A stretch of 29,442 bases of DNA from a virus: positions 1 through 29,442 of the IMG/VR virus record IMGVR_UViG_3300020201_000082; one strand, 5' to 3'. Below, one piece after another: positions 1-29,442 of the stretch. The position numbers and the translations under genes were made by a program. The notes beneath the pieces were generated by a model. The model was given only the letters and a program-made list of their open reading frames with translations, had not been told where the DNA came from and ran no database searches. The first letter of the stretch is position 1, and each line of letters starts with the position of its first letter.

Positions 1-1978
1 TCCTTTTACCAGTGTCTATGTAAGAGGTTATTGTCTTGTTTGTGAGCGTACTGGTGCTTGAAATGGTCGGTATGACTACACCCTCAACTGCCAGTACCCC
101 CGCGGCTGAACGAGAGAGTGTCGTGTCAGTTGCGTGACCGAGTTCAATGTTTGCGGCAGTGGTGAGCGTGCCTAATGAATCAACCGTAAGGGCGTCCGTA
201 AGGGTTCCTGCACGCATGAGGCGTAGTCTCCATGTAGCGTCCTCGGTAGCGTCTACCGGGTCGCTCCATGTGGTTTCAAGGGTGGAAGCAACACGGTTCG
301 TACCTGACGCATTTTCAAGCTCGTATTCCTCTCCTACACCGAAGCCAATCGCTGCGGTTCCTGACGTGATGTGCGTGTGTCGCTGTGAGTAGGTTACGAC
401 GTTTGTTACTGCGTCAGATACTTGCTCGTTGAGAAGGCGTGCTGGTGTGGTGGTACCAATACCGACGTTGCCCGTAGACTTAATTGAAAATCGTTCACTG
501 CCACCAATTGACCAGGCTAAGCGTGATTCAGGGGCAACACTCTCTTGAATATGTTCAAAGCTCGCTTCGTAGTCTGTACTAGCGGCGCCATTCCAATATC
601 GGTTACGAAATATAAGTTTGCCCGATGACCGAATGGGGTTTCCTGCGTCGGCTGCTGAAGCAATAAACGAACTACTTATTCCATTATAGTGGTCAAACCC
701 ATTGCCCATTTCAAGGCGTGCGTTTATAAGGCGAAAGTTTGAATTATATACATCAAAAAATGCGCCGCGGGACTCAATCATGCCAGAGTTATCAGTACGA
801 AACGTAATATAAGGGTTGTTGGCAGCATTACTCGTACCAATCCAGTCAGCGTGCCGGAGCGCAATGTTACCGTCGACGGAGAGCCTCTGGGACGGGCTTG
901 TTGTACCAATACCGACGTTCCCACTTCCCAGAATGGTCATTTTGGTAGACATTGTCTGTAATGTCGTGCCGGTAGTAAGTGTGGTGCCGGTCTGGAAGGA
1001 GATAGTGCTTTCTCCGGTGCCTGTTCCTAGACCAGATTGGAGGATGAGATTTCCTCCGACAACATCGCTTACAGACGTTCCTGCTAGTGTTCCGCCAGCA
1101 GACACCGTCAATGCCCTACCAACTACGTCGGTGGCGGAGTCCTCTATCCAGAACTTTCGTGCTGCTGCATTTCCTAGAGAAAGGATATTAGTAGGATTCG
1201 CCGTACCAATACCTACCCTTCCGTTGAAAATCACATCAGCTGCAACCCCTGCTTTTGTGTACCATGCAGCATTACCAGCAGAACCCGTGTCTGTTCCAAA
1301 CCTCATTTGGTTCCCAAGGTTCCACATATTGAAGGTGGAACCGCCAGCAAAGGTATCAACCAGTTCAAATCTCGGATATTTCCTTTGTCCACTAAATACG
1401 AGATATGTGTCTTCCGTGCCACTACCAAGAACCAGCACATGGTTCCCAGTAGAAGATGCCGTACCAATTTGAAGGGCTGCTGTTGGGGCTGTCGCACCAA
1501 TACCTACCCTGCCGTTGTTGAGAATAGTAGCGGCAATCGTTGCTCCGTCTGTGCCTCCAATAAACTGATGGGCAATACCTGCTGCTGTACCTGCTCCCGT
1601 GGTGGACTTGTAGGTTATGTTTGAACCTACTGCTGTGCCTCCAATGATAGATTTGTTTCCTCCAAGCGTAATATCCCCCGTGTCAGAGATGGTAGGTGCA
1701 CCCGATGTGTAGCCCTGGATTATCTTGCCAGTAGCACCGTTGAAACGAACTATAGAGTTGGCTACGGAGGAAGCTGGGCCGGTTACGTCGCCGCTGGCAG
1801 AAGCACCAGAATTAACCCATGCCGATGTACCATCGTCCCATACCCAAAACGTGTCCGTTGAACCAACAATGGCATAGGCCCCCACAACTCCTACAGGGTA
1901 GGCTGCAATCAGGGCGGCGGGCGTTGCGAAGTAGCCGAGGTTGTTTGGATCGCCAGGAGATGTTGAGAGGTACGACAT
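1..1978 (-). CDS. Tail-fibre-like structural protein, C-terminus outside the window
   Basis: The minus-strand frame starting at ATG 1978 stays open to the left edge, giving about 659 residues without a stop; I checked the frame codon by codon. It begins MSYLSTSPGDPNN and carries four spaced copies of a (N/R)VGIG(T/A) motif, encoded near 1500, 1210, 910 and 455. Such repeats are common in phage fibres and other adhesins that often end in an intramolecular chaperone domain. Near the window edge it contains SRSAAGVLAVEGV and TLTNKTI, phrases frequent in phage minor structural and fibre proteins. It is the last visible gene of the leftward head operon, four bases after the coiled-coil gene. Expected role: a trimeric fibre or spike subunit for host contact. 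The C-terminal chaperone and receptor-binding part cannot be seen. Confidence 0.8.
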   Translation of the reverse strand, partial: MSYLSTSPGDPNNLGYFATPAALIAAYPVGVVGAYAIVGSTDTFWVWDDGTSAWVNSGASASGDVTGPASSVANSIVRFNGATGKIIQGYTSGAPTISDTGDITLGGNKSIIGGTAVGSNITYKSTTGAGTAAGIAHQFIGGTDGATIAATILNNGRVGIGATAPTAALQIGTASSTGNHVLVLGSGTEDTYLVFSGQRKYPRFELVDTFAGGSTFNMWNLGNQMRFGTDTGSAGNAAWYTKAGVAADVIFNGRVGIGTANPTNILSLGNAAARKFWIEDSATDVVGRALTVSAGGTLAGTSVSDVVGGNLILQSGLGTGTGESTISFQTGTTLTTGTTLQTMSTKMTILGSGNVGIGTTSPSQRLSVDGNIALRHADWIGTSNAANNPYITFRTDNSGMIESRGAFFDVYNSNFRLINARLEMGNGFDHYNGISSSFIASAADAGNPIRSSGKLIFRNRYWNGAASTDYEASFEHIQESVAPESRLAWSIGGSERFSIKSTGNVGIGTTTPARLLNEQVSDAVTNVVTYSQRHTHITSGTAAIGFGVGEEYELENASGTNRVASTLETTWSDPVDATEDATWRLRLMRAGTLTDALTVDSLGTLTTAANIELGHATDTTLSRSAAGVLAVEGVVIPTISSTSTLTNKTITSYIDTGKR

Positions 1979-1982
1979 AGTA

Positions 1983-2630
1983 TTATGTTTCTTTTAGGGC
2001 GTCCTCAGGTTCAATAATCGTACTGGGTGGGGCTTGGTACACGCGACGAATTGGGATAGGTTTCTGGAGTTCAAAAATATATCGAGGCAGTTTCTCAAGA
2101 ACGATGTTCGTCTGGTTTACGTTTTCGTTACTTTTTTGGATGACATGACCGACAATCGTCTCAATATCGGCCATAAAGACCTTCATATCCGACACGGCAG
2201 ACAAGGACTTCTCTATAACCTGTCCAACAATCTGGTCGACTACTTCTGACTGATTGCTCATCTTATCCTGAGCTAGAGAAAGTACACCTATCTCTGCAAC
2301 CTTTTCGGAACAACGAAAATCAAGAATCTTTAGATATTCTTCCTCAGCAACACACTCGGCCTCAAGACGAGACTTCCTTGCCTCAAGCTGAGCAACATCC
2401 AGACTAACTGACGAGCGGCTGTGCTCCTCAAGGGTTTTAAGTATGGTAAGACGCCCGTGAGCATTTGAAATATCAAGAGCCACGTCAGTGAGCGAGTGAG
2501 ACTTTTCAGTAACGGCTTCTGAAAGTCGATCGCGTTCGGTGGAAAGAGAGCCGATCTCAAAGAGAAGTGATTCTCTCTGTTCCGACCACGTCTGTATCGC
2601 CTTTAGCTGTTCAGAGGTGTTCTCATCCAT
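1983..2630 (-). CDS. Coiled-coil phage protein of unknown function
   Basis: 215 residues, MDENTSEQLKAIQTWSEQRE at the start. Residues about 5-120 are rich in E, K, S, L and R with heptad-like spacing, which predicts long helices and a coiled coil. A second helical part with V/I-rich heptads (VVDQIVGQVIEKSLSAVSD) follows to about residue 175. The tail is proline-rich (YIFELQKPIPIRRVYQAPPS). It lies between a small gene and the fibre gene with 3-4 base gaps, so it is co-transcribed with the structural genes. A fibre-associated or head-tail connecting role is possible from position alone; I do not recognise a family. Confidence 0.75.
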   Translation of the reverse strand: MDENTSEQLKAIQTWSEQRESLLFEIGSLSTERDRLSEAVTEKSHSLTDVALDISNAHGRLTILKTLEEHSRSSVSLDVAQLEARKSRLEAECVAEEEYLKILDFRCSEKVAEIGVLSLAQDKMSNQSEVVDQIVGQVIEKSLSAVSDMKVFMADIETIVGHVIQKSNENVNQTNIVLEKLPRYIFELQKPIPIRRVYQAPPSTIIEPEDALKET

Positions 2631-2633
2631 ACG

Positions 2634-2981
2634 CTAGTTTCGAATTGAACGCTCAAGCGAGCCAGTAAAAGTTCCCGTTACACACCGCATTACCGCGTTT
2701 TCGTCAGGATTGAACTCGAATCGAGGACGGTTGTCCTGACCCGACTGATCCTGAAGAGTGAGTCCCTGACCATCAGCCAGGTTAAACGTTCCAAGGACGC
2801 GCTCAGCAGCCGCGCTGTTTATGGCGACGATAGACATTGAACCTGCTGCACTGAGGTCACCGATTATCTCGTGGATATAGTTCCACGCAGGAGTTGTAAG
2901 GTTCCTTGCTATCAGAACAGTATCACCGGGGCCAGCATTTATAGCTGAGGAGATGTGGCGTGATGAAGCATCTTGAATCAT
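2634..2981 (-). CDS. Small hypothetical structural-module protein
   Basis: 115 residues, not recognised. The sequence mixes short strands and turns: GPGDTVLIARNL, then a helix (AWNYIHEIIGDLSAA), a strand (GSMSIVAINSAA) and a charged C-terminal half (RPRFEFNPDENAVMR). It has no membrane segment and no cysteine motif apart from one Cys. It is the first gene after the major capsid gene, across a gap of about 95 bases that contains a hairpin, and three bases before the coiled-coil gene. A capsid- or neck-associated role is inferred only from position. The start follows an A/T-rich leader without SD (AAAATAT then ATG), like other genes of this genome. Confidence 0.7.
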   Translation of the reverse strand: MIQDASSRHISSAINAGPGDTVLIARNLTTPAWNYIHEIIGDLSAAGSMSIVAINSAAAERVLGTFNLADGQGLTLQDQSGQDNRPRFEFNPDENAVMRCVTGTFTGSLERSIRN

Positions 2982-3034
2982 ATATTTTCAAATGACTAAT
3001 AAAAGATTGTTTGAGAGGCATTAAATCTGCCCAT

Positions 3035-3058
3035 CTCAACTCCCCTTAAGGAGCTGAG
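3035..3058 (-). terminator. Hairpin after the major capsid gene
   Basis: Read on the minus strand, CTCAGCTCC and GGAGTTGAG pair through nine positions, one of them G-U, around a short TTAAGG loop. It lies about 19 bases after the capsid stop codon. No U-tract follows, so it is not a canonical intrinsic terminator. It could be a partial terminator or a 3' stabiliser that raises capsid mRNA over the downstream genes. Confidence 0.4.
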
Positions 3059-3076
3059 TGGAAAGACTACTGGACA

Positions 3077-4114
3077 CTATCCGGTAGACGTACCGTTACC
3101 TGCACTCCACATCCAACCACGAAGGTCCGATGCTCCCATCTGACAGAGAGAGTTGAAGTTCATAACGAGATCCTGGTTACCGAGAGAATCAACTACCGCT
3201 GGCTCCGAGCGAGTTGCAAGTGCCTCGATGTAGATGAAGCCATAATCGGCTGTCTTTAGCTTCGAGTCGAACATGCCCCACATGAGACCAGAGAGACCCT
3301 GGTTCTCGAACGCTGAAAGCTCGACCACGTTGAAAGTGTCGGTAGCTGGTGCGTTGTTGAACAGGTTAACCTGCTGCGGTGCGAGTCCCTTATCGATTGT
3401 TCCCTTGATTGTTTTAGCAAACTGCGCCGTGGTCGAACCAGAGCGAGCCACCATCGTGTCGAGGGTCGACATGAGCGGCATACCACGTCCATCCTTCTTT
3501 AGACTCTGCTGGCGGCGAGCCGCAAGAAGAGCCGAGTAGGTGAACTGAGGTGAAGAAACGGCGTCAACGATGACGTTGCTCCATACAGGTCCGCCGTCTT
3601 CACGAGGGTGTGAGGCCGACCAGTATGCGACAGCGTCAGCACCGAGAGTCGAAACTGGAGTAGCCAAACCAACAGAGCTGATAGGCACCCAGGTGAACGA
3701 AGTACCGAATCCTTGCGCGAGAAGACACTGAGCGAGGTAATTCTTCGCAAGCTCAATCGCATTCTTACCCTCCAGCACCTTGTTCTTAACATCACCCTTA
3801 ATCTTCGCTGCTGAACTTTCAAAGAGGAAGAAATTCGTCTGAAAGGTCATACGAACCTTCTTTGTGAAGTGCATCTGCACGTAGTTCTTTGAGAAGCCCT
3901 GGATAGGCGCATCTGAAGCACCCACGGCACCGTCTGGGATGATCTCAGCCATTCCGAGGCCAGTGACACCAACATCAGTGTAAATGCGCTGGTTGTCATC
4001 AATCTTCGTCATGAAGTCGAGATACTCAGAGCGAGTGGTCGCTGCAACTTTTGGAGCAATGTGCTTAAGCACATTGTTCACGATTACTGCATAGTCTTGT
4101 ATTGTTCCGGTCAT
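3077..4114 (-). CDS. Major capsid protein (HK97-fold type)
   Basis: 345 residues, a usual length for an HK97-fold capsid subunit. Visible hallmarks are an N-terminal helical region, a stretch FFLFESSAAKIKGDVKNK leading into a long spine-helix-like segment (about residues 100-135), and the segment DGRGMPLMSTLDTMVARSG, which resembles the phrase many phage capsid proteins carry before their A domain. Near the C-terminus comes a beta-rich part (LVMNFNSLCQMGASDLRGWM). It follows the scaffold candidate and the decoration-like gene, which is the expected head-gene order. It should assemble the icosahedral shell around the portal. There is no obvious N-terminal delta domain or protease gene, which fits a separate scaffold. 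The assignment rests on length, pattern and context. Confidence 0.82.
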   Translation of the reverse strand: MTGTIQDYAVIVNNVLKHIAPKVAATTRSEYLDFMTKIDDNQRIYTDVGVTGLGMAEIIPDGAVGASDAPIQGFSKNYVQMHFTKKVRMTFQTNFFLFESSAAKIKGDVKNKVLEGKNAIELAKNYLAQCLLAQGFGTSFTWVPISSVGLATPVSTLGADAVAYWSASHPREDGGPVWSNVIVDAVSSPQFTYSALLAARRQQSLKKDGRGMPLMSTLDTMVARSGSTTAQFAKTIKGTIDKGLAPQQVNLFNNAPATDTFNVVELSAFENQGLSGLMWGMFDSKLKTADYGFIYIEALATRSEPAVVDSLGNQDLVMNFNSLCQMGASDLRGWMWSAGNGTSTG

Positions 4115-4140
4115 ATGGTAGGAGTTAAAACTCTAATAAA

Positions 4141-4554
4141 TTACTGTACGAACGAAACAATAATCTTCTTCTCAGCCGCTGTACCGTACACACCTTCCTG
4201 CTTGACGATACCTGCGGCATTCGTCGTCCCCGTGTTGTTTACGATTCCTCCGCTAGCACCGAGAACCATCAGCTGACCGTTATGGGTAGCGTCAGAGTTG
4301 TTCGTTGAGTCAACAGTCCATGTGTCCTTCTCAAAGGTCTCAATTACAGGAACCTGAGTCAGTGCTTCTGCCGCTGCAATCGTCTGGTTACAGACACCCG
4401 CCATTGTTGCGCGTGTCGTAGCTGCGGTTCCGAGAACCGCAAGACCTGCCGTCTGCTCAAGAACAAAACCTGTGGTCATCACTGTTGCAGATGCTTTGTT
4501 TATGTTCGTTAGAGAACGAGTAGGATTCTTGATTGTCGTTTGAATGAATGGCAT
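4141..4554 (-). CDS. Putative capsid decoration / head-stabilising protein
   Basis: 137 residues, rich in A, T, G and N and mostly short beta strands. It starts MPFIQTTIKNPTRSL and ends KKIIVSFVQ. It is encoded directly before the major capsid gene with a 26-base gap, the usual place for a decoration or head-stabilising protein. The composition (TGFVLEQTAGLAVLGTAATT, then NNTGTTNAAGIV) resembles small beta-structured head proteins that coat capsids. No catalytic motif is visible. The start has no SD, being preceded by TATTTGAACGT. Alternatives are a minor capsid protein or a head-tail joining protein. Confidence 0.6.
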   Translation of the reverse strand: MPFIQTTIKNPTRSLTNINKASATVMTTGFVLEQTAGLAVLGTAATTRATMAGVCNQTIAAAEALTQVPVIETFEKDTWTVDSTNNSDATHNGQLMVLGASGGIVNNTGTTNAAGIVKQEGVYGTAAEKKIIVSFVQ

Positions 4555-4584
4555 ACGTTCAAATAGTTATCAACTAATGGTTGG

Positions 4585-5481
4585 CTATTCTTCAGAAAGT
4601 AGTTCGAGAGCTTTTTCTTCAGTCATTCCCGTGTCGGTGAGTTCTTTGATGTCTCTCATCATCGCGGGAGAATAAGTGCTTTGGTTGCCGGTTCCACCGG
4701 GGAACTGCATCGCATTCACTTTCTCCTGAACTCCAGCACTCTTTAGCACGCGATCTTGAACTGATTCTGAGGGTCGGAACATATTTTCGTAGGCCATTTC
4801 GAGGGTTGCAGCAAGTGCCTTACCCGATTTGTCCTGCCAAGCATAGTTATCTTCAACGAAGTCGAAGAAGACTTCACGCACGTCTTCGTCTTTCAACTCG
4901 TTGTGCTTCCCTACAAAACTTTCAAGGTCACTACGCACTGCTGTTTCGTGACGGTCCTGCTCAAGTTCTGCTTTCATCTCCTCCCTTGTGAAGCCCCCGA
5001 GCTGTTTGAATCGCTCCTGGTCTGCAACAAAGTTAGGATCTGCTTCTGCTGCCCCGTCTCCCTGTTCAGGAGACGTACCACTAATCCTTGGTTGAGTAAA
5101 TCTTTCTGCGCTACCAAGGTTCTTAAGGTCTCCCTTAGTATTCTTGATTTCGACAGTAAGTGCTTGTTTTGCCTCTGGAGTCGTTGCTGCCTGACGGCGC
5201 TTTACGAGATCGAAGAGCTCTACACGCTTCTCGAATGCCACGTCGGACTCCCACTTCCCTTGATTTGGCAATCGATAGTCCTGTTCTCCAGTGGCTTGAG
5301 GTTCGCTGGTAGGTGCCTCTCCTGTTGCGTCAGCTTCCTTGGAAGGCTCTTCACCTTTAATGTCCTCGGTTACCGGTGCTTCAGTTTGTCCAGCTTTAAT
5401 GTCAGCGATCGAGGCGTTCAGTTCTGCATCCAGTGCTGCGTCCTCTTCTACTGCATCCACGGTTGTTGGTACTTCGCTCAT
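4585..5481 (-). CDS. Putative scaffolding protein
   Basis: 298 residues and strongly acidic. Residues about 1-80 are D/E/A/T-rich and low in complexity (MSEVPTTVDAVEEDAALDAE), followed by a charged helical middle (VELFDLVKRRQ, then KQALTVEIKNTKGDLKN). A second helical region (FTREEMKAELEQDRHETA) follows. The end is ELTDTGMTEEKALELLSEE. An acidic disordered head with a helical C-terminal part that lies upstream of the decoration and capsid genes is typical of capsid scaffolds, which guide shell assembly and leave before packaging. There is no serine-protease motif, so it is not a protease-scaffold fusion. The assignment is inferred from context and composition. Confidence 0.65.
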   Translation of the reverse strand: MSEVPTTVDAVEEDAALDAELNASIADIKAGQTEAPVTEDIKGEEPSKEADATGEAPTSEPQATGEQDYRLPNQGKWESDVAFEKRVELFDLVKRRQAATTPEAKQALTVEIKNTKGDLKNLGSAERFTQPRISGTSPEQGDGAAEADPNFVADQERFKQLGGFTREEMKAELEQDRHETAVRSDLESFVGKHNELKDEDVREVFFDFVEDNYAWQDKSGKALAATLEMAYENMFRPSESVQDRVLKSAGVQEKVNAMQFPGGTGNQSTYSPAMMRDIKELTDTGMTEEKALELLSEE

Positions 5482-5545
5482 ATAGTATCCGGACGTATCG
5501 TGTCCGTTGTCGTTGAGTTAATGTTAATCATACAATCATATTGGC

Positions 5546-6178
5546 TTACCGCGCAATAGGCTCTGTGGATATCGAATTGTGACCAGCAATACGTTTTAGT
5601 TTCAATTCCAGAGAATCGGTGTTTACGGACCCTTCGTTAAGAAACGAAAGTGCGTGTCGCTGGAAGTCTCCCGGGCGAGACTCGTTAGAGACGCTGATTG
5701 TTGTCGCGTACTTCAAGGGGACGATAATGAGGTACACCTCCTTATCACGAGATTTGTAGAAGAGAAACCCTTTCGCTCGTGGGAAGTGTCGGATAAACAC
5801 CTTAATCAGCTCCTCACGATCAACAGGCAAACCAATGACGCTGTTAAAGTAGGCCGGTGCCGTTTCGTTAGTTGCTTTTAGGGTGGTCTTCGTTCCGCTT
5901 GCGGAAACGATAACCTCATCCTCATATCGAGGGAAGAAATAATCCTCCTGATCGACCTCTGCGCCGTCGACATCTTTGAGAATGAGATTATTCTTATTCG
6001 CAAAGTCCTCAGCCTTCTTCTCTTCGACTTTGCGGATTCTCTGCTCTTCCTTTTCGTGGTCGGCAATCTTCAGCTTCTCCTCGATAATCGAGTCGAGCTG
6101 GGTTTCGGTCGGCTCGTATCCTTCCTCAAAAGTAATACCGAGCTTCATTGCCTTCTTAAGTTTTGCGGCTATTGCCAT
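5546..6178 (-). CDS. Hypothetical head-module protein with charged N-terminal helix
   Basis: 210 residues, not recognised. Residues about 20-60 are a charged helix (QLDSIIEEKLKIADHEKEEQ) that probably forms a coiled coil. The rest is mixed alpha/beta (FNSVIGLPVDREELIKVFIR, then KGFLFYKSRDKEVYLIIV) with no membrane segment. It sits between the scaffold candidate and a 169-residue unknown gene, all in one direction. A possible SD-like AGGA lies about 10 bases before the ATG, which is rare here. A role in head assembly is inferred only from position. Confidence 0.65.
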   Translation of the reverse strand: MAIAAKLKKAMKLGITFEEGYEPTETQLDSIIEEKLKIADHEKEEQRIRKVEEKKAEDFANKNNLILKDVDGAEVDQEDYFFPRYEDEVIVSASGTKTTLKATNETAPAYFNSVIGLPVDREELIKVFIRHFPRAKGFLFYKSRDKEVYLIIVPLKYATTISVSNESRPGDFQRHALSFLNEGSVNTDSLELKLKRIAGHNSISTEPIAR

Positions 6179-6232
6179 ACAGTTATGGTTCCTATCCTGG
6201 AACGAGGGGTCTTATTTAGTAAAACTGCCGCG

Positions 6233-6742
6233 TCACGGAGACGATGCAGTTCTGCGACGAGTAGCGCGATTTGGGCGCAGATCCTTGAAGAACTTGTATA
6301 TGAGGTCTACGAATTTCTTCTGCTCTGGAGTAGAGCGCTCTTTCGCTGCCTTAATATAATCCACGTCAAGTATCATCATTGGAACGTCCATCTGGATTTT
6401 GGCCAGCTTTGCAGCCTCTTCGATGACAGCGAACTCAAGGGGGTACGGGTGAGTGTATTCAAGTCGAATCTCTTCACCTTTGGATATGTCACGGTCTGCA
6501 CGCACACGAATCTGGCGCATGACATCCACGACATTCACTCGGTCGCTCTCCACGAACGTTGCCGCAATAAGGTCGGAATTCACCTGACCTATGAGAATGG
6601 AGGCCATCTCATCTGCTGTGATTTCGAACTCGTCTCCAGAGGGCGTGATGAACTTCATAATCTTCTTTTCGACAGCCTCATCCGAATAGTTCACATGAAG
6701 CGTATAGTTCTCCTTCTCCAGCTTTACTGGTTCTTTTATCAT
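6233..6742 (-). CDS. Hypothetical head-module protein
   Basis: 169 residues, not recognised. The N-terminus is beta-rich (KLEKENYTLHVNYSDEAVEK), followed by KKIMKFITPSGDEFEITADE and a helical part. The C-terminus is very basic (FFKDLRPNRATRRRTASSP) and may bind nucleic acid or the acidic scaffold. Its start overlaps the stop of the 82-residue gene by four bases (ATGA type), so the two are probably translationally coupled. It lies between portal and scaffold, where small head proteins often sit. Confidence 0.65.
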   Translation of the reverse strand: MIKEPVKLEKENYTLHVNYSDEAVEKKIMKFITPSGDEFEITADEMASILIGQVNSDLIAATFVESDRVNVVDVMRQIRVRADRDISKGEEIRLEYTHPYPLEFAVIEEAAKLAKIQMDVPMMILDVDYIKAAKERSTPEQKKFVDLIYKFFKDLRPNRATRRRTASSP

Positions 6743-6987
6743 TGTGTTTGTTCGTTTAATAGACCTCCATTTTTAATATGGTCGATACGAGAAAGAAACT
6801 TCGTCAGCACGTTCTGCTGTGTGTCAAGTGTTATTGCGTTAACAAGTGTGGAAAACTCGCTGTCGCCAATAAGCCCGTGCACACCCGTACAGTCTTTTAT
6901 TATCTGAACAGCGGCGAGAACCATGTTTGCGTCTTGTGCAAAGGTTATCTGCTTCTGCGTTATCGTTTGATTGATCTCAGGGTCCAT
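6739..6987 (-). CDS. Small hypothetical protein after portal
   Basis: 82 residues, mostly helical (TITQKQITFAQDANMVLAAV, then LVNAITLDTQQNVLTKFLSR). It is not recognised. It starts four bases after the portal stop and overlaps the next gene by four bases, so all three are likely translated as a coupled set. No cysteine cluster, membrane segment or signal peptide is visible. Confidence 0.65.
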   Translation of the reverse strand: MDPEINQTITQKQITFAQDANMVLAAVQIIKDCTGVHGLIGDSEFSTLVNAITLDTQQNVLTKFLSRIDHIKNGGLLNEQTQ

Positions 6988-6991
6988 AGAA

Positions 6992-9277
6992 TTATTTTAG
7001 ATTTCCACCAGGAAAGAATGGTAAGTCTGCGGCATAGCCCATGCTCGCATCGACCGAAGCACCCATTGGAGATTGAGGTGTCGGAATCTGGTTCGGGGTC
7101 TTGGGGCGCATCGGCGCACCCGGGTCATCGTTCTGCTGTGCGTCAGGATTCTCACGGCCAAGCGGTGGAATGGTTCCAGGTGTCGCGGGCGCTTCGTCCA
7201 TAGGACCAGGCTGAAGGCCAGCCTGTTCCTCAATCTGGCGCTGGACCTCGGCAGGTGCGTCTTTGTAGAGCTTAGTCTTGTCGATAGGCTCCTCGGAAGA
7301 CGGTGGAGGAATCTCTGAAGGCTGGAGAGCAATAATCGAATCATACGTTGACTTCGGAATATAGTCGTATATGTTTTCCCTCTGCACCTTGAGAAGTCGC
7401 TCGAAGGCACGGAGCTGCGCCGCAGCCGCGTCCGGGTCACTCGCTCGGAGCTGGAATATAAGGTTAATCTGGTTCGTGATAAGTGGAGATATCGCCATGT
7501 AATTTTGCTTCTGGATTTCCATCGAAGGCACAAGCATCGAGTCAGGATCAATGAGGAATTCAATATACGCCTTCCCGTGCCCGTGAGTCTCCATCTCTTT
7601 GAATAGGTTTCGTGCTGAGATGGTGCGTGAAGGAACATCCTCAAGGAGGTCACCTTCCGAGGTGAAGTCGAAGTTGAGGCGAAGGTTCTGTGAGGCCGCT
7701 ATAACGTGCGAGACAGGGACCCCGAAATCATCGAGAACCGGCTGGCTTTCTATAAACATATCAGGGTTCATCTGAGCGAACGCGGCAATATCCTCATCCT
7801 TGTCGACAAAGAATATCTTGTCCACCGGGTATGTCTGCTCAATCCAAGAGAGGGCAATGTGTGCATCTGTCTGAAGACCGTTCATCACCGAGTTGCGAGG
7901 AGGTGTAAGACGATTAAGCGCAGCCTCTTTCAAGATAACGGTTGAACCGAGGGTTGACTCAGCATTCTGCCCGGCGACGATGTTGTTGACGCCAGTGTTC
8001 TGTTCAATAGATACCTTCTGTTGGTCAGCAAAAGCAATACCCTGTTGCACGTTGCCCGATGTCTTAATGACATCGATACTTGAGCCCGGGTTCTTTGGGT
8101 TGATGACGTTCGGAGAACGCTTGTACGTGTTCGTCCCGTTCTGCACCTGAGGACCAAAGAGAAGAGGGAAGATTTCTGCCTCGACCTGCTGTGCGTTTAG
8201 GGAGTTGATGTATGTGAAAAGAGCTGTATTTCCACGCATCATCTCGTAAAGGCCAACGCCGTGAGGATCAAGGATGTTCTTTACAAAACAACGAGCAACG
8301 AGAACAGACCCATAGACTTCGTCGTTCGGCATCTCGCCATCGTAAATAACGAACTTGCCACACTTCACGATGTACCTGTTCGTTAGTGGGTTCTCGTAGT
8401 ACCCAATAGTGTACGAGTGCTCAGAAAGAGTCTGATTCTCGTCTTTTGACTCCTCGGTACTGCAAAGCGATTCTAGGAATCCCTTTCGCTTTTTGAAACC
8501 TTCTGCGTCAGGGCACATGCGGAAGAAGTCTTCTTTTGCAATGTCCTTCTCGTAATAAACCTCAAACTGAGTCCAGTAATCACCCACGTTCTGAGAAAGA
8601 CCGAGCCAGGTGCGGTTCGGGTCGAGTGGCTCTCGATATATGTCATCAAATAGAATCTTCTCTATACCGTTTGAACGCTTCACCGAAACACGACGAGGGT
8701 ACACACGCCACGCAGCCCATCCATATGTGAGCAGGTTCTGATATGTGCGCTCAAGCGTATTCTGACCATTCGCGCCTTTCAGTATCCATGTACGCTTCCA
8801 TAGTTCGTATGCTGCCTTGTTGTAAATCTTGTCGTCACCAACAACCTCAGCGTCAGGCGTCTTTCCTGCGAGTACAGACGTTGCAATCAGAATCTTCGAG
8901 AGGGCAATCGGCTCCTGGGACACCGGCACACCGGAACGGTTCTGGTCCCTATCGACCATCTTCTGTGGATAGACGTTAATGTCGTATCCTCCGTTGCTCA
9001 TCTTGCTATAAGACATGACCGAGCCCCATCCGGTCTTCTCGTAACGCTTCTCGCCGTACGAAACGGTCGTATTTATGATATTCTGGTCGATTTCTCTGGA
9101 AAGTTCATCGAAACGCTGTCTGTACTGCGACTTTTTGAAAAGTTTCTTCTTCTCCTCAACGAATTTATCAGCAGCAGGGTTCTCGTACTTGGAAGGTTGC
9201 TTCTTTCCTTTCTTAGGCAACGCTGTTCCGTCGTCCTCAGTGAGTTTTGAGTTCGCGGATTCGGGGTCTGAGTACAT
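6992..9277 (-). CDS. Portal protein
   Basis: 761 residues from ATG 9277. The size and the gene order (terminase, portal, scaffold, capsid) point to a portal of the large, short-tailed-phage type. Supporting segments are SQEPIALSKILIATSVLAGK (early helical region), NLLTYGWAAWRVYPRR (typical 'G-W/G-A' segment of portals), a long alpha/beta middle, and a P/Q-rich C-terminal tail from about residue 690. The dodecameric portal forms the DNA entry vertex and docks the terminase. A GTG at 9319 would add 14 residues and leave only four bases to the previous gene. I prefer 9277 because TATATG is a recurrent SD-less start context here, but the choice is uncertain. Confidence 0.85.
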   Translation of the reverse strand: MYSDPESANSKLTEDDGTALPKKGKKQPSKYENPAADKFVEEKKKLFKKSQYRQRFDELSREIDQNIINTTVSYGEKRYEKTGWGSVMSYSKMSNGGYDINVYPQKMVDRDQNRSGVPVSQEPIALSKILIATSVLAGKTPDAEVVGDDKIYNKAAYELWKRTWILKGANGQNTLERTYQNLLTYGWAAWRVYPRRVSVKRSNGIEKILFDDIYREPLDPNRTWLGLSQNVGDYWTQFEVYYEKDIAKEDFFRMCPDAEGFKKRKGFLESLCSTEESKDENQTLSEHSYTIGYYENPLTNRYIVKCGKFVIYDGEMPNDEVYGSVLVARCFVKNILDPHGVGLYEMMRGNTALFTYINSLNAQQVEAEIFPLLFGPQVQNGTNTYKRSPNVINPKNPGSSIDVIKTSGNVQQGIAFADQQKVSIEQNTGVNNIVAGQNAESTLGSTVILKEAALNRLTPPRNSVMNGLQTDAHIALSWIEQTYPVDKIFFVDKDEDIAAFAQMNPDMFIESQPVLDDFGVPVSHVIAASQNLRLNFDFTSEGDLLEDVPSRTISARNLFKEMETHGHGKAYIEFLIDPDSMLVPSMEIQKQNYMAISPLITNQINLIFQLRASDPDAAAAQLRAFERLLKVQRENIYDYIPKSTYDSIIALQPSEIPPPSSEEPIDKTKLYKDAPAEVQRQIEEQAGLQPGPMDEAPATPGTIPPLGRENPDAQQNDDPGAPMRPKTPNQIPTPQSPMGASVDASMGYAADLPFFPGGNLK

Positions 9278-9323
9278 ATAAAGATAATATGAGTCTTTTG
9301 GTAATAGCACAAGAGGCACACTG

Positions 9324-9545
9324 TCAATACTTTCGTCTTTTCTTCCAATCTCGCCCGTCAGGTTGAAAAAAATCCTGCGACTTGGAGTAGTTTTTGAATT
9401 TACGACGCGAGGATCTTTCGAATTTTTGTAACTTGCCCGGCTTTACTGCACTCCTTCCCTTTTTTGACCGGTGCTCCCTGTGAAATACGATGTTCATCCC
9501 CTCTTGAAGATTGTGATGCAGACTTTTGTATCGTCGAGCAGCCAT
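9324..9545 (-). CDS. Small, very basic protein between terminase and portal
   Basis: 73 residues with an exceptionally high share of K and R (for example RSSRRKFKNYSKSQDFF and the end DWKKRRKY). It is not recognised. It fits exactly between the large terminase stop (7-base gap) and the portal gene and has an ATG start, which supports it as a real gene. Such charge suggests DNA or RNA binding, or contact with acidic head proteins. An HNH nuclease is often found at this position in other phages, but no HNH residues are present. Confidence 0.6.
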   Translation of the reverse strand: MAARRYKSLHHNLQEGMNIVFHREHRSKKGRSAVKPGKLQKFERSSRRKFKNYSKSQDFFQPDGRDWKKRRKY

Positions 9546-9552
9546 TGCTTTA

Positions 9553-11340
9553 CTATAACTCCCTTATACCTTGGTTTTGACTTGATTGGTTCATAGAGGT
9601 GGGGATACTCTGATCCTCACCGAACATTGCTTTCATGTGCGAGTGACCCATCTCTCCATGATCTGCTTCGATGTATCGTCCCTGCTCCTGCAAAACAGCA
9701 TATGCGATAGCCGCAGCCATGATGCAGTCGTCGTGCTTTTTCGCAAGAGCCTCCGGGCGTCCTTTCGCATTTCGGAGGAACGTTGTCATCTCATCGAGTA
9801 TCGCAACAGGGAAGCCAGAGTCCTTCCGCAGGAACACCGCCTTCAGCGCAGCTAGCGAGAACGGGCGAGTTGCGCTCGTTGTCTTCCAGCCAAACAGCTT
9901 GGTCGTGTTCTTTGTTATGTCATCGAAAACACGGCGATAGTACAGGTTGCTATACCCCAGTTTGTCGAGCCCATCGTTCACCCAGAGACCGTCCTTGTTC
10001 GACTCCACCGCAAGCAGCGCCCAGTTGTAGAACTTCCCGACGAGGTACGCTGCACTGATAAGCTCGTCCGGCGGCACGCTCGAACGGTACAGTCCCACGC
10101 ACTCCTCATTCCTGTGCTTCAGGACATACAGTATCTGTTTGTCTCCGTGCGCGAGACCCTCAGCAGTATCGCCCCCGATGATATAACGCTCCCCCTTTTC
10201 CGGCTTTTCAAACATCTCGAAGTCCCCCGAGCTGACCTCTTGGAACACAACGTCCCCGCTGTCATTGTTCGAAAGCTCACCACGAACACCCTTCTTGGCT
10301 TTCTCAAGCTGTGAGAATACCCTCGCTGCTGGGAAGTACGTCTGACCCGTGGAGAGAAACGCCTCCTCATGCGTTGTCGGAAACTCCTGGTGCAGTTTGT
10401 TAATCGCCTCTGTGGAGTTCTTGCCCCCGAGCTGGAGCCACTTCATATAGTAGTACGTGATTTCGAGATTGTTCAGCGAAAACATCTGCTGGTACTCAGT
10501 CCAGTCAATCTCACACGTCTCCATGTCACTGGTCGGTATCGTCTCGGTGATCTTCGCCATCTCGGAGTCGTCGTACTGCCAGTTATAAAAATGCGGCATA
10601 AACATCACCCTCGATTTCATCGGAGTGATTGTGTGCCGCTTTGACCACCCTTCCGTAAACAACTCATAGAACCGACCGGCCATACCCTCAGCCGTCGACT
10701 CAATAAAGATAGAGCCATCGAACGGCACCGCAGGGAACGTACCGGTCTCCACCTCAGCCGCAGTCTTTGGGAACGCAAGACAGAGCTTCGCAAACTCAGA
10801 GATGTGCACATAATGGAACGTACCTGAGCGACCCGAGTTCGACACCTGAATCGAGGACGTGGAACCCTCCTCCGGCCCATAGTCGATAATCACCTGAATC
10901 TTCTTGGCACTATTGCTCTTCAGCTTAAACGCCCCACCCTTTATCTCGTCGCACATATTACGAATCGCATAGTCAATCTTTCTATCGAATATCTCAGTCG
11001 CATCCTTAACCGCATGCGCGATGATAAGCCCTTCCCGGTTCGTCTTAAAAAGAATCTCATCGAGAATCCATATATCAATGAACGTCGTGAACCCCAGCTG
11101 ACGTGACTTCAGCACAAGGTTGCGGAAGAAGAAGCGAAGCGGATCGTCCGGATTTAAGAAATTCTCAAAGAAGTGAGTCTGTGCACGGTTCATATTAAAC
11201 AGCTCCTTTGTCCCGTCCTTGGTGATGATCCAGTACAAATTCCTCATTCTCCACCGCTTGTTCCAAATCAAATCAGGAGAAGCGATGAGCTCCTCGATCA
11301 TCTTCTCGTTATGCACTGACTGTGTTTTAGCGTTAGCCAT
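9553..11340 (-). CDS. terL: Terminase large subunit (packaging ATPase and nuclease)
   Basis: 595 residues from ATG 11340. The ATPase half has a Walker-A-like LKSRQLGFTT at about residues 77-86, with the Arg-Gln-Leu-Gly form seen in many phage terminases. A Walker B/catalytic segment, YVHISEFAK, lies at about 177-185, and a coupling-like IESTAEG at about 213. The nuclease half has the RNase-H-like acids D391 (IGGDTAEG), E446 (LAVESNKDG) and D537/D538 (KKHDDCIMAAAIA). It cuts concatemers and pumps DNA through the portal. The start follows the small subunit stop as TAATATG, so re-initiation is likely. An upstream in-frame ATG at 11364 would add eight residues inside the small subunit gene. Confidence 0.95.
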   Translation of the reverse strand: MANAKTQSVHNEKMIEELIASPDLIWNKRWRMRNLYWIITKDGTKELFNMNRAQTHFFENFLNPDDPLRFFFRNLVLKSRQLGFTTFIDIWILDEILFKTNREGLIIAHAVKDATEIFDRKIDYAIRNMCDEIKGGAFKLKSNSAKKIQVIIDYGPEEGSTSSIQVSNSGRSGTFHYVHISEFAKLCLAFPKTAAEVETGTFPAVPFDGSIFIESTAEGMAGRFYELFTEGWSKRHTITPMKSRVMFMPHFYNWQYDDSEMAKITETIPTSDMETCEIDWTEYQQMFSLNNLEITYYYMKWLQLGGKNSTEAINKLHQEFPTTHEEAFLSTGQTYFPAARVFSQLEKAKKGVRGELSNNDSGDVVFQEVSSGDFEMFEKPEKGERYIIGGDTAEGLAHGDKQILYVLKHRNEECVGLYRSSVPPDELISAAYLVGKFYNWALLAVESNKDGLWVNDGLDKLGYSNLYYRRVFDDITKNTTKLFGWKTTSATRPFSLAALKAVFLRKDSGFPVAILDEMTTFLRNAKGRPEALAKKHDDCIMAAAIAYAVLQEQGRYIEADHGEMGHSHMKAMFGEDQSIPTSMNQSSQNQGIREL

Positions 11341-11341
11341 A

Positions 11342-11788
11342 TTAGAAATCCATATCCTCGTCACTCGGCTTCTCTACAAACTCAACATCTACTGGCTTTT
11401 GCGTAGTCTCTCTACGGAAAATGTCATACAACCTATTACCCTCCGGCGTAGTCAGCTTGTTCGGAGACCGCTGCTTCTCTATCCTCTCCCACGCAGAGCC
11501 TATGGCGTTAAGCGCTTTAATCAGCTCGGCATTGGTGAAATTCTTCAACCCCCTGGCCTCAAACTCACTGAGTGCAGCCAACATCAGATTGTTCGACTTT
11601 ATGGCTAGCCCAATCATCGCGTTCTTGTATCCCTCCGTATTCTCTATCTTTGAGTGTGCATTGTCAGCGACATTCATAGAGTATCCCGAAAGCAGCGCTG
11701 CTTCCTTCTTGGAACCGGCATTTCCATCCATCATGCGTGTTGCATACGCGAGCTGGCTTGGTGTGCTCCCCTTCCTCGGTCGTTTCAT
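11342..11788 (-). CDS. terS: Terminase small subunit
   Basis: 148 residues ending just before the large subunit. Residues 10-45 (TPSQLAYATRMMDGNAGSKK then EAALLSGYS) match the helix-turn-helix start typical of small terminases. A helical middle (NLMLAALSEFEARGLKNFTN) suits ring oligomerisation, and the C-terminus is charged (EKPSDEDMDF). It would recognise the packaging site and regulate the large subunit. It is the first gene of the leftward operon and faces the divergent control region, so its promoter should lie in 11790-12000. No convincing -35/-10 pair was found there, which is compatible with a late, activator-dependent promoter. Confidence 0.88.
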   Translation of the reverse strand: MKRPRKGSTPSQLAYATRMMDGNAGSKKEAALLSGYSMNVADNAHSKIENTEGYKNAMIGLAIKSNNLMLAALSEFEARGLKNFTNAELIKALNAIGSAWERIEKQRSPNKLTTPEGNRLYDIFRRETTQKPVDVEFVEKPSDEDMDF

Positions 11789-11917
11789 ACCACCACACTA
11801 CCACGGATTTAGTCAATCATACCTTATAGAAACCAAGGGTGTGTTGATATTTTTCTGGGAAATTTTTTTGAGCAACTTTTTATAGGGAACCGGGATCATG
11901 AGCATTTACTTTTCTGT

Positions 11918-11966
11918 GTGAGGTTTTGATTTATTTTTCGTGAGATTTTGATTTATTTTTCGTGAG
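11918..11966. repeat. 22-bp tandem repeat, two copies
   Basis: The unit is GTGAG, one variable base, then TTTTGATTTATTTTTC. It occurs twice and is followed by a third GTGAG. It lies about 130 bases upstream of the small terminase start. AT-rich direct repeats like this can be protein-binding sites or unwinding elements; none is proven here. Confidence 0.6.
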
Positions 11967-12095
11967 GGTAGTGGGACGTATTACTACAACAACACCCGGG
12001 ATGACCCTTAAGGGACTACCCCCTCCCCGATTTTTTGAAAGCCTAAAAACCCTGTAAATAGGCCGTATTTATTATACCACATAAATAAAATCAGG

Positions 12096-12377
12096 GGGGC
12101 ATAAGGGCATAACACAAATCTTATGCCCCGTCAAGTTTTTAGCACTTTACACGGCCAAGATACACGGTTCAGGGTGCAAACGGGGCATAAGGGCATAAGA
12201 TTTTCAGAAAATCGTTGGTCGAAAAAACAAATTAAGAAAAATGAAAAACAATTTTATTTTTGAATCTTATGCCCTTATGCCCATTTATCATACCTTATAG
12301 AAAAAATACGGCCTATAATAAGGGCTTTTACTATTGACTTTCACGGGGGCATATGGCGGGGCATAAGCGGGGCATAA
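12096..12377. repeat. GGGCATAA iteron cluster with perfect 20-bp inverted repeat
   Basis: About ten copies of GGGCATAA or close variants occur in both orientations (near 12097, 12105, 12120, 12183, 12191, 12265, 12273, 12347, 12358 and 12368). Two double-iteron arms, 12183-12202 and 12263-12282, form a perfect 20-bp inverted repeat. The 60-base spacer between them is highly A-rich. A further 10-bp inverted pair lies at 12096-12105 and 12120-12129. Iterons flanking an AT-rich segment are the usual structure of an initiator-bound replication origin. An operator array for an early repressor is the alternative. Confidence 0.6.
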
Positions 12378-12567
12378 AACTTAGGCCCCGTACGACGGCC
12401 TATAATGCATGTACATGCGCCGAGAATCAGGGAAACGGCCCGGGCGGCCCGGTTCGCACTTGCCGCTTTTTTGGAAAAATCACGACAAAACCCCTACCGC
12501 ATGTACCCATTCCATTCCGATCCCTACATCATACCTTATAGCTATTTACATTCTACGTTTTTATGGC

Positions 12568-12632
12568 TATCCACAACCCTACTCTAAGTACCCTTATTAT
12601 GTGTTGACATCGACATCGACATCGTATATATT
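12568..12632 (+). promoter_or_regulatory. Early promoter 1 with upstream TATCCACA box
   Basis: TTGACA at 12604-12609, a 17-base spacer and TATATT at 12627-12632 form a near-consensus sigma70 promoter. Its spacer holds three repeats of ACATCG. TATCCACA, a DnaA-box-like sequence, lies upstream at 12568-12575. It points to the first early gene at 12671, leaving a leader of about 30 bases. Confidence 0.75.
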
Positions 12633-12670
12633 TACTATACGTTCAAAGGAACGCAACCTAACAAACCGAT

Positions 12671-12850
12671 ATGGAAAACCTATGCACGTACTGCAATAAA
12701 GAAGTAGAAAAGCTGGAAACGTTCAGCAAAGGCGAATGCTTGCCTTGCCACGAGTACCACTATATCGAAAATAATCAAGTTCCTAACTTCATCACAAGCA
12801 TTAATAGAGACGCGCTACGCTTTAACACTCTTGGTCAAGCGCGCGGATAG
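12671..12850 (+). CDS. Small zinc-ribbon-like early protein
   Basis: 59 residues, MENLCTYCNKEVEKLETFSK at the start. Two cysteine pairs (C5-x2-C8 and C24-x2-C27, the latter in GECLPCHEYH) suggest one zinc site. It is the first gene behind promoter 1, so it is probably expressed immediately after infection; small zinc proteins in this position are often host-takeover or transcription factors, but that is inference. The start lies in the ACCGATATGGAAAA context shared with several following genes, without SD. Confidence 0.7.
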   Translation: MENLCTYCNKEVEKLETFSKGECLPCHEYHYIENNQVPNFITSINRDALRFNTLGQARG

Positions 12851-12861
12851 CAATACTCTAT

Positions 12862-13035
12862 ATGTATACCAACTATCGCAACGCGCTCGCAAGCAAGCTA
12901 GACCGCATACGCAACCTGGAAAATAGTGGCTACGGTATCCCGCGCGAAAAGAATACAGGCATAGACCTTAGCGCGATCTTTGGCTACATAGTAGCAGGTG
13001 CCGCGCTTGTAGCAATGATAGTAGCGTTCAACTAG
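12862..13035 (+). CDS. Small membrane-anchored early protein
   Basis: 57 residues. The N-terminal part is polar and basic (YRNALASKLDRIRNLE). Residues about 37-56 are a clear transmembrane segment (DLSAIFGYIVAGAALVAMIV) that ends two residues before the stop. This is a C-tail-anchored layout with the N-terminus probably in the cytoplasm. It starts 12 bases after the previous gene. A superinfection-exclusion or membrane-targeting role is possible but not shown; it is rather early in the operon for a holin. Confidence 0.7.
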   Translation: MYTNYRNALASKLDRIRNLENSGYGIPREKNTGIDLSAIFGYIVAGAALVAMIVAFN

Positions 13036-13054
13036 CAACCTAATCAAAACCGTT

Positions 13055-13780
13055 ATGGAAAAGATCACACTTAAGTTAGAAACAGACTACGAGAAAACCG
13101 GCAACAGTAGCGGTGGACAAATCGATACTCTATCTATTGCTATAGACGGGAGCGATTATGATCAAGTCTTTACCGACTGTATGGAATATACGGACGAAAG
13201 CACGAACTATGTACGCAAGGAATACAATCACGAGACCGACTTCCTGGACACGCTATCGAAGGATCAAAGGATCGCGTACGCGGCTGATATACCGGCTTTT
13301 GATATCGCGCTCGAGGCGTACGTGGAGGATATGGAGGAAAAATCATACGCAGACGAGCTAGACGAGAATCATCCTTTTGCTGTAGCAATACAAGAGGCGC
13401 GAGACAGCGCTGAAGAGACTCTAAGGCACGAGTGGCTATACGGAGACCGTAGCGACACGGGCTTGCTAGGTCGTGCAGAAAAGTACTACGGCCGTGGCGT
13501 AGAATTCTCGTACGACGAGAAAACAGACACGATCACGGTGGATATATCAGATGAAATGATCGGAGACTGGGAAGAATACGGCAAGATCGAACGCAAGACG
13601 AAAAAGGCAATACGCGAGTACCTTGCTGATGATATCTACTACACGGCGCAAGCAAAGCACGCGAAGCACGTGATCGAAGTGCAGAAGCGCCGCGAAGAAT
13701 ACGCGCGAACGCGGGCGTATCAGGATAAACGTGCTATAGAAGCCGCAAAGGAACGTAAGGACAAGATCCTAGGGTCCTAG
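13055..13780 (+). CDS. Acidic early protein of unknown function
   Basis: 241 residues, rich in D, E, Y and K, and strongly acidic up to about residue 175. The N-terminus looks beta-rich (MEKITLKLETDYEKTG, then QIDTLSIAIDGSDYDQVFTD). The C-terminal 60 residues are a basic helix (HVIEVQKRREEYARTRAYQD) ending in KERKDKILGS. No known motif was recognised. The pattern of an acidic body plus a basic helix could suit a nucleic-acid mimic or a protein-binding inhibitor, but this is speculation. Its start follows CAAAACCGTT, the early-operon start context. Confidence 0.75.
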   Translation: MEKITLKLETDYEKTGNSSGGQIDTLSIAIDGSDYDQVFTDCMEYTDESTNYVRKEYNHETDFLDTLSKDQRIAYAADIPAFDIALEAYVEDMEEKSYADELDENHPFAVAIQEARDSAEETLRHEWLYGDRSDTGLLGRAEKYYGRGVEFSYDEKTDTITVDISDEMIGDWEEYGKIERKTKKAIREYLADDIYYTAQAKHAKHVIEVQKRREEYARTRAYQDKRAIEAAKERKDKILGS

Positions 13781-13791
13781 CGAATCCTTAC

Positions 13792-13809
13792 AGGGTCCTA
13801 CGGGACCTT
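13792..13809 (+). other. Intergenic RNA hairpin with UACG tetraloop
   Basis: AGGGTCC, TACG and GGGACCTT can pair as a seven-base stem (one G-U) closed by a UACG loop of the stable UNCG class. It lies 12 bases after the stop of the acidic gene and has no U-tract, so it is more likely an mRNA stabiliser or processing site than a terminator. AGGGTCCTA also occurs at the gene end just upstream. Confidence 0.5.
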
Positions 13810-13852
13810 GTATAGGGTGTACTAGACGCCTACCAACTAACTAAATACCGCT

Positions 13853-14038
13853 ATGGAAAAAACAAAGTGCAACAGTGGCGCATGGTGCCTTATATGCGGA
13901 AAGCAAAACGTGCAGTATTCCATATTAAAAGGAAGCTTCACGTATGCATGCCTTACTAAGGACTGCAACGCAACGGGAACGGGCTACGGTTTCTCAGGAA
14001 TGAAGCCACGGGCCTATATTGCGTACTCGAAAATATAA
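13853..14038 (+). CDS. Small cysteine-rich early protein
   Basis: 61 residues. C6, the pair C13-x2-C16 (CLIC) and the pair C33-x4-C38 (CLTKDC) suggest a zinc-ribbon-like fold. The C-terminus is basic and aromatic (FSGMKPRAYIAYSKI). It lies between two RNA-rich gaps of the early operon and starts in the ACCGCTATGGAAAA context without SD. A nucleic-acid or protein-binding accessory role is likely but not identified. Confidence 0.65.
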   Translation: MEKTKCNSGAWCLICGKQNVQYSILKGSFTYACLTKDCNATGTGYGFSGMKPRAYIAYSKI

Positions 14039-14056
14039 ACCTAAACAAAAACCGCT

Positions 14057-14614
14057 ATGGAAACTTACAATGGAAACGATATATTTGCACCGTTCAATGC
14101 GGGCCTCTACGGTATCGACGACAACGGGGAACGCTCGCTCGACGAGGACGCGAGCAAGATATCTATTCTCGCGGGCTTCAAGGAGGAATACCGCAAGGAT
14201 ATCGAGGAGGCACTCAAAAGCGCGGGTCTCGCGCTCGTGAAGCTGGAGTACTACAGTCCTAAGTTTTATAACTTTGCGACTGATAGTCTCGATATAACAA
14301 TATCGCTGGAGAATCAGGAGGCGTATCTAAGCGCATGCGAGAAGGTGCGCGAGGATATACAGGCCCGACTCGACGCAAATAAGTCTTACGACGGGTATAT
14401 GGCACTCACGGCTGATACGTTCGAGGAAGCCGTGGAAAAGCACCAGACGCCTGTTATCACGGCACTGCTGGCGCATATAGACTTTTCCGGCTTCGATAAA
14501 TACGACTATCTGGAGTGGAACTACGCGTGCGAGGCGTGCGAGCTGATACACGAGGATAAGGAGTATCTAACCGACGAGGAGGTGGCGACGATAACCGCGT
14601 GCGAGGCCGCCTAG
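14057..14614 (+). CDS. Early protein of unknown function
   Basis: 185 residues, acidic and mainly helical. The segment VKLEYYSPKFYNFATDSLDI is distinctive; similar 'SP-x-x-YNF-x-TD' phrases occur in uncharacterised proteins of other phages, but I cannot name a family. Helices follow (ENQEAYLSACEKVREDIQAR) and then repeated cysteine-bearing segments (WNYACEACELIHEDKEYL). The gene uses more GC-rich codons than its neighbours. It starts after AAAACCGCT in the shared SD-less context and is followed by a hairpin. Confidence 0.75.
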   Translation: METYNGNDIFAPFNAGLYGIDDNGERSLDEDASKISILAGFKEEYRKDIEEALKSAGLALVKLEYYSPKFYNFATDSLDITISLENQEAYLSACEKVREDIQARLDANKSYDGYMALTADTFEEAVEKHQTPVITALLAHIDFSGFDKYDYLEWNYACEACELIHEDKEYLTDEEVATITACEAA

Positions 14615-14627
14615 TGTATCCGCAGGG

Positions 14628-14646
14628 CTTCCGACTTTCTCGGAGG
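14628..14646 (+). other. Intergenic RNA hairpin
   Basis: CTTCCGA and TCGGAGG form a seven-base stem (one G-U) around CTTTC. It lies 13 bases after the stop of the 185-residue gene. It shares the CTTTCTCGGA core with the hairpin at 15835-15859. No U-tract follows. Confidence 0.5.
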
Positions 14647-14689
14647 TCCTAGCGGGCGCGATAGATCGCTCGACTAACTAACTACCGCT

Positions 14690-15088
14690 ATGGAAAAAGT
14701 AACAGATGCAGAACTACAGGCACGGGCGCAACTAGAAAGCGTGCGCGATATGGCGAAAGGCTTACAGGAGGGACGATACGCTGATAATTACGACGATATC
14801 GAAAACGCAGAGCAAGCAATACAGGACGACGCACTTGACGTACAGGTACGGTCCGACTGGCACGCGCTCGGAGAAACCCGCGTACAGAATGCACAGTACA
14901 CGATTCTACTATGCACGGGAGGTCCGGCCGTACGTATAAAAGGTACGCTCGATGATTATCAGGAGCCAGCAACGGCGCAACTGGAATATCAGGACTGGGG
15001 TATACCGTGGACCCGACTTGCGGGACTCACGATCGAGGACGTGGAAGCCTTACTAGTGTATGCAGGGTGCTTTTACTTCGCAGATTAA
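14690..15088 (+). CDS. Conserved-type hypothetical early protein
   Basis: 132 residues. Residues about 70-115 (ILLCTGGPAVRIKGTLDDYQ, then LEYQDWGIPWT) resemble a family of hypothetical proteins that I recall from plasmids and phages, with a conserved 'STGGPA-RI-G' and 'YQDWGTPW' pattern. I know of no assigned function. The N-terminal 50 residues are acidic and helical. The start sits in the ACTACCGCTATGGAAAAA context. It is followed 12 bases later by the acidic repeat gene. Confidence 0.75.
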   Translation: MEKVTDAELQARAQLESVRDMAKGLQEGRYADNYDDIENAEQAIQDDALDVQVRSDWHALGETRVQNAQYTILLCTGGPAVRIKGTLDDYQEPATAQLEYQDWGIPWTRLAGLTIEDVEALLVYAGCFYFAD

Positions 15089-15100
15089 ACTACTAACACC

Positions 15101-15577
15101 ATGACAAAACAAGAAAAACTAGGAAGCCTAGAGGGTGCGATGACGCAGAGCGAGCGCAGTAACGGCGTTATGATTTATCGCTTCACGGACGACGCACCAG
15201 AAGAGCTACGCGACCTATTCCTTGAACACTTCAACGTATCCGATACCGATTATGAGATATTAAACGACGCGGTTGGTGTCGTGATCGACGTGTACGACAA
15301 TCTCGACGATAACGAGGACGATGACGACGTGTACGACAATCTCGACGATAACGAGGACGATGACGACGTTTCAGAAGCAATATCAGAAGCAGCAACCGAT
15401 TGCGCGAGTGTATACACGGCGGAGCGACTAGGGTACATGAATAACAGGAATCAGGACGAGATCAGCGACGTTATGCGCGAGTACAGCACGCACGATATCG
15501 CAACGGCATGCGCTATCTGGTACGACCAGCAAGTGGAGAACGCCGCGACCATTATCAGCAAATGGGTAAACGACTAA
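15101..15577 (+). CDS. Acidic early protein with an internal 13-residue duplication
   Basis: 158 residues. The centre holds VYDNLDDNEDDDD twice in a row (residues 64-89), encoded by an exact 39-base tandem repeat. The flanks are helical (APEELRDLFLEHFNVSDTDY before, and ATACAIWYDQQVENAATIIS after). The extreme central acidity may mimic DNA or bind a basic partner; that is inference. The start is CTAACACCATGA, a second recurrent SD-less context shared with the next two genes. No family recognised. Confidence 0.75.
   Translation: MTKQEKLGSLEGAMTQSERSNGVMIYRFTDDAPEELRDLFLEHFNVSDTDYEILNDAVGVVIDVYDNLDDNEDDDDVYDNLDDNEDDDDVSEAISEAATDCASVYTAERLGYMNNRNQDEISDVMREYSTHDIATACAIWYDQQVENAATIISKWVND
15290..15367 (+). 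repeat. Exact 39-bp tandem duplication inside a gene
   Basis: Units 15290-15328 and 15329-15367 are identical, each encoding VYDNLDDNEDDDD. Identity at every base, including third codon positions, points to a recent duplication by slippage or unequal recombination. The frame is kept. Confidence 0.9.
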
Positions 15578-15581
15578 CACC

Positions 15582-15824
15582 ATGAAAAAAGAGATTATCA
15601 CCCTATGCGGGTTCGGAGACCTTTCAGAGGAGGGCGATCAGGGCATGCTGGAGGACCTGCAAGCGGCCGCAGTACGGCACGGCGTGGAATTCCGCGAGAC
15701 GCAATACTACGACCATGAGCTAAAGGGAGACGCGACCGCGATAGAAGCACTGACGCAGGACCTATGGGGTATGCCACGCGACGAGTGGATCGAGAACGGG
15801 CTACACGAGGACCCTGTAACGTAG
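15582..15824 (+). CDS. Small acidic hypothetical protein
   Basis: 80 residues, MKKEIITLCGFGDLSEEGDQ at the start, then a helix (GMLEDLQAAAVRHGVEFRET) and an acidic C-terminus. The alternating strand-helix-strand pattern suggests a small alpha/beta fold. It starts five bases after the previous stop in the CTAACACCATGA context and is followed by the strongest hairpin of the operon. Function unknown. Confidence 0.7.
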   Translation: MKKEIITLCGFGDLSEEGDQGMLEDLQAAAVRHGVEFRETQYYDHELKGDATAIEALTQDLWGMPRDEWIENGLHEDPVT

Positions 15825-15834
15825 CACCCCCGCT

Positions 15835-15859
15835 CTGTACCTTTCTCGGAAGGGTACAG
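15835..15859 (+). other. Strong 11-bp intergenic hairpin
   Basis: CTGTACCTTTC pairs with GAAGGGTACAG (one U-G) around a TCG loop. It begins 10 bases after the stop of the preceding gene. No T-run follows, and the next gene starts 34 bases later, so an mRNA-end protector or processing site is as likely as a terminator. Confidence 0.6.
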
Positions 15860-15892
15860 GCACGGGCGTACTACCAGATAACAGCTAACACC

Positions 15893-16084
15893 ATGAAACT
15901 ACAGCGAGGAGACAAAATCATATACAGAATGCCGGGATATGAGCAGTCGGGAGTGTTTGTAAAGCACCTTGGGACCAACTCGAAGGCGGGAATGGTGCAA
16001 ATCTTGCTCGACTCAAACAAGGTGCCGTGCGTCGCACCCGTCAAGCATATTAAGAGGGCTAGAGCGTTATCAGATAGCAAATAA
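15893..16084 (+). CDS. Small basic hypothetical protein
   Basis: 63 residues, MKLQRGDKIIYRMPGYEQSG at the start. It looks like a small beta-barrel (GDKIIYRMPG, SGVFVKHLG, KAGMVQILLDSNKVPCVAPV) with a basic end (KHIKRARALSDSK), which might be SH3-like and bind nucleic acid. The reading frame extends upstream to an ATG at 15764, but that start would lie in the preceding gene and read through the hairpin. The ATG at 15893 has the CTAACACCATGA context used by the two previous genes, so I chose it. Confidence 0.7.
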   Translation: MKLQRGDKIIYRMPGYEQSGVFVKHLGTNSKAGMVQILLDSNKVPCVAPVKHIKRARALSDSK

Positions 16085-16115
16085 ATATATGTATATACCA
16101 CGATATACTACTGAG

Positions 16116-16421
16116 ATGAAAACACTTGTTGTAATCATCGCAGTATTCTCGGTACTGATGATATTACTCATGCCTACCGTGGCACGCGCCAAGCCGCTCG
16201 GAGATAGTGGCACTACCCGCGGAAGTGTTACCCCCGATAGAGGGACGGGATTCATAATGCCCGGTATCCTTTTTGCAGAAACGGGAAGCTCGGAAGAGGT
16301 GGTGGAGAAGCAGAAAAAGAGCATGCTAACGAAGCAGGACACGCGGAGGGAGATACGGATATTGAAGCGACAAATTCGAGAGCTACAGAGGGAGATCAAG
16401 AGACTAGAGCGCACTCTATGA
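16116..16421 (+). CDS. Exported protein with C-terminal coiled coil
   Basis: 101 residues. Residues 1-25 are a signal peptide: MKTL, a hydrophobic core (VVIIAVFSVLMILLM) and a VARA cleavage site before K26. The mature part has a G/T-rich stretch and a C-terminal heptad region (REIRILKRQIRELQREIKRL). An in-frame ATG at 16089 would add nine polar residues; I chose 16116 because it gives a standard signal peptide. The architecture of export signal plus periplasmic coiled coil is similar to inner-membrane spanins, but the signal may be cleaved and no lipoprotein partner is visible. It overlaps the next gene by four bases. Confidence 0.7.
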   Translation: MKTLVVIIAVFSVLMILLMPTVARAKPLGDSGTTRGSVTPDRGTGFIMPGILFAETGSSEEVVEKQKKSMLTKQDTRREIRILKRQIRELQREIKRLERTL

Positions 16422-16495
16422 TTTTCTATGTATCCGTGCTGGTGGTGGTTGTATCCGCACTGGTGATTAAGTGGCTACTTGAAGGCGACCTATGA
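16418..16495 (+). CDS. 25-residue transmembrane micropeptide
   Basis: MIFYVSVLVVVVSALVIK followed by WLLEGDL. Almost the whole peptide is one membrane helix with a charged C-terminus. It overlaps the stop codon of the exported protein (ATGA) and its own stop overlaps the start of the next gene (ATGA), so it is placed as a coupled cistron, which is the main reason to believe it. The role may be linked to the exported protein, for example a membrane accessory of lysis or exclusion. Not testable from sequence alone. Confidence 0.5.
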   Translation: MIFYVSVLVVVVSALVIKWLLEGDL

Positions 16496-16749
16496 GCCGT
16501 TATACGCCCGCATACGAGTGGGAGGGTCACGGCTTCACATCACCGCGACAAGTATGTGCAATATGTGGCACTGATAGTGGCATGATGAACCGCCTATTCT
16601 GGGCAGGTACTCCCCTGAACGGAGACGATGAGTATATGTTTGATTTGTGCCAACCGCACAAGAAGTCTCACGGCAAGCGAATGGTGTCGGAATTACTGAA
16701 GGGGGTCGTGCCAGAGGACGTTATAAGTCGGTATAAGAAGGAAGCATAA
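16492..16749 (+). CDS. Small zinc-finger-like protein
   Basis: 85 residues. C22-x2-C25 (VCAICGTDSG) and C53-x2-H56 (LCQPHKKSHGKR) give a likely zinc site. The rest is aromatic and polar (YEWEGHGFTSP) and ends in a basic helix (EDVISRYKKEA). It starts by overlapping the stop of the 25-residue peptide. No family recognised; a nucleic-acid-binding accessory role is a reasonable guess. Confidence 0.7.
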   Translation: MSRYTPAYEWEGHGFTSPRQVCAICGTDSGMMNRLFWAGTPLNGDDEYMFDLCQPHKKSHGKRMVSELLKGVVPEDVISRYKKEA

Positions 16750-16753
16750 ATCT

Positions 16754-17053
16754 ATGGGACTTGAACGCAATAACAGCATGGACCACAGGGCATGGAAAAG
16801 AGAAAAGATTTCCCGGTACAGTAAGGGACTAGATCGAGACGCATTCAGAGAGGAGGGCATCCAAGTGATACAGCACCAGCCGTGGCAGTTCGGACTACTG
16901 CACCCGGACCTTTCAGGGAAGTTCGTGTGGTATCCGACAAAGGGTACACTCATGTACGAGGATGAGCCGCACCGTGGCAGTAGGGTAGGACACTTCCCGA
17001 CAACGAAGTTAGTAATCGAACAAATTAAAAGGACTATCGATATCCAGCACTGA
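16754..17053 (+). CDS. Hypothetical early protein
   Basis: 99 residues, basic N-terminus (WKREKISRYSKGLDRDAFRE) followed by a beta-rich part with GKFVWYPTKGTLMYEDEP. It lies four bases after the zinc-finger-like gene and two bases before the next, so it belongs to the same transcript. Not recognised; no membrane segment and no cysteine. Confidence 0.65.
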   Translation: MGLERNNSMDHRAWKREKISRYSKGLDRDAFREEGIQVIQHQPWQFGLLHPDLSGKFVWYPTKGTLMYEDEPHRGSRVGHFPTTKLVIEQIKRTIDIQH

Positions 17054-17055
17054 TT

Positions 17056-17274
17056 ATGATTAAAAAGCCCCGCATGATTGGAAAGTATGGACTGACACCC
17101 GCCACCAGTAGCCACAAAAAGGCTAACGATGAGATCGTGCCGACGGAGTACCTGACACAAAAGCAACGGAAGGGCCGGAAGCCACAGGGACAGAAACCAT
17201 TCAAGGAGGCGATGGACGAGAGGAAGCGCATATTCATGCAGGAGATGCGCCGTCGGACCGGTAAGAAGTTCTAG
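17056..17274 (+). CDS. Small, strongly basic protein
   Basis: 72 residues with many K and R (QKQRKGRKPQGQKPFKEAMD, then RRRTGKKF at the end). The N-terminal half is probably disordered and the C-terminal half helical. This suggests DNA or RNA binding. It is the last gene before promoter 2, and its stop codon (17272-17274) sits directly before the first TATCCACA box. Not recognised. Confidence 0.65.
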   Translation: MIKKPRMIGKYGLTPATSSHKKANDEIVPTEYLTQKQRKGRKPQGQKPFKEAMDERKRIFMQEMRRRTGKKF

Positions 17275-17275
17275 C

Positions 17276-17342
17276 TATCCACAGTATCCACAGACTTATC
17301 CCCTTATCCCCCTATTGCACCGCCAGCGACATGCGATACAAT
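17276..17342 (+). promoter_or_regulatory. Promoter 2 with a cluster of DnaA-box-like repeats
   Basis: TATCCACA occurs at 17276-17283 and 17285-17292, followed by TTATCCCC at 17296-17303 and 17304-17311. Then come TTGCAC (17315-17320), a 16-base spacer and TACAAT (17337-17342). The promoter would drive the ssDNA-binding-like gene at 17429 with a leader of about 80 bases. The TTATCCACA-like cluster might bind DnaA or a phage initiator. Confidence 0.65.
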
Positions 17343-17428
17343 AGGCAAAGGTTTCGTCCTTCGGAATGAGATCGAAAGCATGGCGGTATCCCGCTACCTA
17401 TCAAACAACAAATAACTAACCAACACAT

Positions 17429-18064
17429 ATGGGACTATCAAATCGTGAAGGAGGGAAGTACATCACTATTCTCGGTGGGAAATTTTCTGTTCGGACGAAC
17501 AAGGAAAATCCTGAGGCTATCGAGCGAGTGAACAAAGTAGGCAATACTGTATACGAGGTTTTCTATGATTCATTCACAGGAAAAATCGTAAACATCCGTA
17601 CCCGGGACGGAGAGTACGGCAAGTCGTGGGAGTTTGACTTTCAGGACGGCGGGGAGATATACACGCTCCAGCTTTCCTATAGCAATTCGTACGCAACGAA
17701 CATTCTGAAAATGCTACCGAACATCGACCTTTCTAAGGAGATGAAGGTGCAACCTTCACAGAAGATGGAGGACGGCAAGATTAAGTCCAGCCTGTTTATC
17801 TCTCAGGATGGCGTAACGCTGAAGCATGCCTACACAATGGCTGAGCCTAATGGACTGCCGCCTATGGTGCAGATCGTTGTAAAGGGCCAGACTGTGTGGG
17901 ATGACACAGAGCGCCTTGCGTTCCTTCAGGAAATGGTTGATCGAGACATCATTCCACAGCTTGAAGGTGCAACAAAAAGCAAGGCAGACGAGACGCCGAA
18001 GACGGGACTAGAGGGCGAGTTCGACAACGATAACCCTCTCGGAGGAGAAGATAACGACTTTTAA
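17429..18064 (+). CDS. Putative single-stranded DNA-binding protein
   Basis: 211 residues. The body is beta-rich (KYITILGGKFSVRTN, then TVYEVFYDSFTGKIVNIRTR, and later a strand-rich MVQIVVKGQTVW). The C-terminal 35 residues are acidic (GLEGEFDNDNPLGGEDNDF). An acidic tail ending in an aromatic residue is a hallmark of SSB and T7 gp2.5-type proteins, where it recruits partners. It lies behind promoter 2 and before the cold-shock and primase-helicase genes, which fits replication. I have no residue-level proof of an OB fold, so this is a probable call. Confidence 0.6.
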   Translation: MGLSNREGGKYITILGGKFSVRTNKENPEAIERVNKVGNTVYEVFYDSFTGKIVNIRTRDGEYGKSWEFDFQDGGEIYTLQLSYSNSYATNILKMLPNIDLSKEMKVQPSQKMEDGKIKSSLFISQDGVTLKHAYTMAEPNGLPPMVQIVVKGQTVWDDTERLAFLQEMVDRDIIPQLEGATKSKADETPKTGLEGEFDNDNPLGGEDNDF

Positions 18065-18083
18065 TCGATAACGAAGACGAAGT

Positions 18084-18302
18084 ATGTACGAGGGAAAAGT
18101 AAAGACACTAACAGACAAGGGCTTTGGGTTCATCGCAATGGGTCCGGGGAAGAAAGACCTGTTTTTTCATCTTCGGGAGCTGAACGGCCTCGACTTCGAT
18201 GATCTCCAGGTCGGAGACGTGCTTCGCTTCGAAACTGAGGAAGGAGAAAAAGGACTCTTTGCCGTGAACATCAAACGCGCCGGGGACAGTGCGGACGCGT
18301 AA
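18084..18302 (+). CDS. Cold-shock domain protein
   Basis: 72 residues, the normal size of a CspA-type single-domain protein. It carries both nucleic-acid-binding motifs: RNP1 as KGFGFI (residues 12-17) and RNP2 as DLFFH (residues 25-29), followed by the usual VGDVLRFETEEGEKG. Such proteins bind ssDNA and RNA and melt secondary structure. Carried by a phage next to the ssDNA-binding-like gene and upstream of a strongly folded RNA, it may act as an RNA chaperone; this link is inference. The start lies 19 bases after the previous stop. Confidence 0.92.
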   Translation: MYEGKVKTLTDKGFGFIAMGPGKKDLFFHLRELNGLDFDDLQVGDVLRFETEEGEKGLFAVNIKRAGDSADA

Positions 18303-18327
18303 CCTTAAACGACTAACAATTAAACGT

Positions 18328-18672
18328 ATGGATTCAGTAGAAACAGGGCTATTCACGATCACTGGTCTCGTTGATTACAACGATGAGCAGGGAAACATAA
18401 TCGGACAGTACCCGATTGGTTCAGTGCAGGAGCTACCACTTGAGGTAGGCCAGCGCGAGATTGAAAAGGGAGTAGCTGAGGCGGCTGAGGAATTAACCGT
18501 TGAAGAGGCACCTGAGGCACCTGAGGCACCTGAGGCACCTGAGGCACCTGAGGCACCTGAGGAGGCGACTTTTGCCTACTCGGACCCATCTGAGGTACCG
18601 GGTGCTGATGATGATAACCGTGATCTTCCAGAAGGACACGATCCTGTGGATAACGACAATGAGGTAGAATAG
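18328..18672 (+). CDS. Acidic protein with EAP repeats
   Basis: 114 residues from ATG 18328, which follows the SD-less leader CTAACAATTAAACGT. An upstream in-frame start would overlap the cold-shock gene. Residues 1-50 may form a small beta domain (TGLFTITGLVDYNDEQGNII). Then come six EAP tripeptides (residues about 60-77) and a disordered, very acidic tail (DNDNEVE at the end). The proline-rich linker plus acidic tail suggests a flexible tether. Function unknown. Confidence 0.7.
   Translation: MDSVETGLFTITGLVDYNDEQGNIIGQYPIGSVQELPLEVGQREIEKGVAEAAEELTVEEAPEAPEAPEAPEAPEAPEEATFAYSDPSEVPGADDDNRDLPEGHDPVDNDNEVE
18505..18558 (+). repeat. Six tandem GAGGCACCT units
   Basis: Six identical 9-base units encode EAP each time. 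Exact identity of all bases indicates recent slippage expansion. The same design, with a different unit, recurs at 23935-23988. Confidence 0.9.
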
Positions 18673-18683
18673 ATAGATTGCTC

Positions 18684-18833
18684 ATGAAAAAGAATACTTC
18701 TACATATCGCGCAGAAACGCACCAAAAAGAGGACGAATTCCAAGTGAATGTTTGCCGGGTAGAAGCGGCTTTCCATTCATGCGAGATACGTCCTCTTTTT
18801 GGTGCGTTTCTGTATTCAACCCTAGCGGGTTGA
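18684..18833 (+). CDS. Possible 49-residue leader peptide through the RNA stem
   Basis: An ATG at 18684 opens a frame of 49 residues (starts MKKNTSTYRAETHQKEDEF, ends FGAFLYSTLAG) that passes through both arms of the 24-bp inverted repeat and stops at 18831-18833, exactly at the end of the small hairpin and the beginning of the next stem. This placement would suit a leader peptide whose translation changes folding. Against it: the coding capacity of a perfect inverted repeat is constrained, and the peptide matches no family. Kept as a possibility only. Confidence 0.25.
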   Translation: MKKNTSTYRAETHQKEDEFQVNVCRVEAAFHSCEIRPLFGAFLYSTLAG

Positions 18834-18932
18834 GTGAGAGACATAGAGTAAGAGTGGACGTCATAACCCCACCACCAAGTTGGCTCCGAAAGGACAAAGA
18901 AGGTACGTAGCTCTGTGTCTCTCACTCAGTTC
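18711..18932 (+). ncRNA. Highly structured RNA region before the primase-helicase gene
   Basis: Three stems follow one another. Stem 1 has perfect 24-bp arms (18712-18735 with 18789-18812); its 53-base loop holds nested pairs TGAATG/CATTCA and GCCG/CGGC. Hairpin 2 (18816-18833) pairs TCAACCC with GGGTTGA around TAGC. Stem 3 pairs 18831-18848 with 18911-18928 over 18 positions, one of them G-U; inside it UUG(GC)UCC-GAAA-GGACAA forms a GNRA-capped hairpin. Hairpin 2 and the base of stem 3 share bases, so they compete. The RNA ends about 24 bases before the primase-helicase start. It could be a cis-regulatory leader, an RNase III-processed sRNA or a replication signal. No U-tract, so not a plain terminator. 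Confidence 0.65.
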
Positions 18933-18955
18933 GGTAGACGTGCTCCTTAAATAAA

Positions 18956-21376
18956 ATGCCTACACCTAAGAAATCAAAATTCCTCGACAGTTTCTCGGAC
19001 CACGTCTATCGATACATCGATCAGACAGGTACCGGGCGACCAGCCGTATCCTCGGAAACGAGGAGGGATGACCTCAATGCTAATGGCTACGAGGCATACT
19101 TCACCGTGAACGGTTTCAAGGGAACACAGGACGCGAAGAAGGAACAGTGCACTTCTATTAACGCATTCTTCATCGACATCGATGAACGAAAAGACGTAAA
19201 TGAGCTTGAGGAAATAAAGAAGCGACTGACGCCAACATACATTCTTGAGACAATGCGCGGGTACCATGTTTACTGGTTGCTCGACGAGACCCTTTTCAAG
19301 GAGGAATGCAGTGCTGAGGAATGGGAAGCGTCTATTGCTCGATGGGAACGTATCGAACAGGCCATCGTATTAACACTGAAGGCTGACCCCGTAGTAAAAG
19401 ACCTGACGCGTATCATGCGCCAGCCGGACACCTATTACTGGAAGAAGTCCGGAGACCTGTGGAAGGAGGGTGTTGAAAAAGCACCATTCAAGATCAAGGG
19501 ACTATTCAAGAACGAGGCGATGAGGTACTCGATGGACGACATGGAGGAGGCGTTCCCGCCGGTTGAGACGGTGGTGCCATCATTCGCTAAGACACAGGAA
19601 GGAGAACAAATGCAGCGATTCGCTGAGGCAGAGAAGTCAAATTTCTTTGCGATGATTAACAAGGCGTATCCTCTTGAGGAGCGACCATCGTTCCAGCGCC
19701 TTTTGAATGGAGCTGACGATGCAGTGCTACCGAGAGAGAACTGTGCAAATAGTGCGCTACTAGTAACAGCGTCCCTCATGCGCCAGGCCAACTGGTCCAA
19801 GGAGAAGGCACTGAAGCATTTGCAGGAAACAGGATGGCACGGTATCGAGAAGGAAAGAGGAGGGTGGCAGGAGATTCAGAATACGGTAAACAGCGCATAC
19901 CGTTCCGGCTACACCTATTCATACAAGAACGAATTCATCGCGTTCAACATGACTCCCGAGGAGCAAGTGCTCATTCAGGCAGCGTATACCGCAGTGGCGA
20001 AGTCTCGCAAAGAGACTGACAAGACACGTTTTAGTAACTACGAGTACGAGGTGCGTTCCCGCTATCCGTACCTTAAAAAGAACGAGGTCGGTATATTCTT
20101 CAATTACTACGACGGCGTTTACAAAATGCTCACCGATCAGGACGTGTCGGGAATCATACTAAACATGCTTCACGAAGACATGCTCTGGGGCTACCGCACC
20201 AAGCGCAACGTCTCAGATAAGGTGGCTTGTCTCTTGGCTATTGTCTCAGACCTTGAGCTCACAAATGATAAGGGTAATCTGTTCAACGTACGCAACGGTA
20301 TCCTAGAGCTCACGAGCGGCGAGCTACTCGCTCACACACCTGACTACGTGTCGCTTGTTCAGTCTCCTGTTGCCTATGACCGGGAGGCAGGGGCACCAAT
20401 GTGGGAAGCATGCCTTGAGGAGTGGATGAAAGGACCGGAAGGGTTTGAGAAGAAAAAGGTGCTTCAGCAGTTCGCTGGCTACCTTCTAACATCCAGCATG
20501 GTTTATGCGAAAGCACTTTTCCTTGTTGGAGATGGAGGGAACGGAAAGTCCACGTTCGCTGATACCCTCTCGATGACTATCGGGGAACAGGGAACATCAA
20601 GGATTGATCTTGAGGACCTCTACTCTACATTTGGTCTGAAGGGGCTCATCGGCAAGCGCCTCAACGTCATCGAGGAGGTGGGTGGAAACTACTATCAGGC
20701 GCACAAGCTAAAGAAGCTAATCTCTGGAGAAGAGCTGACCATCAACATGAAGTTCAAGGATCAGTTCAAGTTCAAGCCACAAGCCAAGTTCGTTTTTGCG
20801 GTGAACACTATGCCGCGTGTCGATGACTCTTCAAGCGCGACCGAGCGTCGCATGGTAGTGGTGCAGTTCAACAACAACTTCCGCGATAATCCGAACATTC
20901 GACTACGCTTTTCAGGTGGACTATTGTCGCAGGAGCTACCCGGTATCCTCAACTGGATGCTTGAGGGGTACCGCTCGCTCATGCTGGAGGGTAATTTCGT
21001 GAAGACAGAGGAGCAGAGCCAGTCGCTTGCAGAGTACCGCGAGGAGAACTCATCAGTGGATGGATTCATCGGGGAGTGTCTCTTGTTCAGTCCTGACGCG
21101 CTTGAGACAACATCGAAACTGTACGGTGAGTATAAGGATTACTGTTCAAAGGACGGACGAAAGTACAAGAGCATGATTGCCTTCACAAAAGAGATGAAAG
21201 CATACGGGCAGAGGTCAGGTAACTTCCTGTATATGCCGCGTGAGAATAACCACTCGACCGGATTCTTCAAAGGTGTCAGTGTTGCGTCGAAGTGGGACAG
21301 CGTCTTCGAGACACCGGCCGACGTGAGGAAGGAGTACGAAGCACAGCATGTATCCGATGATGATGATGTTCTATGA
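18956..21376 (+). CDS. Primase-helicase (AEP-type primase fused to SF3 helicase)
   Basis: 806 residues. The N-terminal part resembles archaeo-eukaryotic-type primases: FFIDIDE (D74, D76), RGYHVYWLL (H104) and DLTRIMRQPDTYYW (R152, R155). A linker follows, then a D5-like region (NLFNVRNGILELTSGEL) and a superfamily 3 helicase core: Walker A GDGGNGKST at about 525-533, Walker B LNVIEEVGG at about 569, sensor FAVNTMPRVDD at about 614-624, and an arginine in ATERR at about 631. It should unwind DNA at the origin and make primers, like phage P4 alpha and D5-type proteins. Its stop overlaps the helicase start by four bases. Its 5' side is the structured RNA. Confidence 0.93.
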   Translation: MPTPKKSKFLDSFSDHVYRYIDQTGTGRPAVSSETRRDDLNANGYEAYFTVNGFKGTQDAKKEQCTSINAFFIDIDERKDVNELEEIKKRLTPTYILETMRGYHVYWLLDETLFKEECSAEEWEASIARWERIEQAIVLTLKADPVVKDLTRIMRQPDTYYWKKSGDLWKEGVEKAPFKIKGLFKNEAMRYSMDDMEEAFPPVETVVPSFAKTQEGEQMQRFAEAEKSNFFAMINKAYPLEERPSFQRLLNGADDAVLPRENCANSALLVTASLMRQANWSKEKALKHLQETGWHGIEKERGGWQEIQNTVNSAYRSGYTYSYKNEFIAFNMTPEEQVLIQAAYTAVAKSRKETDKTRFSNYEYEVRSRYPYLKKNEVGIFFNYYDGVYKMLTDQDVSGIILNMLHEDMLWGYRTKRNVSDKVACLLAIVSDLELTNDKGNLFNVRNGILELTSGELLAHTPDYVSLVQSPVAYDREAGAPMWEACLEEWMKGPEGFEKKKVLQQFAGYLLTSSMVYAKALFLVGDGGNGKSTFADTLSMTIGEQGTSRIDLEDLYSTFGLKGLIGKRLNVIEEVGGNYYQAHKLKKLISGEELTINMKFKDQFKFKPQAKFVFAVNTMPRVDDSSSATERRMVVVQFNNNFRDNPNIRLRFSGGLLSQELPGILNWMLEGYRSLMLEGNFVKTEEQSQSLAEYREENSSVDGFIGECLLFSPDALETTSKLYGEYKDYCSKDGRKYKSMIAFTKEMKAYGQRSGNFLYMPRENNHSTGFFKGVSVASKWDSVFETPADVRKEYEAQHVSDDDDVL

Positions 21377-22671
21377 TTGATTGGAAAACACAGTTCCCCG
21401 GTATCGACTTCCTAGACATTCAGAAGACTATCATTACCGATGATCGCAAGATTACCGGTGTGTTTCTAGGAACCGGTGTTGGTAAGACGCTGCCGACGCT
21501 TGTCCTCGGGAAAGGAAAGATTCTTGTCATTTGTCCGAAACAGCAGATGCTCGATCAGACCTGGGAAGATAACGATAAGAAATTCTCTCTCGGCAAGGAC
21601 ATTACGACCATCAACTACGATATGTTCTGGAGGAAGTGGGAAACGTTTGAGCGGTTTGATACCGTCATTCTTGACGAAGGACACCGAGCTGCGGGAGTGC
21701 TTCCAGAAACCCGCCAGCGCAACCGGATATTGATACCGAAGACCAGCAAAACGCACGAGGCAATTCTTCTTTATCTAAGGAAGCACCAGCCAGATCGATT
21801 CTACATTGCGACAGCAACCCCGAAAGGTAAGCCAATGAACGTGTGGGCGCTTGCTCGACTGATAGGAAAGAAATGGGACTTCTATAAATTCCGTGAGGCA
21901 TTTTATTTCAAGACCATGATGGGAAGGAGAGAGATATGGCTTCCGAGGACAGACGAAGCAACAGAACAGAGGCTGGTGCTTGCAGTGCAGTCTCTCGGGT
22001 ACACCGGAGGGCTTCAGGACTTCGTGGATGTTCCTGAGCAGACACACCGGACCATCTCCATACCCCTGTCTGATGAGCAGAAGAAAGAACTGAAGGAGTT
22101 AAGAGAGAGCGAAGCCGATCCTCTCGTTATGCGTTCGTACATGCGAACCATCGAGAATGGAGTTCTTTACGCAAAGAAGATTGAGCAGGTCGGAGAAAAG
22201 GAGGACATCCTCGTGAAAGACACCAAGCTATTCAAGAATGGGAAAATAGACTACATCATTGAGCGGGCAGGAGAGTTCCCGAAGCTCTTTGTGTTTGCAG
22301 CGTACACCGCTCAGGTGAACGCTATTGCCTCAGCTCTTCGCAAGGAAGGGTACGATGTTCACACTGTTACGGGTCATACGAAGAATCGCGGCACGGTATT
22401 CAAGGAAATGGAGGCCATGAAGAAAGGAATAGTTATCGTAGCCTCTTCAATCTGTGAGGGCTATCGCGTGCCGAGTGCCCCCTGCATGATATTCGCCTCG
22501 AAGTCGAATCGTTTCGTACACTACGACCAGGGCAAGGGGAGAATCCTCGACGGGCAGCATTTGAAAAAGAATCTGTACTTACATCTGGTTGTGCCGGGCG
22601 GGGCTGATGATGATTGCCACAAGTCAATCATGGCAGGTTCGGACTTTCAAGAGAAACTGTCTGTTCTATGA
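21373..22671 (+). CDS. SF2 DNA/RNA helicase
   Basis: 432 residues. Motif I FLGTGVGKT (33-39 core), motif II DEGH (101-104), motif III TATP (147-150) and a motif VI-like QGKGR (386-390) mark a superfamily 2 helicase of compact phage type. The C-terminal RecA-like lobe includes KLFVFAAYTAQVNAIASAL and IVIVASSICEGYRVPSAP. It probably remodels DNA or R-loops in replication or recombination. It is coupled to the primase-helicase in front and the nuclease behind through ATGA overlaps, so the three are made together. Confidence 0.92.
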   Translation: MIDWKTQFPGIDFLDIQKTIITDDRKITGVFLGTGVGKTLPTLVLGKGKILVICPKQQMLDQTWEDNDKKFSLGKDITTINYDMFWRKWETFERFDTVILDEGHRAAGVLPETRQRNRILIPKTSKTHEAILLYLRKHQPDRFYIATATPKGKPMNVWALARLIGKKWDFYKFREAFYFKTMMGRREIWLPRTDEATEQRLVLAVQSLGYTGGLQDFVDVPEQTHRTISIPLSDEQKKELKELRESEADPLVMRSYMRTIENGVLYAKKIEQVGEKEDILVKDTKLFKNGKIDYIIERAGEFPKLFVFAAYTAQVNAIASALRKEGYDVHTVTGHTKNRGTVFKEMEAMKKGIVIVASSICEGYRVPSAPCMIFASKSNRFVHYDQGKGRILDGQHLKKNLYLHLVVPGGADDDCHKSIMAGSDFQEKLSVL

Positions 22672-23051
22672 TAGAGGCCGGAAGTAACACGGTACTTAAT
22701 CAGTACCTTCGTGAGAAGCGCAAGGAAGGATTTTACTGCTACTACGAGCTAAAGGTTGCTCGTGGAGACACGTTTTATTTCTCGAACATAGAGACAAACC
22801 AGCATGAGTCACTGCCCGCACTTGCTAACGAGGGGTTGGTATGGAAGCTGTCTGACGAGGACAGTCGTAGAAAGCCGTGCGACGGATTATCAGCACCGCC
22901 CCTTCCTTCGTTCCTTGTCATTAAGTTCAAAGGAACGTACTGCTTTATTGAGTACCATCGCATCTTAGAAATGATGAATGCTGGCAGTACCTCCATATCC
23001 TCGGATGAGGCGATAGAAATATCCCAGAGGATCTTTCGTTCATCTGTCTAG
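22668..23051 (+). CDS. RecU-like PD-(D/E)XK nuclease, putative Holliday junction resolvase
   Basis: 127 residues from ATG 22668, which overlaps the helicase stop. YYELK (E27, K29) fits the E-x-K of the PD-(D/E)XK nuclease fold. It is followed by FYFSNIETNQHESL with a Gln-His like the conserved Q of RecU-type resolvases, then KPCDGL (D72) and a strand pair (SFLVIKFKGTYCFIEYHRIL). The order resembles phage proteins annotated as RecU or PBP-related factor A-like recombinases. It would resolve branched replication or packaging intermediates. The upstream acidic residue of the motif is not obvious, so the call is probable, not certain. Confidence 0.65.
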   Translation: MIEAGSNTVLNQYLREKRKEGFYCYYELKVARGDTFYFSNIETNQHESLPALANEGLVWKLSDEDSRRKPCDGLSAPPLPSFLVIKFKGTYCFIEYHRILEMMNAGSTSISSDEAIEISQRIFRSSV

Positions 23052-23054
23052 GAG

Positions 23055-23099
23055 TTATCCACAGTCGCCATTGACGGCGACATCGACATAGGATACACT
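23055..23099 (+). promoter_or_regulatory. Promoter 3 with exact DnaA box
   Basis: TTATCCACA (23055-23063) equals the consensus DnaA box. Seven bases later come TTGACG (23071-23076), a 17-base spacer and TACACT (23094-23099). The spacer shares GACATCGACAT with promoter 1. It drives the ribbon-helix-helix-like gene and the downstream array. Confidence 0.7.
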
Positions 23100-23139
23100 G
23101 AAGGGGTCACGTCGAATTAACCAGTCATTAAACTAATAC

Positions 23140-23319
23140 ATGAGCTCAACTAAACCGAGTAAAGATACAAATTCACTACACCGTGTAAATACACGTATTT
23201 TCGTTTACCAAGACCTGTTCATAAAAAGTGAGGTCAAGAAGTCCAAGGTAGCAACTAGCGAGGGAGAGGTTCATCGCACGCTGCTCGCCGAGGCTATCGA
23301 GGCCCGCGCATCAGCATAA
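23140..23319 (+). CDS. Ribbon-helix-helix-like small regulator
   Basis: 59 residues. A strand (HRVNTRIFVYQDLFI) is followed by two helices, the second being SEGEVHRTLLAEAIEARA, which matches the usual 'SEGEVIR-A-' phrase of ribbon-helix-helix repressors. It is the first gene behind promoter 3, so an autoregulator of this operon, or of the three similar promoters, is a good hypothesis. The start follows AACTAATAC without SD. Confidence 0.55.
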   Translation: MSSTKPSKDTNSLHRVNTRIFVYQDLFIKSEVKKSKVATSEGEVHRTLLAEAIEARASA

Positions 23320-23322
23320 TAT

Positions 23323-23616
23323 ATGTCAAACATCTACGAAGAATACGCCGCAGTCGACGCAGAAGAGAAGGCAATCAAAGCAAAGAAGGAACAGCTTCGT
23401 CCCTTCATTATCAAGAAGATGATCGAGGACGGTCTCGACAAGATTGAGACATCCCTCGGTAAGTTTAGCGTCACTCCACTTAAGAGCTGGACCTACCCTG
23501 AAGGAGTCATCGAGCTTGGCGATTCGTTCAAGGCAGCAAAGGCAAAAGCAGAGTCAACAGGAGAGGCAACGTTCGAAGAGTCACCGTCTCTCCGGTTCAC
23601 ACCAGTAAAACTTTAA
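23323..23616 (+). CDS. Small helical phage protein
   Basis: 97 residues. A charged helix (AVDAEEKAIKAKKEQLRPFI) leads to IIKKMIEDGLDKIETSLGKF, then a strand SVTPLKSWTYP, and the end SPSLRFTPVKL. The general layout (N-terminal coiled helix, small beta part with a Trp) is common in uncharacterised phage recombination-module proteins such as siphovirus Gp157-like ones, but the match is weak. It lies four bases after the RHH-like gene. Confidence 0.7.
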   Translation: MSNIYEEYAAVDAEEKAIKAKKEQLRPFIIKKMIEDGLDKIETSLGKFSVTPLKSWTYPEGVIELGDSFKAAKAKAESTGEATFEESPSLRFTPVKL

Positions 23617-23637
23617 TTAACTCAACTATCAAATTGT

Positions 23638-24201
23638 ATGGGATCAAAGACTACAAAGACCGTAAAGACCGTAAAGAAAGTAAAAGCACCCGCACCCGCG
23701 AAAGTGGTGAAGGTTGTAAAGGAAAAGAAGGCTACCGTTAAGTTCGTGTCGTTTACTCTCGGGGCGACAATCCCTACCCAGTCATTCGGGAACATTCAGC
23801 CGCACCTTACTGTTGAGGCTGGGTCTTACGAGGATGCAGCAGCGTTTGCCTTCCCTATTATCGAAGGTCTCTACGCGAAGTACGCTGACGTGAAGCCCGG
23901 GTTCCTTGGAAAGATAACTGAGACTGTAAAGCAGGTCGCTCCAGTCGCTCCAGTCGCTCCAGTCGCTCCAGTCGCTCCAGTGGCTCCAGTCGCAGCACAG
24001 GTCGAGACAGCAGCTCCAACAGCTCCTGAGGCACCTAAGAGCGAGTTTGTACTCAAGGCTGAGAAGATGATCGGGCTTGCCATGAGTGCAGAAGCAGCGA
24101 TTGTTATCCAGACCCAGGTCGAGAAGTCCGTAAAGATTGCAGAGGCAGATAAGCCAGCTCTCCTTGCACTCGTCCTCAAGAAGCGTGGAGAGTTCAAGTA
24201 A
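23638..24201 (+). CDS. Two-part protein with basic head and VAP-repeat linker
   Basis: 187 residues. Residues 1-33 are a lysine-rich, probably disordered head (MGSKTTKTVKTVKKVKAPAP). Residues about 34-95 form a compact domain (KFVSFTLGATIPTQSFGNIQ, HLTVEAGSYEDAAAFAFPII). Residues 100-117 are six VAP tripeptides acting as a linker, and the last 60 residues are a helical domain. The first domain resembles uncharacterised phage proteins with a 'TVEAG-x-YE-A' segment. A DNA-binding accessory role is possible because of the basic head. The start follows CAACTATCAAATTGT. Confidence 0.7.
   Translation: MGSKTTKTVKTVKKVKAPAPAKVVKVVKEKKATVKFVSFTLGATIPTQSFGNIQPHLTVEAGSYEDAAAFAFPIIEGLYAKYADVKPGFLGKITETVKQVAPVAPVAPVAPVAPVAPVAAQVETAAPTAPEAPKSEFVLKAEKMIGLAMSAEAAIVIQTQVEKSVKIAEADKPALLALVLKKRGEFK
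23935..23988 (+). repeat. Six tandem GTCGCTCCA units
   Basis: Five identical 9-base units and a sixth with one change (GTG for GTC) encode VAP six times. Same unit length and count as the EAP tract at 18505-18558, but a different sequence. Confidence 0.9.
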
Positions 24202-24211
24202 CATCGGCAGT

Positions 24212-24742
24212 ATGAAAGATGTAATGCTTGATCTTGAGACACTTGGAACGCGCCACAACGCGATGATTATATCGATTGGCGCGTGCTACTTCGACCGTAT
24301 GACAGGAGAGGTTGGTGAGACGTTCTTTTGGAACGTCCAGCCAGGAGAACACGAGAACAAGTTCACGACTGACTACTCGACGATAAGGTGGTGGCTTGAA
24401 CAATCAGAAGAAGCACGTGCAGCTATTTGCAGCGGGTCAACCCATATTGAGAATGCTCTGCAAGACCTGTGCAGATTCCTCGACACCACTGACCGTGTGC
24501 TTGTCTGGTCGCATGCGACATTCGACATGCCGATTCTTATGAACGCATTCGAAACGCTCGATATTCTGCCCCCGATTGGATTCCGGGACATGCGCGACCT
24601 TCGAACGCTGATGGATCTTGCTAATCTCGACAAAATGAAGCGCGAGCGGTTTGGGGTTCATCACAATGCGCTTGACGATGCTAAGTTTCAAGCTAGCTAC
24701 GCTTCAGACGCGTTTGTAAAACTCAATCATGGCACCGCGTAA
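24212..24742 (+). CDS. DnaQ-like 3'-5' exonuclease
   Basis: 176 residues from ATG 24212. DEDDh-type motifs are clear: Exo I VMLDLETLGT (D7, E9), Exo II WSHATFDMPIL (D105) and Exo III HHNALDDAKFQA (H151, D155 or D156). The early segment 'HNAMIISIGACYFD' matches the small RNase T/Rv2179c-like phage exonucleases. It would trim DNA or RNA 3' ends. An earlier in-frame start lies in the previous gene and was rejected. It overlaps the next gene by 14 bases. Confidence 0.9.
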   Translation: MKDVMLDLETLGTRHNAMIISIGACYFDRMTGEVGETFFWNVQPGEHENKFTTDYSTIRWWLEQSEEARAAICSGSTHIENALQDLCRFLDTTDRVLVWSHATFDMPILMNAFETLDILPPIGFRDMRDLRTLMDLANLDKMKRERFGVHHNALDDAKFQASYASDAFVKLNHGTA

Positions 24743-25004
24743 GGAAGCACAAGTGCTCATCCCGAGCACAAAGGTGCAATGGGCAATGCGCGGATACACT
24801 CCAGTCTACGGAGACGATCAGGACATTGCGATTCGTGACGCGCTCTCTCATCTCACAAAGAAACTGAGAACGGTCGACAACAAAGCACTACGCGACCTTG
24901 AGGCGAGTGGCGACGAGAAGAAGATGACCTCCAAGATGAAAGACGTCATCCGTGCTGAGCAAAGCATTATTAACTGGATGGAACAACGTAAATTCGACTT
25001 CTAA
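24729..25004 (+). CDS. Small helical hypothetical protein
   Basis: 91 residues, mostly helical and charged (RDALSHLTKKLRTVDNKALR, then EQSIINWMEQRKFDF). It overlaps the exonuclease gene by 14 bases, which suggests coupling and a possibly related task. No motif was recognised. Confidence 0.7.
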   Translation: MAPRKEAQVLIPSTKVQWAMRGYTPVYGDDQDIAIRDALSHLTKKLRTVDNKALRDLEASGDEKKMTSKMKDVIRAEQSIINWMEQRKFDF

Positions 25005-25005
25005 C

Positions 25006-25098
25006 ATGACCTGCTCTCACATCTGTTCCGGTAACTGTAGACGTGAAGGATGCAACTGCTCATGTGGAGAGTTCCACGATCACCAAACAACACTATGA
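25006..25098 (+). CDS. 30-residue cysteine-rich micropeptide
   Basis: MTCSHICSGNCRREGCNCSC then GEFHDHQTTL. It holds six cysteines and three histidines in 30 residues, enough for one or two zinc sites. It starts one base after the stop of the 91-residue gene and its own stop overlaps the next start (ATGA). This tight fit supports it as a real coupled gene although it is very short. Confidence 0.55.
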   Translation: MTCSHICSGNCRREGCNCSCGEFHDHQTTL

Positions 25099-25334
25099 GC
25101 CATGCACAAATGATGGGGTACGACAGTATGGAACTTCCTGAATACCTCAGCAATGAATCTAACTGGGAGAATGGATACCACATAGACCAGAGGGAGCAAC
25201 GGCATGAGATTAAAGACATGTCCGACTCGCACCTACTAGCAACGATTCGGTACTTCTCACACCTCGACACGAAGCCGTTACAGAGAGAGGTAAAAAGGAG
25301 AAAGACATTATCTGGTGCTTTCATGAAATACTAA
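25095..25334 (+). CDS. Small hypothetical protein
   Basis: 79 residues from ATG 25095, which overlaps the stop of the cysteine-rich peptide. It is acidic in the first half (SMELPEYLSNESNWENGYHI) and basic at the end (QREVKRRKTLSGAFMKY). An earlier in-frame start would cover most of the micropeptide gene, so I reject it. The segment MSDSHLLATIRYF is helical. No family recognised. Confidence 0.65.
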   Translation: MSHAQMMGYDSMELPEYLSNESNWENGYHIDQREQRHEIKDMSDSHLLATIRYFSHLDTKPLQREVKRRKTLSGAFMKY

Positions 25335-25335
25335 T

Positions 25336-25797
25336 ATGACTACAAACACCCGTGAGATTAAGTTTCGTGCTTGGGATAGCCGTGTGGGCAGATGGTATGT
25401 AAGCTACAATGCTCCATTTGAGTGGCTAGGAGAAAATGAAAAGGCCCCAGAGGTTGGAGTTGTGACATACACAAAGCAAAGGTTTCCTGATGGAATAATC
25501 CTAATGCAGTACACAGGATTAAAGGACAAGAACGGGAAGGAGATATACGAAGGGGACCTGTTGCTTGTGTTAGATGAGGAAGTTGTTTCTGTAACCGACG
25601 AGGGATACGGGCCAATTGAATCGTGCAACCATATCGCTAGTGTGGTTTTCCGGAATGGTGCGTTTTGCATCAACATACCAGACACGGACAGTGGTATGAC
25701 CGGATTGTATTCGTTTCGCCAGTGGAATGAAGAAGTCTCTGACGAAGAGCATGAAATCATCGGAAACATCTACGAGAATAGCGACCTACTAGTATGA
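25336..25797 (+). CDS. YopX-domain protein
   Basis: 153 residues. It begins with REIKFRAWDSRVGRW, continues with MQYTGLKDKNGKEIYEGDLL and closes with EIIGNIYENSDLL; these three phrases are diagnostic for the YopX family, which is widespread in phages and prophages. The molecular role of the family is not established. The gene begins one base after the previous stop and overlaps the next by four bases, so it belongs to the coupled array. Confidence 0.92.
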   Translation: MTTNTREIKFRAWDSRVGRWYVSYNAPFEWLGENEKAPEVGVVTYTKQRFPDGIILMQYTGLKDKNGKEIYEGDLLLVLDEEVVSVTDEGYGPIESCNHIASVVFRNGAFCINIPDTDSGMTGLYSFRQWNEEVSDEEHEIIGNIYENSDLLV

Positions 25798-26192
25798 ACC
25801 TAGAACAACAAGTAACCTCCCTAGCTCTCTCGAAGCGTCTCAAGGAGTTGGGTGTGAAGCAGATGGCACTGTTCTGGTGGAGCGAGCACACGATACCTGC
25901 GACCCTGTGGAACGAACACGACCTTGGTGAAAACGACCCATATGCTGGAGTATCTGACGAAAGCGTGGCTGCCTTCACCGTTGCAGAGTTAGGGGAGCTT
26001 CTACCAAACTACTTCAAGCACCAGGAATATGGATACATAAATCTCGTGATGATGAAGCTCGATGATGGACGTGCAGAAGTTATGTACAAGGCTCGCCTCG
26101 ATTGTGTGTTAGTGGAGCGGTCAGACACCGAAGCCGAAGCGAGGGGACTGGTGCTCGCGCACCTCATTGAAAATAAACTCCTAAGCGCATGA
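25794..26192 (+). CDS. Phage protein, paralogue 1 of the LEQQV family
   Basis: 132 residues. The N-terminus LEQQVTSLALSKRLKELGVK and the C-terminus DTEAEARGLVLAHLIENKLL are nearly identical to those of the gene at 28593, while the middle is different. A similar start ('L-x-x-QV-SL-LA-x-LK-LGVKQ-S-FW') occurs in uncharacterised phage proteins. The gene overlaps its neighbours by four bases at both ends. The middle segments may be the specificity-bearing part. Function unknown. Confidence 0.75.
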   Translation: MNLEQQVTSLALSKRLKELGVKQMALFWWSEHTIPATLWNEHDLGENDPYAGVSDESVAAFTVAELGELLPNYFKHQEYGYINLVMMKLDDGRAEVMYKARLDCVLVERSDTEAEARGLVLAHLIENKLLSA

Positions 26193-26362
26193 AAAACACA
26201 TTTGAACTTGCCGCCGAGAATACTCGCAAACACTTCCAGGAAATCGCCGGGCAATGGAACGGAGACGAACCTGCTGGAGAAGACCGCGCAATGCTTGCAA
26301 AGGGGATAGCAGAGAAGTGTGCGGAACTAGAAGCCTTACTAGGGGAGTATAGGACTGTATGA
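26189..26362 (+). CDS. 57-residue helical protein
   Basis: MKNTFELAAENTRKHFQEIA starts a mostly helical, charged peptide that ends LEALLGEYRTV. It overlaps the previous gene at ATGA and the next gene at ATGA, a strong sign of a real coupled cistron. No motif recognised. Confidence 0.65.
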   Translation: MKNTFELAAENTRKHFQEIAGQWNGDEPAGEDRAMLAKGIAEKCAELEALLGEYRTV

Positions 26363-26814
26363 TCATGAAATTCAAACACAATGACCGCGTTACCTGCAAG
26401 ATACACGTAACGGAAATCAAAGACGCTCGTATTAGTATTGACGAAGACGGAACACCTTTCATCTGTTACGAAAAGAATGGCGGTAGAACAGACGACAAGC
26501 TGGGCTACAAGTATTCTTGCTCGCTCTCCAACCCTCTTGTAACAGACCTAAAGCTAGCCACCCCCACATGGGACTCTCTTTCGTGGAAGGATATTCTTTT
26601 GGATGGTGGTGGAGACAGGAGAATGGTACTTGCGGTATCAAATGATATGGCTTGTGTCTCTCATGCTGAGGACTTCGAGACGACTTCCGGTTGGTATCAC
26701 AAGAAAGAACTCCAACATATGTATTTCACCATCCAAGGCGCAGCACCAGAAGTAGAGGAAATCACCGTCGCAGAAGCAGAGGCACGCCTTGGGGTGAAGA
26801 TTAAACTCAAATAA
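26359..26814 (+). CDS. Tandem paralogue A
   Basis: 151 residues, from ATG 26359; ATG 26365 is an alternative because the neighbouring copy begins MNFKHNDRV. It is a tandem duplicate of the gene at 26819: the first 30 residues (KHNDRVTCKIHVTEIKDARI) and last 28 (TIQGAAPEVEEITVAEAEAR) are almost identical, while the middle diverged. A middle phrase (TWDSLSWKDILLDGGGDRRM) resembles uncharacterised phage proteins of the 'VLAV-gd' type. Function unknown. Confidence 0.75.
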   Translation: MIMKFKHNDRVTCKIHVTEIKDARISIDEDGTPFICYEKNGGRTDDKLGYKYSCSLSNPLVTDLKLATPTWDSLSWKDILLDGGGDRRMVLAVSNDMACVSHAEDFETTSGWYHKKELQHMYFTIQGAAPEVEEITVAEAEARLGVKIKLK

Positions 26815-26818
26815 CACT

Positions 26819-27283
26819 ATGAACTTCAAACACAACGACCGCGTTACCTGCAAGATACACGTAACGGAAATCAAAGACGCTCGTATTAGTATTGACAAGG
26901 ATGGCACACCCTTCATCTGCCAGAACGTAAAGTGCGGAGTGTACACAGAAGACAAGCTGGGCTACAAGTATTCTTGGCGTCTCTCTAAAGACTTCACGGA
27001 CTGTTTTGTAAAAGACCTAAAACTAGCCACCCCCACATGGGACACTCTCGCGGTTGAGGATATTATCTTGGATAGCGGTGGAGCTGGAAGAATGGTGCTT
27101 GCGGTGCAAAATAACCTGGTTTGGTTCTCTGCTATAGAGCATTTTGATGTTTCTTACGATTGGTGCACCAAGAAGCAACTCAAAAGACTTGGCTACACCA
27201 TCCAAGGCGCAGCACCAGAAGTAGAGGAAATCACCGTCGCAGAAGCAGAGGCACGCCTTGGGGTGAAGATTAAGACTGACTAG
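26819..27283 (+). CDS. Tandem paralogue B
   Basis: 154 residues. Partner of the gene just upstream: DNA is nearly identical over about 90 bases at the 5' end and about 80 bases at the 3' end, and diverged between. The middle has TWDTLAVEDIILDSGGAGRM then WCTKKQLKRLGY. Keeping both copies with conserved ends suggests a conserved fold with changing surface. It lies four bases after the first copy, so both are translated from one mRNA. Confidence 0.75.
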   Translation: MNFKHNDRVTCKIHVTEIKDARISIDKDGTPFICQNVKCGVYTEDKLGYKYSWRLSKDFTDCFVKDLKLATPTWDTLAVEDIILDSGGAGRMVLAVQNNLVWFSAIEHFDVSYDWCTKKQLKRLGYTIQGAAPEVEEITVAEAEARLGVKIKTD

Positions 27284-27285
27284 GT

Positions 27286-27606
27286 ATGACCACCACCCTT
27301 GAACGCGTCCGTGCTGCTGTTATTAAGGCTGTGCCTGAGATACTTTCCGACTGCGTTTTTTGTGGCTGCGGACGGGGCGAACCAAAGTGCGTTATGGTAG
27401 GGCCTCATATGGTCGAGGCACGCGACATAACCCTCGCAGATTGTTTCGCAGCCTTGGGGATTGGTGTGTTCAGTTGCGAAGAAACGCTGAGGCACGAGCA
27501 AGAGATTGTGCACACACTCGCGGTCATGTGGAACCTCGCTCTCCCTCTCCACCTGCAAAGAGAAGAAGCATTAACCTTCCTCGATAAAACATTCAACCAT
27601 GACTAA
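27286..27606 (+). CDS. Hypothetical phage protein
   Basis: 106 residues. Features are a cysteine pair plus a nearby Cys (CVFCGCGRGEPKC) and the phrase DITLADCFAALGIG, followed by a helical end (MWNLALPLHLQREEALTFLD) that resembles a recurrent small phage-protein layout ('ITLADVL-AL ... WNL-PL-Q-ETI-FL'). It ends in the junction AACCATGACTAA. Function unknown. Confidence 0.7.
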   Translation: MTTTLERVRAAVIKAVPEILSDCVFCGCGRGEPKCVMVGPHMVEARDITLADCFAALGIGVFSCEETLRHEQEIVHTLAVMWNLALPLHLQREEALTFLDKTFNHD

Positions 27607-27619
27607 GAACCTAAAATGA
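27599..27619 (+). pseudogene. Six-codon relic of a duplicated gene start
   Basis: ATGACTAAGAACCTAAAATG followed by A reads MTKNLK and stops. It matches the start of the gene at 28069 (MTKNLQDL) in the same AACCATGACTAAGAACCTA junction. It looks like the remnant of a recombination that exchanged the gene behind the junction. A coincidence is possible because the match is short. Confidence 0.35.
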
Positions 27620-27622
27620 CTT

Positions 27623-27763
27623 ATGGCACAGACAAACGACCCCACAGAAAAGTGCTACCTAGCATACGACGACGAGCCTGGATACCTTGTCTGTTTCTAC
27701 AACCATAAGGCAGGAGAGGAGTGCTTAATGAACAGAGAAGACCCAACACTCAACCATGACTAA
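27623..27763 (+). CDS. 46-residue hypothetical protein
   Basis: MAQTNDPTEKCYLAYDDEPG at the start; it ends in NREDPTLNHD, like the genes before and after it (all end NHD). It holds three cysteines and no membrane segment. Its stop overlaps the start of the next gene inside the CAACCATGACTAA junction. Unknown function; real because of the coupled junctions. Confidence 0.6.
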   Translation: MAQTNDPTEKCYLAYDDEPGYLVCFYNHKAGEECLMNREDPTLNHD

Positions 27764-28076
27764 CACAGAACTATTCATCCAGCGTGCGATTGAGGGAGGG
27801 TGGCAACCATTAGATACTCTTGAGTTCAAGGGCGAGGTGGATTACGACATACAGAACGAGAAGTACCAGATATTTCTAACCACGGAAGTATGGCAAGCCG
27901 TAGGGAAGGTGGAGGAGTGGGACGGTAATCACAATAGCTGTAACGAGTACGATGACGGCCAGCACGATTGCAATGGATTCCCGGGGTTTATAGACAAAAT
28001 GCACGGCCTCATAGACGCTCTCGCTCGCGGAGAAACCATAGAAGATTATCTCGGTAGCATCCTCAACCATGACTAA
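27756..28076 (+). CDS. Hypothetical phage protein
   Basis: 106 residues, acidic, with an aromatic N-terminal half (AIEGGWQPLDTLEFKGEVDY) and a helical end (LIDALARGETIEDYLGSILN). A central Cys/His-bearing acidic loop (SCNEYDDGQHDCNGF) might bind a metal. It starts inside the NHD/MT junction of the previous gene and ends with the same junction into the next. Not recognised. Confidence 0.7.
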   Translation: MTNTELFIQRAIEGGWQPLDTLEFKGEVDYDIQNEKYQIFLTTEVWQAVGKVEEWDGNHNSCNEYDDGQHDCNGFPGFIDKMHGLIDALARGETIEDYLGSILNHD

Positions 28077-28428
28077 GAACCTACAAGACCTTCGTGCTGA
28101 GGCTCGCGCGGAAATAGACTGGATATTTAAGACCACGAATCACACTGAGATACTCGCAAAAGTAACGGAGTACCAGGACACCCTCATAGACTCCGTACTC
28201 GATAGAGCAGAGAAGGACAAGAAACAAGCATTACTAGATGTTCGCCGCGAAACCCTTGAAGAAATTGCTCAAGAAGTCTCTACTAACGCCGCTCAAGATA
28301 TTCTTGAGTGCGGGAACGCTGGCGCTCCACTGTCAAAAGCACGACACGAGGGATACATGGAGTGCATACAGCACACAGAAGTGTTGCTAAGGAATCGTAT
28401 TGAAAAGATAACCCCTCCTGCTCTATGA
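28069..28428 (+). CDS. Hypothetical protein sharing a block with the gene at 28964
   Basis: 119 residues, helical. The segment QALLDVRRETLEE is shared with the gene at 28964, including nearly identical DNA (around 28228-28262 and 29068-29102), while the flanks differ. It begins with MTKNLQDLRAEARAEIDWIF and ends EKITPPAL. This points to mosaic exchange of gene parts within the array. Function unknown. Confidence 0.7.
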   Translation: MTKNLQDLRAEARAEIDWIFKTTNHTEILAKVTEYQDTLIDSVLDRAEKDKKQALLDVRRETLEEIAQEVSTNAAQDILECGNAGAPLSKARHEGYMECIQHTEVLLRNRIEKITPPAL

Positions 28429-28574
28429 GAAGCTGCCACATCAACGAAAAGCCACCGATCCTTTACAAGCTCAGGCAGTTTTGGTGCGGGGTGAGGACAG
28501 GACATTTCGGAAGACTCTCACCCGCCGGAAGCTACTTTATTTGTGTTGGCTGTCATAAGGTAGTTTTTATTTAA
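28425..28574 (+). CDS. 49-residue basic, cysteine-containing protein
   Basis: MRSCHINEKPPILYKLRQFW at the start and FICVGCHKVVFI at the end. The CxxCH pair with C4 and C21 may hold a zinc ion. It overlaps the previous stop by four bases (ATGA). A short gap of 18 bases follows. No family recognised. Confidence 0.6.
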   Translation: MRSCHINEKPPILYKLRQFWCGVRTGHFGRLSPAGSYFICVGCHKVVFI

Positions 28575-28592
28575 GCTAACCTACTATTGCGT

Positions 28593-28967
28593 ATGAACCT
28601 AGAACAACAAGTAACTTCCCTAGCTCTCTCGAAGCGACTCAAGGAGCTGGGCGTGAAGCAGGAGAGTATATTTTTCTGGTCCTACTACGACGACGGGCAC
28701 AGTAAAGACAAGCCGGGAATTGCTTTTGCTGATAACTGCAATCTTTCCTTTATGGAAAACTTAGTCTCCGCCTTCACTGTTGCAGAGCTTGGGCAGTTAC
28801 TGTACGGGGAGGAGACTCCTCACAGTAAGGGAGGAGGCGGGTACTGGGAGACTAGCGAGTATTACGACCTTGTTGATGGTAGGCACAGGATAACAGCAGA
28901 CACCGAAGCCGAAGCGAGAGGTCTCATGCTCGCGCACCTCATTGAAAATAAACTCCTGAGCGTATGA
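28593..28967 (+). CDS. Phage protein, paralogue 2 of the LEQQV family
   Basis: 124 residues from ATG 28593 (an upstream TTG is less likely). It shares the N-terminal LEQQVTSLALSKRLKELGVK and the C-terminal TEAEARGLMLAHLIENKLL with the gene at 25794; the middle (residues about 25-100) is different apart from the short SAFTVAELG block. This is a duplication followed by replacement of the middle. It overlaps the next gene by four bases. Confidence 0.75.
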   Translation: MNLEQQVTSLALSKRLKELGVKQESIFFWSYYDDGHSKDKPGIAFADNCNLSFMENLVSAFTVAELGQLLYGEETPHSKGGGGYWETSEYYDLVDGRHRITADTEAEARGLMLAHLIENKLLSV

Positions 28968-29326
28968 AAATCCCCGACACTATCACTGCGAAGGTGCGTG
29001 AGTTCCGCGCAAAAGCAGAAGTGATAAACGACACTCTCTGGTATGTAAACCCTTCTGACATAGAACAAGCATTACTAGATGTTCGCCGCGAAACCATTGA
29101 GGAGGTGCGTATCGTCGCACTAAATGTAGCCGAAGAAATATCAGGCTTGCCCGAACTCGTTAATGGTTTTCAGCACCGTGGTTACGCCACAGAGAGACAG
29201 GAGAGCGAGATATACTTCGAGGGCTTCAAAGACGGGCGAGACATGATGCGTATTGACTTCTCGCTTCCGAGCGGAAGGTTTGCAAGGCGACTACGCGAGG
29301 TACTAGATAACACCCCTACTGTATGA
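28964..29326 (+). CDS. Hypothetical protein sharing a block with the gene at 28069
   Basis: 120 residues, helical and charged. The block QALLDVRRETIEE matches the gene at 28069. The C-terminal half (FQHRGYATERQESEIYFEGF, then GRFARRLREVLDNTPTV) is its own. It is coupled at both ends through ATGA overlaps. Function unknown. Confidence 0.7.
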   Translation: MKIPDTITAKVREFRAKAEVINDTLWYVNPSDIEQALLDVRRETIEEVRIVALNVAEEISGLPELVNGFQHRGYATERQESEIYFEGFKDGRDMMRIDFSLPSGRFARRLREVLDNTPTV

Positions 29327-29442
29327 AAATGATAACCATAGAAGAAGGGTCTAGAGAAATGCTACCTTGGATTAAAGCAGAGATTGAACCAGCACTAGGT
29401 TTCTGGCCTTTTCATTGGTGGTACGAGGTTTATTATTACGAC
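29323..29442 (+). CDS. Start of a further array gene, cut by the window end
   Basis: ATG 29323 overlaps the stop of the previous gene (ATGA). The 40 visible residues (MKMITIEEGSREMLPWIKAE, then aromatic-rich FWPFHWWYEVYYYD) continue past the window without a stop. The aromatic cluster is unusual but too short for an assignment. Confidence 0.55.
   Translation, partial: MKMITIEEGSREMLPWIKAEIEPALGFWPFHWWYEVYYYD

Follow-up and report, generated by a model that had tools for sequence, protein, structure and literature searches.

The segment ahead of the primase-helicase gene

The window analysed here, 29,442 nucleotides of DNA from an uncultivated phage (the whole of IMG/VR record IMGVR_UViG_3300020201_000082), carries on its plus strand a primase-helicase gene (18956–21376) with matches to D5_N, DUF5906 and a DNA primase PHROG. 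Upstream, also on the plus strand (17429–18064), lies the gene for a 211-aa protein that is probably SSB-like: it has an acidic tail, belongs to a PHROG of unknown function, and its AlphaFold model (pLDDT 77) gives weak matches to OB-fold ssDNA binders such as PrgE, Stn1 and RPA. A cold-shock protein, whose CSD domain is genuine, had been proposed in an earlier note on this DNA as a chaperone for the RNA described below; the proposal fell, as relative L002 has no such gene between its SSB-like gene and the element.

The segment directly preceding the primase-helicase gene (18684–18955) folds with a predicted energy of −115.4 kcal/mol, compared with −67.4 ± 4.8 kcal/mol for shuffled sequences (z = −10.07). 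The earlier note had described here an inverted repeat with nested pairs in its loop, two further stems and a short open frame, and each was recovered, all on the plus strand. The perfect 24-bp repeat pairs 18712–18735 with 18789–18812 and forms the outer helix of a hairpin that we term P2. Its inner helices join GUGAAUG (18744–18750) to CAUUCAU (18774–18780) and GCCG (18754–18757) to CGGC (18766–18769); covariation is seen in this apical stem (5′ sides, 18744–18757), and the 3′ sides (18766–18780) rest on the fold as well as on covariation. Hairpin 2 (18816–18833, UCAACCC-UAGC-GGGUUGA) pairs 18816–18822 with 18827–18833 over 7 bp, and stem 3 pairs 18822–18848 with 18911–18937, overlapping hairpin 2 at its base, enclosing a weak 3-bp GAAA hairpin and ending 18 nt before the primase AUG. 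The open frame (18684–18833) runs from ATG to a TGA that lies at the bases shared by hairpin 2 and stem 3. The first reading had missed the most conserved feature, the pairing of the P2 apical loop, A′ (GUAGAAG, 18759–18765), with an upstream segment, A (CUUCUAC, 18697–18703). A′ sits at the exact centre of P2, with 47 nt on either side, and A begins 13 nt past position 18684, where the AUG starts.

An uncurated hairpin scan found no second copy of the element elsewhere in the window. Other repeats were observed: in-frame 9-bp tandem repeats in two genes (18505–18567 and 23926–23997), encoding EAP and VAP repeats, and several long inverted repeats between divergent gene blocks (11890–12660), where GGGCATAAGGGCATAA units also recur at 12097 and 12183, with the complement at 12267.

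That the layout belongs to no familiar RNA family, as the earlier note had supposed, agrees with the Rfam searches: release 15 gave no match in the window at the gathering score, the segment itself had no match with an E-value below 0.29 at a relaxed threshold, and a search of 12 relatives returned only an unrelated tRNA and nothing for the element. No DNA match was found among named phage records and no close relative in GTDB genomes; the protein matches in named phages are distant (<60% identity), so that no cultured host is known. The relatives' loci were found in IMG/VR through the downstream primase-helicase (53–74% identity), and the region upstream of each was read.

Conservation and covariation of P2 and its loop complement

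In 22 of 24 non-redundant loci the primase gene is preceded by P2, a hairpin of 60–120 nt, together with a segment A of 7–12 nt that lies just 5′ of P2 and is complementary to the centre of the apical loop A′; about 30 relatives in all encode the long hairpin before the replication gene. Segment A mostly contains or follows an AUG, which in the window clade lies 13 nt before the start of A, and P2 is separated from the primase start by 9–36 nt in most single-hairpin loci. Alongside CUUCUAC/GUAGAAG in the window, A/A′ reads CUUCCAC/GUGGAAG in L001, CUUCGACA/UGUCGAAG in L030, CCAUCAC/GUGAUGG in L002, AUGGCACA/UGUGCCAU in L007, AAUGUAAC/GUUACAUU in L012, AAAUGCAAC/GUUGCAUUU in L010, AAUGUAGAA/UUCUACAUU in L014 and AUAACCCGCAAA/UUUGCGGGUUAU in L048.

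A complement of at least 7 nt to the locus's own loop is present in 22/24 loci, compared with 61 of 494 swaps of upstream segments and loops between clades. Significance at a single locus is modest (per-locus shuffle fractions mostly 0.0005 to 0.1), and the strength of the A:A′ evidence is its repetition across loci and its position. Indeed, complementarity to A along P2 peaks at the centre only (mean run 7.8 versus 3.4–5.3 elsewhere). In most loci the uncurated scan gave P2 the top rank or one close to it, its A runs being 7–12 long versus mostly 3–7 for other hairpins. A held-out set, collected through the neighbouring SSB-like protein, comprised ten new contigs, six of them with a downstream primase hit; A and A′ were found in five of these six (L062, L070, L073, L087 and L090, the automatic stem of L090 having to be widened) and not in the sixth, L091.

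The element is dispensable, since L033 and L034 have the primase and lack it. Segment A was not found in L055 and L091, where the loop complements the primase start region over 7 and 8 nt, respectively (shuffle fractions 0.105 and 0.027); because AAUGUAUG is recurrent on the coding strand of those phages, we take this match as a lead only. Upstream of A in L014 (2838–2885), and in the matching parts of L017, L018 and L025, a CUCCCCCGAU-type segment complements the P2 base AUCGGAGGAG and could be a further competitor pairing.

The earlier note had proposed that related phages be searched for compensatory changes in the paired arms, and such changes are present. In an alignment of the window clade, made by joining by hand the A and loop blocks of five phages, 11 of 11 pairs hold in every sequence. 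A and A′ covary in these five relatives: 35 of 35 A:A′ cells are paired, with double-sided changes in four of the seven pairs, and the covariation score was reached by no shuffle. A second clade has 94.6% of its cells paired and 13 pairs changed on both sides (0/500 shuffles); as loci of the same clade are related, these counts do not represent independent events. The third clade is uninformative for A:A′, which never varies there, and its P2 covaries weakly. The arms of P2 have diverged to 29–54% identity between four phages compared within one clade. Single mismatches in P2 over the 24 loci are G-U in 44 cases and A-C in 4, which points to selection on RNA of the primase sense strand and not on a DNA element or an antisense RNA.

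Other RNAs were seen in the same intergenic slot. Contig L078 of the held-out set ends before any primase and carries, after its SSB-like gene (3156–3280), a Y RNA-like match (YrlA, RF02553; 41.2 bits, E-value 3e-8, below the gathering score of 69). Three loci hold tRNAs or tRNA-like sequences: L022 (2734–2807), with a 4-nt anticodon call and located inside a long hairpin; L062 (3848–3966), whose anticodon loop carries some 50 additional nt; and L009 (2705–2789), apparently without an anticodon arm.

The leader frame and the predicted order of folding

Read from the AUG that A contains or follows, the frame has no stop within P2 in 15 of 23 loci, compared with 2.3 expected from shuffles, and the other two frames are open in 2 and 3 loci. 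The encoded peptide is not conserved. In the window clade about seven N-terminal codons are alike (MKKNTST in the window and its close relatives) and the remaining peptide is not kept. The window, L001 and L030 each read the conserved loop in a different frame. A coding-type substitution pattern across 18684–18833, which the earlier note had named as evidence against a structured RNA, was thus not found, as coding character is confined to roughly the first seven codons. In the clade of L014, L017, L018 and L025, AUG-UAG stands in place of the ORF. The leader stop overlaps or adjoins the primase start in L002, L015 and L048 (AUGA) and in L008, L016, L019, L020 and L022; in the window 122 nt separate it from the primase, so that direct coupling is not obvious there. 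HNH-type endonuclease genes directly follow the element in L010, L021, L042 and L044, and in L021 (2035–2541) and L044 (1355–2002) such genes begin at the leader AUG and read through the hairpin, an arrangement suggesting that translation can start at this AUG.

A and P2 are separated by a linker of 4–30 nt, compared with half-hairpins of 29–56 nt. With the 8-nt linker of the window, helix dimensions make it sterically doubtful that A:A′ and a fully closed P2 co-exist in one molecule, and in L002, L007, L008 and L012, with linkers of 12–25 nt, their co-existence is possible. When prefixes of the nascent transcript were folded, the predicted A:A′ probability exceeded 0.5 in 18 of 24 loci at the point at which A′ had just been made, and no A:A′ was predicted after the P2 3′ arm was complete, a loss that is partly forced by the method, which excludes pseudoknots.

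Hairpin 2 and stem 3 were observed in the window and two relatives, L001 and L030, but nowhere else in the family, and are thus a lineage-specific addition. In these three loci hairpin 2 is predicted to form at all nascent lengths. The earlier note had seen in the two stems a pair of mutually exclusive folds. This stands insofar as the same bases are contested, the energies are nearly equal (−48.9 versus −50.8 kcal/mol for the two states in the window; differences of 0.2–1.9 kcal/mol across the three loci) and the competition is kept in L001 and L030; it does not extend to the rest of the family. The modelled switch, real on paper, would be confined to a few base pairs added locally.

A candidate leader for primase translation and its relation to known systems

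The element is very probably a real and previously undescribed RNA control element for the primase gene. Of the regulatory switch or processed RNA put forward in the earlier note, a structured RNA that is functional and belongs with the primase-helicase gene is upheld, and the regulatory role is one that we infer. The reading we favour, to which we give roughly an even chance, is that the primase mRNA carries a cis-acting structured translational leader, with the loop masking the start of a leader ORF whose translation is coupled to that of the primase. A short leader ORF would start just 5′ of P2, and its start region would be the antisense target of the P2 apical loop. Transcribed ahead of the P2 3′ arm, A′ would pair with A and mask the leader start; where the linker is short, completion of P2 would compete with A:A′. 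Once the leader start was freed, a ribosome translating the leader ORF would open the hairpin and be delivered to the primase start, most directly where the leader stop overlaps the primase AUG, and it would be translation of the leader that counts and not its product. The data show a conserved and covarying structure, the RNA sense, the position and the open leader frame; that the loop blocks initiation, that the folds follow one another co-transcriptionally in vivo and that the primase is coupled to the leader is inferred. More tentatively, the element may represent a new class of phage RNA timer, in which the loop is antisense to an upstream start region and the linker is too short for both pairings, so that the start would be masked only during transcription and then released, gating a content-free leader ORF coupled to a replication primase; we regard this as possible but rather doubtful.

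Several other readings have to be weighed. P2 could be an independent small RNA, either released from the transcript (RNase III acting on the perfect 24-bp stem being one way) or transcribed from a promoter of its own, and could use the 7-nt loop to act in trans or to dimerise. Its long perfect stem and exposed covarying loop would suit such an RNA, and with a linker of 8 nt against a hairpin of >30 bp in the window A:A′ would form more easily in trans; yet the position is tied to the primase start, the leader frame is open across the hairpin, which a free small RNA does not need, and a sigma-70 scan of the window gave no promoter above chance, though the host's promoter type may differ. We consider this reading unlikely, if the most serious of its kind to us. 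Less probable still is a role for P2 in processing or stability, either as a cleavage site for RNase III or as a 5′ stabiliser upstream of the primase start, in which A:A′ would be a secondary detail: its length of about two to three helical turns and its end near the primase start would fit, but the covariation of the apical loop with the leader start would go unexplained. The loop pairing is equally unaccounted for if P2 is read as an intrinsic terminator or attenuator separating the SSB-like gene from the primase; despite U-rich 3′ arms in L007, L008 and L019, this reading has very little in its favour, as no U tract follows the window hairpin and no terminator match was found there (scan at chance).

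The HNH-type genes directly after the element in four loci, two of them starting at the leader AUG, raise the question of whether the element is the control region of a free-standing homing endonuclease gene, retained with that gene in some phages and a remnant in others, the more so as T4-type endonucleases use start-masking hairpins (PMC3014915). In most loci, however, no endonuclease accompanies the element, and the inserted genes are not the same from locus to locus; the element was therefore probably in place before them, and we hold this origin to be quite improbable. A DNA element, such as a cruciform or a single-strand origin near the replication genes, would suit the proximity to the primase and the DnaA-box-like sites near some copies, but the G-T to A-C mismatch ratio of 44 to 4 shows selection on sense-strand RNA, and we reject it as scarcely credible. 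Such sites were seen in L008, L009, L023 and L048; upstream of the primase in L009, L011, L024 and L048, TTATCCACA DnaA-box-like sites close to the element hint at a nearby origin. Equally remote, and likewise rejected, is a small protein gene that is palindromic by chance; it would explain the frame open in 15/23 loci and the similar first seven codons in the window clade, but not a peptide that is not conserved, a loop in three frames in close relatives and a clade with AUG-UAG. A likeness to the EBS/IBS pairing of group II introns and to self-cleaving ribozymes was discarded, as about 130 nt leaves no room for catalytic domains.

The translational leader that we favour resembles known control systems in part. 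In repY/repZ of ColIb-P9 (IncI-α) and its IncB and IncL/M relatives, a leader peptide and a pseudoknot control the replication initiator; the loop pairs with a site beyond the 3′ end of the hairpin, close to where the initiator starts, and this pairing is activating; an antisense RNA regulates the system. The phage element likewise has a replication gene behind a short leader ORF and a hairpin loop that pairs at a distance, and in eight loci, although not in the window, the leader stop is near the replication-gene start. By contrast, the phage loop pairs with the leader start region on the 5′ side and not with a 3′ site, 3′ loop complementarity being found only in L055, L091 and loci with AAUGUAUG-type starts, and there is no sequence or Rfam match. 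No sigma-70-type antisense promoter was found on the minus strand of the window between 17900 and 19000, where the host's promoter type may again differ. Papers on repY/repZ appear in the reference list of PMC10724649. Plasmids are known in which it is translation of a leader ORF and not its product that drives the replication gene (PMC5304414; PMC12365149). This holds for tap/repA of R1 with CopA (PMC5304414), which the element resembles in this respect, but R1 has no comparable pairing of a loop with the leader start and is controlled by an antisense RNA.

Among phage systems, the T4 gene 32 operator, likewise in the mRNA of a replication gene, is a pseudoknot 5′ of the start, with an overlapping homing endonuclease frame (PMC535899); it differs in being about 28 nt long, in being bound by gp32 for autorepression and in having neither a long hairpin nor a leader ORF, and the protein adjacent to the phage element is only SSB-like. 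The timP mRNA also has mutually exclusive folds, one with a pseudoknot, that control translation (PMC11228461), but it is a toxin-antitoxin mRNA whose pseudoknot forms between two stem-loops and switches translation on. In the hairpins of T4-type homing endonuclease genes RNA structure masks a start (PMC3014915), although there the ribosome binding site is sequestered directly and no apical loop covaries. The 5′-side loop pairing and the lack of any sequence or Rfam relation indicate that the element is no member of the plasmid, T4 gene 32 or timP families; by analogy, it may work similarly to them. It constitutes a structured RNA family outside Rfam, detected by structure where sequence similarity in the arms is largely gone, and offers a clean test system for co-transcriptional folding versus translation. 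If the element gates primase synthesis, phages would have independently evolved a replication control like that of plasmids, built from a leader ORF and loop pairing.
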